DNA from: Gimibacter soli | GTDB taxonomy: Bacteria > Pseudomonadota > Alphaproteobacteria > Sphingomonadales > Kordiimonadaceae | Direction: 5' to 3' | DNA length: 64,000 nt | Assembly (NCBI RefSeq): GCF_028463845.1 | Contig: NZ_CP116805.1 | Coordinates: 1,054,001-1,118,000, forward strand | Part shown: piece after piece, positions 1 to 64,000 of the stretch | Layout: each line of letters opens with the position of its first letter | Numbering within the stretch: position 1 is the first letter of the stretch | Translations under genes and position numbers: made by a program | Notes under the pieces: model-generated | Databases searched by the model: none | What the model was told of the DNA's origin: nothing | Seen by the model: only the letters and a program-made list of their open reading frames with translations

Positions 1-517
1 CGTATTTGGAGGTGTCCTCGCGCGGCACTTCCATGGTCGCCACAAGGTTGCCGCCGAGCGTTTCGTACGCCTCGACCATTTCCTTCAGGGCGCCGTCCTT
101 GCCCTTGATCAGGTCATCGGGCAGGGCAACGGCGAAGGGTTCATTATTCACCAGTTCCCGCGCGCACCATACGGCATGACCAAGGCCGCGCGGCCGCATC
201 TGCCGGACATAGGCGATGCGGCCTTCTTCCAGAAGCATGCTGCGGGCAACTTCAAACGCTTCATCCTTGCCGCGCTCGCGCAGGATATCCTCAAGCTCGT
301 AGGCATGGTCGAAATGGTCTTCCATCACCTGCTTGTTGCGGCCGGTGACCAGAATGACGTCCTCGATCCCCGCCTGCCGTGCTTCCTCGATCGCATACTG
401 GATCAGCGGCCGGTCAAGAACCGGCAGCATTTCCTTCGGGATGGCCTTGGTGGCCGGCAGGAAGCGGGTGCCGAGGCCGGCAACGGGAAGCACAATTTTG
501 CGGACGGGACGGGGCAT
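1..517 (-). CDS. galU: UTP-glucose-1-phosphate uridylyltransferase, C-terminus cut by window edge
   Basis: This gene makes UDP-glucose from glucose-1-phosphate and UTP in the cytoplasm, for surface polysaccharides. The visible 172 residues begin MPRPVRKIVLPVAGLGTRF, which contains the nucleotide-binding loop (about residues 10-24, ending LPATK), followed by KEMLPVLDRPLIQYAIEEA and LPDDLI, all typical of GalU. The family is about 290 residues, so roughly the last 40% lies beyond base 1. The ATG at 517 sits 3 nt after the pgi stop codon, so the two are surely co-transcribed (pgi first). Pgi and GalU are two steps apart around the hexose-phosphate branch point. The family assignment is firm; the missing end cannot be judged. 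Confidence 0.95.
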   Translation of the reverse strand, partial: MPRPVRKIVLPVAGLGTRFLPATKAIPKEMLPVLDRPLIQYAIEEARQAGIEDVILVTGRNKQVMEDHFDHAYELEDILRERGKDEAFEVARSMLLEEGRIAYVRQMRPRGLGHAVWCARELVNNEPFAVALPDDLIKGKDGALKEMVEAYETLGGNLVATMEVPREDTSKY

Positions 518-520
518 ATG

Positions 521-1792
521 TCACTCCAGTTCAGCGAGATACTTGCGGGTCAGGATCTTGCTTTCCTCCACAGCTGGCTGGTCGAAGGCATCCACACCCA
601 TCAGGTGTGCCATGACCACGGTTTCCAGCATGAAGGACATGAACAAGGCCCCGATATTCTCTTCGTCCAGCGCGTTGATCGTCAGCTGGCGGATGATGCG
701 GCCACGGGCGCGCAGGGCATCCTGCGTGGCGCGCGCCTGACAGGTGACCGTATCGCCGATGGTGCGGCCGGCCATGTAATCAAGGCCGTTATCCTTGGCG
801 GCTTTGGGGTCCAGCCGCGGGCCTTTGCCGTAGCTCGGCACCACAATGAAGGTCGAGAATTTGTCGTCCGGGCCATCCAGAAACAGCTGCAACTGGCTGT
901 GCTGGTCCACGGGGCCGACAGCGCGAATGGGCGTCGTGCCCTTGCCGTCCTTGCCAAGGCTTTCAGCCCAGAGCTGGCCGTGCCAGCGGGTGAAGGCGCG
1001 CAAGGCATCGGCATAGGCCATCAGCAACACCTGCGTCACGCCGCGATGCTCGGCAAGCGTATGGGTGAGCGCAGCGCCGATGACGGCGGCGGTCGTTTCC
1101 GGCACGCTGCCGACAGCCTTGTAAATCTCGTGCGCGCCGTGACGGAAGCCTTTCACCGAAAGGCCCGCGGCGGCAACAGGCACCATGCCCACGGTGGTCA
1201 GCACGCTGAAGCGGCCGCCCACATCCAAGGGATGCTCCACAATGTGCGAGCCCAGTGCTTCGCCGTAAGCACGCAGCGCACTCGGCTTCGGCTCGGTGAT
1301 GAAGCTGAAATGATCCTTCAGCGGGCGTTTCGTCTGCGGCTCCAGCCAGGCACGGAAGGCCAGAAGCTGGGCGAGCGTTTCCGCCGTGGTGCCGGATTTC
1401 GAGATCGACAGGACATGCGTCTCGTTCGGGTCGAGCGTCGCGAACAGGCGGTCCATCTCGAACGGGCAAAGGCTGTCGGGGGTATGGACCGTCACACCGG
1501 TCGAGGGACGGTAGCGTGCAATGGCAAGCGCTGCCTGCGCGCCAAGGCTCGATCCGCCGGTGCCCAGCACCACAAGCTCCTTGAAGCCGCGCTGGATTTC
1601 ATGCGCGAGCGCCTCGATGGCGGCATGATCCTGATCTTCGCCGGTGCGGCGGGCAAACGGGGGCAGGGCATCCATGGCCAGCGCCCGGGCATAAGCCGAG
1701 GCCTTTTCGAGATTCTTGTCGAACGCGTGCTTCAGCCCCACGTCATCAAGAAGGTCATCAAGCGGGCGGCTGCCGAAATCCATCGTGAACAT
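521..1792 (-). CDS. pgi: glucose-6-phosphate isomerase (compact form)
   Basis: It interconverts glucose-6-phosphate and fructose-6-phosphate in the cytoplasm. About 423 residues. The sugar-isomerase (SIS) fold shows as VLGTGGSSLGAQA near the N-terminus and SISKSGTTAETLAQ in the middle. The PGI signature DVGGRFSVLT is present, and EESKILTRKYL near the end matches the second PGI signature. The protein is shorter than the roughly 550-residue E. coli enzyme, in line with the compact bacterial forms. I chose the ATG at 1792 because AAGGGAAG lies about 11 nt upstream; an ATG at 1783 is also possible. It is the first gene of a pgi-galU unit, with 3 nt between stop and next start. Its product feeds GlmS further along the window. 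Confidence 0.93.
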   Translation of the reverse strand: MFTMDFGSRPLDDLLDDVGLKHAFDKNLEKASAYARALAMDALPPFARRTGEDQDHAAIEALAHEIQRGFKELVVLGTGGSSLGAQAALAIARYRPSTGVTVHTPDSLCPFEMDRLFATLDPNETHVLSISKSGTTAETLAQLLAFRAWLEPQTKRPLKDHFSFITEPKPSALRAYGEALGSHIVEHPLDVGGRFSVLTTVGMVPVAAAGLSVKGFRHGAHEIYKAVGSVPETTAAVIGAALTHTLAEHRGVTQVLLMAYADALRAFTRWHGQLWAESLGKDGKGTTPIRAVGPVDQHSQLQLFLDGPDDKFSTFIVVPSYGKGPRLDPKAAKDNGLDYMAGRTIGDTVTCQARATQDALRARGRIIRQLTINALDEENIGALFMSFMLETVVMAHLMGVDAFDQPAVEESKILTRKYLAELE

Positions 1793-1961
1793 TATTGGTC
1801 TCACTTCCCTTGAGTCTGTAAATGACAACGTTGCCATTCAAGCTCTTCTGCGGCTTTTGTGCAAGCTGTCTTTTACTCGGGACACCATGATCGAACGAAC
1901 ATGTTGCAGCACCATAAAGGATGATCAAGGAAAGTGCCATAGGGTCCGAGAGGGAACGGCA

Positions 1962-2891
1962 TCAAGGACTTGGAGGAAGGTCCCATTCCTCGAAAAGGCG
2001 CACGGGATGGGCCTTGAATCGCGTGCGCGCTGCGTCCAGAAAGGCGTTCAGGCTGGCGGACGCGATCCGGCGAGGCGGGTAGATCGCGCTGACGGGCAGG
2101 GGCTCCATCGCAAGTTCGGTCAGCACGGGGATGAGCCGCCCGGCCCGGATGCTTTCGTGCAACTGATAGGACATGGCCCTGACGATGCCCCGGTCTGCTT
2201 CCGCGGAGGCAACCGCCGCATCGGCGCTGTTGACCAGCAGGCGCGGTCGTACGCGCACCGTTGCGGCCGATTTCCCGAAGCGCCATTCATTGCTGCTGCT
2301 GCCGTCGATCCCGTCGAAGGCGATAAGATCGTGCGAGGCCAGCTCTTCGGGCGTTTGCGGCGCACCGCGCGCGCGCAGGTAGGCGGGGCTTGCGGCCAGC
2401 ATGCGGTTCACGGCACCAAGCCGGGTGGCGGTCAGGCTGCTGTCCTGCAGCGGCCCGATCCTGACGGCGACATCGATTGCCTCCTCGGCAAGGTGGGCGT
2501 TGCGGTCCGAGAGGATCAGCCGCACCGAAAGGGCCGGATGCTCGGCGAGCAGCTGGTTCACCACCGGCAACACATGCAGGCGCCCGAAAACGATGGGTGC
2601 CGCCACCGTCAATGTCCCTTGCGGGGCTGCATTCACGCCGCGAACGCGGGCTTCGGCCAGATCGATATCTTCGAGAATCTGGCGGCAGCTTTCGAGATAA
2701 GCCTCGCCGCGTTCGGTCAGCCGCACTGTCCGTGTGGTGCGGTGAAAAAGCACGAAGCCGAGATGGTCTTCAAGCGCCGCAACCGCGCGGGAGATGACGG
2801 AGGTCGATAACCGCAGGCGCCGGGATGCCTCGGCGAAGTTGCCGTGGGTCGCAACGGCCGCAAAGGCCCGCATGCTTTCCAGCCGGTCCAT
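1962..2891 (-). CDS. LysR-family transcriptional regulator
   Basis: A 309-residue LysR regulator. The N-terminal winged helix-turn-helix (about residues 1-60, MDRLESMRAFAAVATHGNF then SVISRAVAALEDHLG) is followed by a full periplasmic-binding-type effector domain (from about residue 90, GTLTVAAPIVFGRLHVLP). Both halves look intact. It is transcribed away from the flavin-binding protein at 3004, separated by an AT-rich 112-nt gap, the usual arrangement for a LysR protein controlling the divergent gene and itself. The small-molecule inducer cannot be read from the sequence. The ATG at 2891 gives the standard family start. Confidence 0.9.
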   Translation of the reverse strand: MDRLESMRAFAAVATHGNFAEASRRLRLSTSVISRAVAALEDHLGFVLFHRTTRTVRLTERGEAYLESCRQILEDIDLAEARVRGVNAAPQGTLTVAAPIVFGRLHVLPVVNQLLAEHPALSVRLILSDRNAHLAEEAIDVAVRIGPLQDSSLTATRLGAVNRMLAASPAYLRARGAPQTPEELASHDLIAFDGIDGSSSNEWRFGKSAATVRVRPRLLVNSADAAVASAEADRGIVRAMSYQLHESIRAGRLIPVLTELAMEPLPVSAIYPPRRIASASLNAFLDAARTRFKAHPVRLFEEWDLPPSP

Positions 2892-3003
2892 ATATTATCC
2901 CGAATATCACAATAATGATTTTCAGAATGGCATAATTATCATCCATTCAGCAATGACGTATCTATCGGCAAACGGAAAAGCCAATCGGAGAAGGAGAAGG
3001 CAA

Positions 3004-3621
3004 ATGGGCTATCTGTTTCTCGAGACCTTATCGACCTCGACGGTGCAGGCCGCGCAGGATGCAAACGGCGCTGGCAACTTCTGGCAGACCTTCAAGGGCG
3101 ACCGGCAGTTTGATGCTTTCACGGACGCCGAGGCCGACTTCCTCGCCCGGCGGGACAGCTTCTATATGGCGAGTGTGTCGGAAAGCGGCTGGCCCTACGT
3201 GCAGCACCGGGGTGGCCCGGCGGGCTTCCTGACGCTTCTGGATGAACGCACGCTGGCATTCGCCGACTATCGCGGCAACCGCCAATATATCACGCTCGGC
3301 AATATTGCCGGGAATGACCGGGTAGCCCTGATCCTGATGGACTATCCGAACCGTCGCCGGCTGAAGATTCTCGCGCATATGGAAGTGCGGGATCTGGCCG
3401 CCGATCCCGACCTTGCCGCCCGGCTGGCGCAGCCCGGCTACAAGGCTTTGCCTGAACGCGCCTTTGTGCTGCATCTCCATGCGTTTGACTGGAACTGCCC
3501 GCAGCATATCACGCCCCGATTCACGACAGCGGAACTAGAAAAACTGCTCTCCCCCGTCCATGCGCGGATCGAGGCGCTGGAAGCCGAAAACGCTGCCCTC
3601 AGGGCAGCGCTCAAAACATAA
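3004..3621 (+). CDS. pyridoxamine 5'-phosphate oxidase-like flavin-binding protein
   Basis: A 205-residue protein of the split-barrel PPOX-like family, which binds FMN or F420-type cofactors and usually reduces or oxidises small molecules. The stretch [25 protein letters not shown] and the later [16 protein letters not shown] are typical of this fold (residues about 45-145). The end, [25 protein letters not shown], is a short coiled coil, perhaps for dimerisation. I chose the ATG at 3004 because GGAGAAGGAGAAGG lies just upstream, although the frame stays open to 2794. It is divergent from a LysR gene and 17 nt ahead of a DUF1348 gene, so the three form one probable regulatory unit. The substrate is unknown. 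Confidence 0.85.
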
Positions 3622-3638
3622 CAAAAAGGACTCATAAA

Positions 3639-4121
3639 ATGATAGCGAACCCCGAAATCCGGCCGCCCCTGCCGCCCTTCACCGAAGAAACAGCAATCCA
3701 GAAAATCCGTGCCGCCGAGGACGCCTGGAATAGCCGCAACCCGGCACGCATTGCGCTTGCCTACACGCCCGATAGCCGCTGGCGGAACCGCAGCGAGTTT
3801 GTCTCGGGCCGCGAAGCCATCGTTGGCCTTCTCACCCGCAAGTGGGAAAAGGAACTTGAATACCGGCTCATCAAGGAGCTTTGGGCCTTCACGGACAACC
3901 GCATTGCCGTGCGCTTTGCCTATGAATGGCGCAACGAGGCCGGCGACTGGTTCCGTGCCTACGGGAACGAAAACTGGGAGTTTGACGAAAACGGCCTGAT
4001 GCGCGAACGCCACGCCAGCATCAATGATGTGGCAATCAGCGCCGACGAACGCCTGTTCCACTGGGATATGGCGGGCCCCCGCCCGGCAGACCATCCGGGC
4101 CTCAGCGACCTGGGGCTTTGA
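3639..4121 (+). CDS. DUF1348 / NTF2-like (SnoaL fold) protein
   Basis: A 160-residue cytoplasmic protein of the DUF1348 branch of the NTF2-like superfamily. The cone-shaped fold is suggested by [20 protein letters not shown] near the start, with the conserved RWRNR motif, then [16 protein letters not shown] and [20 protein letters not shown]. No signal peptide is seen. These proteins are often found beside LysR regulators and flavoproteins; an enzymatic role has been assumed but is not established. It follows the PPOX-like gene by 17 nt and ends just before a strong terminator, so it closes that two-gene operon. Confidence 0.85.
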
Positions 4122-4128
4122 TCCGATG

Positions 4129-4160
4129 AAAAACGGGGCGGACATTCCGCCCCGTTTTTT
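4129..4160. terminator. bidirectional intrinsic terminator
   Basis: A perfect 11-bp stem, AAACGGGGCGG (4131-4141) with CCGCCCCGTTT (4147-4157), and a 5-nt loop, flanked by A-run and T-run. It lies between the convergent DUF1348 gene and glmS and overlaps the glmS stop codon, so it can serve both strands. Confidence 0.88.
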
Positions 4161-5979
4161 ATTCCACCGTCACAGCCTTCGCCAGGTTGCGGGGCTGGTC
4201 GACATCGGTGCCCTTTTCGACCGCCGTGTGGTAGGCCAGCAGCTGCACCGGCAGGGCATAAAGGAACGGGCTCGTCAGGTCGCTCGCCGATGGCATCGCA
4301 AAGCTGCCGTGCATCTCGTTTTCCGTGAAGGCAGTCAGGTGATCGGAGACAAGGATCAGCCGCCCCTTGCGGGCCATGATTTCCTGCAGGTTCGACAGCG
4401 ACTTGTCAAAGAGGCCGTCAGACGGCGCAAGGCCGATCACCGGCACATTTTCGTCAATCAGCGCGATGGGGCCGTGCTTCAGTTCGCCCGCTGCATAGCC
4501 CTCGGCATGGATATAGCTGATTTCCTTCAGCTTCAGCGCGCCTTCCATGGCAATCGGATAATGGATGCCCCGGCCGACGAACAGGATATCCCGCGCCTTG
4601 GCGAGCTTGCGGGCGATATCCACAAGGTCCTCCTGATGATGGAGGATCTTCGCCATCTGCGAGGGGATGCGCTCGAGGTCCGCGACCATCTTGGCCTCTT
4701 CCGCTTCGCTCACATGCCCCTTGGCGCGGCCAAGTGCCACGGCGAAGGAGGCAAGCACCGCAAGCTGGCAAGTGAAGGCCTTGGTGGAGGCGACACCAAT
4801 CTCCGGGCCGGCATAGGTGGGCAGCACTACGTCCGCCTCGCGCGCCATCGTCGATTGCGGCACGTTGACGACCGCCGCGATATGCTGGCCACCGGCCTTG
4901 GCATGGCGCAGGGCGGCGAGCGTGTCCGCCGTTTCGCCTGACTGCGAGATGAAAAGCGCAAGGCCGCCCGTTTCATACACGGGGTCGCGGTAGCGGAACT
5001 CGGAGGCGATATCGACGTCCACTCCAACGCGGGCGAATTTCTCGATCCAGTATTTGGCGACCATCCCGGCATAGAAGCTGGTGCCGCAAGCGACGATGGT
5101 GATGCGCTTCACGCTGCCAAGATCAAACGGCAGGTCGGGCAGGCGCACGCTGCCGGTATTCGGGTCCAGAAGGCGGCCAAGGGTCTGGGCCACCACGGTC
5201 GGCTGCTCGAAGATTTCCTTCTGCATGAAGTGGCGGTGATTGCCCTTGTCCACAAGCGCGCCGGTGAGGTGCGAGATGGCGATGGGCCGCTCGACCGGTT
5301 TGCCACTCTCGTCGAATGTCTTCAGGCTGCCGCGCTTGGCGATCACCCAGTCACCTTCCTCAAGATAGATGAGGCGGCTGGAAAGCCCGGCAAGCGCCAG
5401 CGCATCCGAGCCGAGGAAAACCTCGCCGTCGCCGAGGCCGACAACCAGTGGGCTGCCGCGACGGGCACCAAGGAGCAGGTCTTCTTCCCCGTCCACGAGA
5501 ACGGCAAGCGCGAAGGCGCCTTCAAGGCGTTCGAGCGTGGCGGCGAAGGCTTGCTCGGCGGGCAAGCCGCCATCCAGATAGCGGGTGAAAAGGCGGACAA
5601 CAACTTCGGTGTCGGTTTGCCCTTCGAACGTCACACCGGCAGCGGTCAGTTCGTCGCGCAGCTCACGGAAGTTTTCGATGATGCCGTTATGGACAAGGGC
5701 GGCCTTGTGCGTCATGTGCGGGTGGGCATTCACCTCGGTCGGTTCGCCGTGGGTCGCCCAGCGGGTGTGGCCGATGCCGGCATTGCCTTCCAGGGGATCG
5801 GCGGCCAGAACGTCGCGCAGGGCCGCGAGCTTGCCAACAGCGCGGCGGCGCTCCAGCTTGCCACCCTTGACGACCGCGATGCCGGCGGAGTCATAGCCAC
5901 GGTATTCAAGCCGGGAGAGTGCCTCCACAAGCCCGCCGGTGACCGATGCCTTGCCGAGAATGCCGATAATGCCGCACAT
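4159..5979 (-). CDS. glmS: glutamine-fructose-6-phosphate aminotransferase (isomerizing)
   Basis: It makes glucosamine-6-phosphate from fructose-6-phosphate and glutamine, the entry step to UDP-GlcNAc for peptidoglycan and lipid A. The 606 residues match the family. The class II glutamine amidotransferase domain starts MCGIIGILG, with Cys2 the catalytic nucleophile after Met removal. Two SIS domains follow (about 285-425 and 455-595), with SQSGETADTL and GVASTKAFT, and the C-terminal QPRNLAKAVTVE is the typical ending. It starts 3 nt after the glmU stop, so glmU-glmS is one operon. No glmS ribozyme-like leader is possible here, because the start is inside the glmU transcript. Confidence 0.97.
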   Translation of the reverse strand: MCGIIGILGKASVTGGLVEALSRLEYRGYDSAGIAVVKGGKLERRRAVGKLAALRDVLAADPLEGNAGIGHTRWATHGEPTEVNAHPHMTHKAALVHNGIIENFRELRDELTAAGVTFEGQTDTEVVVRLFTRYLDGGLPAEQAFAATLERLEGAFALAVLVDGEEDLLLGARRGSPLVVGLGDGEVFLGSDALALAGLSSRLIYLEEGDWVIAKRGSLKTFDESGKPVERPIAISHLTGALVDKGNHRHFMQKEIFEQPTVVAQTLGRLLDPNTGSVRLPDLPFDLGSVKRITIVACGTSFYAGMVAKYWIEKFARVGVDVDIASEFRYRDPVYETGGLALFISQSGETADTLAALRHAKAGGQHIAAVVNVPQSTMAREADVVLPTYAGPEIGVASTKAFTCQLAVLASFAVALGRAKGHVSEAEEAKMVADLERIPSQMAKILHHQEDLVDIARKLAKARDILFVGRGIHYPIAMEGALKLKEISYIHAEGYAAGELKHGPIALIDENVPVIGLAPSDGLFDKSLSNLQEIMARKGRLILVSDHLTAFTENEMHGSFAMPSASDLTSPFLYALPVQLLAYHTAVEKGTDVDQPRNLAKAVTVE

Positions 5980-5982
5980 GGG

Positions 5983-7341
5983 TTACTTGCCCTTCTTTTC
6001 GGCTTTGCGGGCTTCCGACTTTTTGCGGAAGCGGGCCGCATAGCCCTCGATCTGGTTTTGCGAAGCGCGGGTCAGCGCCAGCGCATCGGCTTCTACCGTT
6101 TTGGTGATCACACTGCCAGCCCCGACGATGGCGCCGTCACCCACTTTGACGGGGGCCACCAGCGCCGTGTTCGAGCCGATGAAGGCGCCCGCGCCGATTT
6201 CGGTGCGGTATTTGAAATAGCCGTCGTAATTGCAGGTGATGGTGCCGGCACCGATGTTCGCCTTGGCGCCCACGGTGGCGTCGCCGATATAGGAAAGGTG
6301 ATTGACCTTCGCGCCGGGCTCGATATCCGCCTTTTTGACCTCGACAAAGTTGCCGATCTTGGCGCCCTTGCCGATATGGGCGGCGGGCCGCAGGCGGGCA
6401 AAGGGGCCGATCACGGCGTCAGCTGCCACGGTCGCGCCTTCAAGGTGCGAAAAGGCGTGGATCACGGCACCCGTGGCCACCGTCACGCCGGGGCCGAACA
6501 CCACGTTCGGCTCCACCGTCACGTCGGGCTCAATGATGGTATCGTGCGAGAAAAAGACGGTTTCGGGGGCGACGAGCGTCACGCCGTTCGTCATCATCTC
6601 GCGGCGCTTGCGGGCCTGGAAGGCGGCCTCGGCAGCAGCGAGGTCGTTGCGGTCGTTGATGCCAAGGACATCGGCCTCATCGGCCACCACCACCGCCACA
6701 TTGCGGCCATCGCCGCGCGCGGCGGCGACTAGGTCGGTCAGATAATATTCGCCGGCGGCATTGGCGTTGGAAAGCTTGTCGAGCCAGCCGAACAGTTTAT
6801 TGCCGTCGATCACCATCATGCCGGAATTGCAGAGGGTGATGGCACGTTCTTCCTCCGTCGCGTCCTTATATTCAACGATGCGTTCAAGCGTGCCGTCGCC
6901 GCCCCGGACAAGCCTGCCGTAACGGGCTGGGTCTGCGGGTTCGAACCCGAGGACGACGATGCCGGGATTCGCCGAACTCGCCCGCGCGGCCATCATTTCC
7001 TGCATCACATTCAGCGGGGTGAAGGGCACATCACCGAAAAGGACGATCACGTCGCCCGCAAAATCCTTCAGCGCCTCGCGGCATACCATCACGGCATGCC
7101 CGGTGCCCAGCTGTTCCGCCTGCGTTACGAACTCGAGCCCCGGCAGGGCGGCTTCCACCTGTTCCTGCAGCGAGCCGACAACCACGATGCGGCGTTCGGG
7201 CGACAGGCCGTCGAGCGTGCCCAGCAAGTGGCTCACCATCGGCAGGCCGCCGATCGGGTGCAGCACCTTGTGGAGCCCCGATTTCATGCGGGTGCCTTTT
7301 CCGGCGGCGAGGATGATGGCGGCAGTATGGTTTTTGGACAT
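5983..7341 (-). CDS. glmU: bifunctional GlcNAc-1-P uridyltransferase / GlcN-1-P acetyltransferase
   Basis: It acetylates glucosamine-1-phosphate and then forms UDP-GlcNAc, in the cytoplasm. 452 residues. The N-terminal pyrophosphorylase domain starts IILAAGKGTRMKSGLHKVLH (about residues 9-28). The C-terminal left-handed beta-helix of hexapeptide repeats runs from about residue 260 and includes HLSYIGDATVGAKANIGAGT and CNYDGY. The C-terminal tail is basic (RFRKKSEARKAEKKGK). The ATG at 7341 is preceded by CGGAAC. Together with glmS immediately downstream it supplies the whole UDP-GlcNAc route apart from GlmM, which is not in this window. Confidence 0.96.
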   Translation of the reverse strand: MSKNHTAAIILAAGKGTRMKSGLHKVLHPIGGLPMVSHLLGTLDGLSPERRIVVVGSLQEQVEAALPGLEFVTQAEQLGTGHAVMVCREALKDFAGDVIVLFGDVPFTPLNVMQEMMAARASSANPGIVVLGFEPADPARYGRLVRGGDGTLERIVEYKDATEEERAITLCNSGMMVIDGNKLFGWLDKLSNANAAGEYYLTDLVAAARGDGRNVAVVVADEADVLGINDRNDLAAAEAAFQARKRREMMTNGVTLVAPETVFFSHDTIIEPDVTVEPNVVFGPGVTVATGAVIHAFSHLEGATVAADAVIGPFARLRPAAHIGKGAKIGNFVEVKKADIEPGAKVNHLSYIGDATVGAKANIGAGTITCNYDGYFKYRTEIGAGAFIGSNTALVAPVKVGDGAIVGAGSVITKTVEADALALTRASQNQIEGYAARFRKKSEARKAEKKGK

Positions 7342-7432
7342 GATGTTCCGAAAATTAACGATAATTCCGGGGGCAGTCTATGCTTGGGTAGCCTGTTTCT
7401 AAAAGGGCTTTTTGACAGGATCGGGGCAAGGG

Positions 7433-8464
7433 TCAGAGATTATCGAACATCTTGTCCGCCGCAATCCGGTGCCATGTTGCGCGGCGGCCTTTGGCTGCGG
7501 CCTTCTTGTCCTGGTGGCGCCACCATGCCTTGAGGGCGGCATTCTGCGCCTTCGCATAGGCGGCAACCGGCAGGCCGGGCAGGGGATTGAAGGGATTGTG
7601 GCGGCTGTAGGCCCAGATTTCGAGCCGGCTGGCGCCTTCCTCGGCTTGCCCCCGGCCATGGAAGCCGTTGGTGAGCCCGATGACGAGCGTGCCGGCCTTC
7701 ACGGTAAGCCCTTCAGGGGCGGGCAAGCCAAGCTCGACTAGGTCCTCCGGGTTGGCCCGGAAGGAGCCTTTTTCGGAATAGCCGTCGTTGAGCCGTGCGG
7801 CCACAAGCGACCGGCGATATTCCCATTTCAGGCGCCGCCACGTCAGCGCTGCCGAACCGCGCACATAGGTGAAGGGGCCTTTCTCGGGCGTCACATCCTC
7901 AAGGAAAAGCCAGGCTTTCATCGTCGGGTGGAAGGTATCGGAATGCATCACCTTCTGGGGGTCGGCGGTGCCGCTCAGCGATCCGTTGCGGATACGCTGC
8001 ACATAAAGGATCGAAGGCGTTGCCTTGGCTCCGGTATATGCCAGCCAGTCGGTGAAGCGCTTGTCCGAAACCGTTGCAGCAAGCGCTGGCGCCGAGGCAA
8101 GTGTTTCGTCGTCGAGAAGGATACGCTGGGTGGCGGTGTCGCCCTGCACCATCTGGCGCGGCTCGCCGGGGCCACGGGCAAGGTCGGCCCGGATAGCGGC
8201 AATTGTTTCAGCGCCGATGAAATCCTCGACGGCCACAACGCCGTCCCGGTGGAAGCGGGCGCGCAGCTCTTTCGGCATGCGGCCACGAAGCATGAACCAG
8301 CGGAAATTGGTGGCGGCGTGGGAGAGAAGCACCCTCAGCGCATGGAGCCCCAGAAGATTGAGGACCCGTGCGCCGAGGATCGGGTTTGCCTTGAAGGACT
8401 TTGCCTCGCCGAGGAGGCCGAGAAGCCAGCCCGGCCACAGATGGAGTTTCAGAAGACGAGGCAT
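7433..8464 (-). CDS. phytanoyl-CoA dioxygenase-like 2-oxoglutarate/Fe(II) oxygenase
   Basis: A 343-residue protein that looks like a member of the PhyH family of non-heme iron, 2-oxoglutarate-dependent oxygenases. The facial triad can be read as His174 and Asp176 in MHSDTFHP and His269 in NGFHGRG, with Arg280 (EEGASRLEIW) a likely 2-oxoglutarate ligand. The first 50 residues are hydrophobic and leucine-rich (LHLWPGWLLGLLGEA), possibly a membrane association. AAGGA lies 8 nt before the ATG. It starts 20 nt after the stop of the S10 peptidase gene and is probably co-transcribed. The substrate is not known; hydroxylation of a lipid or a small metabolite is possible. Confidence 0.75.
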   Translation of the reverse strand: MPRLLKLHLWPGWLLGLLGEAKSFKANPILGARVLNLLGLHALRVLLSHAATNFRWFMLRGRMPKELRARFHRDGVVAVEDFIGAETIAAIRADLARGPGEPRQMVQGDTATQRILLDDETLASAPALAATVSDKRFTDWLAYTGAKATPSILYVQRIRNGSLSGTADPQKVMHSDTFHPTMKAWLFLEDVTPEKGPFTYVRGSAALTWRRLKWEYRRSLVAARLNDGYSEKGSFRANPEDLVELGLPAPEGLTVKAGTLVIGLTNGFHGRGQAEEGASRLEIWAYSRHNPFNPLPGLPVAAYAKAQNAALKAWWRHQDKKAAAKGRRATWHRIAADKMFDNL

Positions 8465-8484
8465 GGTGTCCTTCAGGCTGTTTC

Positions 8485-10011
8485 CTATTGCTTGTCGTAC
8501 GCTTCGATGAAGGACCGGATATCATCCAGGAACTTCAGGCGCGACGGCTCATGCACATACATCATATGGCCCGATTCGTAATAGGTGAAAGCAACGCGGT
8601 CCTTCACGATTTCGGGTTGGGCCAGCGCATTCTCGGCCCCGTAGAAGGGGGTCGCGAAGTCATAATAGCCCTGGGTGACAAGCACATGCATGTCCGGATT
8701 GTGGCGCATGGCGGAACCAAGCATCGGCACCACGTTCACGAAGCGGCCACCGTTCGGCAGCTCCTTGCCCCAAACGTTCCAGTTCCAGCCCCAGTCCTTT
8801 TCGCCGCGTGCGCTGTTGTTGTAGCGGCGATCGGTCAGCTTCACGCCGAAGAAGTTTTTCAGCTGGTCGTTGATGGCGACAGTGAAGGCATTGCCGGTGG
8901 CGTCCGAGAAGGGGTCGCTTTCGAAGAACTCGCCGGCTGAATCCGGCTCGTCGCCGAGATAGCGGCTGTCAAGGCGACCGACCACCTTGCGTTCGTCGCG
9001 CATCAGCTCCTTGAAGAAGCGGAAGACTTCGATCCGCAGGTTGGTTGCCTTGATGTAGTTTTTCTCAAGGCCGGTATACTGGTGCAGCTTGTCGATGATG
9101 CGGGCTTCCTCGTCCGCGCTCAGGCGGTTGCCGGCCATGAGGGCGGCGGCATAGTCGGTGCTGGCAAACGCGCGCACTTCATCAAGGAAGGCTTCAAGGT
9201 TGGCGGGCTTCGACGGCAGCTGGTTATGATACCAGGCGGTTGCCGCGTAGCTCGGCAGGAAGGACACATAAGCCTGCACGGCACCCGGCTGGAAGCGGCT
9301 CTGGTGATAGTCAAGCACCGCCGAGATCAGCATGATGCCATTGAGGCCGATATCATGATCGTTGGTCAGCTTGTCGGCAACAACGGCTGAGCGCAGCGTG
9401 CCGTAGCTTTCACCGGCCAGAAACTTCGGCGAGTTCCAGCGATTGTTTTCGTCAATCCAGGTGCGGATGAATTCGGCGATCGAGCCGCCGTCTTCCAGAA
9501 CCCCCCAGTGTTTCTTGGGGTCTTCGTCGCCGAGCGGGCGGCTGAGGCCGGTGCCGACCGGATCGATGAAGACAAGATCAGTCACATCGAGGACGGTTTC
9601 CGGGTTGTCGATGATCCGGTAGGGCGCAGCGCCATCGTCAGCCGGGTCCGACGGCACGACCACCCGGCGCGGGCCGAACACGCCCATATGCAGCCACATG
9701 GAGGCCGAACCGGGACCGCCGTTATAAACGAAGGTGACCGGACGGGTCGACGGGTCCTTCACGCCGTCCTTCAGGTAGGCGTAGGTGAAGAAGGTGGCCA
9801 CGGGCTTGCCCTTGGCGTCGCGGATATAGGTGTCCCCCGCAACCGCCTTGTAGGCGACCTTAACGCCGTTGAATGTGCCCGATTTCGACGAGCTGAAAAC
9901 GGCAGGCTCCGGGATGGCTGGTGCGGCGGCAGTTTTGGCCTCTTCCGCGAACACCGGGTTTGTCAGGCTGATGGCCGAAAGGCCAAGCGCCACGATGCAG
10001 CTTCTGATCAT
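8485..10011 (-). CDS. secreted S10-family serine carboxypeptidase
   Basis: A 508-residue exported peptidase. MIRSCIVALGLSAISLTNPVFA is a clear signal peptide, and GGGGGAAC precedes the ATG at 10011, which is why I prefer it to longer forms. The S10 fold shows as FVYNGGPGSASMWLHMG (about 95-110) and FIDPVGTGLSRP. Ser202 in AGESYGTLR is the nucleophile and His482 in YESGHMMYV the catalytic histidine; an Asp between them completes the triad by family. Carboxypeptidases of this family release C-terminal residues from peptides at low pH. Together with the M16 and S9 peptidases further on, it suggests peptide scavenging in the periplasm or outside. Confidence 0.9.
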   Translation of the reverse strand: MIRSCIVALGLSAISLTNPVFAEEAKTAAAPAIPEPAVFSSSKSGTFNGVKVAYKAVAGDTYIRDAKGKPVATFFTYAYLKDGVKDPSTRPVTFVYNGGPGSASMWLHMGVFGPRRVVVPSDPADDGAAPYRIIDNPETVLDVTDLVFIDPVGTGLSRPLGDEDPKKHWGVLEDGGSIAEFIRTWIDENNRWNSPKFLAGESYGTLRSAVVADKLTNDHDIGLNGIMLISAVLDYHQSRFQPGAVQAYVSFLPSYAATAWYHNQLPSKPANLEAFLDEVRAFASTDYAAALMAGNRLSADEEARIIDKLHQYTGLEKNYIKATNLRIEVFRFFKELMRDERKVVGRLDSRYLGDEPDSAGEFFESDPFSDATGNAFTVAINDQLKNFFGVKLTDRRYNNSARGEKDWGWNWNVWGKELPNGGRFVNVVPMLGSAMRHNPDMHVLVTQGYYDFATPFYGAENALAQPEIVKDRVAFTYYESGHMMYVHEPSRLKFLDDIRSFIEAYDKQ

Positions 10012-10216
10012 GTGTTCCCCCACTTGATTATGTGATCGTCTGAACATTCAGTCTCCAAGGTTGAATGCCACCGGTGGCCCGGAGTCAAGGCCCCGCGCAT
10101 GACAATAAGTTTAGTTGAGGGGCTTTTGTCGGCGGGGGCTTTGATGTTGCGAGATGTATGGAGCTGGGCTAGGGTCCGCGGCGTTTTGTCGTCTGTCCGG
10201 GGCCAAAGGATTCTCG

Positions 10217-11386
10217 ATGTCGCCTATCCTGCTTACAATGAAGCATCTGTCGCCGATTATCCTTGCAGAAAATGGCCCCGTGCTGCGGGAGGCGCCGCGC
10301 CCGCCGGAGCTGCAACAGCCCGGATATGATGCAGCTTTCGACAAGAGGACGCTTTTCTACGATACGTTCATACCGGCCGGCGGACGCAAAGTGCGTCTTC
10401 TGGGGCCATCGTTGTTGAACCTGGAAAGTGAGCTTGTCGGCAGCCGGATTACGGTTACGCGCGGGGACACCTATTTGGAACATGTGGTCCAAGAAGATGA
10501 TATCGTTTCGCTGCGCAAGATTTTTCGCATGGATGTGCCTTTGCCTCAAAATGAGGCGGGAGATGTTTTCCTGAAGCTGGAATCAGCCCGTCTTGGCACC
10601 CATGAAGTACAGGTGCGTTTTAACCGTGTCCCTGCGTTCACTGGCCGGAAGGTGCTTTTCACCCTGTTCAAGTATGAGCCGCTGGCATGGATACGGGACT
10701 GGGTCGAGTTCAACATCCGCTACCATGGCGCCGATGCTGTATTGCTCTACAACAACGATTCACCGCTTTACACCACCGAAGAGATAGCTGCAGGAATAGC
10801 GGATATTCCGGGGCTGCGGGAGGCGGCTGTAGTTGAGTGGTCATTTCCCTATGGGCCGGGCGCCTATAAGGATTCAAAATGGGATTCCAACTTTTGCCAG
10901 TTTGGCGTCTTCGATCATGCCCGTTGGCGTTTCCTGGTGCGTGCCGCAGGCGTCCTGAACACAGATATCGACGAGTTGCTGGTCACACATGACCACCGGT
11001 CGATTTTCGACATCTTGGAAGAAACCCCCTCCGGATTCCTGCGATTTGAAGGAAATTGGGTCACAGGCGCGCGCGAGCTAGATATGGCGCGGCCGGTCGA
11101 GGAACGACGCCACCGGGACTATGACCTGATGGGCGGTGATAGTTGGGATGACAGCTTCTCCGGCAAATGGGCAGTAGTGCCCCGCAAGACGCGTCCGAGG
11201 CAGCAATGGTGCACGCATTTCATCACGGGGAAAGATAACCAGTTCGTGCCCCGTGAAGAAATGTTCGTCCGCCATTTCTGCAATATCAATATGAACTGGA
11301 AGAAAGACAGGTCCGGCCCCCTTCTGAACGAACGGTCGGATACTGCCCTCATCGAAGCCTACAGGCGCGTCGGGTGGCGCGATTAG
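10217..11386 (+). CDS. glycosyltransferase (GT92/DUF23-like, GT-A fold)
   Basis: About 389 residues. From about residue 145 it resembles GT92/Glyco_tranf_2_4 proteins: KVLFTLFKYEPLAWIRDWVEF, HGADAVLLYNNDS and, at about residues 250-252, the metal-binding DID motif in LNTDIDELLV. A nucleotide-sugar-dependent transfer is expected; donor and acceptor are unknown. No signal peptide or membrane span is seen. I chose the ATG at 10217 because AAAGGA lies 6 nt upstream; an ATG at 10154 in the same frame is possible. Base composition is visibly more A/T-rich than the neighbours, a possible sign of transfer. Its stop overlaps that of the convergent sulfotransferase gene (TTAG). Confidence 0.75.
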   Translation: MSPILLTMKHLSPIILAENGPVLREAPRPPELQQPGYDAAFDKRTLFYDTFIPAGGRKVRLLGPSLLNLESELVGSRITVTRGDTYLEHVVQEDDIVSLRKIFRMDVPLPQNEAGDVFLKLESARLGTHEVQVRFNRVPAFTGRKVLFTLFKYEPLAWIRDWVEFNIRYHGADAVLLYNNDSPLYTTEEIAAGIADIPGLREAAVVEWSFPYGPGAYKDSKWDSNFCQFGVFDHARWRFLVRAAGVLNTDIDELLVTHDHRSIFDILEETPSGFLRFEGNWVTGARELDMARPVEERRHRDYDLMGGDSWDDSFSGKWAVVPRKTRPRQQWCTHFITGKDNQFVPREEMFVRHFCNINMNWKKDRSGPLLNERSDTALIEAYRRVGWRD

Positions 11387-12684
11387 CGCTGAGGTGTGCC
11401 AGCGTCCGTCAGCAGCGAAGCAAGTTCATTGAATTTCGGATGGCGCCGGGTTTGGGCTGGGGCATTGTCCAGAAGTGCTGCCGCTGCAGCATCACCCAGA
11501 TGTTTCCGGTTCAGGTCGAACGTCAGCTTGAAGGCTGGCCAGTTGAAGGGATTGATTGCTGCCGCACGGGCTGAAAGCTTCGCTGCGACCGTGCCATTTC
11601 CACACCGTTCCTCGATCCGCGCCAGAATGAAAAGGCCGTCAGCATGCTTAGGCACCAGTGCAAGGCAGGCTTCGGCTTCCTGGCGCGCGCCTGGCACATC
11701 ATCCTTCCGCAACAGATAGAGGGCGGCGTTGGCGCGATTGGTGGCGGCTGCATAGTCCGGCATTTTCTGGGATGCAGCGTCGGTGATCAGGCTGGCAAGC
11801 CGGGGTGACATGCCGGGAGTTGCAGCGGCATGCATCTCTGCGGCACGAATCTGGCGCATGGCGACCAATGCATCCACCAGCAGGTCTTCGGCTTCTGCCT
11901 GGCTATGGGATTTGTCACTGTTTTCCCTCAGGCCCTGCATGCTTGCGGCAAGCAGATCAGGATCATAGCCGAAGGGGTTGAGCGGTGCGCCAACGGTCAC
12001 TGTTTGCTCCAGCGTGGCGCGGGCGAGGCGGGCATCAAGCGGATTGGCAGCTTCGACTTCCGCGGGTGTCAGGTCGCTGGTGTCGACCGCTTCTTCATAG
12101 ACCCGGCGCCGCTCGGCATGCAGGGGAACACCGAGGTCACCGAACAGGAGACCGGCGTGCGTATCGAGTTTCGCGGTATTCATCACATACCGGAAATGCC
12201 GCAGGATCGTTTCCACCGCCCCGATGCCGTAACCGGCGTCATCGCCTGCGAGCGGCGCGAACTGGCGGTACAGGGTCTGCGCCAGCGGGTCCGGCCGCCG
12301 GGTCCTGAAATAGTCGCGCAAGGAAACAGTTCGCCCGGTGCGGGCAAGGCCGCGCAGGTGATGTTTATATTCCGAAACCAGATGGGTGAAAGGGTCGCGC
12401 AGGACACAAAAAAGGACTGGCACTTTTGGCCAATCAAGCGCAAGCAACCGGTGGTCGACGCCGTGGCCGGCGATCAGCCTGAACGACGTAAGGTTCGGGC
12501 CTTTCTGGCTTGCAGGGGCAAAAAACCGGTCCACCCATGCGGCAGGGCCGTAGGTGCGGCAGTTTTCTGGCCCGAGATGCGCTTGCAGGTGTGCGAGCAG
12601 GGTGGTGCCGCCTGTCTTCGCCAGGTGGAGCCCGATATGGGCTGGTCCCTTGTGAGGGGTGGCGGTCATTGGCGGGCCGCTCAC
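11383..12684 (-). CDS. sulfotransferase-like protein with repeat-like C-terminus
   Basis: A 433-residue protein. The N-terminal part looks like a PAPS-dependent sulfotransferase: the 5'-phosphosulfate loop is HLAKTGGTTLLAHL (about 20-33), and VLFCVLRDPFTHLVSEYKHHL (about 90-110) matches the 3'-phosphate-binding Arg/Ser motif. Residues from about 310 are helical and Ala-rich (AANRANAALYLLRKDD, AEACLALVPKHADGLFILARI), like TPR repeats. The GTG at 12684 overlaps the stop of the GSCFA gene by 3 nt (GTGA), so translation is probably coupled; an ATG at 12669 is an alternative. It likely transfers sulfate to a glycan made by neighbouring enzymes. Confidence 0.72.
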   Translation of the reverse strand: MSGPPMTATPHKGPAHIGLHLAKTGGTTLLAHLQAHLGPENCRTYGPAAWVDRFFAPASQKGPNLTSFRLIAGHGVDHRLLALDWPKVPVLFCVLRDPFTHLVSEYKHHLRGLARTGRTVSLRDYFRTRRPDPLAQTLYRQFAPLAGDDAGYGIGAVETILRHFRYVMNTAKLDTHAGLLFGDLGVPLHAERRRVYEEAVDTSDLTPAEVEAANPLDARLARATLEQTVTVGAPLNPFGYDPDLLAASMQGLRENSDKSHSQAEAEDLLVDALVAMRQIRAAEMHAAATPGMSPRLASLITDAASQKMPDYAAATNRANAALYLLRKDDVPGARQEAEACLALVPKHADGLFILARIEERCGNGTVAAKLSARAAAINPFNWPAFKLTFDLNRKHLGDAAAAALLDNAPAQTRRHPKFNELASLLTDAGTPQR

Positions 12685-14225
12685 CCGGCGCTCGCCCGCC
12701 GCGCCAGCCGTTCCTGGATTTCGGCATGTCGCTTCAGAGCTACCGGATTGTTGGGGGCAATGGCGAGGGCCGCCGCAAACGCGGCCAAAGCCTCTTCATC
12801 CCGTTTCTGTGCCATGCGCAGGCGCCCGAGCAGAACATGGGTATAGATGCGATGCGGGGCCTCGACAGTCAGGATCGCCAGCATGTTTTCCGCCCCGGCC
12901 AAATCGTTACTCGCCAGAAGGCAGCGAACGTAATTGAGCTTCATCTCGACTGGCGTTTCCGGATCCTGCACTGCCAGTTTCAGGTGCCGCTCGGCAGCAG
13001 GCGTGTTCTTGTCGCCGAACAACCACTGGCCCTTGATACCATTCAGCGCAGGATGTGCGGGATGGGCCGCGAGCGCCCTGTCGATGGCCGGTTCGAGGTC
13101 AGCCCTGTCCTCAGTTTCCTGCAAGAGGGTCACAAGCCGGGCAACGAGGTCCGGATTATCGGTTGCCGCCTCAATCTGCCGGTAGGCGTCTTGAAGGACT
13201 TCATCGCTTGGCCGCGTGCCATGCCGCGAATGGACATGCATGAGGATCGAGTCTCTGGCCGATTCCGGGAAATAACCGGCAATCAGGTTGCGGACGATCT
13301 GACCGACGAACTCGTCGGAAACATGCCGCTTGTCTTCCTGCCAGATATCCCAGGTCTTGGTGATGGTCGCTGCCTCATAGCTCGGGAAATAGTCGACCCT
13401 GTCGAACTTTGCCGTCACATCGGCACAGACGGTGCGCAGGAGCGATTTGCCATGCGTTGTGGCGAGGATGACGTCATGGCTCGCGAAAGTGCGCCCCAGC
13501 GGCACGGGCGATGTGGTGATCATCACCTTCACATCCGGGTTCAGGGCACGAACACGGGCAATGCTGTCCTCGATAAACTTGCGGGACTCCTCGAACGACA
13601 GGACATGCAACTCGAACCGGCCGAGCGTGTCGCCGAAGGTCCGCTTGTCCGGCATCTGCTGGATATAGACGCCGGTTTCCTTGTCGTACCATGCTTCGAT
13701 GAGGCCAAGGGTGATGATCAGCCCTTCTGCCGTGAACATTGTACGAAACACATCGTAAAGCTCCGCGCGTCGTTCCAGAAAGCGTGCCTCGGTGACAGGC
13801 GTGAAGCCCTGCAGGTTGGTGTCAACAACCATGCCTTCATCCACCCGGATCGCAAACCGCATCGCGAGGGCAGGGTCGAACGTGTCGCCATTTTCGAACT
13901 GGCTGGCGGCCCAGTCGATCTCCTGCCAGATGGCCGGCGGCGTGAATTTGTTCAGGATGCCGTTGGCGCGGTTCTTCCACTCGGTTTTGGGTACGGAGAA
14001 GCGAAGGACCGGGATATCGTAACCCAACACATCAAGCTTCTCTTCGATATTGCGGGCAAAGCAGCTGCCAATGGTGAAAAGGCTGTCCTTGGCGCCGAAC
14101 TGGAAGCTCGGGGCCAGTTCCGGGAAAACGAGCCCGTCCAGGCGCTTCAGGCTGTGCTGCCATGAGGCTGTCCTGTTGCGGGCAGTATTCAGGGCGTCGT
14201 CATAGCTGATGGCTTTGCTGGGCAT
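12681..14225 (-). CDS. GSCFA-domain protein with TPR-like C-terminus
   Basis: A 514-residue protein named for the motif GSCFA, seen here at about residues 53-57 (FTIGSCFARNIEEKL). GSCFA proteins are thought to be related to SGNH/GDSL hydrolases and often sit in polysaccharide loci. Later conserved-looking stretches are LIITLGLIEAWYDKETGVY and VMITTSPVPLGRTF. From about residue 345 the sequence turns into Ala-rich helical pairs (AERHLKLAVQDPETPVEMKLNYVRCLLAS; EEALAAFAAALAIAPNNPVAL) typical of TPR. GGAAAGGA lies 6 nt before the ATG at 14225, favoured over a start at 14249. It is translationally coupled to the sulfotransferase gene, so the two probably act together. Confidence 0.8.
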   Translation of the reverse strand: MPSKAISYDDALNTARNRTASWQHSLKRLDGLVFPELAPSFQFGAKDSLFTIGSCFARNIEEKLDVLGYDIPVLRFSVPKTEWKNRANGILNKFTPPAIWQEIDWAASQFENGDTFDPALAMRFAIRVDEGMVVDTNLQGFTPVTEARFLERRAELYDVFRTMFTAEGLIITLGLIEAWYDKETGVYIQQMPDKRTFGDTLGRFELHVLSFEESRKFIEDSIARVRALNPDVKVMITTSPVPLGRTFASHDVILATTHGKSLLRTVCADVTAKFDRVDYFPSYEAATITKTWDIWQEDKRHVSDEFVGQIVRNLIAGYFPESARDSILMHVHSRHGTRPSDEVLQDAYRQIEAATDNPDLVARLVTLLQETEDRADLEPAIDRALAAHPAHPALNGIKGQWLFGDKNTPAAERHLKLAVQDPETPVEMKLNYVRCLLASNDLAGAENMLAILTVEAPHRIYTHVLLGRLRMAQKRDEEALAAFAAALAIAPNNPVALKRHAEIQERLARRASAG

Positions 14226-14281
14226 CGCGGGTCCTTTCCGGTCTCTCACCCGCAGGTGATACAGGGGCCGGTGCCGATTGT

Positions 14282-15193
14282 CTATTGGCCGCTGCGGTTC
14301 TCGCCGCCGTTCAGGACGGCTGTATCCGCCCTGACAAGTTCCTTCAGGAAGCCGGCAAGGGCCGTCAGGCGCGGGTGATCGGCAATCTCGGGATGGACCA
14401 CGAAATAGAGGCTGCGGGTGATGGACACGTCTTCCTTCAGGACCGGTGTCAGGCCCTTGATGCGGTCCGCGAGGAAGCAGGGCAGGAGGGCGATTCCCAT
14501 GCCGCTTTCGGCGGCCATCGCCTGACCGGTCACACTTGTCGAACGGAAGACCACACGCGGGTTGCTGACCGAGCGGTCCAGAAGCTTCAGTTCACCAACC
14601 GAGAGAAGATCGTCCACATACCAGATGAAATGGTGAGGGGCGAGGTCGGCAAGCCGCACGATCGGCGGGTGGCTGTTCAGGTAACTGGGGGCAGCGTAGA
14701 AGCGCAGGCGGTATTGGCCAAGCTCGGTTGCGTTCAGGCGGCCGATGGTCGGCTCCGACAGCGCCACGGCAGCGTCCGCCTCCCGCCGGGTGAGCGACAG
14801 ATGCCGGGTCTCTGCCACCAGTTCCAGTTCTATCCCCGGATAGCGCTGGTGAAAGGGCATAAGGCGGCGGGCCAGATACTGGCTGCCAAAGGCCTCAGGC
14901 GTGGAAAGCCGGATGGTGCCTGTGGGGGTCGAGCGGCTGGCGTCCAGCGTGTTGACGAGGGCATGGCCCGCGTTTTCCATCGCTTCCGCATGATAGAGAA
15001 GCCGGCGGCCTTCTTCGGTCAGGATGAAGGTGCGGTTGCGCCGGTCAAACAGCGCGACGCCAAGGTCGGCTTCCAGGGCCTGCAGGCGCCGCCCCACTGT
15101 GGTGTGATCGACGCCAAGCCGTTCGGCAGCCGCCACCATCTTGCCGCGCCGGGCAACTTCCAGAAAGTAGCGAAGGTCATTCCAGTCGAACAT
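14282..15193 (-). CDS. LysR-family regulator, divergent to mmsA
   Basis: A 303-residue LysR protein. The helix-turn-helix lies at about 1-60 (MFDWNDLRYFLEVARRGKM; VDHTTVGRRLQALEADLG) and the effector domain from about 90 (GTIRLSTPEAFGSQYLARRL). The ATG at 15193 has AAGGGG 5 nt upstream. The subgroup with DHTTVGRR recognition helix is common in alphaproteobacteria. It is divergent from mmsA across 147 nt that hold a perfect inverted repeat, so it probably controls the methylmalonate-semialdehyde dehydrogenase gene and itself, maybe in response to a valine-derived acid. That role is inference. Confidence 0.88.
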   Translation of the reverse strand: MFDWNDLRYFLEVARRGKMVAAAERLGVDHTTVGRRLQALEADLGVALFDRRNRTFILTEEGRRLLYHAEAMENAGHALVNTLDASRSTPTGTIRLSTPEAFGSQYLARRLMPFHQRYPGIELELVAETRHLSLTRREADAAVALSEPTIGRLNATELGQYRLRFYAAPSYLNSHPPIVRLADLAPHHFIWYVDDLLSVGELKLLDRSVSNPRVVFRSTSVTGQAMAAESGMGIALLPCFLADRIKGLTPVLKEDVSITRSLYFVVHPEIADHPRLTALAGFLKELVRADTAVLNGGENRSGQ

Positions 15194-15213
15194 GGCACCC
15201 CTTGTGTGCAAAA

Positions 15214-15233
15214 ATGCAGATTAAATACTGCAT
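15214..15233. promoter_or_regulatory. candidate LysR operator
   Basis: A perfect inverted repeat, ATGCAG (15214-15219), 8-nt AT-rich spacer, CTGCAT (15228-15233), 20 nt upstream of the LysR start and 107 nt upstream of mmsA. Size and symmetry fit a LysR-type site. A second TGCA lies just to the left (15207-15210). Confidence 0.5.
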
Positions 15234-15340
15234 AACTTCGTGATGACCTGCAAGCCTGCATGCGATACGGTCCCTGTCATTCCGGGGTGTGGCGCGTGGG
15301 GCGCCAGCCTTGATGCGACAGATGACAGGAGGGTTTCCCC

Positions 15341-16846
15341 ATGTATGACATTCATCATTATGCCGATGGCAAAATCGTCGAAGGTACGTCCGGCCGGTTC
15401 GGCAATATCTTCAACCCGTCGACGGGTGAAGTGCAGGGCCGCGTGGCGCTGGCCTCGAAAGCCGAGGTTGAAGGCGTGATCGCGGTTGCCGAAAAGGCGG
15501 CTGAAGCATGGGGCCGTGAATCGGTCGTCAAGCGCGCCCGCGTGCTGCAGAACCTCGTTCATATCCTGTACCGCGAGAAGGACGCCCTCGCCGAGGCACT
15601 GTCGCGTGAGCATGGCAAGGTCTTCTCGGACGCGCAGGGCGATGTGCAGCGCGGCCTTGAGGTTGCTGAATTCGCGCAAGGCATCCCGCACCTGATCAAG
15701 GGCGAGTATTCGGATAACGTTTCGACCGGCATCGACATGTATTCGATGCGCAAGCCCCTGGGTGTTGTGGCGGGCATCACCCCCTTCAACTTCCCGGCCA
15801 TGATCCCGCTGTGGATGAGCACCGTTGCCATCGCCTGCGGTAACGCCTTCGTCCTGAAGCCTTCGGAGCGTGATCCGTCGGTCCCGATGATGCTGGCCGC
15901 CTGCTGGAAAGAAGCGGGCCTGCCGGACGGTGTGTTCAACGTGGTGAACGGCGACAAGGAATCGGTTGATACCCTGTGCACCGACCCGCGCATCAAGGCG
16001 GTTTCGTTCGTCGGCTCCACCCCGATTGCCCAGTATGTCTATGCAACGGGCACGGCGCACGGCAAGCGCGTGCAGGCCATGGGTGGTGCCAAGAACCATA
16101 TGATCATCATGCCCGATGCCGATCTTGATCAGGTGGCTGACGCCCTTATCGGCGCGGCTTACGGTTCGGCTGGCGAGCGCTGCATGGCGATTTCGGTAGC
16201 GGTGCCGGTTGGCAAGGCTGTAGCCGACAAGATGATCGAAATGCTGAAGCCGCGCGTTGAAGCCCTGAAGGTTGGTCACTCGATGGACCCGCTCGCCGAA
16301 ATGGGCCCGCTGGTCACCGCCGAGCACCGCGCCAAGGTGAAAGGCTATATCGACCTCGCCGAGCAGGAAGGCTCGAAGCTCGTCGTCGATGGCCGGTCGT
16401 TCCAGTATAATATGCAGGGCTTCGAGAAGGGCTTCTATATGGGCGGCTCGCTCCTCGATAACGTGAAGCCCGGCATGCGCTCCTACAAGGAAGAGATTTT
16501 CGGCCCCACCTTGCAGGTGCTGCGGACCGAAAGCTTCGATGAGGCTGCAAGCCTGCCGACCATCCATGAATATGGCAATGGCACCTCGATCTTCACCCGC
16601 GACGGCGATACCGCCCGCGAATATGTGAACCGCGTCGAGGTCGGCATGGTCGGCGTCAACGTGCCAATCCCCGTGCCGCTTGCATTCCATAGCTTCGGCG
16701 GCTGGAAAAATTCGGCCTTCGGCGACATGAACCAGCACGGAATGGAAGGCGTTCGCTTCTATACCAAGGTGAAAACTGTAACGAGCCGCTGGCCCACGGG
16801 CATCCGCTCGGGCGCAGAGTTTGTCATCCCCACACTGAACGGCTAA
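15341..16846 (+). CDS. mmsA: methylmalonate-semialdehyde dehydrogenase (CoA-acylating)
   Basis: It converts methylmalonate semialdehyde plus CoA and NAD+ to propionyl-CoA and CO2, the last step of valine degradation (also used for malonate semialdehyde). 501 residues. The aldehyde dehydrogenase fold is complete: GITPFNFPAMIPLWMSTVAI (cofactor region) and Cys281 in GSAGERCMAISVA as the catalytic thiol. The typical MmsA features FPAMIPLWM and GERCMA distinguish it from ordinary ALDHs. AGGAGGG lies 7-8 nt before the ATG at 15341. Its partner genes (acyl-CoA dehydrogenase, hydrolase, mmsB) lie at 21.8-24.9 kb on the same strand, separated by two peptidase genes. Confidence 0.95.
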   Translation: MYDIHHYADGKIVEGTSGRFGNIFNPSTGEVQGRVALASKAEVEGVIAVAEKAAEAWGRESVVKRARVLQNLVHILYREKDALAEALSREHGKVFSDAQGDVQRGLEVAEFAQGIPHLIKGEYSDNVSTGIDMYSMRKPLGVVAGITPFNFPAMIPLWMSTVAIACGNAFVLKPSERDPSVPMMLAACWKEAGLPDGVFNVVNGDKESVDTLCTDPRIKAVSFVGSTPIAQYVYATGTAHGKRVQAMGGAKNHMIIMPDADLDQVADALIGAAYGSAGERCMAISVAVPVGKAVADKMIEMLKPRVEALKVGHSMDPLAEMGPLVTAEHRAKVKGYIDLAEQEGSKLVVDGRSFQYNMQGFEKGFYMGGSLLDNVKPGMRSYKEEIFGPTLQVLRTESFDEAASLPTIHEYGNGTSIFTRDGDTAREYVNRVEVGMVGVNVPIPVPLAFHSFGGWKNSAFGDMNQHGMEGVRFYTKVKTVTSRWPTGIRSGAEFVIPTLNG

Positions 16847-16857
16847 GATGCGGCGGT

Positions 16858-16883
16858 CCGGAACGGCCGGGGGGCCGTTCCGG
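16858..16883. terminator. hairpin without T-run after mmsA
   Basis: A perfect 11-bp stem, CCGGAACGGCC (16858-16868) with GGCCGTTCCGG (16873-16883), and a GGGG loop. No T-tract follows, so it may be a weak or Rho-assisted terminator, or protect the mmsA 3' end. Confidence 0.5.
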
Positions 16884-16932
16884 TAATGCCAACATCCGGA
16901 TCAACAAGACCGGAACGACAGTGGGGAACCTT

Positions 16933-19758
16933 ATGAAAAGCCTGAAAACGCTCCTTCTGGGCGCCGTTGCGCTATCGGCACTCGCCGCCTGCCAACCCGC
17001 CGCCAACAACGATAATGCCACGGCGGACAAGCCGTCGTCCGAAAGCGCGGCACCTGCCGGTTCGCTGTCGGGCATGAAGGTTGATATCCCGTACGAGAAA
17101 TTCACGCTGCCGAACGGCCTGACCGTGATCGTGCATGAAGACCGCAAGGCGCCCATCGTTTCGGTCGGCGTCTGGTATCATGTGGGCTCGAAGGATGAAC
17201 CTGCCGGTAAAACCGGCTTTGCGCACCTTTTCGAACATATCATGTTCAACGGCTCGGAAAACTTCGACGGCGAGGTTTTCGTGCCGCTCGAAAGCATCGG
17301 CGGCAAGGACCTGAACGGCACCACCTGGTTCGACCGCACCAACTATTTCGAAACGGTGCCGACCCCGGCGCTTGATGTAGCGCTGTTCCTCGAATCCGAC
17401 CGCATGGGCCACCTTCTGGGCGCCGTGACGCAGGAAAAGCTGACCAACCAGATCGGCGTCGTGCAGAACGAGAAACGCCAGGGTGATGCCCAGCCGTTCG
17501 GCAAGGTTGAATATGCCCAGCTTGAAGGCCTGTTCCCGCCCGGCCACCCCTACCGCCACTCCACCATCGGCTCGATGGAAGACCTGTCGAACGCCAGCCT
17601 TGATGACGTGAAGGCGTGGTTTGCCAAATATTACGGCGCCGCCAACACCGTGCTCGTGCTGTCGGGCGATATCGATGCCGCGACGGCCAAGCCGCTTGTC
17701 GAGAAATATTTCGGCGACATCGGCGCCGGTGAGCCGCTCACCAAGATGAAGTCGTTCGTCCCGGTGAAAGAAGCCAATCAGGTCGAGGAAATGATCGACC
17801 GCGTGCCGAACACCCGCATCTACCGTACGTGGGCGGTGCCGGGTCGCGGCGACCGCGATGCCTATCTCCTTGATCTCGCCGCTGGCGTGCTGGCCGGTGG
17901 CAAGAACAGTCGCCTCTATCAGGAACTGGTGTACAAGAGCCAGCTTGCCGCCAACGTTTCGGCGCATATGCAGCCCTTCGAAATCACCAGCCTGTTCGAA
18001 ATCCAGGTCGATATGAAGCCGGGCGCCAGCCCCGAGGATGTGGCCAAGGCCGAAGCGATCCTCGATGAGGTGATGACCGAGTATCTGAAGAACGGCCCGA
18101 AAGGCGAAGAGCTTTCCCGTGCGCAGACCGCCAGCATCGCCGGTACCGTGCGCGGGCTCGAAAGCATCGGCGGCTTCGGCGGCAAGGGTGTGGCGCTGGC
18201 CCAAGGCCAGCTTTACACCGGCAACCCGAACTTTGTTGCCACCATCGTTGACTGGCAGGCCAAGGCTGGTACGGCGGATGTTGCGAAAGCAAGCCGCGAC
18301 TGGATCGGCAAGGGCTATTACCAGCTGACCGTGAAGCCCTATGACACCAGCTTCCGGACGATTGCGACCGATCTGGACCGCAAGAAGGGCCTGCCCGAAG
18401 TTGGCGACATGCCGAGCCTGAAGCTGCCGGCAATCCAGCAGGCAACGCTCAAGAACGGCATGAAGCTCGTACTTGTCGAGCGTCACACCGTGCCGGTCGT
18501 CGAAGTTGCCTTGCAGTTCGATGCGGGCTATGCGGCGGACGCGGGCGCCAAGCTCGGCACCGCCAAATTCACCCTGTCGATGCTCGATGAAGGCACCGAA
18601 AGCAAATCCGCGCTTGAAGTGGCGGAAGAGGCTGAAAAGCTTGGCGCCGAGATCGGCTCGAGCTCCAACCTTGATGTCAGCCAGGTGCGCCTGTCGGCCC
18701 TGAAACCGAACCTTGATGCCTCGCTTGACCTGTTCGCCGATGTGGTGCGCCACCCGGCCTTCTCGGATGAGGAACTGGACCGCCTGCGCGGTCGCTGGCT
18801 CGCCGGGATTGCGCAGGAAAAGGCTGACCTGATGCCGATCGCCCTGCGCCTGCTGCCGGGCCTTGTTTACGGTGCCGACCATGCCTATTCGGTGCCCTAT
18901 TCGGGCTCGGGCACGGAAGATTCGATCAAGACGCTGACCCGTGACGATCTGGTGAATTTCCACCAGAACTGGCTGCGGCCCGATAATGCCACCGTCTTTG
19001 TTGTGGGGGATATCGGCTTCGATGAAGCCATCAAATCGGTCGAGAAGGCCTTTGGCGACTGGGCGGCACCTGCCGTGCCGAAGCCCGCTAAAAACCTTGG
19101 CGATGTGGCTGCGCCGACGGGCAACCGCGTGGTGATCATCGACAAGCCGGATAGCCCCTCGACGATGGTGGTGGCGGCCAAGCTGGTGCCAGGCACCGGG
19201 GCTGAGGATTCGCTCGTTCTCGATACCGCGAACGATATCCTCGGCGGCGAGTTCACGGCGCGCATCAACATGAATATCCGCGAGGACAAGGGCTGGTCCT
19301 ACTATGCCTATTCCTCCACGCTTGCCGCGCGCGGGGAACGCATGTGGATCGCCTATTCGCCGATCCAGACCGACAAGACGGTCGACGGCCTGAAGGAAAT
19401 GCTGAAGGAAGTCACCGATTACACGAGCAAACGTCCGGCTACCGAAGCCGAACTCGACAAGATGAAGGACACCCGCATCAATGCGCTGCCGGGTGCCATC
19501 GAAACGTCGGGCGATGTGATGGGTGACCTGCTGCAGAACGACCGCTTCGGTCGTCCGTACAATCACGCCGAAACGCTGAAGGAACGCTTCAGCAGCATGG
19601 ACCTTGAAACCATCCGCGCCGCTGCCGACACCTATCTGAAGCCCGAAGGGCTGACCTGGGTGCTGGTGGGTGACCGCGCCAAGATCGAAAAAGGCGTGCG
19701 TGAGCTCGGCCTCGGGGAAGTCAGCTTCCTCGATGTGGACGGTAATCCGGTCGAATAG
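16933..19758 (+). CDS. M16-family zinc peptidase, lipoprotein
   Basis: About 941 residues, two M16 halves. MKSLKTLLLGAVALSALAAC is a lipoprotein signal with the lipobox ending at Cys20, followed by a Ser/Ala/Pro-rich linker, so the enzyme sits on a membrane facing the periplasm. The inverted zinc motif HLFEH (His98, Glu101, His102 region, FAHLFEHIMFNGSE) lies in the first half. The second half (from about 500) has the M16 fold but no such motif (AKFTLSMLDEGTE), as in other two-domain members where only the first half is active. I chose ATG 16933; a GTG at 16921 is in frame. It follows mmsA on the same strand and precedes an S9 peptidase. Confidence 0.93.
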   Translation: MKSLKTLLLGAVALSALAACQPAANNDNATADKPSSESAAPAGSLSGMKVDIPYEKFTLPNGLTVIVHEDRKAPIVSVGVWYHVGSKDEPAGKTGFAHLFEHIMFNGSENFDGEVFVPLESIGGKDLNGTTWFDRTNYFETVPTPALDVALFLESDRMGHLLGAVTQEKLTNQIGVVQNEKRQGDAQPFGKVEYAQLEGLFPPGHPYRHSTIGSMEDLSNASLDDVKAWFAKYYGAANTVLVLSGDIDAATAKPLVEKYFGDIGAGEPLTKMKSFVPVKEANQVEEMIDRVPNTRIYRTWAVPGRGDRDAYLLDLAAGVLAGGKNSRLYQELVYKSQLAANVSAHMQPFEITSLFEIQVDMKPGASPEDVAKAEAILDEVMTEYLKNGPKGEELSRAQTASIAGTVRGLESIGGFGGKGVALAQGQLYTGNPNFVATIVDWQAKAGTADVAKASRDWIGKGYYQLTVKPYDTSFRTIATDLDRKKGLPEVGDMPSLKLPAIQQATLKNGMKLVLVERHTVPVVEVALQFDAGYAADAGAKLGTAKFTLSMLDEGTESKSALEVAEEAEKLGAEIGSSSNLDVSQVRLSALKPNLDASLDLFADVVRHPAFSDEELDRLRGRWLAGIAQEKADLMPIALRLLPGLVYGADHAYSVPYSGSGTEDSIKTLTRDDLVNFHQNWLRPDNATVFVVGDIGFDEAIKSVEKAFGDWAAPAVPKPAKNLGDVAAPTGNRVVIIDKPDSPSTMVVAAKLVPGTGAEDSLVLDTANDILGGEFTARINMNIREDKGWSYYAYSSTLAARGERMWIAYSPIQTDKTVDGLKEMLKEVTDYTSKRPATEAELDKMKDTRINALPGAIETSGDVMGDLLQNDRFGRPYNHAETLKERFSSMDLETIRAAADTYLKPEGLTWVLVGDRAKIEKGVRELGLGEVSFLDVDGNPVE

Positions 19759-19779
19759 GCCTGAAATATCTGCCTTTGG

Positions 19780-19805
19780 GCCGGCGGTACGCCGCCGGCT
19801 CTTTA
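19780..19805 (+). terminator. probable intrinsic terminator after M16 gene
   Basis: An 8-bp perfect stem, GCCGGCGG (19780-19787) with CCGCCGGC (19792-19799), loop TACG, followed by TCTTTAT. Confidence 0.65.
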
Positions 19806-19842
19806 TCATGGGAAACGGGTCCAGCGTGACCGGGGGATTGAT

Positions 19843-21777
19843 ATGAAGCAGGCATGGTTTGTGGGGATGATGCTGGCGCTTGCCGGCGGACAAGTGTGGG
19901 CGGACGATTGGCCCTATCCTGAGGATACACCCACCCCGGTACCGGTGAGCGTCGGTGTTGCCGGTGACTATCCAGCCGATATCAGCCGCTTCCTGATGGC
20001 GCGCGGCGCGCGCAGTGTGGCGCCCAACACCGATGGCAACGCTGTTGCCTATGTGTCTTCGGTGACCGGCGTGCCGCAAATCTGGATCGCGCCGACGGCG
20101 GGCGGCCAGCCGCACCAGCTGACCTTCGGCGGTGGCGTCACCTTCTTCCGCTGGCATCCGGATGGCATGCATCTTCTGTACGGCGCTGACAATAACGGCG
20201 ACGAGCGCGAGGCCTATTATATGATCAGCACGGACGGCAAGTCCGAACGGGTGATCCTGCCGGCCTCCGATGCCTATCGCGCATTCGGTGATTTCGACGG
20301 CGACGGCAAACGCATCGTCTATGCCTCCACCGAACGCACGGGGCGCGATTTTGATATCTATGTCGCCGACCTTGATACCGGTACGGCGAAGCTCGTGTAT
20401 CAGGCCGAGTTCGGCTTCATGCCGCAATCATGGCAGCCCGGCACCGATACGGTTGTGGTTGCCGAAACGCGTGGCGAGGACGCCGCTGACGTGCATCTCC
20501 TGAACGTGGCAACGGGCGAGATGAAGGCGCTTTACAAGCCGAAGGTCGCGGCGGCCTACACAGGCTTCAACTGGACACCCGATGGCAAGAAGCTTTACTT
20601 CGCTTCGAATGTCGACGGCGAATATGCGCAGGTGATGGTCTATGAGCCCGCCAGCGGCAAGACCGTGCCCTTCGCCCCGGCAGCAGCCAAGGGTGTCGAT
20701 GTCGACGAGGTCGCTATGTGCGGCGGTGGGCGTTACCTCGCCTGGACGACCAATGAAGGCGGCTACAGCAAACTTCATCTTTACGATTTCAAATATCAGC
20801 GCGCCGCGGGTGTGCCCTATCTGCCAGATGGCGTGATGTCGCTCAACTGGGCGCTCGGGCATCATTCAGCGCTCGCGATTACAGTGAACGGCCCGGCGAG
20901 CCCCGGCGACAGTTTCGTCTGGCGTGTCACGGATGGCAGCATGGACCGTGTGCTGACGCCCGATATGGCCGGGCTTGATGCCTCCCGCATGGTGCGGCCG
21001 GAAGCCATCTCCTTCAAGGCGCGCGATGGTGTCACTGTTCACGGGCTGCTCTATCTGCCGCAAGGTGTCGCGAAGCCGCCCGTTGTGGTGGACGTACATG
21101 GCGGCCCGACCGCGCAGGCGCGGCCCGAATGGGCGTCGGCAACCCAGTATCTCGTGGGGCGCGGTATCGCTGTCCTTGATATCAACGTGCGTGGCTCCAC
21201 CGGTTACGGCAAAACCTACACACGGCTCGACAATCAGGAAAAGCGGCTGGATAGCGTCCGCGACCTGGCCGATGCGGTGGCGTGGCTGAAGAAGGATGGC
21301 CGGGTGGATGGCACCCGTGCGGCGGTGATGGGCGGTTCCTACGGTGGCTATATGGTCAATGCCGTGATGGGGCTTTATCCGGGCACCTTCCGGGCCGGCG
21401 TTTCCATCGTTGGCGTATCCGACTGGGTCCGCGCGCTGGAGGAAGCAAGCCCCGGCCTCAAGGCCTCCGACCGTATCGAATACGGCGATATCCGCGAGAA
21501 GAAATGGCAGGATTTCTATGCCGTCAACTCGCCCATCAACACGGTCGGCAAGATCGAAGGCGCGATGATGTTCAGCCACGGCGTCAACGACCCGCGTGAT
21601 CCGGTCACCGAATCCGACCGGATGGTGAAGGCGCTGCGGGACAAGGGCCAGACGGTGGATTACCTGCGCTGGCCCGATGAAGGCCACAGCGTGCGGAAGC
21701 TGTCGAACCGGCTGATCATGTATCGCCGTGTCGCCCACTTCCTTGAAACGCAGCTGGGTGTGAAGGGTCAGGAGTAA
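19843..21777 (+). CDS. exported S9-family (prolyl oligopeptidase-type) peptidase
   Basis: A 644-residue exported peptidase. MKQAWFVGMMLALAGGQVWAD is a signal peptide. Residues about 50-370 form the beta-propeller region (repeats such as GGQPHQLTFGGGVTFFRWHPDG). The C-terminal alpha/beta hydrolase domain carries Ser499 in MGGSYGGYMV and His615 in WPDEGHSV; the Asp is likely in GVNDPRDPV. Such enzymes release dipeptides or act on acyl-peptides. It stands between the M16 gene and the valine genes; the acyl-CoA dehydrogenase starts only 9 nt after its stop, so they are probably co-transcribed. That links peptide digestion to branched-chain amino-acid use. Confidence 0.93.
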   Translation: MKQAWFVGMMLALAGGQVWADDWPYPEDTPTPVPVSVGVAGDYPADISRFLMARGARSVAPNTDGNAVAYVSSVTGVPQIWIAPTAGGQPHQLTFGGGVTFFRWHPDGMHLLYGADNNGDEREAYYMISTDGKSERVILPASDAYRAFGDFDGDGKRIVYASTERTGRDFDIYVADLDTGTAKLVYQAEFGFMPQSWQPGTDTVVVAETRGEDAADVHLLNVATGEMKALYKPKVAAAYTGFNWTPDGKKLYFASNVDGEYAQVMVYEPASGKTVPFAPAAAKGVDVDEVAMCGGGRYLAWTTNEGGYSKLHLYDFKYQRAAGVPYLPDGVMSLNWALGHHSALAITVNGPASPGDSFVWRVTDGSMDRVLTPDMAGLDASRMVRPEAISFKARDGVTVHGLLYLPQGVAKPPVVVDVHGGPTAQARPEWASATQYLVGRGIAVLDINVRGSTGYGKTYTRLDNQEKRLDSVRDLADAVAWLKKDGRVDGTRAAVMGGSYGGYMVNAVMGLYPGTFRAGVSIVGVSDWVRALEEASPGLKASDRIEYGDIREKKWQDFYAVNSPINTVGKIEGAMMFSHGVNDPRDPVTESDRMVKALRDKGQTVDYLRWPDEGHSVRKLSNRLIMYRRVAHFLETQLGVKGQE

Positions 21778-21786
21778 GAGGGACCG

Positions 21787-22926
21787 ATGAATTTCGAACT
21801 GACGGAAGACCAGCGCGCCATTCAGGATATGGCGGCCGCTTTCACGCGCGACCGGATCACCCCGTTCGCCGCTGAATGGGATGAAGCCAAAGTGTGGCCC
21901 GCCGACGTGGCGAAGGCCGCAGGCGAGCTTGGTTTCGGCGCCATTTATGTGGACGACGAGCATGGCGGCTGCGGGCTGACACGGCTTGAATCCGTGCTGG
22001 TGTTCGAACAGCTGTCGCAGGGCTGCCCGTCCACCGCCGCGATGATCTCGATCCATAATATGGCGACATGGATGATCGATACCTTCGGGAACGATGCGCA
22101 GCGCGCCCGTTTCGTGCCCTCCCTCGCGAGCCTTGAAAAGATGGCATCCTATTGCCTCACCGAACCCGGTGCGGGCTCGGATGCTGCGGCCCTTAAAACC
22201 AAGGCGGTGAAAGACGGGGACCATTATGTGCTCTCCGGCGCCAAGGCCTTTATCTCGGGCGGCGGGGCGAGCGACGTGTATGTCGTGATGGCCCGCACGG
22301 GCGAGGATGGCCCCAAGGGTATTTCCTGCTTCGTGGTCGAGAACGGCACACCGGGCCTTTCCTTTGGCGCGCAGGAAAAGAAGCTTGGCTGGCACAGCCA
22401 ACCGACGGCTGCCGTGATGTTTGACGATTGCCGTATTCCGGCTGAAAACCTGATCGGCGGCGAAGGCAGCGGCTTCCGGATCGCCATGCAGGGGCTGGAC
22501 GGCGGGCGGCTGAATATCGGCGCCTGTTCGCTTGGCGGTGCCACTCGCGCACTGAATGAAGCCATCGCCTATGTGAAGGAACGTCGCCAGTTCGGTCGCC
22601 CGATTGCCGATTTCCAGGCGCTGCAGTTCAAGCTCGCCGATATGGCGACCGAACTGGAAGCTGCCCGACTGCTCCTTTATGCCGCTGCCCAGAAGGTTTC
22701 CGCGAAGGCTCCGGACGCCACGATGGCGGCGGCGATGGCGAAACGGCTGGCGACCGATACCGGCTTTGACGTTTGCAACGCCGCCCTCCAGCTGCATGGC
22801 GGCTATGGCTATCTGATGGATTATCCGATCGAGCGCCTGCTGCGCGACCTGCGCGTCCACCAGATTCTTGAAGGCACCAACGAAATCATGCGCGTTGTCA
22901 TTTCCCGCGCGCTTCTGAAGGACTGA
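21787..22926 (+). CDS. acyl-CoA dehydrogenase, probable isobutyryl-CoA dehydrogenase
   Basis: A 379-residue FAD-dependent acyl-CoA dehydrogenase. The family pattern is intact: YCLTEPGAGSDAAALKTKA (about 119-137) binds FAD/substrate, and LEGTNEIMR near the end places the likely catalytic Glu at 362. By neighbours (3-hydroxyisobutyryl-CoA hydrolase and mmsB directly after, mmsA before) the natural substrate is probably isobutyryl-CoA from valine, giving methacrylyl-CoA. Substrate cannot be proved from sequence; 2-methylbutyryl-CoA is an alternative. Starts 9 nt after the S9 peptidase stop. Confidence 0.88.
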   Translation: MNFELTEDQRAIQDMAAAFTRDRITPFAAEWDEAKVWPADVAKAAGELGFGAIYVDDEHGGCGLTRLESVLVFEQLSQGCPSTAAMISIHNMATWMIDTFGNDAQRARFVPSLASLEKMASYCLTEPGAGSDAAALKTKAVKDGDHYVLSGAKAFISGGGASDVYVVMARTGEDGPKGISCFVVENGTPGLSFGAQEKKLGWHSQPTAAVMFDDCRIPAENLIGGEGSGFRIAMQGLDGGRLNIGACSLGGATRALNEAIAYVKERRQFGRPIADFQALQFKLADMATELEAARLLLYAAAQKVSAKAPDATMAAAMAKRLATDTGFDVCNAALQLHGGYGYLMDYPIERLLRDLRVHQILEGTNEIMRVVISRALLKD

Positions 22927-22929
22927 TTG

Positions 22930-24000
22930 ATGACCACCGAACCTGAAGTCTTGTTTGAAATCAAAGGCGGGATCGGCCTCATCACGCTCAATCGCCCGAA
23001 GGCCCTGAACAGCCTGACGCAAGGTATGTGCAACGCCATCCGTGCCGGCCTGAAGGACTGGGAACGCGATCCCCGCGTCCATGCTGTCGTTGTGGTGGGT
23101 GCTGGCGAGAAAGCCTTCTGCGCCGGCGGCGATGTGGTCAAAGTGTCCACAAGCTACAAGGAAGGCACCGACGACTGGCGCGGTTTCTTCCATGACGAAT
23201 ATCTGATGAATGTCGCCATCGACGAATTCAAAAAGCCCTATGTCAGCCTTGTGGATGGCATCTGCATGGGCGGCGGGGTCGGCGTTTCCATCCCCGGCGA
23301 TTTCTGGGTCGCGACCGAAAAAACACTGTTTGCAATGCCCGAAACCGGCCTTGGCCTTATCCCGGATGTTGGCGGCGGCTGGTTCCTGCCGCGCCTGCCG
23401 GGTGAAGCGGGCATGTATCTGGCCCTCACCGGCGCACGCCTGAAGGCGGCAGACCTGTTCGCGCTTGGCATCGCCACGCATGTGGTGGCCTCTGCTGATG
23501 TGCCTGCCCTCGTGCAGGCGCTTGCAGACGCCGACATCCACTGCGGCAACTGCGTGAAAGGTGTGCTCGCCAAATTCCACAAGGAACCTGACCCGGCGCC
23601 GCTTGCCGCACACATGGACCAGATTGACGAGATTTTTGCGGGCTTCAGCGTCGAGGATATCATTGCGGGCCTCAAGGCCGATGGCGGCGAATGGGCCGTA
23701 AAAGAATATGACCTTTTGCTGACCAAATCACCCACCAGCATGAAAGTGACGTTCGAACAGCTGCGCCGGGGTGCGGCTGCCGAAACCTTCCGCGAAGTGA
23801 TGCTGATGGAATACCGGATCGTCACCCACATCCTCGCAGGCAACGATTTCCACGAAGGCGTGCGGGCTATCCTGATCGACAAGGACCAGAAGCCGGTCTG
23901 GTCACCCGCTACCCTCGCCGATGTCAGCGACAAGGCGGTGGCCGCCCATTTTGAACCCCTCGGCAGCGCGGCGGAACTTGATCTCGCCCGCCTTGGCTGA
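22930..24000 (+). CDS. 3-hydroxyisobutyryl-CoA hydrolase
   Basis: A 356-residue enoyl-CoA hydratase/isomerase-fold protein of the HIBCH group, which frees 3-hydroxyisobutyrate from its CoA ester in valine breakdown. MGGGVGVSIPGDFWVATEKT is the oxyanion-hole region, and the HIBCH signature is FAMPETGLGLIPDVGGGWF with the catalytic Glu in MPET and Asp in PDVGG. The length (enoyl-CoA hydratases are about 260) and the C-terminal extension support the hydrolase. It starts 3 nt after the acyl-CoA dehydrogenase stop (an in-frame TTG at 22927 is less likely). It shares an operon with the dehydrogenase before and mmsB after. Confidence 0.93.
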   Translation: MTTEPEVLFEIKGGIGLITLNRPKALNSLTQGMCNAIRAGLKDWERDPRVHAVVVVGAGEKAFCAGGDVVKVSTSYKEGTDDWRGFFHDEYLMNVAIDEFKKPYVSLVDGICMGGGVGVSIPGDFWVATEKTLFAMPETGLGLIPDVGGGWFLPRLPGEAGMYLALTGARLKAADLFALGIATHVVASADVPALVQALADADIHCGNCVKGVLAKFHKEPDPAPLAAHMDQIDEIFAGFSVEDIIAGLKADGGEWAVKEYDLLLTKSPTSMKVTFEQLRRGAAAETFREVMLMEYRIVTHILAGNDFHEGVRAILIDKDQKPVWSPATLADVSDKAVAAHFEPLGSAAELDLARLG

Positions 24001-24017
24001 AGGAACGGAGAAGAAGA

Positions 24018-24908
24018 ATGACAAAAATTGCTTTCATCGGGCTCGGCCATATGGGCCTGCCCATGTCCAGAAATCTCCTCAAAGCCAGCTTTGACGTAAC
24101 GGGCTTCGATCTTGTCGCCACGGCGGTCGCGTCCTTCGCGGAAGCAGGCGGCAAAACGGCAGGGGCTATTGCCGACGCGGTGAAGGACGCCGATGTTGTC
24201 CTCACCATGCTGCCGTCGGGCGCCATCGTGAAATCGGTTTACGAAGGCGAAGGTGGCGTATTCGCGCATGCCAAGGCTGGCGCGCTTCTTATCGACAGCT
24301 CGACCATCGATGTGGCAACCGCCCGCGAGGTTTCAGCGAAGGCTGTGGCCAAGGGCTTTGACATGGTCGATGCGCCTGTCTCGGGCGGTGTCGGCGGCGC
24401 GACGGCCGGCACGCTCGCCTTCATGGTCGGCGGTACGGCAGAAGCCTTCAAACGCGCCGAGCCGGTGCTGGCCCCCATGGGCAAGAAGATCGTGCATGCC
24501 GGGGCATCGGGCAACGGGCAGGCCGCCAAGATCTGCAACAACATGCTTCTGGCCATTTCGATGATCGGCACGTCCGAAGCCTTCAATCTTGGCCGCGCGC
24601 TCGGCCTTGATGATCAGGTCTTTTTCGATATTGCGTCGAACGCATCCGGTCAGTGCTGGTCGCTGACGAGCTATTGCCCTGTACCCGGTCCGGTGCCCGC
24701 GACTCCGGCCAATAATGACTATAAGCCCGGCTTTGCCACGGCCCTGATGCTGAAGGACCTGCGTCTGGCGATGGAAGCTGCAGGTGGGGCAGGTGCCAAC
24801 ACGCCGCTCGGAAAACTGTCAGCTGAAATATATACCGCCATGGACGCGGACGGCCATGGCGGTGTGGATTTCTCGGGCGTGATCAAGCATCTCGCCGGGA
24901 AGCTTTAA
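24018..24908 (+). CDS. mmsB: 3-hydroxyisobutyrate dehydrogenase
   Basis: It oxidises 3-hydroxyisobutyrate to methylmalonate semialdehyde with NAD+, feeding MmsA. 296 residues, matching the family. The N-terminal Rossmann domain opens with FIGLGHMGLPMSRNL, the substrate motif DAPVSGGVGGATAGTLAFM lies at about 118-136, and Lys171 in GQAAKICNNM is the catalytic lysine. The AAGGAACGGAGAAG upstream gives a good ribosome site. It closes the acyl-CoA dehydrogenase, hydrolase, mmsB run; the convergent LuxR gene ends only 4 nt away. Confidence 0.95.
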   Translation: MTKIAFIGLGHMGLPMSRNLLKASFDVTGFDLVATAVASFAEAGGKTAGAIADAVKDADVVLTMLPSGAIVKSVYEGEGGVFAHAKAGALLIDSSTIDVATAREVSAKAVAKGFDMVDAPVSGGVGGATAGTLAFMVGGTAEAFKRAEPVLAPMGKKIVHAGASGNGQAAKICNNMLLAISMIGTSEAFNLGRALGLDDQVFFDIASNASGQCWSLTSYCPVPGPVPATPANNDYKPGFATALMLKDLRLAMEAAGGAGANTPLGKLSAEIYTAMDADGHGGVDFSGVIKHLAGKL

Positions 24909-24912
24909 GGGA

Positions 24913-25626
24913 TCAGACGGCGCCTGCTGTCATCCAGCCGGTGGCGGGCTGCATGAAGCGCCCGTTATCCTGCCCCGTCGCACCATAACGGATCACCGCC
25001 TGCGTGCGGTTCGAAACGCCAAGCACCTTGAAGATCGCATGCATGTGCGCCTTCACGGTGCCTTCGGCGATATCGAGCCGGGCGGCAATTTCCTTGTTCG
25101 GCAGGCCGTCGGCCGCCATTGCCAGAATCTGCTTCTGGCGGAAGGACAGGCGGCCGAGATCGACCGTTTCTTCCTTCAGGCGGTAGCCGTTCGTACCGGT
25201 GCGGTGGCCGCGCATGGCGGCGCCCACGTCGGGGCGCGCCGGCTGTGTTGCCGTGTGGCCGATATGGTCGACCGGCAATTGCAGTGCCCGGCGGATCGTC
25301 TTGATGATCATGCCGACGGGGGCAGAGCGCGGCACGCTGAGGCCGGTGCCGGCGGTATCCAGCGGAATTTCCTGGCCTTCGGTGATGGTGACAAGGGCGG
25401 CATCCGGGTACAGGCGCCGCACCAGCTTGATAAAGTCGGCAGCGCCGCGGCCAAGGCTTGCCGGGCGGACAACGACCAGTGAAATGTTCGACGTGCCGGC
25501 AGCAGCAGTGACAAAGCTGTGCTCGGTGCCGACCTCGATGACACTTTCAAAAGTGGCGGAGGCCCGCACCACTTCTTTCAGGCTCAGTCGGTAAAGTTCT
25601 TCGCTATCAGCGATCAGGGCTTGCAT
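24913..25626 (-). CDS. LuxR/NarL-type regulator with degenerate receiver
   Basis: A 237-residue regulator with the layout of NarL-type response regulators. The C-terminal GerE helix-turn-helix is intact (about 163-218, LSFRQKQILAMAADGLPNKE then EGTVKAHMHAIFKVLG). The N-terminal about 120 residues start MQALIADSEELYR, like a receiver, but the segment where the phosphorylated Asp should lie reads NISLVVVRPASLGRG and has no acidic residue. So it probably responds to something other than phosphorylation. GAGGAA precedes the ATG at 25626. It is divergent from the M20/ast genes across 264 nt, and no sensor kinase is nearby. Confidence 0.85.
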   Translation of the reverse strand: MQALIADSEELYRLSLKEVVRASATFESVIEVGTEHSFVTAAAGTSNISLVVVRPASLGRGAADFIKLVRRLYPDAALVTITEGQEIPLDTAGTGLSVPRSAPVGMIIKTIRRALQLPVDHIGHTATQPARPDVGAAMRGHRTGTNGYRLKEETVDLGRLSFRQKQILAMAADGLPNKEIAARLDIAEGTVKAHMHAIFKVLGVSNRTQAVIRYGATGQDNGRFMQPATGWMTAGAV

Positions 25627-25723
25627 CGTTAATTCCTCGCTTTCGTGTTTGGTCCGGCGTTTTTGCCGGCCGCCCCGGGTGGGTCCCGGATGCGGTCCCG
25701 TGTCAGGCAACGAAAGTGTATCG

Positions 25724-25739
25724 GAAACCTTAGGGTTTC
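25724..25739. promoter_or_regulatory. inverted repeat between luxR-type gene and M20 gene
   Basis: GAAACC (25724-25729), TTAG, GGTTTC (25734-25739), a perfect 6-bp dyad in the divergent intergenic region. It may be an operator of the LuxR-type protein or a small hairpin. Confidence 0.35.
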
Positions 25740-25890
25740 TGCGGGGGATGCGATGAAATGTGCGAAGGGCGCGATGAACCGACGCTATAAGCCGTTTCGC
25801 GGGCACGGCTTGACCGGCACGCCGGCATAGTCTAGCGAGGAAGGGAGGCATCGGCGCCACTTCAAAGGCCCGATGCGGGAGAGGAATTTC

Positions 25891-27147
25891 ATGCTCGGGA
25901 CCCTGACCCAGGCGGCAGCAGCACGCCGCATCCTGGATGAAGTGGACAACCGCACGGACGCGCTCATTGGCGTGCTCACGGACTGGTCGGCAATCAACAG
26001 CGGCAGCCGCAACCTCTATGGCCTTCTGCGGATGGAAAAGGCCATTGTGGCGCATGCGGCAACGCTTGGCGCCGAGGTTTCCTATGTGGACCTGCCGGAC
26101 ACCGAAATGGTGGAAAGCAATGGTCGGGTGGCGAATGTGCCAAACGGTCGGGCGATCCGGCTGATCAAACGCGGCACCGCCAATCGCCGCGTGCTGCTGA
26201 CCGGCCATACAGACACGGTTTTCCCCGAAAACAGCGCTTTCCAGAAAGCCGAATTCCTGAGCGAAACGCACCTCAACGGCCCCGGCGTGGCCGATATGAA
26301 GGGCGGCATTCTTGTGATGTTGTCGGCGCTGGAAGCCTTTGAAAAATCCCCTTACGCAAACCAGCTGGGCTGGGAAGTGCTGCTTTCTCCTGACGAGGAA
26401 ACCGGGTCGCTCGCAAGCGCCGGCCTTCTCGCCGAACGTGCCCGCACCGCGCATATCGGCCTCACTTACGAGCCCGCCCTTGCCGATGGCACGCTCGCCG
26501 GGGAGCGCAAGGGCAACGGCAATTATACGCTGGTGGTTGAGGGGCGCGCCGCCCATGCCGGTCGTGATTTCGACAAGGGCCGCAACGCGGTGGTGGCGCT
26601 TGCCAGCCTGATCGGGGAATTCGCGGACCTCACGGGTGGTCGCCCCGGCATCACGGTCAATCCGGCGGTCATCACCGGTGGTACGGCCACCAATGTGGTG
26701 CCGGACCATGCCCAGTGCCGCATCAATGTGCGCCTCGCCCGGCCTGAAGACGCCGAGTGGCTCGAGGACCGGTTCGATGAAATCCTTGGCCTCTGGAACG
26801 CCCGTGAAGGCTACCGGGTGCATCTGCACGGCGGCATCAATCGCCCGCCTAAAATCCTTACCCCCGCCAATCTGGCGCTGATGGAGCTGATCCGCGACTG
26901 CGGCGCCGATCTTGGTTTCGAGGTCAGATATGTGCCGACCGGCGGCTGCTGCGAGGGGAACAATCTGGCCGCTGCGGGCCTGCCGAACGTGGACACGCTC
27001 GGTGTGCGCGGCGGCAATATCCACAGCGCCGACGAATATATGCTGACCGACAGCCTGCCCGAACGCATCCGGCTGTCGGCACTCATTCTGATGGCCATCG
27101 CCGACGGGCGGCTTGATGGCTATATCGAGCGAGGCGCCGGCGGCTAA
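25891..27147 (+). CDS. M20-family metallohydrolase (CPG2/ArgE-like)
   Basis: A 418-residue zinc-dependent amidohydrolase of the M20 family. Motifs are LLTGHTDTVFPENSAFQKAE (first zinc His and Asp), GPGVADMKGG (bridging Asp), and LSPDEETGSLASAG (general-base Glu and zinc Glu), then the dimerisation domain. I chose the ATG at 25891, with GGGAGAGGAATTTC just before; an ATG at 25873 is possible. It has no signal peptide. It precedes astA by 32 nt on the same strand in an ast cluster that has no AstE. I infer it could remove succinate from succinylglutamate in AstE's place, but carboxypeptidase or ArgE-like roles are also open. Confidence 0.85.
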   Translation: MLGTLTQAAAARRILDEVDNRTDALIGVLTDWSAINSGSRNLYGLLRMEKAIVAHAATLGAEVSYVDLPDTEMVESNGRVANVPNGRAIRLIKRGTANRRVLLTGHTDTVFPENSAFQKAEFLSETHLNGPGVADMKGGILVMLSALEAFEKSPYANQLGWEVLLSPDEETGSLASAGLLAERARTAHIGLTYEPALADGTLAGERKGNGNYTLVVEGRAAHAGRDFDKGRNAVVALASLIGEFADLTGGRPGITVNPAVITGGTATNVVPDHAQCRINVRLARPEDAEWLEDRFDEILGLWNAREGYRVHLHGGINRPPKILTPANLALMELIRDCGADLGFEVRYVPTGGCCEGNNLAAAGLPNVDTLGVRGGNIHSADEYMLTDSLPERIRLSALILMAIADGRLDGYIERGAGG

Positions 27148-27179
27148 CGACCGGCGCCCAATATGAAGGGGAGAAGGGA

Positions 27180-28232
27180 ATGATCGTTGTCAGACCGGCA
27201 GCGCCAGGGGATATCGACGGCCTGATGGCCCTCGCGAGCAAAGCAGGGACGGGGCTGACGACGCTGCCGCCCCATGCCCCGACGCTGGAAGGCAAGATTG
27301 CCGATTCGATCATGGCGTTCAGCCACCCGACAGGGCTTGGCGAACGGCTGAAATATTTCCTCGTGATGGAAGACACCGAGACCGGCGCCATCATCGGCAC
27401 CAGCGCGGTGGTGGCGGGCATCGGGCTCGACAAGCCCTTCTATTGCTACCGGCTCCTCCATATCACGCAGGCGTCGAACGACCCGGAGATGCGGATCGAT
27501 ACCGAGCTTCTGCAGCTGTCGAACGATTTTGTCGGCTGCACCGAGGTCGCGACCCTGTTCCTTGACCCCGAGCATCGCCGGCCCGGCCTTGGCAAGCTGC
27601 TCGCCAAGGCGCGCTACCTGCTGATCGCCGCACACCTTGACCGCTTCGCCGACCGGGTGTTTGCTGAAATCCGCGGCTGGGTGGACGAGAACGAGAACAG
27701 CCCTTTCTGGGAAGCCATCGGCCGTCAGTTCTTCGGCATGAGCTTCACGGAAGCCGACCGGATCAACGGGCAGGGCAACAGCCAGTTCATCGCCGACCTG
27801 ATGCCAAAGTTTCCGATCTATACCGTGCTACTGCCGGAATCGGCCAAATCGGTGATCGGTCGCCCGCACGATGGGGCGCGCCCCGCGCTGAAGCTTCTGG
27901 AACAGGAAGGCTTCCACTTCTCGGGTGCTGTCGACATTTTCGATGCGGGCCCCGAGGTCGAGGTCCACAAGCGCGGTATCTGGACGGTGCGTGCGTCCGA
28001 GCGCGGTACACTTGCCGGCTGTGTTGACGGCCAGCCGGGTGAGGGCGCCTATCTTGCCGCCAACCCCAGCCTTGAAGGCTTTCGCGCCACGCTCACCAAT
28101 GTGGTCGATACCGCAAGCGGGCTCTGGATGCCTGACGCGGCGGCGAAGGCCCTTGATCTCGCCAAGGGGGACGAGTTCATCTTCGCGCCCCTCAATCGCG
28201 GCGAGCGCAAAGTGAACAGGGAGCGGAACTGA
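27180..28232 (+). CDS. astA: arginine N-succinyltransferase
   Basis: It transfers succinyl from succinyl-CoA to the alpha-amino group of arginine, the first step of the arginine succinyltransferase (AST) pathway. 350 residues, near the E. coli length. It begins MIVVRPAAPGDIDGLMALA and has family stretches TLFLDPEHRRPGLGKLLAKA and EIRGWVDENENSPFWEAIG, with the GNAT-like fold doubled. GGGGAGAAGGGA precedes the ATG. It is followed 1 nt after its stop by astD, so they are co-transcribed with the upstream M20 gene. Confidence 0.96.
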   Translation: MIVVRPAAPGDIDGLMALASKAGTGLTTLPPHAPTLEGKIADSIMAFSHPTGLGERLKYFLVMEDTETGAIIGTSAVVAGIGLDKPFYCYRLLHITQASNDPEMRIDTELLQLSNDFVGCTEVATLFLDPEHRRPGLGKLLAKARYLLIAAHLDRFADRVFAEIRGWVDENENSPFWEAIGRQFFGMSFTEADRINGQGNSQFIADLMPKFPIYTVLLPESAKSVIGRPHDGARPALKLLEQEGFHFSGAVDIFDAGPEVEVHKRGIWTVRASERGTLAGCVDGQPGEGAYLAANPSLEGFRATLTNVVDTASGLWMPDAAAKALDLAKGDEFIFAPLNRGERKVNRERN

Positions 28233-28233
28233 C

Positions 28234-29709
28234 ATGGCACATCTTATCAACGGCAGCTGGATCGAAGGCAGCGGTACGCTTTTCACCTCGATTGATCCGT
28301 CGAACGAGGAAACGGTGTGGACGGGTTTTGCCGCGACCGAAGCCGAAGTTGCTGCTGCCGTCGCTGCGGCCCGCGACGCCCGCGACTCATGGGCCATGAC
28401 CCCGCTTGCTGACCGCATTGCCACCGCAGAACGCTATGCCGCCATCCTTACGGAAGAAAAGGCAGCGCTTGCCGAGCTGATCGCCCGCGAAGCCGGCAAG
28501 GTGCTGTGGGACGCCGAAGGCGAAGCCACAGCGATGATCAACAAGGTTGGCATTTCGGTGCGCGCCCACGAGGAACGCACCGGCACCAAGGAAGCGGTCA
28601 ACGGCCTGATCCGGTCGCGCCTGACCCACCGCCCGCACGGGGTGATGGCGGTGTTCGGGCCCTATAACTTCCCCGGTCACTTGCCGAACGGCCATATCGT
28701 GCCCGCCCTCATCGCTGGCAACACGATTGTCTTCAAGCCGAGCGAACTGACGCCAGCGGTGGCCGAGTTTATGGCCAAGGCTTGGATGAAGGCCGGCCTG
28801 CCGGACGGTGTTTTCAACCTTGTCCAGGGGGCGCGCGCCGTGGGCGAGGCGCTTGCCGGCGACCCCGGCATCGACGGGCTTCTGTTCACCGGCAGTGTGC
28901 GCGGCGGGCAGTCAATCGCCCGGACGCTTATAGACCGGCCCGAGGTCATCCAGGCGCTTGAGATGGGCGGTAACAACCCGCTCATCGTGCATGAGGTTAA
29001 TGACCTTGATGCGGCTGCGGTGCTGACCATCCTTTCGGCCTTTGTCTCCTCCGGCCAGCGCTGCACCTGTGCGCGCCGGCTGATTGTGCCGGTGGGGGAA
29101 GCGGGCGACCGTTTCCTCGCACGGTTGATCGCCGCCATGAAGGGTATCCGCGTTGGCAGCTGGTCCGACACGGCGGACGTCTTCATGGGGCCGGTTGTCA
29201 GTGCGGCAGCGGCCGACATGGTGCTGAAGGCGGAGGGCGACCTGATCGCAAAAGGTGCGAAGGCCCTTGTGGAATGCGCTGAACTGCCGCGCGGCGAGGC
29301 CTTCCTGTCGCCCGGTCTTCTGGATGTGACCGATGTGAAAACCCGACCGGACGCAGAGATTTTCGGGCCGCTTCTGCAGCTCATCCGCGTGCCTGATTTC
29401 GAGGCGGCGGTGGCGGAAGCCAACAACACCCGTTTCGGTCTCGCCTCGGGCCTGATCTCGGATAGCCGCGCGCTGTTTGAAAGCTTCTATCCGCGCGCCC
29501 GTGCCGGGATCGTGAACTGGAACCAGCAGCTGACCGGTGCGGCCTCCACGGCCCCCTTCGGCGGGATCGGGCTTTCTGGCAACCACCGCCCGAGCGCCTA
29601 TTATGCTGCGGACTATGCCGCCTATCCGGTGGCGACGATGGAACAGGCCGAAGGGCGTGTGGCGGTCGCTGCCAACCCCAAGGGCCTTGTGTTTGAAAGG
29701 GCCGAATGA
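28234..29709 (+). CDS. astD: succinylglutamate-semialdehyde dehydrogenase
   Basis: It oxidises N-succinylglutamate semialdehyde to N-succinylglutamate with NAD+. 491 residues, aldehyde dehydrogenase fold: GPYNFPGHLPNGHIVPALIA, ALEMGGNNPLIVHE (AstD version of the ELGGK motif, with Glu as general base), and the catalytic Cys277 in SSGQRCTCARRL; Cys279 is next to it. The start ATG is directly after the astA stop. Its C-terminal end overlaps astB by an ATGA junction. MGGNNP is a characteristic AstD feature that separates it from other ALDHs such as MmsA in this window. Confidence 0.95.
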   Translation: MAHLINGSWIEGSGTLFTSIDPSNEETVWTGFAATEAEVAAAVAAARDARDSWAMTPLADRIATAERYAAILTEEKAALAELIAREAGKVLWDAEGEATAMINKVGISVRAHEERTGTKEAVNGLIRSRLTHRPHGVMAVFGPYNFPGHLPNGHIVPALIAGNTIVFKPSELTPAVAEFMAKAWMKAGLPDGVFNLVQGARAVGEALAGDPGIDGLLFTGSVRGGQSIARTLIDRPEVIQALEMGGNNPLIVHEVNDLDAAAVLTILSAFVSSGQRCTCARRLIVPVGEAGDRFLARLIAAMKGIRVGSWSDTADVFMGPVVSAAAADMVLKAEGDLIAKGAKALVECAELPRGEAFLSPGLLDVTDVKTRPDAEIFGPLLQLIRVPDFEAAVAEANNTRFGLASGLISDSRALFESFYPRARAGIVNWNQQLTGAASTAPFGGIGLSGNHRPSAYYAADYAAYPVATMEQAEGRVAVAANPKGLVFERAE

Positions 29710-31043
29710 TGGCGTTTACAGAAGCGAACTTTGACGGCCTCGTCGGCCTCACCCACAATTACGCAGGCCTTTCCTACGGCAATGTGGCATCGGCCAAGAA
29801 CAAGGGCGGTGTCGCGAACCCGCGGGAAGGGGCGTTGCAGGGCCTCGACAAGATGGCCCATATGAAAAGTCTTGGCCTCGTGCAGGGTATCCTGCCGCCG
29901 CACGAACGCCCGCACCTGAAAACCCTGCGCGCCTTCGGCTTCACGGGCTCGGACGCTGAAATCGTGGCGAATGCTTACCGCGCCAGCCCGATCCTGATGG
30001 CGAATGTGGCCTCCGCCGCCGCCATGTGGACGGCAAACGCCGCAACTGTTTCGCCGTCACCTGACACAACAGACGGCCGCACCCATTTCACGCCCGCGAA
30101 CCTTGCTGCCATGTTCCACCGGTCGATCGAGGCGCCGACGACCGCCCGAGTGCTGAAACGCCTGTTCCCGGAAGGGGACCGGTTTACCCACCATGAGCCG
30201 CTGATCGGCGGTACGCATCTGGGCGACGAGGGTGCTGCGAACCACAACCGCTTCTGCGCCGATCACGGCTCGGAAGGGGTGGAGCTGTTTGTCTATGGCC
30301 GCAGCGCGTTTGAAACGGCCAAGGAACTTCAGTTCCCCGGGCGGCATACGGTCGAGGCCTGCCATGTGGTCGCCACGCACCACAAGCTGAAGCCCGGCAA
30401 GGTGCTGATGGTGAAGCAGAATCCGGTGGCGATCAACGCCGGGGCCTTCCACAATGATGTGGTTGCCGTGTCGAACCGCGACGTCTTCTTCTTCCATGAT
30501 CAGGCGTTTGAGGATAGCGCGGCGCTCACCGGTGCCATCCAGAAGGCCATGGGTGATACACCCATGCATTTCGTCGAAGTTGCCTCGTCAGACGTGCCGC
30601 TTGAAGACGCGGTCAAATCCTACCTTTTCAACAGCCAGCTTGTCAGCGTGTCCGGCCGCGAGGGCATGACACTGATCCTGCCCACTGAAGTCGCCGAGAC
30701 GCCGTCGACCAAAGCCTATGTGGAAAAGCTGATCGCCTCGGGCGGGCCGATCAAACATGCCGACTATATGGACGTGCGCCAAAGCATGCGTAACGGCGGT
30801 GGCCCTGCCTGCCTGCGCCTGCGTGTTGTACTGTCGGACGCTGACCGCGCGGCCATGGGCGGTCGCGCCCTCATCGATGATGCGTTGCTCAGCGACCTTC
30901 GGGCATGGGTGAACAAACATTACCGCGACCGGCTGATGCCGGAAGACCTGGGTGACCCGAAGCTCGCCGAGGAATGCTTCGCAGCCCTCGACGAACTGAC
31001 CCAGATTCTCGATCTTGGCAGCGTTTACGACTTCCAGCTTTAA
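29706..31043 (+). CDS. astB: N-succinylarginine dihydrolase
   Basis: It hydrolyses N-succinylarginine to succinylornithine, CO2 and ammonia. 445 residues. It begins FDGLVGLTHNYAGLSYGN, a typical AstB N-terminus, and the catalytic Cys369 lies in RNGGGPACLRLRVVL, at about the position found in the family. The start overlaps the astD stop by 4 nt (ATGA), so translation is coupled. It is the last gene of the M20-astA-astD-astB run. AstC (aminotransferase) and AstE (desuccinylase) are missing, so the pathway here is incomplete unless supplied elsewhere. Confidence 0.96.
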   Translation: MMAFTEANFDGLVGLTHNYAGLSYGNVASAKNKGGVANPREGALQGLDKMAHMKSLGLVQGILPPHERPHLKTLRAFGFTGSDAEIVANAYRASPILMANVASAAAMWTANAATVSPSPDTTDGRTHFTPANLAAMFHRSIEAPTTARVLKRLFPEGDRFTHHEPLIGGTHLGDEGAANHNRFCADHGSEGVELFVYGRSAFETAKELQFPGRHTVEACHVVATHHKLKPGKVLMVKQNPVAINAGAFHNDVVAVSNRDVFFFHDQAFEDSAALTGAIQKAMGDTPMHFVEVASSDVPLEDAVKSYLFNSQLVSVSGREGMTLILPTEVAETPSTKAYVEKLIASGGPIKHADYMDVRQSMRNGGGPACLRLRVVLSDADRAAMGGRALIDDALLSDLRAWVNKHYRDRLMPEDLGDPKLAEECFAALDELTQILDLGSVYDFQL

Positions 31044-31056
31044 GCGGAGAGGCGGC

Positions 31057-31650
31057 TCAGGCGACTTCGGCGAACAGCCGACCGCCCATCGGCGACCCAA
31101 AGCCGAGATCGGCAAAATGATAAGATGCGCCTTCATCCCGCAGGAGGCGCATTTCCACCCCGGTCTTGCTCATCATGTGCGGCGGCAGGGCGCGGGAGGC
31201 ACCAATGATGAAGCGCGGCTGGCCGCTGGCGTCGGCAAGCGGCAGGTGGATCGAGCGGTAAAGGATCGCTTTCCCGCTTTTCTTGTCGTTGATCAGGACT
31301 TCATGGCTGCCGGCACACCGGAAGGTGCGCAGCGCCAGGAAATAATCCATCTCGCCTTTGGTGAGCAGGCTTTCCGGCAGATCATCAATCTTGAGGCCTG
31401 TCAGGTTGCGGCCGAAATGGGCGCTGAAGGCAGTGCCGGCCAGACGGATCTGCAGTTCGCCCGCGTCGGTCCACTCCAGCATGAAGATGTAAGGCAGATA
31501 CCGCGCGATTTTCATCGGCGTGAAAGCAGCCTTTTCGGGAATGCGACGCCCTGTAGCGGCCACGCTTTCCGCGCTGAGGTGAAGCCAAAGGTCGACGAGC
31601 GCCTTCGCTGCTTCATCCTTGCATAAGATACTCAGATCAATCGGTGTCAT
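31057..31650 (-). CDS. PAS-domain protein (PAS_5 type)
   Basis: About 197 residues resembling alphaproteobacterial PAS_5 proteins. The core reads TPMKIARYLPYIFMLEWTDAGELQIRLAGTAFSAHFGRNLTG and then RTFRCAGSHEVLINDKKSGK. No output domain, membrane span or catalytic motif is visible. It presumably senses a ligand or redox state and acts through a partner. It is convergent with astB (13 nt between stops) and divergent from msrP. The start is uncertain: ATG 31650 is preceded by GAGTTGACGG; ATG 31680 has no clear ribosome site. Confidence 0.7.
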   Translation of the reverse strand: MTPIDLSILCKDEAAKALVDLWLHLSAESVAATGRRIPEKAAFTPMKIARYLPYIFMLEWTDAGELQIRLAGTAFSAHFGRNLTGLKIDDLPESLLTKGEMDYFLALRTFRCAGSHEVLINDKKSGKAILYRSIHLPLADASGQPRFIIGASRALPPHMMSKTGVEMRLLRDEGASYHFADLGFGSPMGGRLFAEVA

Positions 31651-31802
31651 TACCGTCAACTCGGATACTACTCTAAACATAAACAGACATGCTGGGTGTT
31701 ATACGCTCCCAATCCCTCACAAAAAGTAAAAGGATTCGTTATTTGGCCTTGAGCGCCATGAAGACTAGGGTGGGGCAAGTCATCCAGTAGAGGAGCGAAG
31801 TC

Positions 31803-32753
31803 ATGTTTCGCCGGTCAAGCCCTTGGCAGGAAAAGGAAAGTGAAGTCACGCCGCAGTCGGTTTATGTGAACCGGCGGCAGATCATGGCGGGGGCTGGTGC
31901 GCTTTTTGGCCTCACGGCCCTCGGCGGTATCGCGGCATCAGCGCGTGAGACTCGCACCCTTGCCCCCCTGAAGGCGATGAAATCGGATTTTGATCCGGGC
32001 GAGGAGCTGACCCCTGAAGGCGCGGTCACCAGCTACAATAATTATTACGAGTTCGGCACCAACAAGGATGACCCGGCGGCCGAGGCCTGGCGGATGAAAG
32101 TGACGCCGTGGACCGTGAAGGTCGATGGCATGACCGACAAGCCCGGCAATTATGCGCTCGAGGATATCGTGGATTACAACGCCCTTGAGGAACGCATTTA
32201 CCGGCTGCGCTGCGTGGAGGCATGGTCGATGGTGATCCCGTGGCTGGGTGTGCCGCTTGCCCCCCTCATCCGCAAGCTGGCCCCGCAATCCGGCGCCAAA
32301 TTCGTGCGCTTTGAAACGCTTGCCGATAGAAGCCAGATGCCCGGTATCCGTTGGCCGGTGATCGACTGGCCCTATGTGGAAGGCTTGCGGATGGATGAAG
32401 CGCTGAACCCGCTCGCCTTCCTCGCAGTCGGCTTTTATGGCAAGGAACTGCCAAACCAGAACGGTGCGCCCGTGCGCCTTGTGGTGCCGTGGAAATACGG
32501 TTTCAAGTCGATCAAGTCGATCGTGCGGATCAGCTTCACAGACGATATGCCCCGCACTGCCTGGATGAAATCGGCACCGAGCGAATATGGCTTCTATTCG
32601 AATGTGAACCCGGAGGTTGACCACCCCCGCTGGAGCCAAGCGCGTGAGCGCCGCATCGGTGAATTCGGCCGCCGTGAGACCCTGATGTTCAATGGCTACG
32701 GCGAATGGGTTGCGGACCTCTATCGCGGCATGGACCTTCAGAAGAATTATTGA
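31803..32753 (+). CDS. msrP: protein-methionine-sulfoxide reductase, molybdopterin catalytic subunit
   Basis: It repairs oxidised methionines of periplasmic proteins. 316 residues. The Tat signal NRRQIMAGAGALFGLTALGGIAASA (twin Arg at 23-24, from about residue 20) directs folded export with the Mo-molybdopterin cofactor. Cys137 in YRLRCVEAWSMVIPWLGVP is the Mo ligand. VPWKYGFKSIKSIVRI and NPEVDHPRWSQARER are typical of the family. It overlaps msrQ by one base (TGATG), so they form a unit. The PAS gene is divergent. Electrons reach it through MsrQ from the quinone pool. Confidence 0.95.
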   Translation: MFRRSSPWQEKESEVTPQSVYVNRRQIMAGAGALFGLTALGGIAASARETRTLAPLKAMKSDFDPGEELTPEGAVTSYNNYYEFGTNKDDPAAEAWRMKVTPWTVKVDGMTDKPGNYALEDIVDYNALEERIYRLRCVEAWSMVIPWLGVPLAPLIRKLAPQSGAKFVRFETLADRSQMPGIRWPVIDWPYVEGLRMDEALNPLAFLAVGFYGKELPNQNGAPVRLVVPWKYGFKSIKSIVRISFTDDMPRTAWMKSAPSEYGFYSNVNPEVDHPRWSQARERRIGEFGRRETLMFNGYGEWVADLYRGMDLQKNY

Positions 32754-33391
32754 TGCCGAAAGTGCCAATGAATTTGCTGCGGTTCGGGCTTAAGCCACTG
32801 GCGTTTGTGGCCATGCTCGCCCCCTTTCTGTGGCTTGCCTACAGCTGGTACTTCGCCTTTCAGGGGCTGCCGAACGGGCTTGGGGTCAACCCGCAGGAAG
32901 CATCGAACCGCTTCACCGGCGACTGGGCCTTGCGTTTCCTGTTGCTGACGCTAGCGGTGACGCCATTTTCGAAGCTGATCAAAAGCCCGAAGCCGATCCT
33001 GTTCCGTCGCATGATCGGGCTTTATGCGCTCTTCTATGCGCTCGCGCATGTCACCAGCTATGTCTGGCTCGATCTTTATTTCGCGTGGGATGATATCTGG
33101 GCCGATATCCTGAAGCGCACTTATATCACCGTGGGGATGGCGGCACTCTTGCTCCTCATCCCGCTGGGCGTCACCAGCACGAAAGGCTGGATCCGCTGCA
33201 TGGGCAGCCGGCGCTGGCGCAAGTTGCACATGGCGGTTTACGGGATCACGCCTCTTGCCGTGATCCATTTCTTCATGATGCGAAAGGGCATCCAGATCGA
33301 GCCGCTGGTGTACGGCGCGATCTATCTGGTGCTGATGGTGCCGCGTGTGAAGGCGCGTCTTGTCACTCGCCGAAAGGCGAGTCCGGCATAA
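32753..33391 (+). CDS. msrQ: protein-methionine-sulfoxide reductase heme-binding subunit
   Basis: A 212-residue inner-membrane protein that binds b-type heme and passes electrons to MsrP. Its predicted spans include LKPLAFVAMLAPFLWLAYSW, FLLLTLAVTPFSKLI, IGLYALFYALAHVTSYVWL, VGMAALLLLIPLGVTS, and HMAVYGITPLAVIHFFMM; His residues in ALAHV, KLHMAV and VIHFF are likely heme ligands. The ATG at 32753 overlaps the msrP stop. The 3' end overlaps the convergent small secreted-protein gene by 29 nt. Confidence 0.93.
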   Translation: MPKVPMNLLRFGLKPLAFVAMLAPFLWLAYSWYFAFQGLPNGLGVNPQEASNRFTGDWALRFLLLTLAVTPFSKLIKSPKPILFRRMIGLYALFYALAHVTSYVWLDLYFAWDDIWADILKRTYITVGMAALLLLIPLGVTSTKGWIRCMGSRRWRKLHMAVYGITPLAVIHFFMMRKGIQIEPLVYGAIYLVLMVPRVKARLVTRRKASPA

Positions 33392-33725
33392 CGACTTCCA
33401 TGTTGCAGGTCTTGGCAGCTTTCATGCCTACCTCGGCCATGACCTGTGCCAAGCGCCCCATGTCCGTCATGTCAACGATGCCGCTCATCATGAATTGGGC
33501 CATGGCATTCGGATTATCTTTCAGCTCATTCGCCTTCAAGGACATCAGCGTGAAGGTTTCATAGTCCTTGGCGGACAGGCCCTTTTTCATTTCTGCGTGT
33601 GCGCAGCGGCATTTGCCAAGGTCGCGGTGTTCCTCAACGCAGGCCTGAATGAGGGCTTCCTCGTTGCTGGCAAGGGCGGCACCGGAGAAAAGCGACAGGC
33701 TGATAGCAAGGGTCAAACGGATCAT
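33363..33725 (-). CDS. small secreted hypothetical protein with five Cys
   Basis: A 120-residue protein I do not recognise. MIRLTLAISLSLFSGAALASN is a signal peptide, and the mature part starts EEALIQACVEEHRDLGKCRCAHAEMKKGL, with further Cys near the end (KTCNME). One Cys pair lies in CRC. It is helical and Met-rich after about residue 45. It is probably periplasmic. It overlaps the 3' end of msrQ by 29 nt on the opposite strand and its start overlaps the MaoC stop by 4 nt (ATGA), so it is translated from the MaoC message. A role in periplasmic redox or metal handling near msrPQ is only a guess. Confidence 0.65.
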   Translation of the reverse strand: MIRLTLAISLSLFSGAALASNEEALIQACVEEHRDLGKCRCAHAEMKKGLSAKDYETFTLMSLKANELKDNPNAMAQFMMSGIVDMTDMGRLAQVMAEVGMKAAKTCNMEVVMPDSPFGE

Positions 33726-34180
33726 GATTGTGTCGGGCGGCGCAGGATCATCATGGTTGCCGTGAAGTCCATCACCACCTCTCCTTTCTGGTTGAGCGTT
33801 TCAATAAGTGATTTTGACAGCCCGAGATTGGGCCGCGTTTCGGAGGGACGGGCATCAAGCACCGTCGTCCTCACACTCAATACTTCGCCGACCTTCACAG
33901 GCTGGCGCCACCGCAACTGCTCGACGCCCGGGCTGCCCATGCTGGCCGTCCCCCGGCCCATCAGGTTTTTCACCATCATCGACATGGTCATGGCGCAGGT
34001 ATGCCAGCCGCTGGCGCACAGCGTGCCGAAAACCGACTTCTTGGCCATTTCCTCATCCAGATGAAACGGCTGGGGATCGTACTTGGAAGCAAACTCGATC
34101 ACTTCATCACGGGTGACCTCATAAGACCCGAAGGTCTCGACACTTCCGACAACGAGGTCTTCCAGAAAGATTTTGAACAT
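33722..34180 (-). CDS. MaoC-like (R)-specific enoyl-CoA hydratase/dehydratase
   Basis: A 152-residue hot-dog-fold protein. The hydratase motif is YDPQPFHLDEEMAKKSVFG (about 34-52), with Asp and His the expected catalytic pair, then GWHTCAMTMSMMV. It likely hydrates or dehydrates an acyl-CoA. AGGGAGAAGGA precedes the ATG at 34180. It is the first gene of a two-gene unit with the small secreted protein, divergent from the DUF3108 gene. Confidence 0.9.
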   Translation of the reverse strand: MFKIFLEDLVVGSVETFGSYEVTRDEVIEFASKYDPQPFHLDEEMAKKSVFGTLCASGWHTCAMTMSMMVKNLMGRGTASMGSPGVEQLRWRQPVKVGEVLSVRTTVLDARPSETRPNLGLSKSLIETLNQKGEVVMDFTATMMILRRPTQS

Positions 34181-34249
34181 TCTATCCTTCTCCCTTGAGA
34201 AGCGAGAGCGTGGCGACGCGCCCGCCTTTCGTCAAGCAAGGAAAGAAAA

Positions 34250-35167
34250 ATGACAGCGAGTTTCAGACCCCTTTTTATCGGTGCCGCGGCGGCAAGCCTG
34301 ATGGCTGCCCTGCCGGTGCGTGCCGAAACACATGAGGCATCCTACGAGTTCCGCTGGGGCGGGCTCCTGATCGGTGAAAGCGACGTGCGCCTGACAACCG
34401 ATGAGGACAGCTACAAGATCGAAACGACCTTCCGTACGCGGGGTCTTCTTTCGCTTTTCTCAAAAGGGGAAAGCCGGGCGTCGGCCACCGGCGATATCCT
34501 GCCCGATGGTACGCTGGCGCCTGACCGGTATGTTTCCGAAGGCCGCTGGGGCGGGGACGATTACCGCCGCATGATCCGCTACGACGATACAGGCCGGGTG
34601 GCCGGTATCGAGCAGGACTGGCCGGAAGAATGGCTGAAGGACGACAAGCGCGAGCCCGTGCCCGAAGACCAGCAGACGGGGCCTGATCCCCTGTCGCTGC
34701 TGGTGGCAGCGGTCAGCGGTGCCACCTTGCCGGGCGGCGTGGAAAGCGACCGGGTGTGGCGCAGCTTTGAAGGCCGCAGCGTGATTGATTTCCGGGTGCG
34801 GTGCCTTGACGGCATGGACGAAGTGCCGGAAAGCCGCCACAGCCCGATTGCAGGCGAAGCGGTGGCTTGCGGCCTGACGAGCGAGATCGTGGCCGGCAAG
34901 CCCATCGAGACCGAGAAGGAACGCAAAAAGCGCGAAAAGCGCGAGGCCAAGGAACTGGCCGCCAAGGACCGGGGGCATGACGACGAACGCGATGGCACGC
35001 TGGAGGGCGACCTTCGTGGCCTTCGCCTTTGGCTGCAGCGCGACGAGGTGGCGGGTCTTTGGTTGCCGATCCGGGCGCGCATGCGGTCCGGCTGGGGAAC
35101 GGTGCGGATGATCATGGTGGCGAGTGAAGTCTCCGATTCCGGGGCTGAGTCCGTCGCTTCGCGCTAG
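34250..35167 (+). CDS. exported DUF3108 protein
   Basis: A 305-residue exported protein of the DUF3108 family, whose function is not established. MTASFRPLFIGAAAASLMAALPVRAE is a signal peptide. The beta-rich body begins SYEFRWGGLLIGESDVRLTTDED. About residues 222-246 are a strongly charged helical insert (KERKKREKREAKELAAKDRG) that interrupts the domain, which is unusual. The last part, GLWLPIRARMRSGWGTVRMIM, matches the usual DUF3108 ending. It probably sits in the periplasm and associates with the outer membrane. Single gene, divergent from MaoC. Confidence 0.85.
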   Translation: MTASFRPLFIGAAAASLMAALPVRAETHEASYEFRWGGLLIGESDVRLTTDEDSYKIETTFRTRGLLSLFSKGESRASATGDILPDGTLAPDRYVSEGRWGGDDYRRMIRYDDTGRVAGIEQDWPEEWLKDDKREPVPEDQQTGPDPLSLLVAAVSGATLPGGVESDRVWRSFEGRSVIDFRVRCLDGMDEVPESRHSPIAGEAVACGLTSEIVAGKPIETEKERKKREKREAKELAAKDRGHDDERDGTLEGDLRGLRLWLQRDEVAGLWLPIRARMRSGWGTVRMIMVASEVSDSGAESVASR

Positions 35168-35286
35168 GCGCTAAACTTTCGTCACGAATCTTCACGTCTT
35201 TGTGAATAGGCCGGTCGCTTAACCCCTTGGTTCGCGAACCGGCTGTGGCAGACTGCCGCGCAAGTTTTCAAGTGGGAGGAAATACC

Positions 35287-36582
35287 ATGAAAAAATTGAT
35301 GAAACTGGCCGCCGTCGCCCTGATGGCCGGCGCTTCGACCGCCGCCATGGCGGAAACCACCGTGATCCACGCCGGCGAGCTTCTGGCGGTGCCCGGCAAG
35401 GCGTCCCTGAAGGCGCAGACGCTGGTGATCGAGGACGGCAAGGTGAAAGCCGTGGTTGACGGCTATCAGGATGCCGCCAGCTTCGGTGCCGACGCCAAAT
35501 ATCTGGACCTGAAGGACCGGTTCGTGATGCCGGGCATGATGGACATGCATGTCCACCTGCAGGGCGAACTGGGCGGCGATCGCTACCGCAATCAGGTACT
35601 GCTGTCGAAAGAAGACGTCGGCATGCAGTCGATCATGTATGCCCAGCGTACGCTTGACGCCGGCTTCACCACGGTGCGGGATTGCGGTTCGGATACCGAC
35701 CAGATGTTTGCCTTCCGCGATGCCGTGGAAAAAGGCTGGGTCATGGGGCCGCGCATCATCGCGGCTGGCCATGTGGGTATCACCGGCGGTCATGTTGACG
35801 TGGATGGCATGAACCACGAACTGCTGGACCTGTATACCAACAAGGAAGAGCTTTGCGACGGCGCCGACGATTGCACCCGCGCCACCCGCCACGCCATCAA
35901 ATATGGCGCTGATCTTATCAAGATCGCGTCCACCGGCGGCGTGCTTTCGGATATCGCCACCGGCACCGGCCAGCAGATGACGGACGACGAGATCAAGGCG
36001 GTGGTTGAAGCCGCCCACGCCATGGGCCGCAAGGTGGCAAGCCATGCCCACGCGGCGGCGGGCATCAATGCTGCCCTCCGCGCCGGGGTCGACAGCATCG
36101 AGCATGGCTCCTATGCTGACGATGAAACCTTCAAGCTCTTCAAGAAAACCGGCGCCTATCTGGTGCCGACCCTTCTGGCGGGCCAGACGGTTGTGGACCT
36201 TGCCAACAACACCGATGTCCTCTCCCCCGCACAGGAAGAGAAGGCACTGGCAGTGGGCGAGGCCATGAAGGCCAATATCGGCAAGGCCGTGAAGGCCGGC
36301 GTGAAAATCGCTTACGGCACCGATAGCGGCGTTTCGCACCACGGCGACAACGCGCGCGAAGCCGTGCTGATGGTGGAAGCCGGGATGACCCCGATGCAGG
36401 TGCTGGAATCGGCAACGGTGGCGGCGGCAGACCTGATCGGCAAATCCGACAGCCTCGGCACGCTGGAGCCCGGCAAGGCCGCTGATATCATCGCCACTTC
36501 GGCCAGCCCGCTTGGCGACATCAAGGAACTTCTGGATGTCGACTTCGTCATGAAGGGTGGCAAGGTCGTGAAGCAGAAATAA
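35287..36582 (+). CDS. exported amidohydrolase-family enzyme (prolidase/imidazolonepropionase-like)
   Basis: A 431-residue exported metal-dependent hydrolase. MKKLMKLAAVALMAGASTAAMA is the signal peptide. The metal site begins with His88 and His90 in GMMDMHVHLQG; the carboxylated Lys is likely in ADLIKIASTGG; later ASHAHAAAGINAAL and GTDSGVSHHGDN give the remaining His and Asp. Such enzymes cleave N-acyl or X-Pro dipeptides in the periplasm. GGGAGGAAATACC precedes the ATG at 35287. The upstream region has a dyad TTCAC-N6-GTGAA (35191-35206). A strong terminator follows. Confidence 0.9.
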   Translation: MKKLMKLAAVALMAGASTAAMAETTVIHAGELLAVPGKASLKAQTLVIEDGKVKAVVDGYQDAASFGADAKYLDLKDRFVMPGMMDMHVHLQGELGGDRYRNQVLLSKEDVGMQSIMYAQRTLDAGFTTVRDCGSDTDQMFAFRDAVEKGWVMGPRIIAAGHVGITGGHVDVDGMNHELLDLYTNKEELCDGADDCTRATRHAIKYGADLIKIASTGGVLSDIATGTGQQMTDDEIKAVVEAAHAMGRKVASHAHAAAGINAALRAGVDSIEHGSYADDETFKLFKKTGAYLVPTLLAGQTVVDLANNTDVLSPAQEEKALAVGEAMKANIGKAVKAGVKIAYGTDSGVSHHGDNAREAVLMVEAGMTPMQVLESATVAAADLIGKSDSLGTLEPGKAADIIATSASPLGDIKELLDVDFVMKGGKVVKQK

Positions 36583-36607
36583 GAAGGCATCCGCCTTCGG
36601 AAATCCG

Positions 36608-36643
36608 GCCCCGGCAGGCGCGTGCTTGCCGGGGCTTCTTTTT
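36608..36643 (+). terminator. intrinsic terminator after amidohydrolase gene
   Basis: Stem GCCCCGGCA (36608-36616) with TGCCGGGGC (36627-36635), extended by two or three inner pairs, followed by TTCTTTTT. Confidence 0.88.
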
Positions 36644-36646
36644 GGC

Positions 36647-36697
36647 TTGACGCGTAACTAAATGGTGACATATAAAAACGTCACTAAAAGGTTACAC
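36647..36697 (+). promoter_or_regulatory. sigma-70-like promoter with overlapping repeats (ArsR operator candidate)
   Basis: TTGACG (36647-36652), 17-18 nt, then ATATAA/TATAAA (36670-36676). Overlapping it are two imperfect direct repeats, ACTAAATGGTGAC (36657-36669) and ACTAAAAGGTTAC (36683-36695), and a dyad GTGAC (36665-36669)...GTCAC (36680-36684). The position over the -10 fits repression by the ArsR-type product of the next gene. Confidence 0.55.
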
Positions 36698-36709
36698 ATA
36701 AGGAAAGCC

Positions 36710-37075
36710 ATGTCACAAGCCGCCGATCAAGCCAGCCCCGATGTCTTCGCCGCCGTTGCCGACCCGACGCGGCGGGGGATTGTCGAACTGCTGGCGCTGA
36801 GCGACCGGACGGCGGGAGAACTGGCAGCTGCCTTCCCGGCCCTGTCACGACCAGCCGTTGCCAAGCATATCTCCATCCTGCAGCGCGCGGGACTGGTGGA
36901 AACCCATAGCGTGGGGCGCCAGCGCGTCAACCGCCTGAAGCCCATGGGCCTCAGCGATGTGATCACCTGGACCGAAACGCTGAACCGCTATTGGGACAGC
37001 CGTCTCGATACACTGAAAGCACTCGCAGAAGAGGAAGCACGACATGCAGGACATCGTACGCAAGATCAGGATTGA
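36710..37075 (+). CDS. ArsR-family transcriptional regulator
   Basis: A 121-residue winged-helix repressor of the ArsR/SmtB superfamily. The N-terminus, SPDVFAAVADPTRRGIVELL, and the recognition segment LSRPAVAKHISILQRAGLVE are typical of the branch that controls SRPBCC/AHSA1 genes, and HSVGRQRVNRLKP is the wing. There is no Cys metal site, so metal sensing is unlikely. AGGAAAGCC precedes the ATG at 36710. The 3' end overlaps the first SRPBCC gene by 32 nt, so they are co-transcribed. Confidence 0.9.
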   Translation: MSQAADQASPDVFAAVADPTRRGIVELLALSDRTAGELAAAFPALSRPAVAKHISILQRAGLVETHSVGRQRVNRLKPMGLSDVITWTETLNRYWDSRLDTLKALAEEEARHAGHRTQDQD

Positions 37076-37487
37076 AGCCCCGGTCGAGATCGTCTGGCGC
37101 TATCTGGTGGATGCTGAAAAGCTGCAGCGCTGGCTGATGCGGCTTGAGGGCGAAATCGCGCCGGGCAGATCGTTCCAACTCATCTATGACGGTCCGACGC
37201 CGGATGGCACGACCTGCTTCGTCCATCCTTGCACGGTCACGGAAATGACGCCGCCCACGCGCCTCGCCATGACCTGGACCTACAGCGGCCTTCAGAATGT
37301 CGACACCCTTGTCAGTTTCGATCTGAAGGCCGACGGCGACGCCACCGAACTGACCCTCACCCATGCCGGGTGGGACAAGGTGCCCGAAGCCGTCCGCGCC
37401 GCACAGCATGCCGATTACGACGGCGGCTGGGCCGAAGGGCTTGAGGATCTGGTACGGCAAGTGGCCGCCGACCGCCGGAAAAACTGA
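37044..37487 (+). CDS. SRPBCC/AHSA1-family protein (first of tandem pair)
   Basis: A 147-residue cytoplasmic ligand-binding-fold protein of the AHSA1-like SRPBCC family. It begins QDIVRKIRIEAPVEIVWRYL, then EKLQRWLM and TPDGTTCFVHPCTVTEMTPP, and ends with the helix GGWAEGLEDLVRQVAA. It starts inside the arsR frame (32-nt overlap). It is clearly related to the next gene (MQDIxRKxxIxAPxExVWxYL and TLTHxGW shared), so the pair came from a duplication. Function unknown; such proteins often bind small hydrophobic molecules. Confidence 0.88.
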   Translation: MQDIVRKIRIEAPVEIVWRYLVDAEKLQRWLMRLEGEIAPGRSFQLIYDGPTPDGTTCFVHPCTVTEMTPPTRLAMTWTYSGLQNVDTLVSFDLKADGDATELTLTHAGWDKVPEAVRAAQHADYDGGWAEGLEDLVRQVAADRRKN

Positions 37488-37514
37488 AATCACCTGACAG
37501 CACAGGAAATCATC

Positions 37515-37991
37515 ATGCAGGATATTACACGCAAACTCTGGATCGATGCCCCCATCGAGACCGTCTGGTCATACCTCGCCGACCCCGTGAAGCTGGGGCG
37601 CTGGCTGATGCGGGTCGATGGCCCGCTGAAGGCGGGGGAACGCTTCCGCTTCGTCTATGACGCGACAAAAATCCAGTGCGGGGACGGGGAAGTCGCCTGT
37701 CACGTCAGGGAGATGACGCCGCCCCGCCGGTTCGTCTTCAACTGGACCTTCACCGAGATCGCAGGCGTCGATACCCTGGTGGCAATCGATCTGGCGTCCG
37801 TCAACGGCGGCACCGATCTCACGCTCACCCATTCAGGCTGGGGCGCGGTGGCCGAGGCCGTGCGGGCAGAGCAGGTCGAGAGCCACAGCGACGGCTGGGC
37901 GGAGCATCTGGCGATCATGGAAGAACTGATCACCGGCAAGTCCGTGGTCGGCTGGGAAGACAGGATGCTGGCCGCACTGAAGGCAGGCTGA
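37515..37991 (+). CDS. SRPBCC/AHSA1-family protein (second of tandem pair)
   Basis: A 158-residue paralogue of the preceding gene, sharing the same start (MQDITRKLWIDAPIETVWSYL), the motif LGRWLM and the region LTLTHSGWGAVAEAVRAEQ. The C-terminus is longer (ITGKSVVGWEDRMLAALKAG). It lies 27 nt downstream of the first copy with its own ribosome site. A strong terminator follows, closing the arsR-SRPBCC-SRPBCC operon. The two copies have diverged enough to bind different ligands. Confidence 0.88.
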   Translation: MQDITRKLWIDAPIETVWSYLADPVKLGRWLMRVDGPLKAGERFRFVYDATKIQCGDGEVACHVREMTPPRRFVFNWTFTEIAGVDTLVAIDLASVNGGTDLTLTHSGWGAVAEAVRAEQVESHSDGWAEHLAIMEELITGKSVVGWEDRMLAALKAG

Positions 37992-38010
37992 CAGCGCATC
38001 ATGCCAAAGC

Positions 38011-38040
38011 AAAAGGGCCGGGGAATTTCCCGGCCCTTTT
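38011..38040. terminator. bidirectional intrinsic terminator
   Basis: AAAAGGGCCGGG (38011-38022) pairs with CCCGGCCCTTTT (38029-38040), with one further wobble pair and a short AT loop. It serves the SRPBCC operon on the plus strand and ychF on the minus strand. Confidence 0.92.
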
Positions 38041-38065
38041 CTGTATCGAAAGTCTGTGACTTGCC

Positions 38066-39169
38066 TCAGTTGGCGAAGCGGAAGTGGAGGACGTCGCCGT
38101 CTTTCACCACATATTCCTTGCCTTCAAGGCGCATCTTGCCGGCGTCCTTCGCGCCCGTCTCGCCGTTCAGGGCGATATAATCGTCATAGGCGATGGTTTC
38201 GGCGCGGATGAAGCCTTTCTCGAAATCGGTATGGATCACACCGGCTGCCTGCGGGGCCTTGGTGCCTTTTTCGATGGTCCAGGCGCGGGCTTCTTTCGGG
38301 CCAACGGTGAAGTAGGTGATGAGGTGCAGGAGGTCGTGCCCGGCGCGGATCACGCGGGCAAGGCCCGTTTGGCCAAGGCCGAGGGTCTCGAGGAATTCGG
38401 CTTTTTCGGCTTCATCATCAAGCTGGGCGATTTCGGATTCGACTGCGGCCGAGATCACCACGCACGCCGCACCCTGTGCGTCCGCCATGGCTTTCACCTT
38501 TTCGGAGAACTCATTGCCGGTGGAGGCTGCGTCTTCCTCGACGTTGCATACATAAAGGATCGGCTTGGTGGTCAGAAGCTGCAGCATTTCAAGCGCGCGG
38601 ACTTCGTCCTCGTTCGCGGGTTCCACCTTGCGGGCGGGCTCACCGGCTTCCAGCACCTTGATGGCCTTTTCGATCATCGCCATGGTGACGATGGCTTCCT
38701 TGTCGCCGCCCTTCACCTTGCGGGTGAGGCCGTTGATGCGGCCTTCAAGGCTTTCGAGGTCCGCGAGCATCAGCTCGGTCTCGATCGTCTCGGCGTCGGC
38801 CACGGGGTCAACACGGCCATCAACGTGGGTGATGTCATCGTCTTCGAAGCAGCGCAGCACATGGACGATGGCGTCCACTTCGCGGATGTTGGCGAGGAAC
38901 TGGTTGCCAAGGCCTTCACCTTTCGAGGCACCGCGCACGAGGCCGGCGATATCCACGAACGACAGCTGGGTCGGGATGATTTCCTTGGAGCCTGCGATGG
39001 CGGCAAGCTTATAAAGACGCTCGTCCGGCACCGGCACCTGGCCGACGTTCGGCTCGATGGTGCAGAAGGGATAGTTGGCAGCGGCCGCAGCTGCCGTTGA
39101 GGTCAGCGCGTTGAAAAGGGTCGATTTACCGACGTTCGGCAGGCCGACGATGCCACATTTGAAACCCAT
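38066..39169 (-). CDS. ychF: redox-regulated ATPase/GTPase YchF (Obg-like)
   Basis: A 367-residue P-loop NTPase of the Obg family that binds ribosomes and prefers ATP. Motifs are [18 protein letters not shown] (P-loop, residues about 6-23), [17 protein letters not shown] (G3) and VCNVEEDA, where the NKxD motif is replaced by NVEE as is typical of YchF. The TGS-like C-terminus ([20 protein letters not shown]) is complete. The ATG at 39169 shares one base with the pth stop (TGATG), so it is the last gene of rplY-pth-ychF. Confidence 0.96.
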
Positions 39170-39861
39170 CACTTGTCTCCGTTCTTGAAGGCCCGGAGTG
39201 CCGCCGCGAGCGGCCCGTCGGGTTGTTCGTGTTTATAGTCTGCCTTGGGCTTCGCCGTCTCGGGCGCCGCTACGGCTTTTTTCTCGGGCTTCGGCGGCTG
39301 CAGGTGACGCGCCACATCGGTCATGAAACGGACCGGGTCGCGCTTTGCCAGCCAGCCGCATTCGGCAGCCACGGCATCCAGAAGCTTGTCGAGCTCGTCT
39401 TCTTCCGCCTTCGCGAAATTGCCAAGCACATGGCCGGTGACCCGTGACTTGTCGCCGGGATGGCCGATGCCAAGGCGCACGCGCATGAAGTCGGCCCCGA
39501 TATGCTGGTCGATCGACCGGATACCGTTGTGGCCTGCGGCCCCACCGCCCGTCTTTACCTTGATCTTGGCAAAGGCGAGGTCCAGCTCGTCATAGAAAAC
39601 CACCACGTCCGCAGGTGTCAGCTTGTAGAAGCGCATGGCTTCGCCCACCGATTGGCCCGAGCGGTTCATGAAGGTTTGCGGCTTGATCGTCAGGATTTTC
39701 TCGCCCCCGATCATGCCTTCCGAAACAAGCGCGTTGAAGCGGGTGCGTTCGGGCGAAAAAACATGGCGGCGGACAATCCTGTCCACCGCCATGAAACCGA
39801 TATTGTGCCGGTGGTTCTGATACTCGCTGCCGGGATTGCCGAGACCGACGAACAGCAGCAT
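39169..39861 (-). CDS. pth: peptidyl-tRNA hydrolase with C-terminal extension
   Basis: It recycles peptidyl-tRNA released from ribosomes. 230 residues. LLFVGLGNPGSEYQNHRHNIGFMAVD holds the catalytic His (in HNIGF) and the Asn, and FYDELDLAFAKIKVKTGGGA and GHNGIRSIDQHIG are typical. The enzyme is usually about 190-200 residues; the extra Lys/Pro-rich tail from about residue 190 (KPEKKAVAAPETAKPKAD, then DGPLAAALRAFKNGDK) is like that seen in other alphaproteobacteria. It lies between rplY and ychF. Confidence 0.96.
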   Translation of the reverse strand: MLLFVGLGNPGSEYQNHRHNIGFMAVDRIVRRHVFSPERTRFNALVSEGMIGGEKILTIKPQTFMNRSGQSVGEAMRFYKLTPADVVVFYDELDLAFAKIKVKTGGGAAGHNGIRSIDQHIGADFMRVRLGIGHPGDKSRVTGHVLGNFAKAEEDELDKLLDAVAAECGWLAKRDPVRFMTDVARHLQPPKPEKKAVAAPETAKPKADYKHEQPDGPLAAALRAFKNGDK

Positions 39862-39903
39862 GAGTCAAAACCCTCCAGCCGGGGTTGCCCCCGCGATCCG
39901 CGA

Positions 39904-40521
39904 TTACTCGCTGGCTTCTTCTTCGCTTTCAGCCGCAGCTTCAGCCGAGCGCATGCCGCTCGGTGCCACGATCGAAACGATGGTGAAGTCGCGGTCGGTA
40001 ATGACCGGGGTGCAGCCTTTCGGCAGCTTCACGGACGATATCTTCGCGGCTTCGCCGATGTCGAGGCCTTCAACCGACACTTCGATGAATTCCGGGATAT
40101 TGTCAGCCGGAACATGGAGGTCGATGTCGTGACGGTTGTGGTTGATGGTGCCGCCACGCTTCAGGCCCGGCGACTTCTCTTCGCCGATCACATGCACGGG
40201 CACGTGAACAACGACGGTCGCGCCTTTGGCGAGACGCAGGAAGTCGATATGCATCGGGACGTCCGAAACGGGGTGCAGCTGCAGGTCGCGCGGCAGAACC
40301 TTGGTTTTCTTGCCGTTCACGTCGATCTCGTAGGTGTGCGACATGAAGCCGCCACGGTTGATCAGACGAACGATCTCGTTCAGGGCAACCTGAATCGACT
40401 CGGGTTCTTTCTTGTCACCGTAAATAACGGCGGGGACCATATTTTCGCGGCGTGCTGCACGGGAGGCTCCCTTGCCAACCCGGTCGCGAGCTTCCGCTTT
40501 CAGCGAAACGATTTGTGCCAT
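39904..40521 (-). CDS. rplY: 50S ribosomal protein L25 (Ctc type)
   Basis: A 205-residue 5S-rRNA-binding ribosomal protein of the long Ctc type. The N-terminal L25 domain (SLKAEARDRVGKGASRAARR; NMVPAVIYGDK) is followed by the C-terminal TL5-like beta domain (GKKTKVLPRDLQLHPVSDV; GVTP-like GCTPVITDRDFT). The tail is acidic (AEAAAESEEEASE). GGAGCT precedes the ATG at 40521. First gene of the rplY-pth-ychF operon, a common alphaproteobacterial order. Confidence 0.96.
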   Translation of the reverse strand: MAQIVSLKAEARDRVGKGASRAARRENMVPAVIYGDKKEPESIQVALNEIVRLINRGGFMSHTYEIDVNGKKTKVLPRDLQLHPVSDVPMHIDFLRLAKGATVVVHVPVHVIGEEKSPGLKRGGTINHNRHDIDLHVPADNIPEFIEVSVEGLDIGEAAKISSVKLPKGCTPVITDRDFTIVSIVAPSGMRSAEAAAESEEEASE

Positions 40522-40778
40522 GGCACTAGCTCCGAATTCGTTGTGCGCATACGGGCCAATCCCGCATACGACCGCCGCTTCCTCCAGGGATGCAAGGGCG
40601 GGTTCCCCGGCCCTTCGGAATGAGGGGACGAGTCGGGGCGCGGTGTATCCCGATTCCGGGCTGAAATCAAGGATAAAGGCCGTGAAACCGGTTGACGGAG
40701 CGGCTTGCGCATGCTTCGTTGCCCGACTGCCGATCGGTAACCCCGGTGTGTGCGGGGACGTTTGGTTGGGGGACTGAC

Positions 40779-41495
40779 GTGTTTGGCGTGTTGAGGCGTC
40801 TTTTTATTGTGCTGGTGTTTGCCAGCCCTGTTGTTGCGGCTGACCCGGCGATTCTCCGGGTTTTTACGCATGGCGAGGGCGTTTACGGCATGGTGCAGCG
40901 CGATGGCACCATCAAGGGGCCGGGGGTAGACCAGCTCGCCTGTGCCTCGGAAAAGCTTGGCATTCCCTACGCCCTTGAAGCGACGTCCATGTCGCGGTCG
41001 GACCGGCTGCAACAGCAAGGCCTGCTCGACATATGGTTCCCGACTTACGATACCGGCGAGCCCCGCCTTGACGGCCGGGTTGTGGGTCATCTTGGTGACA
41101 TGGCAATCTACTGGTATCTCAGGAAAGACAGCGCGCTTCTGCCGGATGACCCCGAATTCTGGGCCAAGGCGCGAATCAGCGCGTTTCCGGGCTCGTATCC
41201 CGACCGTTATATCCGCCGGCGCTCCAATATGGTTGTCAACGGATCGGACGATCCTGATACGATGGTGATCAACCTGATGGCCGGACGGTTTGATGCGTTT
41301 CTGGCGGCTGATATCCGACCGGTCCTGAGCGTGGGGATCGAGCGGCGTGCCGCTGGCCGGGTAGGGCTCATCCTGCATTCAAAGTTGCCGATGCGCTTTG
41401 AAGTATCGCCCGAGTTCGCCGCCGCCCACCCCGGTTTCATGCCACGCCTGAAGGCCGCGTTTGACGCCTGTGTCGACCAAAGTCGGGTGCAGTAA
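40779..41495 (+). CDS. periplasmic solute-binding-like protein (family 3 fold), first of orphan pair
   Basis: About 238 residues. A hydrophobic leader (VFGVLRRLFIVLVFASPVVAAD) suggests export. The body has the outline of an extracellular family 3 binding protein: DGTIKGPGVDQLACASEKLG, then RLQQQGLLDIWFPTYDTGEP and a two-lobe layout. The usual transporter permease and ATPase are absent. I chose the GTG at 40779 because GGGGGA lies 5 nt before it; the frame stays open to 40692. A related protein follows 71 nt on. The ligand is unknown. Confidence 0.65.
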   Translation: MFGVLRRLFIVLVFASPVVAADPAILRVFTHGEGVYGMVQRDGTIKGPGVDQLACASEKLGIPYALEATSMSRSDRLQQQGLLDIWFPTYDTGEPRLDGRVVGHLGDMAIYWYLRKDSALLPDDPEFWAKARISAFPGSYPDRYIRRRSNMVVNGSDDPDTMVINLMAGRFDAFLAADIRPVLSVGIERRAAGRVGLILHSKLPMRFEVSPEFAAAHPGFMPRLKAAFDACVDQSRVQ

Positions 41496-41566
41496 CAGCG
41501 GCCTGTCCTTGATTTGTCAGGCGCTCGGGCCCACATTCAGATCATGTAAGGCTGTACCGGAGTCCA

Positions 41567-42409
41567 ATGCCATTGTCGGCCCTCCGCATCATATTTCTGA
41601 CGCTTCTTTCGCTTGCTGTAGCGCACACCGCCGCTGCGCAAGACGATCATCCCGCGCCGCCCGCCCCCATTCCTGTTGTTGTGGCGGGCTATGAATTCGA
41701 ACCCTATGTCACGGCGTCGGGTGGGCTGACGCCCGATCTTGTCGCCTTCCTCAACGAGGCGCAGGCAACCTACCGGTTCGAGTTTCTCGTGATCCCGGCG
41801 CAGCGCCGCTACCGGATGATGGAAACGGGCAAGGTTGACGTCCTCTTTTTCGAGATGCCACGCTGGGGCTGGGCAGAAAGCGGCGTGGCGGTTGAGGCAA
41901 CCCCCGTTCTGATGAATGACGCCGAAATTTTTGTCGCCCGCCGCGAGCAGGCATCAAACCCAGGCTTCTTTGAGACCATCGCCCACCACCGGATTGCGGC
42001 GGTGCGTGGCTTCCACTATCGATTCGCCGGATTCGAGGCGGATTCGGCAACTTTGACATCGAAATTCGACCTGCAGCTGGTGGATAGCCAACCAGCGGTC
42101 ATGCGCCTGGTGGAAGGCGGTATGGCAGAAGTCGGCATCGTGGCGCGCAGCTTCCTGATCGGCGAGATGCTGCAGCGACCCGCCCTTTTGAATGCCATTC
42201 TGGTCAGTCCCGAGGTCGATCAGATATTTCGCCTGCCAGCGCTGACACGGAAGGACGGGCCGATCAGTGCGGAGGCGCTGACGGCACTTTTGCAGCAGTT
42301 GCATGATGACGGGCGTCTGCCGCATTTCTTTGCCACCCGTGGTCTTGGGCCGCTTTATGTGTGGCCGGGTGATGCTGATGCGAGCCCGAATGGCAGCCCA
42401 ATTCCTTGA
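41567..42409 (+). CDS. periplasmic solute-binding-like protein, second of orphan pair
   Basis: A 280-residue exported protein. MPLSALRIIFLTLLSLAVAHTAAAQ is the signal peptide. IPVVVAGYEFEPYVTASGGLTPDLVAFLNEAQ and RRYRMMETGKVDVLFFEMPRWGW fit family 3 solute-binding proteins. It resembles the preceding protein in outline, and no permease or ATPase lies beside it. It may bind a ligand for a distant transporter or serve as a sensor. The C-terminus is Gly/Pro-rich (PGDADASPNGSPIP). Confidence 0.7.
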   Translation: MPLSALRIIFLTLLSLAVAHTAAAQDDHPAPPAPIPVVVAGYEFEPYVTASGGLTPDLVAFLNEAQATYRFEFLVIPAQRRYRMMETGKVDVLFFEMPRWGWAESGVAVEATPVLMNDAEIFVARREQASNPGFFETIAHHRIAAVRGFHYRFAGFEADSATLTSKFDLQLVDSQPAVMRLVEGGMAEVGIVARSFLIGEMLQRPALLNAILVSPEVDQIFRLPALTRKDGPISAEALTALLQQLHDDGRLPHFFATRGLGPLYVWPGDADASPNGSPIP

Positions 42410-42494
42410 CATGAAAGTCTCTTCCTGTGTCTCCTGACGGGCGACAGCGACGTCCAGCAAGCCGCAAAGGCACGGACGCAGAGAGGAAACAAAC

Positions 42495-43214
42495 ATGGAA
42501 AACAATAGCCCCGGCAGCCAGTCGCTGCCCCGGGCGACCGGTCATTTCGATATCGGCGCCCTTCTTGATCTCATCATCATCCTGGCGGTGCTTGTCACCG
42601 TAAAATGGGCGCTCAGTCCGCATACCCAGCTTTTTGCAGGGGCTGGCTCCACCACATCGGCCATGATCGTGGGGACGCTGCTGTTGCGGCGGCGCGGGCT
42701 CCGCTGGGCCGATCTCGGCTTCCGGCGCCCGGAAAGCTGGTTGAAGACGCTGGGGCTCGCCGTGCTGGTTTTCGGCATCTATATCGTGGCGCTCAGCGCC
42801 ATGCAGGGGGTGGCCGACCATTTCTTTGAGGATGTAGGCACCAGCGGCCGGTTCGATCACGTGGAAGGCAACCTTGTTGCCTATCTGATCCTCATGGGTG
42901 TCATCTGGACCCATGCTGCCTTTTTCGAGGAACTGATCTACCGGGCCTTTTTCATCAACCGACTGGGGACCGCCCTTGGCGGCAGCCGCGTGGCACTCCT
43001 TGTTGCAGTCGTTCTTTCCGGCTCCTTCTTCGGATACCGGCATCTTGTGTACCAGGGCATGCACGGCGCCCTGATGACTGGCGCGGTCGGGGTCGCCTTC
43101 GGGCTCGTTTACCTCTGGTTCGGACGGCGCAATATGTGGCCGCTGATCATCGCGCACGGCGCGGTCGATACAATCGGTATCACAGCCCGTTTCCTCGGGA
43201 TGATGGACGACTGA
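42495..43214 (+). CDS. CPBP-family intramembrane glutamic endopeptidase
   Basis: A 239-residue membrane protease of the CPBP (Abi/Rce1-like) family. Several membrane spans are visible (LLDLIIILAVLVTVKWAL, LAVLVFGIYIVALSAM, VALLVAVVLSGSFFGY). The active-site motifs are HAAFFEELIYRAFF (Glu-Glu-x3-Arg), FFGYRHLVYQGMHGALM, and LIIAHGAVDTIGI with the late His. These enzymes process membrane substrates or prenylated-like peptides, sometimes in bacteriocin or phage resistance; nothing beside it suggests that here. It stands alone before a terminator shared with prs. Confidence 0.88.
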   Translation: MENNSPGSQSLPRATGHFDIGALLDLIIILAVLVTVKWALSPHTQLFAGAGSTTSAMIVGTLLLRRRGLRWADLGFRRPESWLKTLGLAVLVFGIYIVALSAMQGVADHFFEDVGTSGRFDHVEGNLVAYLILMGVIWTHAAFFEELIYRAFFINRLGTALGGSRVALLVAVVLSGSFFGYRHLVYQGMHGALMTGAVGVAFGLVYLWFGRRNMWPLIIAHGAVDTIGITARFLGMMDD

Positions 43215-43223
43215 GGCAAAAGA

Positions 43224-43253
43224 AAAGCCCCGGCGGATATCCACCGGGGCTTT
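43224..43253. terminator. bidirectional intrinsic terminator
   Basis: AAAGCCCCGG (43224-43233) pairs with CCGGGGCTTT (43244-43253) around an inner GGATATCC; it lies between the CPBP gene and convergent prs. Confidence 0.88.
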
Positions 43254-43277
43254 CGATTTCCAGCGCTCACCTGTCGC

Positions 43278-44216
<939 letters not shown>

Positions 44217-44330
44217 CGGCTGGCCTCCGTGTCATGGGTGTGGCGGTATCGGATTTCGCCCCCGTTTATCAGTGCCGCCCGGCGCTGTAAAGCCGCACGA
44301 CCCCTGCACAACAATATTGCGGGAAAATGA

Positions 44331-44350
44331 CGTGGGGCACGTGTCCCACG
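44331..44350 (-). terminator. near-perfect palindrome, probable terminator of lgt-midA-pgeF
   Basis: CGTGGG (44331-44336) and CCCACG (44345-44350) around GCACGTGT give a 20-nt near-perfect palindrome. On the minus strand TCATTTT follows. It sits 10 nt past the pgeF stop. An E-box-like CACGTG is its centre. Confidence 0.55.
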
Positions 44351-44360
44351 TGTCCCATTT

Positions 44361-45122
44361 TCAGGGACGGGGCAACATGATGGCCGATATCTGCCGTCCG
44401 TAGTCCGACTCAGCCCTGTGGGTTGTGCGGCGGAAGGAATAATGGTCGGCGCTCGGGTAAGTATCGATATCCACAAAGCCGGCACTCACGCCAAGGCGGT
44501 CGAGCCGCGCGAGGATATAGCCCGGCAGGTCGAACTGCAGATGATCCGTATCCTTGCCGGGCAGGAAGAAGGCACCCGTAGCAGTATCTGCTTTGTCGCA
44601 AGCGTCGCGGAAGGGCAGGGTGACCTCGTAGCTTGCGGCATGAATGCAGGGCCCGAGCGCGGCCTTGATACTGCTGCGGCGGGCGCCCAGCGCCTCCATG
44701 GCGTCGAGTGTGGCTTCCATCACACCGCCGACGGCACCCTTCCATCCGGCGTGGGCGGCACCGATGACACCGGCATCCAAGTCCTCGAACAATACGGGGC
44801 CGCAGTCCGCCGTGAGGATGCCAAGGATCAGCCCCGGTACATTCGTCACCATGGCGTCGCCGTCCGGCCGGTCGTCGCCCCAAGGCGTCGTCACCCTGAT
44901 GCAATGGGCGCCGTGCACCTGATAGGTGCTGACCACCGGCGTGTCGGCGCTGCCGGAAAGCGTTGCTGCCACCCTGCGCCGGTTTTCCGCTACCAGCGCC
45001 CGGTCGTCGCCCGAGCCCAGCCCGCAATTCAGGCCCGCAAATACCCCTTCAGACACACCGCCCCGGCGGCTGAAAAAGCCGTGGGGGGAGGAAAGGATCG
45101 AACGGTCTGGCTGGGTGCTCAT
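44361..45122 (-). CDS. pgeF: multicopper-like purine nucleoside phosphorylase / PgeF (YfiH, DUF152) protein
   Basis: About 253 residues of the YfiH/PgeF family, which acts on purine nucleosides and corrects peptidoglycan-precursor errors. Motifs are STYQVHGAHCIRV (His), LTADCGPVLFEDL and GAAHAGWKGAVGG with the conserved Cys and His. I prefer the ATG at 45122 because AGGA lies 7 nt upstream; an ATG at 45128 is also in frame. It lies 37 nt after midA, and the order lgt-midA-pgeF is a common alphaproteobacterial operon. Confidence 0.92.
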   Translation of the reverse strand: MSTQPDRSILSSPHGFFSRRGGVSEGVFAGLNCGLGSGDDRALVAENRRRVAATLSGSADTPVVSTYQVHGAHCIRVTTPWGDDRPDGDAMVTNVPGLILGILTADCGPVLFEDLDAGVIGAAHAGWKGAVGGVMEATLDAMEALGARRSSIKAALGPCIHAASYEVTLPFRDACDKADTATGAFFLPGKDTDHLQFDLPGYILARLDRLGVSAGFVDIDTYPSADHYSFRRTTHRAESDYGRQISAIMLPRP

Positions 45123-45165
45123 GGCCATATCCTGCTTTTCAAATCATGGCAGCGTCAAGGCGGCG

Positions 45166-46227
45166 TCAAAAACCCGGGGGCGGGGTCAGGTCCGGGGACT
45201 GCACGGCAAGGGCCTTGAACAGGGTGCCCATCTCGTCGGGGGCCGTCAGGCGCTTCAGGTCGGCAAGGATGCGGGCGGGATCGCCGCTCGCCGCCAGTGC
45301 CTCGGCGCGGGCCCCGATGCCGAGGGCCATCAGGAAGGCGCCTTGGTCAGTGATGCGGCTGGCGGCGGCGCCCTTTTCCTCCGCCGCGCGGGCGAGGGCG
45401 GCGAAATCGACATGGGCGGTCAGGTCAGCGGCTCCCGGCTCCGCGAAGGGGTCGGTGTAGGCGTGCGCCTTCAGGGCCTGAAAGGTGTCGCCCGCCGCAC
45501 TTGCGGCATAGCCATAATCGAGTGCGAGGAATGCGCCGCCCTGTTCGGCGATCATGGCGGAAAGTGTGCCCATGACGCTCACGCCCATCGGGCAGACCTC
45601 AGCAATGGCGCCGTCCTCGGCGCTTGCCGTGACGGCGGGATGGATCAGGCCCGCCATCGGGCTCGCCGGGCCCGGCACGAAACCGAGCCTGCCCCCGTCT
45701 TCGCCCACCAACCGCTCGCGCCAGATGCTGCCCGTGCGTTCGAACTGGTGGATCGGCAGCGCATCAAAAAACTCGTTGGCGATGATCAGGAGCGGCGCAC
45801 CGCCCGGCAGGGTGAGGATATCGTCATGCCATATAGCGTCCGGCACCTTTTCGGCCTGCAGGGCGCGCAGCTGGCGGCTTGCTTCAACGAAGTGGATGCT
45901 TGCTGCCGCCCGGAAGCCCGGTACACGGGCGGCGGTGCGCAGGATATCGGCCATCAGGGTGCCGCGGCCGGGGCCAAGTTCCACAAGGCTGATGGCGGCA
46001 GGGCGCCCGAGCGCGATCCAGCGATCAGCGAGCCACAGACCGATCATCTCGCCAAACATCTGGCTGACCTCGGGCGCCGTGATGAAGTCGCCGTCGGCGC
46101 CAAACACCCGTTCCTTCTGATAATAGCCATGCACGGGATGCATCAGACACGCCGCCATATAGTCGGCAAGCGTCATGGGGCCGAGCGTGCGAATACGCGA
46201 TACAAGCTCGGCCTTCAGGGCAGTCAT
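45166..46227 (-). CDS. SAM-dependent methyltransferase, MidA/NDUFAF7 family
   Basis: A 353-residue class I methyltransferase. It begins LVSRIRTLGPMTLADYMAACLMHPVHGYY, and the SAM site is SLVELGPGRGTLMADILRTA (about 80-99). The mitochondrial relative NDUFAF7 methylates an arginine of complex I subunit NDUFS2, so a similar protein-arginine role is possible here. Other stretches are DDILTLPGGAPLLIIANEFFDALP and FVPGPASPM. The ATG shares one base with the lgt stop, so the two are coupled; pgeF follows. Confidence 0.93.
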   Translation of the reverse strand: MTALKAELVSRIRTLGPMTLADYMAACLMHPVHGYYQKERVFGADGDFITAPEVSQMFGEMIGLWLADRWIALGRPAAISLVELGPGRGTLMADILRTAARVPGFRAAASIHFVEASRQLRALQAEKVPDAIWHDDILTLPGGAPLLIIANEFFDALPIHQFERTGSIWRERLVGEDGGRLGFVPGPASPMAGLIHPAVTASAEDGAIAEVCPMGVSVMGTLSAMIAEQGGAFLALDYGYAASAAGDTFQALKAHAYTDPFAEPGAADLTAHVDFAALARAAEEKGAAASRITDQGAFLMALGIGARAEALAASGDPARILADLKRLTAPDEMGTLFKALAVQSPDLTPPPGF

Positions 46228-47060
46228 CAGGCCTGTCCACCCTTGCGCTTCTTGTAGGTCACGCCCATCCAGATCAGCCAGCCGGCGAAGACCAGCATGG
46301 GGGCCGACAGCATCTGGCCGCGCGAGATGCCGTCCACAAGGCCGATATGGGCGTCGGGCTCGCGGAAGAATTCAACCGTCATGCGGGCGAAGGAATAGCC
46401 GATGAAGAAGCAGCCGGCGATCACGCCTGGTTTGTCTTTCGGCAGGCGCGTCTTGTGGAACAGGATCTGCAGGATGATGAAGAGCACGAGGCCCTCGAGG
46501 GCGGCTTCATAAAGCTGGCTCGGGTGGCGAGGCAGGCCGGTCGGGTCGTCGGGGAAGATCATCGCCCATGAAACATCGGTCGTGCGGCCCCAGAGCTCGC
46601 CATTGATGAAGTTTGCAAGCCGCCCGGTGAGCAGGCCAAGGGGGGCAACGATCGCCATCAGGTCCGCCATCTTCATCATTTCGATACGGTGCCGTTTCGA
46701 AAAGAAAACAACTGCCAGGCAAACGCCGATCAGCCCGCCGTGGAACGACATGCCGCCATCCCACAGCCGCAGGATGGCCATGGGGTCGGCCATGAATTTC
46801 GGCAGGTTATAGAAAAGCACATAGCCAAGCCGCCCGCCGGCGATCACGCCGATCGTGGCCCAGGTGAGGAAATCATCCACATGGGTGGGTGACATCGGCG
46901 CGCCGGGCCTCGCCATCAGCCGCCTGAGATACCACCAGCCGAACACCAGCCCGGCAATATAGGCGAGCGAATACCAGCGGATGGCCAGCGGGCCGATTTC
47001 AACAAGGATGGGGTCGATTTCCGGGAAGGCGATAAGGCCGATGCCGATAAGGTCCAGCAT
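46227..47060 (-). CDS. lgt: prolipoprotein diacylglyceryl transferase
   Basis: It attaches diacylglycerol to the lipobox Cys of prolipoproteins at the inner membrane; the M16 protein here is one likely substrate. 277 residues. Typical stretches are IRWYSLAYIAGLVFGWWYL, GGRLGYVLFYNLPKFM, MSFHGGLIGVCLAV and the Lgt signature GRLANFINGELWGRTTD. Seven membrane spans are expected. The gene is the first of the lgt-midA-pgeF operon. Confidence 0.97.
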   Translation of the reverse strand: MLDLIGIGLIAFPEIDPILVEIGPLAIRWYSLAYIAGLVFGWWYLRRLMARPGAPMSPTHVDDFLTWATIGVIAGGRLGYVLFYNLPKFMADPMAILRLWDGGMSFHGGLIGVCLAVVFFSKRHRIEMMKMADLMAIVAPLGLLTGRLANFINGELWGRTTDVSWAMIFPDDPTGLPRHPSQLYEAALEGLVLFIILQILFHKTRLPKDKPGVIAGCFFIGYSFARMTVEFFREPDAHIGLVDGISRGQMLSAPMLVFAGWLIWMGVTYKKRKGGQA

Positions 47061-47145
47061 GAAAGCTCCTGCGGGTTGCTTCGGGCGCCATCATGGGCGA
47101 GCGGATTGCCAAGTCAAGCAATTGGAGCGCAAGCCCTGCTGCCTG

Positions 47146-47174
47146 TTGAAAAGCGCGCGCCGATGCGCCATATG
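47146..47174 (+). promoter_or_regulatory. possible promoter of ubiK
   Basis: TTGAAA (47146-47151), 17 nt, CATATG (47169-47174), 30 nt before the ubiK ATG. The -10 is only a moderate match. Confidence 0.3.
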
Positions 47175-47203
47175 AGGCAGGAGCCTTATGAGAGGAGCCG
47201 CCC

Positions 47204-47470
47204 ATGCAAACGACCAGCAAATTTTTCGACGATTTCGCCCGTCTCGCGACCGGGGCGGCTGGTGCCATGCACAGCGTGCGCGGCGAGATGGAAGAAGCCT
47301 TCCGCGCCTGGCTCGACCGGCAGCTGGCCGGCCTTGATCTTGTCACCCGTGAGGAATTCGACGCGGTGCGCGAGATGGCTGAAAAAGCCCGTGCCGAAAA
47401 CGAAGACCTCCGCGCCGAAATCGAACTTCTGAAGAAAAAGCGCACGACGGCGGCCAAAAAGACCGCCTGA
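47204..47470 (+). CDS. ubiK: ubiquinone biosynthesis accessory factor UbiK-like (BMFP) protein
   Basis: An 88-residue protein of the membrane-fusogenic BMFP/YqiC group, which helps assemble the ubiquinone biosynthesis complex. The N-terminal amphipathic helix MQTTSKFFDDFARLATGA is followed by EAFRAWLDRQLAGLDLVTREEF and a C-terminal coiled coil (EKARAENEDLRAEIELLKKK). The tail is Lys/Ala-rich. The order ubiK-ybjN-proC is common in alphaproteobacteria. A terminator-like palindrome follows. Confidence 0.9.
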   Translation: MQTTSKFFDDFARLATGAAGAMHSVRGEMEEAFRAWLDRQLAGLDLVTREEFDAVREMAEKARAENEDLRAEIELLKKKRTTAAKKTA

Positions 47471-47783
47471 TCCGCTGCAGCGCGAAAAAATTTCTCCCGC
47501 AAGTCGTTTCTGAACGCCGTTTCCTAACGGCTTGAACTGCTTTCCGAATCACTTTTCATCCGATTCGCCGAATCGGAGTTTTCCACAGCTTTTCCGGGCT
47601 GGCGGCAAATTCGTCCTTGATCGGGTGACTCCGTGATGGCACGCTATATCTAGTGTTGTTGGTGGACGAGAAAGCCAGATATCGTGCTTCTGAGCCATAA
47701 AAATTGACACGTTGACCGGCACCGATTGGGCCTGCCGGGGCACGTCCAGACCGGCGGGTCGCATCTCTCAAGGGGGAAACGAG
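47471..47783. other. intergenic region ubiK-ybjN with terminator and dyad
   Basis: No convincing protein frame before 47784. CCGATTCG (47560-47567), C, CGAATCGG (47569-47576) is a 17-nt palindrome followed by AGTTTT and is a likely ubiK terminator. A second imperfect hairpin pairs GCACG...TATCT (47639-47651) with AGATA...CGTGC (47677-47687) around 25 nt, and may be a ybjN regulatory site. A TTGACA (47704-47709) could be a -35 element, but no good -10 follows. Confidence 0.5.
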
Positions 47784-48296
47784 ATGACGACACTCAATAC
47801 AGAACACTCCGAAGTCATTCTCCACAATCCTGTCGACATCGTCGAAGAATTGGCAGCTGCTAATGACTGGGCTTACGAGCGCCAGGGCGATGACGAACTG
47901 ACCCTGTTCATTTCGGCACAATATACCGATTTGCAGATGCGCATTTACTGGCGCGACGATTTCAAGACACTGCAGTTTGCCTGCATTTTCGACCTGAAGG
48001 TGCCGCCTGTGCGGCAACGCGACGTATACCAGACAATCGGGCGCATCAACGAACGCCTGTGGATCGGCCATTTCGAATTCTGGGCCGAGGAGGAAGCGCT
48101 TCTTTACCGGCACGCCAGCCTTGCCAATGATCCGCTGATCGGCGCGATCGGCGAGGAGCATATCGCCACCATCATCGAAACGGCCGTCGGCGAGTGCGAC
48201 CGTTTCTATCCGGTGTTCCAGTTTGTGATGTGGGGCGGGCAGACGCCCGACCAGGCGATTGAATCAGCCATGCTGGAGTGTGCCGGCACGGCTTGA
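47784..48296 (+). CDS. YbjN-domain protein
   Basis: A 170-residue YbjN-domain (DUF1790) protein. It begins MTTLNTEHSEVILHNPVDIVEELAAANDWAYERQGDDELTLF, then AQYTDLQMRIYWRDDFKTLQFACIFDLKVP, typical of the family in alphaproteobacteria. The fold resembles type III secretion chaperones; roles in stress and multidrug phenotypes have been suggested in E. coli. GGGGGAAACGAG precedes the ATG at 47784, favoured over an in-frame start at 47712. It sits between ubiK and proC. Confidence 0.9.
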   Translation: MTTLNTEHSEVILHNPVDIVEELAAANDWAYERQGDDELTLFISAQYTDLQMRIYWRDDFKTLQFACIFDLKVPPVRQRDVYQTIGRINERLWIGHFEFWAEEEALLYRHASLANDPLIGAIGEEHIATIIETAVGECDRFYPVFQFVMWGGQTPDQAIESAMLECAGTA

Positions 48297-48306
48297 GTAC
48301 CGAGTA

Positions 48307-48444
48307 ACCACTTCTCCGGGGGAGTATTGGAGAAGGGTTCGCAACCCGCGCGTACAGAGTGGTGCAGAGTTGTACCGAGTGTGATCAAGGGAGTCGGGTT
48401 GCTGTACTGATCGGGCGGGGCTATGCTCCGCCCGATTTTACTTT
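48307..48444 (+). promoter_or_regulatory. structured leader ending in intrinsic terminator, before proC
   Basis: After the ybjN stop come: ACCACT (48307-48312) pairing with AGTGGT (48358-48363); inside it TTCTCC (48312-48317) with GGAGAA (48329-48334), and GGGTT (48335-48339) with AACCC (48343-48347); then GTAC (48352-48355) with GTAC (48372-48375) as an alternative. The element ends in a 12-bp hairpin (48410-48421 with 48425-48436, loop TAT) and a TTTTACTTT tail. It may be a simple ybjN terminator or a proC attenuator. Confidence 0.55.
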
Positions 48445-48471
48445 GTGGAACAAGCACCGGAACAGCCCCTT

Positions 48472-49299
48472 ATGCTCAGCACCTTCACGCCCGCTTCGCC
48501 CCTTCTCCTTGTCGGCTTCGGCAATATGGGCCGCGCGATGGTGGATGGATGGCTGCGTGCCGGACTTGATGCTGCCGCCCTTCATGTGATTGATCCGGTT
48601 TTCGCCGCGGCACCCGCGGGTGAACTGGTGGCGCACACCTATGCGGCGGCAAGCGAAGTGCCGGAAATCACCCCGCGTGCCCTGATGGTCGCGGTGAAGC
48701 CGCAAGCGATGGAACATGTGCTGCCGGGCCTCGCCCGTTTTGTGGGCGATGAGACGCTGGTCCTTTCGATTGCGGCGGGCGTAAAGATCGCGACCTTCGC
48801 CGAAGCCTTCGGGGCTGACTGCGCCATCGTCCGCACCATGCCAAACACCCCTGCCGCGATTGGCGAAGGGGTCAGCGGCCTTTGTGCGTCGACAGGCGTC
48901 ACGGACGAGGACAAAGCCCTCGCCGAAGCCCTGATGGCAGCGGCGGGCCAAACGGTATGGGTTGCCGATGAAGCGCTGATGGACAGCGTGACGGCGGTCT
49001 CGGGCAGTGGCCCGGCCTATGTCTTCCATTTCGTTGAGGCGCTGGCAGCCGCCGCCGAGCGCGAAGGCTTCGACCCCGAAACCGCCATGACGCTCGCCCG
49101 GCAAACCGTGATCGGTGCGGCGGCCCTGATGAAGGCACAGGCCGATGTGCCTGCCGCTACGCTCCGTGAGCGGGTGACGAGCCCCGGGGGCACCACAGCC
49201 GCCGCCCTTGGCGTGCTGATGCCTGAAGCCGGGCTCACCGGCCTTTTGACCCGTGCCGTGGAAGCCGCCCGCAAACGCGGCGAAGAACTCGGCGGCTGA
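48472..49299 (+). CDS. proC: pyrroline-5-carboxylate reductase
   Basis: The last step of proline synthesis, reducing pyrroline-5-carboxylate with NAD(P)H. About 275 residues. The N-terminal Rossmann motif is LLLVGFGNMGRAMVDGWL, then VRTMPNTPAAIGEGVSG and the C-terminal VSGSGPAYVFHFVEAL and ERVTSPGGTTAAAL, which are the P5C reductase signatures. I prefer ATG 48472; a GTG at 48445 is in frame but lies directly on the terminator tail and has no ribosome site. The leader at 48307-48444 lies just before it. Confidence 0.94.
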   Translation: MLSTFTPASPLLLVGFGNMGRAMVDGWLRAGLDAAALHVIDPVFAAAPAGELVAHTYAAASEVPEITPRALMVAVKPQAMEHVLPGLARFVGDETLVLSIAAGVKIATFAEAFGADCAIVRTMPNTPAAIGEGVSGLCASTGVTDEDKALAEALMAAAGQTVWVADEALMDSVTAVSGSGPAYVFHFVEALAAAAEREGFDPETAMTLARQTVIGAAALMKAQADVPAATLRERVTSPGGTTAAALGVLMPEAGLTGLLTRAVEAARKRGEELGG

Positions 49300-49335
49300 C
49301 CCGCCACCTTCCCACCAGCATCTGATACCAACCCC

Positions 49336-49545
49336 AAAAAAATCGGGCCCGGAAATCCGGGCCCGTACAGGGAGAATTGGGAGGTAAATCAGAGTATCTC
49401 GATCTTGGATTTGAATGCTGGTCCCGGGAGGGAAGTGGGGGGGAGGGGAGGGTTCCCGGGACCAGCTTTCATGACGGAGGCATCACTGACGCCGTCAAAC
49501 TTTTAGGTGCGGTGCACTCACTTGCGTATTGCGCCGCAGCACTTG
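49336..49545 (-). ncRNA. candidate small RNA with anti-Shine-Dalgarno-like C-rich elements
   Basis: Read on the minus strand after the LysR gene, three C-rich stretches occur: GCCTCCGTC (about 49472-49480), the 24-nt loop (49430-49453) of a perfect 13-bp hairpin (49454-49466 with 49417-49429) holding ACCCTCCCCTCCCCCCC, and TTACCTCCCAATTCTCCC (about 49369-49386). A 9-bp terminator hairpin (49344-49352 with 49357-49365) and a T-run (49336-49342) end it. The layout resembles alphaproteobacterial CCUCC-loop (cuckoo/CcsR-type) small RNAs. The 5' end is a guess; it may be cut from the LysR 3' UTR. Confidence 0.45.
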
Positions 49546-49684
49546 AGACGGGTTATACGCAGGCGCAGCGAAACCGGAAATAGTTAATTTTGCGATCCAG
49601 ATATGCGTTAAACGCATGGCTCAGGCGCAGAGATATTAAATTTTTGTTTAAGTGTCCAGCGCTGTCATAAAATTGCGCAAAGAC

Positions 49685-50578
49685 CTACAGAATGTTGCTG
49701 GCATCGCGAATCTGGCGGATCATGAAGTCCCGGAAAAGGGCGACTTTCACCGAACTTTTTCGCTCCGGCGGGTAGCAATAATAGCTGTTGAAGCTGGTTC
49801 CCTCGACATCCGGCAGCACGCGGACGAGCTTTTTGCGGTCGTGAACCAGATAATCGGGCAGCACGCCGATGCCCATGCCGGCTTCCACCGCATGCAGCAC
49901 ACCAAGGAGGTTGTTGATCAGCAGCCGCGGCTGGCGGCGATGCGGGCCGGCACCCACGTCCAGAATCCAGTTCAGGCCGCGAATGGTCGGCGCCGTGGTG
50001 TTGCCGATGGTGATCAGGTCGTGCTGGTCCAGGTCCTTGGCGGTCACCGGCGTGCCGCGCTTGTCCAGATATTCGGGGCTTGCATAGATATGCGCATGGA
50101 AGGTGGCGAGCGGCCGGGCAATCAGTTCGGCCTGTTCAGGCTCGTGCAGGCGGATTGCCACGTCCGCCTCACCGGCCGCGAGGTCAAGATCGCGGTCATC
50201 GAGCGTCAGCTCGATGCGAATTTCGGGATATTCGGCCATGAACTGCGTCAGATGCGGGGTCAGCCACACCGAGCCGAAGGTGACCATGGTCGTCACCCGA
50301 AGCACCCCGGTGGGGCGCTGGCGCGATTCCATGATGGCGCGTTCGGTATTGTCGATCTGCTGCACCACGGCACGCGCGGTCTGATAGAGCTGCAGGCCTT
50401 CTTCGGTCAGCACCAGCCCGCGGGCGTGGCGGGTGAACAGGGAGACATTGAGGCTTTCCTCAAGTGCGCGAATCTGGCGGCTGACAGCTGACTGGCTGAG
50501 CTTCAGGCGTGCGCCGGCGCTCGTGAAGCTGCCGCATTCGGCAACCGTGTGGAAAATCCGCAGTCTGTCCCAGTCCAT
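49685..50578 (-). CDS. LysR-family regulator
   Basis: A 297-residue LysR protein. It starts MDWDRLRIFHTVAECGSFTS with the helix-turn-helix LSQSAVSRQIRALEESLNVS, then the effector domain (VLRVTTMVTFGSVWLTPHLTQ, from about 90). GGGAGGAC lies 4 nt before the ATG at 50578. It neighbours trxB, as in many alphaproteobacteria. Its stop is followed by an unusually long tract on the same strand with C-rich hairpins and a terminator. Target genes are not known; a redox role is suggested only by trxB nearby. Confidence 0.88.
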   Translation of the reverse strand: MDWDRLRIFHTVAECGSFTSAGARLKLSQSAVSRQIRALEESLNVSLFTRHARGLVLTEEGLQLYQTARAVVQQIDNTERAIMESRQRPTGVLRVTTMVTFGSVWLTPHLTQFMAEYPEIRIELTLDDRDLDLAAGEADVAIRLHEPEQAELIARPLATFHAHIYASPEYLDKRGTPVTAKDLDQHDLITIGNTTAPTIRGLNWILDVGAGPHRRQPRLLINNLLGVLHAVEAGMGIGVLPDYLVHDRKKLVRVLPDVEGTSFNSYYCYPPERKSSVKVALFRDFMIRQIRDASNIL

Positions 50579-50715
50579 TCTGTCCTCCCGATAGGCCGGA
50601 CGATGCCACCCTGTGCGCGGGTGTGCAAGCGATAGCGCGCTCACGGCTTGGCAGAAGGCCCGGAAATCTTTAGATTCGAAGGAGTTTCGTGTATCCGGGG
50701 CGGGGAGGCAATGCC

Positions 50716-51021
50716 ATGTCGGACCGTGAAATGCTGAAGCAGGCGAGCGGCTTTTTCAAAAGCCATTATCCCGGCCTGATGCCCGAGGCCATTGTCGCCT
50801 TCCTTTTCATTGCCGGATCGGAAAAACAGCTGACCGTGGGGGATGTTGCCCGCGCACTCGGGATGACAGAACCCGATGCTTACAAGCATATCTCCCATCT
50901 CGCCGTCGGGCGCGGGGCCGGGCTTGTCCAGCTCGCCAATCTGGGCGAGGGCCGCAATGGCATTTCGCTCACTGAAACCGGCATGACGGCGCGGGCGGAT
51001 ATTCTGGAAAAGATGGGTTGA
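50716..51021 (+). CDS. small winged-helix (MarR-like) protein
   Basis: A 101-residue protein with the features of a small winged-helix regulator: FFKSHYPGLMPEAIVAFLFIAG (N-terminal helices), LTVGDVARALGMTEPDAYKHISHLA (recognition helix) and GISLTETGMTARADILE (wing and end). It has no extra ligand domain. GGGGAGGCAA precedes the ATG at 50716; an ATG at 50689 is possible. It is divergent from the LysR gene and convergent with trxB. No target can be read. Confidence 0.7.
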   Translation: MSDREMLKQASGFFKSHYPGLMPEAIVAFLFIAGSEKQLTVGDVARALGMTEPDAYKHISHLAVGRGAGLVQLANLGEGRNGISLTETGMTARADILEKMG

Positions 51022-51030
51022 AACGCAAAC

Positions 51031-51060
51031 GGGCGAGCCATCACTGGCCCGCCCGCTTCT
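51031..51060. terminator. probable terminator between winged-helix gene and trxB
   Basis: GGGCGAGCCA (51031-51040), TCAC, TGGCCCGCCC (51045-51054): a 10-bp stem with one mismatch between convergent genes, followed by GCTTCTGTT. Confidence 0.5.
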
Positions 51061-51079
51061 GTTGCCTTGTCGGCGTGTC

Positions 51080-52027
51080 TCAGTGGCTGATGCCAGCCAG
51101 ATATTTCTCGGCTTCAAGGGCAGCCATGCAACCCATGCCGGCGGCGGTGACAGCCTGACGGAAGACCTTGTCGGTCACGTCGCCCGCTGCGTAAACGCCG
51201 GGGATATCCGTCTGGGTGCTGTCCGGCTTCTTGATCAGATAGCCTTCCTCGTCCATCGGCAACTGACCTTTGAAAATCTCGGTCGAGGGCTTGTGGCCGA
51301 TGGCAACGAAAATGCCATGGACATCAAGGTCGGTCGTATCGCCGGTCTTCACATTCTTCAGCCGCGCGCCGGTTACACCAAGGGGCTCGGTGGTGCCGAC
51401 AACCTCATCCAGAACCGTGTTCCAGATGACCTCGATATTGGCGGTCTTGAACAGGCGGTCCTGCAGGATTTTCTCGGCGCGGAACTCGTCGCGGCGGTGA
51501 ATGAGCGTGACCTTCGCACAAAGATTAGAGAGGTAAAGCGCTTCTTCGACCGCGGTGTTGCCGCCGCCGATCACCAGCACTTCCTTGCCGCGATAGAAGA
51601 AGCCGTCGCAGGTGGCGCAGGCGGAAACGCCGTAGCCGTTGAATTTCTGCTCGCTCGGCAGGCCCAGCCACTTGGCTTGGGCGCCGGTTGCGATCACCAC
51701 CGTGTCTGCGGTGTAAACGGTGCCGCTGTCGCCCACGGCGCGTTTCGGCGTGGCCTTCAGGTCAACCTCGGTGATCAGGTCATAAATGATCTCGGTGCCC
51801 ACATGCTCGGCCTGCGCGCGCATGGCTTCCATCAGTTCGGGGCCCTGAACGGCGCTCGCGAAACCGGGGAAGTTTTCCACATCGGTCGTGGTGGTGAGCT
51901 GTCCGCCGGCCTGCATGCCGGTAACCATCAGGGGCGAAAGGTTTGCGCGGGCCGCATAAATGGCGGCGGTATAGCCGGCGGGGCCCGACCCGATGATCAG
52001 CATCTTGCTATGCTTGGCGTTGCTCAT
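51080..52027 (-). CDS. trxB: thioredoxin reductase
   Basis: It reduces thioredoxin with NADPH. 315 residues. The FAD-binding [20 protein letters not shown] is near the start, the redox pair is CATC in [17 protein letters not shown], the NADPH motif is [19 protein letters not shown], and [31 protein letters not shown] is the C-terminal FAD motif. AAGGAGG lies 5 nt before the ATG at 52027; the frame extends to 52084 but without a better site. Confidence 0.97.
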
Positions 52028-52197
52028 AGTGCCTCCTTGGAATTTGCTGATGTTTACATAGCGACAGCACCCCGCCTTTGCCAATGGGGAAAGACGATCA
52101 TCTTGATCGATTGCGCCAATCAGAGGCAGGCAATTGCAAAAGACCTGACAAAAGCAGCGCCGTTTTTTAAACTATAGCGAGCGAGGGAGGAGTATCC

Positions 52198-53691
52198 ATG
52201 TCGAGAAGAACTGGAAGAAGCGCCACAGCGCTCGCCTTTGTGGCCATGGTCCAGATGGCCGCCGCCCCGGCCGGCGCCAAAGAAGAGAAGATATTCGACG
52301 AACAGGCAGATGCAGCGATTGCGGCGTTCACCAGCGAATGGCTTTCCGCCCAGCGCGACTATGAAGGCTGGCCGAGTGTGACAGCCGCGGTGATCCGTCA
52401 GGGCGAGATTGTCTATGAGGCCGGCTTCGGCTTCGCCAATCCGGCGACCGGCGTGCAGGCTACACCCGACACGATCTACAGCATCTGTTCCATCTCCAAA
52501 CTGTTCACCGCCGTCGCGGCGATGGAGATGGTGGAGGCCGGCAAGATTACAGTCCTTGATCCTGTGGAAAAACATCTGCCGTGGTTCGTGCTGAAGCAGG
52601 GGTTCGCGAGTAGCGGCCCGATCACCATCGAGGGCCTGCTGTCGCATTCCTCCGGCCTGCCGCGCGAGGTCGACACGCCTTACTGGACTGCGCCCGAATT
52701 TCACTTCCCCTCGAAGGAAGAGGTGCGCAGTGTTACCTCCGGTCAGACGACGCTGTATCCCGCCCGCACCCAGTATCAATACAGCAACCTCGGGCTCACG
52801 CTTGTGGGCGAGATTGTCGAGGCGGTGAGCGGCGAGGATTATGACAGCTTCGTCCGGCGCACGATCCTCGATCCCCTTGGCATGAAAGACACGACAACGT
52901 CGGTTCCCTCCGCGCTGCATGGCACGCGCATGGCGGTGGGCTATGGGTCGGTGAAGCGGGATCGCAGCCGCGACGCGCAGCCCGTGTTCGATGCCGCAGC
53001 CATCGGCCCGGCGGCTGGGTTTGCCTCGAACGTCAAGGACCTCGCCAAATTCGCCCAGTGGCAGCACCGCCTGCTGACGGACGGGGGCAAGGAAATCATC
53101 GAAAGCCATACGCTGCGTGAAATGATGCTGCCGCACTGGGTGGACCCGGACTGGACCTTCGCGCGCGGTCTCGGCTTCCGCATCATGCGGGATGGCCCGC
53201 GCAATCTGGTCGGTCATGGCGGCAGCTGTCCCGGTTACCGCACCACGCTGCTGATGGACCCCGACAATGACGTGGCCGCAGCCGTGATGATCAATGCGGC
53301 CGGCGCCAGCCCCGAGCGTGTGGCTGCGCGGCTGATGGGCTTCTACCGCGAAGGCAGCATGAAAGCCGAGCCAAAGCGTGTGGCGAAGGCAAAGGGCGGC
53401 CACGGGCTTACCGTCAAGCCGGACCTTGGCGACTATATCGGCATCTATAATTCCCAGCCGTGGGGCGATGAATCCTATGTCGGCCTGTGGCGTGGCGATC
53501 TGGCGATCTTCAACCTGTCGTCCTCCGACCCGGTCGGGAACCGCGAGCGACTGTATTTCGTGGCCAAGGACCAGTTCGTGCGGGTCAAGGATGATGGAAC
53601 GCAGGCCGAGCCCATCGTGTTCGAACGCGACACGGGGGGCAAGGTCATCGGCTTCATCCAGCACAGCAACCGGGCACGCCGGGTTCGCTGA
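52198..53691 (+). CDS. exported serine beta-lactamase-like hydrolase
   Basis: A 497-residue exported serine hydrolase of the class C beta-lactamase/esterase family. MSRRTGRSATALAFVAMVQMAAAPAGAK is the signal. Ser98 and Lys101 form the SxxK motif in CSISKLF, Tyr195 and Asn197 the YxN motif in YQYSNLGL, and HGGSCPGY is the third motif. Residues from about 400 are a C-terminal domain (GLTVKPDLGDYIGIYNSQPWGD). Actual beta-lactamase activity is not implied; peptidase or esterase action is as likely. GGGAGGAG precedes the ATG. Divergent from trxB. Confidence 0.93.
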   Translation: MSRRTGRSATALAFVAMVQMAAAPAGAKEEKIFDEQADAAIAAFTSEWLSAQRDYEGWPSVTAAVIRQGEIVYEAGFGFANPATGVQATPDTIYSICSISKLFTAVAAMEMVEAGKITVLDPVEKHLPWFVLKQGFASSGPITIEGLLSHSSGLPREVDTPYWTAPEFHFPSKEEVRSVTSGQTTLYPARTQYQYSNLGLTLVGEIVEAVSGEDYDSFVRRTILDPLGMKDTTTSVPSALHGTRMAVGYGSVKRDRSRDAQPVFDAAAIGPAAGFASNVKDLAKFAQWQHRLLTDGGKEIIESHTLREMMLPHWVDPDWTFARGLGFRIMRDGPRNLVGHGGSCPGYRTTLLMDPDNDVAAAVMINAAGASPERVAARLMGFYREGSMKAEPKRVAKAKGGHGLTVKPDLGDYIGIYNSQPWGDESYVGLWRGDLAIFNLSSSDPVGNRERLYFVAKDQFVRVKDDGTQAEPIVFERDTGGKVIGFIQHSNRARRVR

Positions 53692-53706
53692 TCACTGGTC
53701 GGGGGA

Positions 53707-54885
53707 TTATTCCCCCGTGCGTGCCATCAGGACCTTCAGGTCCTCGATCCAGAATTTCGCCCAGGTGTGGGTGCCGTGGCCCTGCGTTTCGGTGGTCTCG
53801 GGGATCATGCGGAACTGGATGGCCGGATTGCGCTTCACCGTCCATTCCGGATAGGGGAAATTGCGCGGATTGATGAAATCGTCGGCCGAGTTGATCCACA
53901 TTGTCGGCGCCTTGATCTTCTCGATCCCCGGCCACGGGTTATAGTTGCGCGAACTGTCGAACTGATACAGGAAATCGTTGGCGTCGCGGCGTGCCATGTC
54001 GCTTTCCACTGCCGCCCGCACCGATGCCACTGCATGATCGCGGGTCGGGTTTTGCGTCTGATAGAACAATGGCCGCGAGCCTGCGATGAAGAGGATGGAC
54101 GAGGCCGTACGGATGCCTTGTATGGGCTGGGTTTCATACTCGCCGCCCATCCATGCCGGGTCGCTGGTGATTGCATCCATCGCCAGTTGCCGCCATTGGC
54201 GGTTGATGCCGGCGATTTGCGTTGGCATGCATGCCATCGGCATCAGCGCCTTCGGGAAATCGGGGTATGTCTCGCCCCAGATGAAGCCGTGCATGCAGCC
54301 CATCGAGGTGCCGAAAATCAGCCTGATATGCTTGAGGCCGAGCCCGTCGGTCAGCAGCTTGTGCTGCAGCTCCACCATGTCGTCATAGTCATACTTCGGG
54401 AAGCGCATATGCTGCCCGTCCGAAGGTTTGCTGGATGCGCCATGGCCGATATTGTCGGGCAGGATGATCCAGTATTTGCTGATGTCGAACGGCTGGCCGG
54501 GGCCATACAAGAAATTGGCGAATTGCGGCACAAGGAATTGCTTGCCGCTGCCGCCGGTGCCGTGCAGCACCATGATCGCATTGTCGATCTCGCCCGCGGC
54601 GTTGCGATGCGGCTGGCCGAGCGTTGTATAATGGATACGGACCTCGGCCGCGCTTTCACCGCTCCTGAACTTGAAATCATGGACGATATGATCGCCCTCG
54701 CTGATCGGCCAGTCGACCCGTTCCGGCGCGGGCACCGGTGTGGGCTGCAGCGGCGGCGGGAAATCGCCCGCTGTGGTCGGCTTGGGGGCGGTCAGCGTGC
54801 CGGTCTCGCGGATCTGGTTGATCACGGGTGAGGCGTCAGCGGGACTTGAAGCCTGCAAAGCGGCGGCGAGGAAGAGTGAAAGCAT
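53707..54885 (-). CDS. exported alpha/beta hydrolase (homoserine O-acetyltransferase-like)
   Basis: A 392-residue protein with a signal-like leader (MLSLFLAAALQASSPA). The fold matches the MetX-like alpha/beta hydrolases: VLHGTGGSGKQFLVPQFANFLYG, ILPDNIGHGASSKPSD, Ser194 in IFGTSMGCMHGFIWGE and the late His in GHGTHTWAKFWIED. It lacks the standard MetX context, and the leader suggests export, so an esterase or lipase is more likely than homoserine acetylation. It ends at a short GGGGGA/TCCCCC hairpin (53701-53716), convergent with the serine hydrolase. Confidence 0.82.
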   Translation of the reverse strand: MLSLFLAAALQASSPADASPVINQIRETGTLTAPKPTTAGDFPPPLQPTPVPAPERVDWPISEGDHIVHDFKFRSGESAAEVRIHYTTLGQPHRNAAGEIDNAIMVLHGTGGSGKQFLVPQFANFLYGPGQPFDISKYWIILPDNIGHGASSKPSDGQHMRFPKYDYDDMVELQHKLLTDGLGLKHIRLIFGTSMGCMHGFIWGETYPDFPKALMPMACMPTQIAGINRQWRQLAMDAITSDPAWMGGEYETQPIQGIRTASSILFIAGSRPLFYQTQNPTRDHAVASVRAAVESDMARRDANDFLYQFDSSRNYNPWPGIEKIKAPTMWINSADDFINPRNFPYPEWTVKRNPAIQFRMIPETTETQGHGTHTWAKFWIEDLKVLMARTGE

Positions 54886-54941
54886 GGTGGTTTTCCTGAA
54901 TTACGGCTTTGAGGAAGGGTTTGGGGCGGTGCCCGGCGCCA

Positions 54942-55451
54942 TCAGCGGGCGGGCACGCCTTCTGTGCCGGGTTCGCCGGCATGAGCTTCGAACGAGGAAA
55001 CATGATTCATATTGATGACCCAGCGCCCGTCAATCTTGCGAAAGAGGCGTGTGTTGACGCCTTCTTGCGGGCGTTCGGCCCGTTCCAGATGGTAACGACT
55101 GATCAGCAGCGCGGCGTCGGGGGAATAGACCTCGACCGTGATGTCGTAGAAATGGAGCTCGCCCCGCCCGTGGGGTGAAGCGCCATAATTATTCACATAA
55201 TTATCGAGCGCATCCTGCCAGCCGCCCTTGATGCGACCGCCCGAGACAAACCGCACGCCCGGATTTTCAAAACCGGCCATATAGCCTTTGAAATCGCCGC
55301 TGTTCCACGCCTTCTCCATGGCGGTGACGACAGCAATGATCTCGGCTTTTGCCTTTGCTGCCTCTTCGTCAGAAACTTGTGCAGCGGCAGGTGCGGCGAG
55401 AGACGCCACCGCGAAGATCATCGCCACCAGCAGGGCCATCAGGCGTTTCAT
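54942..55451 (-). CDS. exported NTF2-like (DUF4440/SnoaL) protein
   Basis: About 169 residues. MKRLMALLVAMIFAVASLAAPAAAQ is the signal peptide. The NTF2-like fold shows as AIVTAMEKAWNSGDFKGYMAGFENPGVRFVSGG style stretches (MEKAWNSGDFKGYM, GVRFVSGGRIKGGW) and ends with LFRKIDGRWVINMNHVSSF. Probably periplasmic. These proteins bind small ligands or form part of enzyme complexes. It precedes the alpha/beta hydrolase gene by 56 nt on the same strand and may be co-transcribed. Confidence 0.8.
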   Translation of the reverse strand: MKRLMALLVAMIFAVASLAAPAAAQVSDEEAAKAKAEIIAVVTAMEKAWNSGDFKGYMAGFENPGVRFVSGGRIKGGWQDALDNYVNNYGASPHGRGELHFYDITVEVYSPDAALLISRYHLERAERPQEGVNTRLFRKIDGRWVINMNHVSSFEAHAGEPGTEGVPAR

Positions 55452-55541
55452 CATGACTGTAATCCCCCAAATCTCGATCAGAAGAGGTAGCCTATATCAT
55501 ATGCCCAAGCATGCAAGGCGGGATGCCGCTCGTCACCCGGG

Positions 55542-56834
55542 CTAGTTCCCGGGGTGTTCGGTGATGCTGGTCCAGTCCCGGCGGGCGACGGCCATCGGGG
55601 TTTTAAGGCGGGGCGCGATGAAATCCCCGGTCAGATAATCGAAGCCCGCTTCATAGCCCGCCATGGCCATTTCAAGCGTCGAAAGGCCGTGCACATGGGT
55701 GCGCAGCCGGGCACGGCGGGCTGCATGGACGAAAAGCCCGAAACGGTCCTTGAGGGACGGTGTCGACAGGTTCCGCATATTGAGCGCAGAAAGCCCGATC
55801 GAGCCGATGCCAGCGGACTGAATGTCGGCGAAATGCGGGGTATATTCCGGCCCCGCGAGCATCAGCACCCAGCGGACACGCGCCTTCAACAGGTCAACGA
55901 TCCGCTTCAGCGCCATCGGGTTGACGCCGACCGGGAACTCAAGCAGCTCGACCCCCAGCGTGCGGCGCGCGGCGGGGGAAATATTCTCGATGATGCTGAG
56001 AAAGTTCTGCAGCCGGTCCTCGCGGCTCGCGGTCGCGAAACTGAGCGGCAGGATGAGGGGCGCGATGACATTCTCGCGGTACAGGTCATCGGCCAGATGC
56101 AGGCTGTCGGCGGCGATCAGACAGTCGATGGCGTCGCGGTCCAGCCCCTTCAGGCGAGGGCTCATGACGATATAGCCATAACCGCGATAGCCATCGGGCG
56201 TGGCCGCCGATATCTGCACGATATGGCTGACAATGGCCTGGTGGCCCGAATCCCAGAAAGGCTGGAAAGCACTGTGGCTGATCTCGGGTGCTGCCTTGGC
56301 ACCCTTCTTTTTGGCTGCGTCGTCCTCGCTTTCAAGCGCTTCGACATCGGCGGGAACCCGGTCCCGCAGATCGCCGATCATTTCAAGGAAGCGGGCTGAC
56401 CGCATCAGGTCCGTGCCCTTCACCTGCTCGGTGATCACCTCAAGCAGCTGGTCGACCCCTTCGACGCCGATGAAATGCTCCAGCACACGGGCAACGATCC
56501 GGCCGAGGACGACATTCGCCTCATCAAGGGTCGTTTTCTCGAAAATCACCAGAAAGCGGGATCGTTCGGTACGCAGGCAGATATCGCCGGGGGCGAGATG
56601 TTCTTCCATCTCGGCTTCCAGCCGGTCGCAGACGCGGGCCTCGAACTTCTGCCATTTATCGCCAAGCGAGTTTTTGAAAAGGTCGGTCGCCATGATCCGC
56701 ACGCGGCCGGTGGTGAGCGAACCTTGCGCGAGCGCAAGCTCGCTCAGCCGCTTCAGCTGCTCGCGCAGCAGGCGGTCCATCGCCTGGGTCAGCGCGCTGG
56801 ATGTATCCTTACTGGTGGAATAGGACATCGGCAT
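55542..56834 (-). CDS. degenerate GGDEF-EAL domain protein
   Basis: About 430 residues with the outline of a GGDEF-EAL hybrid but without catalytic motifs. Where GGDEF should be, ICLRTERSRFLVIFEKT has TERSRF instead. The EAL-like half (from about 190) has the fold's landmarks, such as LSFATASREDRLQNFLSII, TLGVELLEFPVG, and GFDYLTGDFIAP, but the EAL, DDFG, Lys and Glu positions are lost; the segment after VLMLAGPEYTPHFAD lacks DDFGTG. So it is probably a cyclic-di-GMP-binding or protein-interaction module without enzyme activity. Starts at 56834, 56828 or TTG 56843 are possible. It overlaps the preceding gene by about 26 nt. Confidence 0.75.
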   Translation of the reverse strand: MPMSYSTSKDTSSALTQAMDRLLREQLKRLSELALAQGSLTTGRVRIMATDLFKNSLGDKWQKFEARVCDRLEAEMEEHLAPGDICLRTERSRFLVIFEKTTLDEANVVLGRIVARVLEHFIGVEGVDQLLEVITEQVKGTDLMRSARFLEMIGDLRDRVPADVEALESEDDAAKKKGAKAAPEISHSAFQPFWDSGHQAIVSHIVQISAATPDGYRGYGYIVMSPRLKGLDRDAIDCLIAADSLHLADDLYRENVIAPLILPLSFATASREDRLQNFLSIIENISPAARRTLGVELLEFPVGVNPMALKRIVDLLKARVRWVLMLAGPEYTPHFADIQSAGIGSIGLSALNMRNLSTPSLKDRFGLFVHAARRARLRTHVHGLSTLEMAMAGYEAGFDYLTGDFIAPRLKTPMAVARRDWTSITEHPGN

Positions 56835-57348
56835 CGGGATCAACTCTGTACATACGGGTTTGCGGTTCGCCCCACACGCCGTTCACCATCATGCGGCTTT
56901 CAACGGTGTAAGCATCGGGGCCGTCCATCTTCATGAAGGTGCGCACGTCACTGGGGCCGCCTGTGGTGCCTTTGACGGTCTCGAGGATTTCGAAGCCCCC
57001 GTCCTTCGGCACGATGGTGCCTTCGGTATAGAAGCCGCCGGTGGTGGCATAACGGAAAACGATGGTGCGGGCCTTGGCGTCGTGATGGATCAGGGTCACA
57101 CCGCCATAAACGCCTTCGTTGAGCGAATGGGTGGCCAGCGCCATATGGCCGCTCGCCTGCCATTCCCAGCGCACCACATCATTGAAGGTGGAGCCATCGG
57201 GATTGGTGCCGTTTTCCACACTGCGCCAGGTCTTGCCCATCAGCGGCGCGAGCGGCGCCAGCACCGGGTCAGCCGCCATGGCGGGCACGCCCGCTAGCGT
57301 GCAGGCAAAAAAGGCGACAGCAAGTGCAAGGTGCTTGAACCGCAGCAT
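56809..57348 (-). CDS. exported hypothetical protein
   Basis: A 179-residue protein I do not recognise with confidence. MLRFKHLALAVAFFACTLAGVPAMAAD is a signal peptide, with GGGAGGGT before the ATG at 57348. The mature part is beta-rich with regularly spaced polar and aromatic residues: PLMGKTWRSVENGTNPDGS, VVRWEWQASGHMALATHSL, FRYATTGGFYTEGTIVPKDGG. It resembles DUF1579-like or lipocalin-type proteins in style. Its 3' end overlaps the degenerate GGDEF-EAL gene, suggesting one transcript. Confidence 0.65.
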   Translation of the reverse strand: MLRFKHLALAVAFFACTLAGVPAMAADPVLAPLAPLMGKTWRSVENGTNPDGSTFNDVVRWEWQASGHMALATHSLNEGVYGGVTLIHHDAKARTIVFRYATTGGFYTEGTIVPKDGGFEILETVKGTTGGPSDVRTFMKMDGPDAYTVESRMMVNGVWGEPQTRMYRVDPDADVLFHQ

Positions 57349-57419
57349 TGGACCCTCCCATCCGGACGGGATCAGACTAGGCCTCGCGGATAGCGGCTGC
57401 AATCCAAATTGGCGCGGGC

Positions 57420-57782
57420 TCACGCATCCGTGGCAACAAGGGCCGCCAGCTTTTTGGGCGCGACGGCGCGGTAGCTCTGGCTGATCCACTCAACCAGCAT
57501 GTCGGTCGGGATATCATCGCCTTCTGCAAACCGGCAAGAAACCCAGCCGCTTTTCCCGAGGCCGTAACCGGTGGGCGCGGCAAAATCATGCAGCAGCGCA
57601 AACTCTGCCGATTGCGGCAGTTTCACCGAAATGGCGAGAGCACCGTCTTTCTGGAAGCTCAGGAAAACGAAGATCTTCTTGCGGACCTTGACGACCGTTT
57701 CGCCCCACGGATGGTCTTCCCATGCCTCGGGCAGGGAAAGCGCATGGGTGCGCAGGGCATCGAAGGTCGTGTCGAGGGTCAT
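57420..57782 (-). CDS. MmcQ/YjbR-family protein
   Basis: A 120-residue YjbR/MmcQ-fold protein. It begins [41 protein letters not shown], then [11 protein letters not shown] and [16 protein letters not shown], typical of the family. The CyaY-like fold is often described as DNA-binding, but function is not established. The ATG at 57782 has GCGGAG 8 nt upstream. Single gene between the exported hypothetical gene and the peroxiredoxin gene. Confidence 0.88.
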
Positions 57783-57841
57783 CGGGCGGCTCCGCTTCTG
57801 GCAGGCCAGTCTGGCGCGGGCTCCATCGGTGGACAAGGCAC

Positions 57842-57873
57842 AAAAGAAAACGGGCCCCCATCAGGGAGCCCGT
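57842..57873 (-). terminator. intrinsic terminator of peroxiredoxin gene
   Basis: On the minus strand ACGGGC-T-CCC pairs across a TGAT loop with GGG-G-GCCCGT (57850-57873 on the plus strand), with one mismatch, followed by TTTTCTTTT. Confidence 0.8.
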
Positions 57874-57896
57874 CTGATCTTGCCGCAGCGGGAAGC

Positions 57897-58502
57897 TTAA
57901 AGCTCGCCAGCGTGCTTCGAAAGGTAGCTCGCAACGCCAGCGGCGTCGGCTTTCATGCCTTCGTCGCCTTTGTTCCAGCCAGCCGGGCAAACTTCGCCGT
58001 GCTCTTCATGGAACTGCAGCGCTTCAACGAGGCGGACATATTCGTCCACGTTACGGCCGAGCGGCAGGTTGTTCACGGTCTGGTGCCAGACGAGGCCTTC
58101 CTTGTCGATCAGGAAGGTGCCGCGCAGGGCAACGCCGTCGGCTTCGATCAGCACGTCATAATCGCGGGCGATCTGCTTGGTCAGGTCGGCAACCATCGGG
58201 AAATCAACGGGGCCGAGGCCGCCTTCGGACGTCGGCGTGTTGCGCCATGCGGCGTGGGTGAACTGGCTGTCAACCGAAACGGCAACAACCTTGGTGTTCA
58301 GGGCCTTGAAGGTTTTCATGCGGTTGTGGAACGCAAGGATTTCCGACGGGCACACGAAGGTGAAGTCCAGCGGATAGAAGAAAACGAGACCATAGCTGCC
58401 TTTGAGGTAGCTTTTCAGGTTGAAGCTTTCGTTGATCGAGCCGTCTTCCATCACGGCCTGTGCGGTGAAGTCGGGGGCCTGTTTACCGGCGAGAACTGCC
58501 AT
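57897..58502 (-). CDS. typical 2-Cys peroxiredoxin (AhpC/TSA)
   Basis: It reduces hydrogen peroxide and organic hydroperoxides. 201 residues. The peroxidatic Cys51 lies in PLDFTFVCPSEILAF and the resolving Cys172 in GEVCPAGWNKGDEG. It lacks an obvious partner AhpF; TrxB at 51 kb is a possible electron source. I chose the ATG at 58502 (GGAGGAAAAC upstream), although the frame extends to 58604. Upstream there is a perfect 7-bp palindrome (58654-58670) that may be its operator. Confidence 0.93.
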   Translation of the reverse strand: MAVLAGKQAPDFTAQAVMEDGSINESFNLKSYLKGSYGLVFFYPLDFTFVCPSEILAFHNRMKTFKALNTKVVAVSVDSQFTHAAWRNTPTSEGGLGPVDFPMVADLTKQIARDYDVLIEADGVALRGTFLIDKEGLVWHQTVNNLPLGRNVDEYVRLVEALQFHEEHGEVCPAGWNKGDEGMKADAAGVASYLSKHAGEL

Positions 58503-58653
58503 GTTTTCCTCCATCGGGGTTGGAACTTGAAATCTGAATTCGGGCGGGGAAAGGCTTTCCGGGATGCCGGACAGCCCACCGGCGGCGGCCTGAAGGGCCA
58601 CCACGCGCGCGCCTTACTCTATGATCTTTCAACCGAAAAGCAATCGTGCTCGT

Positions 58654-58670
58654 TCGATCAGTGTGATCGA
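58654..58670. promoter_or_regulatory. palindromic candidate operator between peroxiredoxin and GNAT genes
   Basis: TCGATCA (58654-58660), GTG, TGATCGA (58664-58670) is a perfect 17-nt palindrome 152 nt upstream of the peroxiredoxin start and 94 nt before the GNAT start. It does not match the OxyR consensus well. Confidence 0.45.
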
Positions 58671-58763
58671 TTATCTCGATTTTTCGGCAGCCTTTCTGAT
58701 GGCTTGTGCGGGCAGCTGCGCCTGACCATAATGGCGCGCAAAAGTGTTGGGTGAGGAACCGGA

Positions 58764-59234
58764 ATGACAGCCTTGGAAATTGGCGCGCCGCGCGGGCCAG
58801 AAGAGATTGCAGCCGCCCGCGGCCTGCTTGTCGACTATATCGCCGAGCTCGACGAAAACCTGTGTTTCCAGGGCGTTGATGCCGAACTTGCCGATTATCC
58901 GGGCGGCTATGTAGCGCTTCTGGTGGCGCGGCTTTCCGGCAAGGTGGTGGGTACGGTCGCCCTCAAGGATCGCGGCGAGGGCAGGGTCGAGATGAAGCGG
59001 CTTTATGTGGGCCCGGACGCACGCGGGACAGGGGCCGGCCGGGCGCTCGCCATCGCCGTCCTCGAGGCCGCGAAGACACTTGGTTACCGCGAAATGGTGC
59101 TGGATACGCTGACGCGTCTGAAGCCCGCACTCGCCCTTTATTATGATCTCGGCTTCAAGGACTGCGGGGCTTATTACGACAATCCCCTGCCGGGCGTCGT
59201 GTATCTGTCGAAACAGCTGGGGGAAGACGCCTAG
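58764..59234 (+). CDS. GNAT-family N-acetyltransferase
   Basis: A 156-residue acetyltransferase. The acetyl-CoA motif is KRLYVGPDARGTGAGRALA (about 74-92), preceded by GKVVGTVALKDRGEGRVEM and followed by LGYREMVLDTLTRLKPALALYYDLGF. The substrate is unknown. GAGGAACCGG lies just before the ATG. It is divergent from the peroxiredoxin gene and convergent with the DUF4287 gene. Confidence 0.9.
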   Translation: MTALEIGAPRGPEEIAAARGLLVDYIAELDENLCFQGVDAELADYPGGYVALLVARLSGKVVGTVALKDRGEGRVEMKRLYVGPDARGTGAGRALAIAVLEAAKTLGYREMVLDTLTRLKPALALYYDLGFKDCGAYYDNPLPGVVYLSKQLGEDA

Positions 59235-59244
59235 ACGTTAAGGC

Positions 59245-59457
59245 TCAGCCTTTGTCTTCGGCGAGGGTGTGGGCGACAATCGCATTGGCATGGCCATGCC
59301 CCATGCCGTGCTGGTCCTTCAGCATGGCAACAAGTTCCATATGCTTGGCCGGCTGAGCCGCGCGGACAATATCTTTCCAGTGGGAAATCGGCTGGCCGTA
59401 CTTCTTCTCGATAGAAGGAAAATAGGACGCCGGGCCTTTGATCTTCTCTTCGCTCAT
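59245..59457 (-). CDS. DUF4287 protein
   Basis: A 70-residue protein of the DUF4287 family. It reads MSEEKIKGPASYFPSIEKKY and HWKDIVRAAQPAKHMELVAMLKDQHGMGHGHANAIVAH. A helical, positively charged small protein, found widely with no established function; its C-terminal GMGHGHANAIVAH is the conserved core. Single gene. Confidence 0.88.
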   Translation of the reverse strand: MSEEKIKGPASYFPSIEKKYGQPISHWKDIVRAAQPAKHMELVAMLKDQHGMGHGHANAIVAHTLAEDKG

Positions 59458-59493
59458 GGCTGACGATTGCTCCCCGGATTCTGACAGGGTGAC

Positions 59494-61062
59494 CTAGCGG
59501 TCGAGTTGTTCGCGCAGGGACTTGGCGCAGGCTGCTGCGATATCGGCCTGCAGGCGCAGCTGCGGCTTGCCGTTCCGTGCGGCTTCGCTCAGGCGGCGGA
59601 TCGCATCGTCGAGCGTATCGAGCGTGGCGCGAAGGTCGTCCTGCGTCATCGGCTCGGGTGTCGGGGCTGGAGCCTGTGCCTGCGGCTGGGCCGGCGCTTG
59701 CTGCTGCACGGGACGCTGTTCAGCGGCCGGGGTGTCGATCGGGCGTGACGGTGGCACGTCATGCTTCAGCTCGGCCCTGAGCATGGCGAAGGTATCGCCC
59801 ACATGCCGCTCAGTTTCGGCATTCACTGCCGGGCGATGTTCAGCATCTTCGTCCGCCTCATGGCGTGCGAGCGGCTGCATGCGCAGGCCGGCTGCCGCGG
59901 TGCGGGGCTGCGGCGTATCGCTTTCGTCTTCGTCCAGGAAAAGCGGGTCTGCGGCAGTGTTCGTGTCGCCGCGTACGGGTTCGTCGTCCTCCATGGGCAT
60001 CACCGGGGTCAAAATACCCTCGTAGCCTTCGAAAACGCCACCGCAAGGGCTGAACAGCGGCGTGGCTTCCAGCGTCCAGTAGCGATGATGACTGTCGAGG
60101 TTCGACAGATAAAGCGGCGCATCATGGATGGCGCTGCGGCGCTGCAGGGCGCGTGCGATCGGGTGGCCAAGCTTGGCATTCAGGCCAAGCAGGTCCAGAA
60201 GCGAGGAGCCGACAACATCGTCAGCTTCAATATCAAGGATTTGAAGGCCCTTGGGCGAAACGGCGGCGATCAGGCCGTCACGGTCGCTCATGAAGGCCCA
60301 GCCGCCGGGGCCGGGGTCCGGCAGTTCCCGTACGATCTGGCGGATCGGTGTGGCGCGCGGCGTATCGCGAACCACATCTTCCTGATCCAGCAGGCGCAGT
60401 TCATCGCGGGCAGTGGCGTCTTCGTCGCCTTCGGCGGCGCGGGCGATCAGGTCTTCATCGGTGCGCAGAATGCGCAGGCGTGCTGGCGCCCGGCCACTGG
60501 TGTCCGGATGAAGCTGGGTGATGGTTGCAGCAAATTCCTGCGACGGGCGCTTGATGCCAAGGTCGTCGCGCCACAGGGCGAGGGTCGACTGGCTGTCGTT
60601 CGCGCGGGCGGTCGGCGTGGCGCGGGCAAGCGCGATCCAGACATTCGCCGAAAGATCGTTGCGGGCGGCCAGTTCCTGATGGTGCTCGCGGCCTGTGGTT
60701 TCAATCAGCGAGATCATGTCGTCTTCGCTGAAAGGCGCACGGCGCAAGAGATCGGAGACCAGATTGGCGCGGTCGCGGCTGATACGGCGCACCAGATCCA
60801 TCGGCGGCTCGGAAAGGCCGGCCAGAAGGTCGGCAGCGGTGCGGCGGGTTTCGGGATCAACGTGGGGGATCAGGGCTTCAAGGACATCAAGCAGTTGCGT
60901 GCGTGTAGGCTCCCTCGACGGGGCCTTCCCCGTCAGGAACAGATCGACCAGATTGCGGAAGAGCGTAGTGCGGTCTTCGCCGTCCCGTTCCCGGGCGTAC
61001 GCCACAAGCTCCCTGATCCGGTTATCAAGCGCGTTCATGTCGAACGCGGATGCTTTAGCCAC
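59494..61062 (-). CDS. DUF2336-PAS domain protein without kinase
   Basis: A 522-residue protein. Residues about 20-180 match a DUF2336-like helical repeat region (RNLVDLFLTGKAP, LEALIPHVDPETRRTAADLLA, ARNDLSANVWIAL). A PAS domain follows at about 265-360 (AFMSDRDGLIAAVSPKGLQILDIEADDVVGSSLLDLLG; DSHHRYWTLEATPLFSP). The rest is a disordered Pro/Gln/Ala-rich region (about 365-470) and a C-terminal helix (LDTLDDAIRRLSEAARN). No histidine-kinase or other output domain is found, so it is probably an adaptor or sensor for a partner kinase. Confidence 0.8.
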   Translation of the reverse strand: MAKASAFDMNALDNRIRELVAYARERDGEDRTTLFRNLVDLFLTGKAPSREPTRTQLLDVLEALIPHVDPETRRTAADLLAGLSEPPMDLVRRISRDRANLVSDLLRRAPFSEDDMISLIETTGREHHQELAARNDLSANVWIALARATPTARANDSQSTLALWRDDLGIKRPSQEFAATITQLHPDTSGRAPARLRILRTDEDLIARAAEGDEDATARDELRLLDQEDVVRDTPRATPIRQIVRELPDPGPGGWAFMSDRDGLIAAVSPKGLQILDIEADDVVGSSLLDLLGLNAKLGHPIARALQRRSAIHDAPLYLSNLDSHHRYWTLEATPLFSPCGGVFEGYEGILTPVMPMEDDEPVRGDTNTAADPLFLDEDESDTPQPRTAAAGLRMQPLARHEADEDAEHRPAVNAETERHVGDTFAMLRAELKHDVPPSRPIDTPAAEQRPVQQQAPAQPQAQAPAPTPEPMTQDDLRATLDTLDDAIRRLSEAARNGKPQLRLQADIAAACAKSLREQLDR

Positions 61063-61467
61063 CGTTGTTGCCCATTATCCACTGATACACGCACCCCCGG
61101 CCTTCTATGGGCCGGATGGCATGAAATAACGTCCCTTGATCTTTGCCCCGCACCCGTTACCGGATGTTCTGGTATTGGAATGCGGCACAGACCTGAGAAT
61201 GAGGTATGGCTGCATTCGCACAGCAGGAAACAAGACCCTCTCCGGGGTGCTCGAATCACTGCTCGCGGTATTCTATACGAATAGGCCGGGTGTGCCAGCG
61301 CTTATAGCATGCCGAAACAAAATTATCCAATTTTGGAACTTTATTTCTTCCAAGCATATCGCTAGTATAGCCTTGTTTCCGGGGAGGCTACCCCGGCTGC
61401 CTCGGAAGGGTCTGAAAATCCGGGGCCTTTTGTTGTTATTTTACCTTATTTCAGGGAGTCACTGGCC
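61063..61467 (+). promoter_or_regulatory. intergenic region with palindrome and attenuator-like leader of Lrp-type gene
   Basis: No protein frame is convincing here. TATTC (61269-61273), TATAC, GAATA (61279-61283) is a 15-nt palindrome of Lrp-site size. TTGGAA (61333-61338), 16 nt, CATATC (61355-61360) is a weak promoter. Then CCGGGG (61379-61384) can pair with CCCCGG (61391-61396) or that CCCCGG with a second CCGGGG (61420-61425), which is followed by a T-rich tract (61428-61442). The two pairings exclude each other. The start codon is at 61468. Confidence 0.45.
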
Positions 61468-61947
61468 ATGGGGCGCGTCAAGCTCGACAGTGTTGACCGC
61501 AAGATTCTTTCTGTGCTGCAGGCCGAGGGCCGCATCACCAATGTGGATCTTGCCGAACGGGTAGGCATCACCGCGCCGCCCTGCCTGCGCCGCGTGCGCG
61601 CGCTTGAAGAAGAAGGCTATATTCAGGGCTTCCACGCCGATCTCAACAAGGAGATGCTGGGATATGGCCTGACCGTCTTTGCGATGGTTGGCCTGCACAG
61701 CCAGGCGGACAGCGACCTGAAGGCGTTCGAGCAACAGTGCCAGAGCTGGCCGCTGGTTCGCGAATGCTACATGCTGAACGGCGAGATCGACTTCATCCTG
61801 AAGATCGTGGCGCATGACCTGTCGTCGTTCCAGCAGTTCCTGACAAGCTCGCTGACCGCTTCGCCGAATGTAGCAAGCGTGAAGACGTCGCTGACGATCC
61901 GAACCTCTAAACAGCTGCCGGGTGTACCCCTGCCGCCGGTCGACTGA
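61468..61947 (+). CDS. Lrp/AsnC-family transcriptional regulator
   Basis: A 159-residue Lrp-type regulator. The helix-turn-helix (about 8-60) is LDSVDRKILSVLQAEGRITNVDLAERVGITAPPCLRRVRALEEEGYI, followed by the ligand-binding RAM domain (FAMVGLHSQADSDLKAFEQQC; LVRECYMLNGEIDFILKIVA). It may respond to an amino acid such as leucine or another branched-chain acid, which would fit the catabolic genes in this window, but no site was traced. Ends before a strong terminator shared with greA. Confidence 0.93.
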   Translation: MGRVKLDSVDRKILSVLQAEGRITNVDLAERVGITAPPCLRRVRALEEEGYIQGFHADLNKEMLGYGLTVFAMVGLHSQADSDLKAFEQQCQSWPLVRECYMLNGEIDFILKIVAHDLSSFQQFLTSSLTASPNVASVKTSLTIRTSKQLPGVPLPPVD

Positions 61948-61968
61948 GCCGCGCCGTCAGCCCAAACA

Positions 61969-61996
61969 AAAAGCCCGCCGGTTTGGCGGGCTTTTG
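61969..61996. terminator. bidirectional intrinsic terminator
   Basis: AAAGCCCGCC (61970-61979), GGTTT, GGCGGGCTTT (61985-61994), followed by TTG; the convergent greA ends 24 nt on. Confidence 0.9.
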
Positions 61997-62020
61997 CGTT
62001 TCTGCGGCGGTGTCGCCTGA

Positions 62021-62494
62021 TCAGATGAACTTCAGGTCGGTCAGTTCATAATAGCGCTCGCCCGAGGGGGTTTTCACCTCGATCTCGGCGCCGACATTGC
62101 GGCCGATCAGCGCGCGGGCGATGGGCGACTGGTAAGAAATCTTGCCGGCCTTCACGTCGCCTTCGTCCGCACCCACGATCTGGTAAACGACTTCCTTGTC
62201 GTCTTCGTCGATCAGGGTCACGGTGGCACCAAACACGACCTTATCGCCCGAAAGCGAGGTCGGATCGATCACCTGAGCGCGCGAAAGCTTGCCTTCCAGC
62301 TCGATGATGCGGCCTTCGATCAGGCCCTGGCGTTCCTTGGCGGCATGATATTCGGCATTTTCCGAAAGGTCGCCGTGTGCGCGTGCTTCCTCGATCGCCT
62401 GCACAACAGAGGGGCGTTCAACGCTTTTCAGAGTCTTGAGCTCGGCTTCCAGTCTCAGATAGCCGTCTCGCAGCATCGGTACTTTTTCGTTCAT
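62021..62494 (-). CDS. greA: transcription elongation factor GreA
   Basis: It rescues stalled RNA polymerase by stimulating transcript cleavage. 157 residues. The N-terminal coiled coil begins [22 protein letters not shown] and goes through [28 protein letters not shown], where DLSENAEY carries the acidic tip. The C-terminal domain is [22 protein letters not shown] and [16 protein letters not shown]. The frame extends to 62608, but the ATG at 62494 matches the family start; the ribosome site is weak (GGACGG). Confidence 0.96.
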
Positions 62495-62693
62495 AGGGGT
62501 CCGTCCAACTGGCACAAGAATGCGATGTTTTCCGCGCGGCTTTCGGGGGCCTTCGCCCGCCCGCGCCGCTGCGCATCCGTCTCTTATAAAGCACTGCGCC
62601 GACCCCAAGGGGCCGGCGCAGAACTACACTTCTAGCGCAGAACGCTATTTCAGGCAAGGAAAAGAGCTTCGGGCGGTCGCCCGTCGCCGGGTA

Positions 62694-63386
62694 TCAGGCT
62701 GCGGCGCCGGAAACCGGCGGGCGCGGGCTTTCGGCGAAGATGCTGGGGCGCAGCCAGTCAAAGAGGTTGCGGGTCAGGCTTGAGGGGCCGACAACCGAAA
62801 GATCGCCGTCCTTGACGGCAGACCGGTAGCTCCTGTCACCCATCCATACATCGGCCATGGTGCGCACGCTGGACGACAGGAAGACATCAACGTCCCTGCC
62901 GGGATCCTTGATGCACACTTCCACCGTGTCGCGGTTGACGACCAGCCACCAGTTCTTCTGGGTTTCATAGTCCGGGAATTCGAAGCGGATGACCGTTTCA
63001 TTGCCGGGCAGGCTTTCGGGCATAATGCTGCGTTCCAGATAATACATCAGGAATTCGGCGTCATAATCGCTGTCACTGAGGTTTCGGCGCGCCCAGCACA
63101 GGCCCCATTCCCCCATGGCGACAAGGACGGGCAGCATCTCTTCGGCTGCCTTGCTCGGGAAATATTCAAAGCCGCGTTGGCCGCCGATCTGGCGCCGCAC
63201 GACCATTCCCTGATCTTCAAGGGCCTTGAGGCGCGTGGTCAGAAGGGCAGGGGAAATGAGGCCAAGCCCGCGCTGCAATTCATTGAAACGCCGCGCCCCC
63301 ATCAGAAGCTCGCGGATAATCAGGATGGTCCACTTTTCGCCAAGTATTTCGTTTGCCTTGGCAATCGGGCAAAATTGTCCGTAACG
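62694..63386 (-). CDS. HxlR-family transcriptional regulator with SCP2-like tail
   Basis: A 230-residue regulator. The N-terminal HxlR winged helix is typical: VRYGQFCPIAKANEILGEKW, RELLMGARRFNELQRGLGLI, SPALLTTRLKALEDQGMVVRR. Cys7 lies in QFCPIAKA, as in redox-sensing members. From about 125 an extra domain (DAEFLMYYLERSIMPESLPG ... VFLSSSVRTMADVWMGD) resembles SCP2 sterol-carrier-like ligand domains. GTG at 63386 has AGGGGAGAA upstream; a TTG at 63416 is less likely. It is divergent from the tautomerase gene, across a dyad. Confidence 0.88.
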   Translation of the reverse strand, partial: RYGQFCPIAKANEILGEKWTILIIRELLMGARRFNELQRGLGLISPALLTTRLKALEDQGMVVRRQIGGQRGFEYFPSKAAEEMLPVLVAMGEWGLCWARRNLSDSDYDAEFLMYYLERSIMPESLPGNETVIRFEFPDYETQKNWWLVVNRDTVEVCIKDPGRDVDVFLSSSVRTMADVWMGDRSYRSAVKDGDLSVVGPSSLTRNLFDWLRPSIFAESPRPPVSGAAA

Positions 63387-63432
63387 CACACCGGTTCTCC
63401 CCTTATGGGATGGCAACGATACTCAGAAAAGT

Positions 63433-63469
63433 GAAGTGGTCTACTATAGAATCTGTAGTGCGTTACTTC
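63433..63469. promoter_or_regulatory. candidate HxlR operator
   Basis: GAAGT (63433-63437)...ACTTC (63465-63469) and, inside it, CTAC (63441-63444), 10 nt, GTAG (63455-63458). Nested symmetry in the 189-nt divergent gap fits binding by a dimeric HxlR protein. Confidence 0.4.
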
Positions 63470-63575
63470 AATGCGTGAACTATCGACTGCGCCGCGGTTT
63501 CCATAAGGTCGCTTCATCGCCGGCAATCAGGCCAATGGTGGCTCGCCGGGATCAGGCAACATGAGGAGAAATCAA

Positions 63576-63797
63576 ATGCCGCTCGTAACGATTGACGTGA
63601 TCAAGGATGTGTTTTCGCCGGCCCAAAAGCGCCGTATGCTCGAGAATGTGACCGAAGCGATGATCGCCATTGAAGGCGAAGCCATGCGCCCGGTCACCTG
63701 GGTTCGTATTCAGGAAGTAGAGCAAGGCGATTGGGCCATCGGCGGCCAGCCACTGGCTGCACGCGATGTCCATGCATTGGCGAAAGGCGCCGCGTAA
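63576..63797 (+). CDS. 4-oxalocrotonate tautomerase-family protein
   Basis: A 73-residue tautomerase-fold protein. It starts [21 protein letters not shown], so Pro1 becomes the catalytic N-terminal base after Met removal, and the rest fits the family ([21 protein letters not shown]). The ATG at 63576 has AGGAGAAA upstream; a longer start at 63561 would remove the Pro1 logic. The adjacent gene begins an acyl-CoA dehydrogenase-family protein, so a small catabolic locus under the divergent HxlR regulator is likely. Confidence 0.88.
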
Positions 63798-63828
63798 GCG
63801 GCGTCTGTTCCAGACGGGGGGAAGCCCG

Positions 63829-64000
63829 ATGAACCATCAAAGCAAAACGATTGATCTTCAGGCGATCCTGGCCGAGCTTGGCCCCCGGTTCGCTGAACGC
63901 TCGGCAGCCCTTGAGGCGAGCGACAGTTTCGTGTTCGACAATTATGCCGAGCTCAAGATGCGCGGCGTGTTTTCCGCGCAGGTGCCGACCGATCTTGGCG
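63829..64000 (+). CDS. acyl-CoA dehydrogenase-family protein, N-terminal fragment at window edge
   Basis: Only the first 57 residues are visible. They begin MNHQSKTIDLQAILAELGPR and continue AERSAALEASDSFVFDNYAEL, then MRGVFSAQVPTDLG, which resembles the start of acyl-CoA dehydrogenase or related flavin monooxygenase proteins. GGGGGAAG lies just before the ATG at 63829. It lies 31 nt after the tautomerase stop on the same strand. The function cannot be told without the rest. Confidence 0.7.
   Translation, partial: MNHQSKTIDLQAILAELGPRFAERSAALEASDSFVFDNYAELKMRGVFSAQVPTDLG

Follow-up and report, generated by a model that had tools for sequence, protein, structure and literature searches.

A candidate anti-Shine-Dalgarno small RNA gene beside an LsrB/VtlR-type regulator in Gimibacter soli and its counterparts in Alphaproteobacteria

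Gene neighborhood of the RNA locus

The window (the whole stretch of 64,000 nucleotides analyzed here) carries a predicted small RNA gene on the minus strand (49336..49545). It follows a LysR-type regulator gene on the same strand (49685..50578) and faces the convergent proC, which lies downstream of the RNA (48445..49299, plus strand; TIGR00112 above cutoff). Upstream of lysR lies the thioredoxin reductase gene trxB (51080..52042, minus strand; TIGR01292, 414.6 bits against a cutoff of 343), the same order as in the trxB-lsrB operon of rhizobia (PMC11975290). The product of a divergent gene between lysR and trxB (50689-51021, plus strand) has 110 aa, and its N-terminal part shows weak PF0610-like similarity.

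The LysR protein contains the Pfam domains HTH_1 and LysR_substrate, and its closest solved relative is A. tumefaciens LsrB (9hh1; residues 1-292, E 1.8e-80), with the next entry at 1.1e-34. Judging by these sequence matches, we take it as an LsrB/VtlR ortholog. Its Cys268 aligns with C273 of LsrB, and the position of C144 is occupied by Val. The counterpart in Pseudokordiimonas caeni (Kordiimonadales) is 99% identical.

Predicted fold and C-rich elements

The primary transcript is predicted to be ~210 nt long, with a predicted 5′ end, and the RNA gene is supported by a conserved box and -10 element upstream and by a hairpin and a terminator conserved in Kordiimonadaceae. The sequence-only reading had described a 13-bp hairpin, a 24-nt loop, a terminator and a TATAAC on this strand, and all of them were found where it had placed them. 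These elements (minus strand, 49545-49336) are real and beyond chance: the 216-nt minus strand folds with an energy of -86.8 kcal/mol, compared with a mean of -61.2 (sd 4.1) for 200 dinucleotide shuffles (z = -6.2), none of which was as low (0/200).

All the elements of the fold lie on the minus strand. The 5′ hairpin SL1 (49508..49538) was predicted by folding, and 5′ hairpins are also found in relatives. It is followed by SL2, a small TGACGG...CCGTCA hairpin (49472..49497), and by SL3 (49417..49466), whose perfect 13-bp stem GCTGGTCCCGGGA/TCCCGGGACCAGC (49466-49454 with 49429-49417) encloses the 24-nt C-rich loop ACCCTCCCCTCCCCCCCACTTCCC (49453-49430). The stretch 5′ of SL3 reads GCCTCCGTC, and the one 3′ of it TTACCTCCCAATTCTCCC. 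A single-stranded anti-Shine-Dalgarno (anti-SD) element, ACCUCCCAAUUCUCCC (49370..49385; unpaired probability 0.92-0.96), lies toward the 3′ end, where CUCCCA occurs (49383-49378), and the homologous position is matched by the class model R1 described below. The gene ends in an intrinsic terminator (49336..49365) with a 9-bp stem that is all G-C (49365-49344) and a T7 tail reaching 49336.

Three C-rich elements had been proposed. Two of them, the SL3 loop (unpaired probability near 1) and the 3′ CCUCCC (0.96), have comparative support. The remaining one, the first CCUCC (GCCTCCGTC), is housed in SL2, where it mostly forms the 3′ arm of the small stem, and it reads GCCACCGTC in the sister species and is hence non-conserved. 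One Kordiimonas subclade (L089-L091, L095, L104) has a weakened 3′ CCUCCC.

A conserved promoter with an LsrB/VtlR-type box

Upstream of the RNA, an LsrB/VtlR-type box was predicted by sequence match (ATGCGTTTAACGCATATCTG, an ATGC-N7-GCAT-NNCTG palindrome; 49598..49617, minus strand). TATAAC (49552..49557, minus strand) had been put forward as one possible -10, and this proposal is strengthened by the relatives, in which its spacing of +60/61 from the box start is fixed. From this class-wide spacing of 60-61 nt, the transcription start is predicted near 49545.

The pattern ATGC-N7-GCAT was present within 900 nt after the LysR stop codon in 50 of 122 distinct loci, where 3.8 would be expected by chance, and in 3/122 when the regions upstream of the same LysR genes were used as a control. 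The alignment of 51 boxes, in which the columns outside the ATGC and GCAT anchors were free, i.e., unforced by the search pattern, gave the consensus AGCYATGC-N7-GCATRGCTGNNYTG, whose right half corresponds to the VtlR box as published (GCAT-N3-TG-N3-T; PMC7486931). The final T of the VtlR box is present in 39/51 of them, and the window box deviates from the consensus by a C that replaces the last T. The commonest -10 position is 60-61 nt past the box start, which places the GCAT half near -61 and matches the site bound by LsrB on S. meliloti abcR1 (-61 to -49; PMC8844928).

With the CTG included, the box has three exact matches in the whole genome, against none for the reversed pattern, and one of the two other matches falls within a reading frame. 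A second LsrB-type box (G000 C1:2967729-2967748, L278) is kept in the sister species (G001 C4:59336-59355, L279); it lies just beyond the 3′ end of a multi-pass membrane protein gene, with no obvious start of a further regulated transcript.

Conservation of SL3 and linkage to lysR in Kordiimonadaceae

All of the 17 sequences compared fold into a stem of 12-18 bp that closes a C-rich loop 23-27 nt long, and the CCCCCACUUC portion of the loop is nearly invariant among these 17 species. Over the 12 stem pairs counted, 99.5% of the cells were paired, compared with 88.2% after shuffling and at most 57% in slid controls. Both-side changes were observed in 9 of the 12 pairs, and no shuffle attained any of these measures.

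We then used R2, a model of the C-rich SL3 hairpin, with a strong match defined as at least 46 bits. This search of related genomes with a locus-built model, which had been recommended, returned one strong locus each in 25 of 30 Kordiimonadaceae genomes, so that the relatives do keep the stem and the C-rich loop. A weaker match in G008 (34 bits) brings the total to 26 loci. All but one of these (25/26) share contig and strand with lysR and lie 194-4483 nt downstream of it; nine of the 26 R2-positive genomes were outside the training of the model, and the linkage to lysR holds in eight of the nine. With the near-invariant loop, the covarying stem and the R2 matches, the proposal of a candidate C-rich, anti-SD-type RNA on the minus strand is supported. 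No strong R2 match was obtained in the other families of the order that were searched, indicating that the SL3 hairpin is an elaboration of Kordiimonadaceae. It is extremely improbable that the locus merely holds a terminator beside a chance pyrimidine-rich hairpin and lacks any small RNA function, as the compensatory changes, the 25/26 linked loci and the conserved promoter all argue against it.

In many Kordiimonas genomes, another gene occupies the region directly 3′ of lysR, and R1 together with a motif scan then located the box-promoter-RNA unit farther downstream; in most Kordiimonas genomes, this unit is 1.9-4.5 kb from lysR. In L096, an opposite-strand gene of 577 aa lies between lysR and the RNA, which is a strong argument against an origin from the lysR 3′ UTR there. 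Such an origin had been suggested for the window RNA; it would then be a fragment processed from the lysR mRNA, much as R. sphaeroides SorX derives from an ompR-like mRNA. The RNA of the window does lie behind lysR at a distance of no more than 150 nt, on the same strand, and no terminator was found between the two. However, the conserved box and -10 at a fixed spacing indicate a promoter of its own, and together with the distant Kordiimonas units and the gene order of L096, they make a 3′-UTR product very unlikely.

Related RNAs beside the regulator across the class

Outside Kordiimonadaceae, the RNA that follows the LsrB-type LysR is made up of a 5′ hairpin, C-rich hairpins that vary, and a terminator, which in many loci is preceded by ACGTCTCCCAGACGTGAAGCCTCCCTGTT. 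The model R1, built from the class-wide LysR-linked RNAs with Kordiimonadaceae excluded, reached at least 40 bits in 79 of the 193 class genomes. Among the 71 genomes with such a match and a LysR (E up to 1e-70), the match was adjacent to the LysR gene in 66, at a median of 225 nt, and the 3′ module thus adjoins an LsrB-type LysR in 66 of the 193 sampled alphaproteobacterial genomes. Eight class genomes have R1 matches of at least 40 bits and no LysR match at E 1e-70 (G063, G068, G076, G165, G190, G232, G234 and G236), and G232 has four such R1 matches.

Of the 17 Kordiimonadaceae loci searched, 13 gave an R1 match at the 3′ end of the RNA, with scores reaching 26.5 bits. On the window RNA, its best match in the window, R1 scores 12.6 bits (E 0.023); given this low score, it is the linkage, the box and the Kordiimonas intermediates (22-27 bits) that support kinship between the 3′ part and the class family. 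RNAalifold recovered only the terminator from the class alignment, probably because the upstream stem was aligned out of register. No description of this class-wide pairing of regulator and RNA was found in the open literature searched, the coverage of which was incomplete.

All seven named Rhodobacterales loci checked, and likewise three further genomes, have a SorX/SorY-like RNA at the LysR-adjacent position. At these ten loci, SorX exceeds its Rfam cutoff in three, and SorY scores 33-64 bits, under its cutoff of 111 bits. In L222, L223 and L137, a SorX match above cutoff immediately follows the LsrB-type LysR, although SorX of R. sphaeroides is described as coming from the 3′ UTR of a gene resembling ompR.

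Comparison with known small RNAs

No Rfam family matched at the gathering threshold across the whole window or in 20 class loci, and the suggested covariance search with Rfam models (AbcR/ar15, mmgR, SorX/SorY and CcsR) accordingly assigned the RNA to none of them. The AbcR model RF02345 had no match above cutoff in the 193 class genomes; against the 40-bit criterion, its best score in the window's genome was 17 bits, away from the RNA locus.

AbcR1 and AbcR2 (alphar15, RF02345) of Sinorhizobium, Agrobacterium and Brucella have the C-rich anti-SD elements UCCUCCC and CUCCCA and an intrinsic terminator (PMC8844928, PMC3712013, PMC5461406). The window RNA shares C-rich anti-SD elements and an intrinsic terminator with them. 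It is adjacent to an lsrB/vtlR ortholog and has a predicted upstream box that agrees in sequence and spacing; abcR1 of S. meliloti also adjoins lsrB/vtlR and has its box at about -61. The arrangement, which the sequence-only reading had not matched to a known one, has a precedent in the lsrB-abcR1 layout of Sinorhizobium. In contrast to AbcR, the window RNA is ~210 nt long instead of 114-121 nt and has the 13-bp hairpin with its 24-nt C-rich loop, and only one of the two AbcR motifs is found in it (M1 CUCCCA present, M2 GUUCCC absent). A further characteristic of AbcR RNAs is that they repress ABC-transporter mRNAs together with Hfq.

The models of SorX (RF02784) and SorY (RF02651) gave 12.0 and 13.1 bits on the window RNA, compared with cutoffs of 46.6 and 111. 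The Rhodobacterales SorX/SorY-like RNAs sit directly downstream of the orthologous LysR, as the window RNA does, this position being a linkage from the present analysis and not part of a published definition, and the CCUCCCU module before the terminator is common to the class-wide set. SorY is transcribed from its own promoter (PMC6238624). The window RNA differs in being longer and in carrying the SL3 hairpin. By analogy, it would work like AbcR1 or SorY, yet by score it is a member of neither Rfam family.

The best weak Rfam match to the 3′ part of the RNA was mmgR/suhB (21.5 bits), and the alphaR8 family (mmgR/SisA, RF00519) has a single-stranded CCUCCC core upstream of the terminator as well, so that the RNA might be regarded as a divergent duplicate of alphaR8 and not as an AbcR/SorX-type RNA. 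We consider this very unlikely: the score falls short of the cutoff of 41 bits, a separate alphaR8 RNA is encoded elsewhere in the genome (G000 C1:989646-989720, 58.8 bits), and the window RNA has an additional C-rich hairpin, an LsrB box and different neighbors, lysR and proC, with no N-formylglutamate amidohydrolase (FGase) gene beside it.

The C-rich CCUCC loops are also reminiscent of CcsR/cuckoo RNAs (RF02791), to which the RNA had been compared. This kinship did not hold up, as CcsR1 was absent among the 17 Rfam matches up to E 10 in the window and the RNA is not part of a ccaF1 (DUF1127) transcript: no ccaF1 lies beside it, and the upstream gene is lysR.

Target search and coding potential

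The loop complement GAAGTGGGGG occurs exactly five times in the genome, one occurrence being the RNA gene itself, compared with 16 for the reversed control. At one site, the match covers the ribosome site of a serine hydrolase gene (PF00144; G000 C1:1165231; 12 nt complementary), and this mRNA was rejected as too weak a target, since only 8 of the 12 nt are kept in the sister species. With four sites besides the RNA gene, fewer than in the control, the GAAGTGGGGG search of the genome gave no defensible target.

The near invariance of CCCCCACUUC in 17 species exceeds the specificity that an anti-SD needs, which could point to a sponge-type RNA that uses its long C-rich loop to capture a single G-rich RNA and not many Shine-Dalgarno sites. 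Elsewhere, small RNAs bearing CCUCCC are known to partner with a sponge RNA (SisA-D and CrfA; PMC12559287). However, the few GAAGTGGGGG occurrences relative to the reversed control, and the fact that no conserved partner RNA was seen, make this quite unlikely.

A peptide of 27 codons through SL3 (ATGAAAGCTGGTCCC...) was rejected, as only the window genus has its ATG and relatives read CATAAAGG or similar.

Proposed mechanism and significance

The locus combines a conserved promoter architecture, a covarying hairpin, a terminator, linkage to the regulator and a class-wide distribution. We consider it best explained (probability about 0.77) as a stand-alone gene for a trans-acting small RNA of ~210 nt with its own promoter, probably activated by LsrB/VtlR, whose C-rich elements likely repress through Shine-Dalgarno pairing. 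The adjacent LsrB/VtlR-type LysR would probably bind and activate the promoter from the palindromic box, with the GCAT half starting near -61, as LsrB/VtlR directly activates AbcR1 (PMC7486931, PMC8844928). Once transcribed, the RNA may use Hfq, and its SL3 loop and 3′ CCUCCC would likely pair with the Shine-Dalgarno regions of target mRNAs, blocking translation and promoting decay. AbcR RNAs pair with transporter mRNAs via CUCCCA and GUUCCC motifs (PMC5461406), SorY lowers the malate transporter takP, and SorX lowers a polyamine transporter (PMC8307010, PMC6238624). A regulator that senses redox state could similarly adjust uptake and metabolism through the window RNA, as AbcR1 and SorX/SorY do.

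More interesting than the window RNA alone is that one regulator is paired with anti-SD RNAs across the class. This pairing carries the LsrB-small RNA circuit beyond the few host-associated Rhizobiales in which it was known, to most of the sampled alphaproteobacteria that have the regulator, and it ties AbcR and SorX/SorY, stress RNAs that have been studied separately, to the same neighboring regulator. The class-wide pairing predicts that Rhodobacterales SorY-type RNAs should respond to the neighboring LsrB ortholog. We would give even odds to the broader idea that LsrB/VtlR in Alphaproteobacteria has, as its ancestral and most conserved role, the activation of an adjacent anti-SD small RNA. 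A single module, arisen through common descent or repeated recruitment, would then comprise AbcR1 and SorX/SorY together with the uncatalogued RNAs of Kordiimonadales, Rhodospirillales and relatives, and lineage-specific hairpins such as SL3 would alter the choice of targets. Most of the LsrB-linked RNAs, including that of the window, are under the Rfam cutoffs and are therefore missed by current genome annotation.

Multiple copies of the linked RNAs

L043, L047 and L084 carry the LsrB-linked RNA in tandem, every copy having a box of its own, and these sibling RNAs resemble AbcR1/2, which are likewise tandem. Tandem copies were also seen on contig C1 of G182 (near 3175643-3176245). In G042 (L041), a transposase-like sequence directly follows the LysR gene, with one RNA copy surviving ~1.3 kb downstream and another located elsewhere (C1:2576420).
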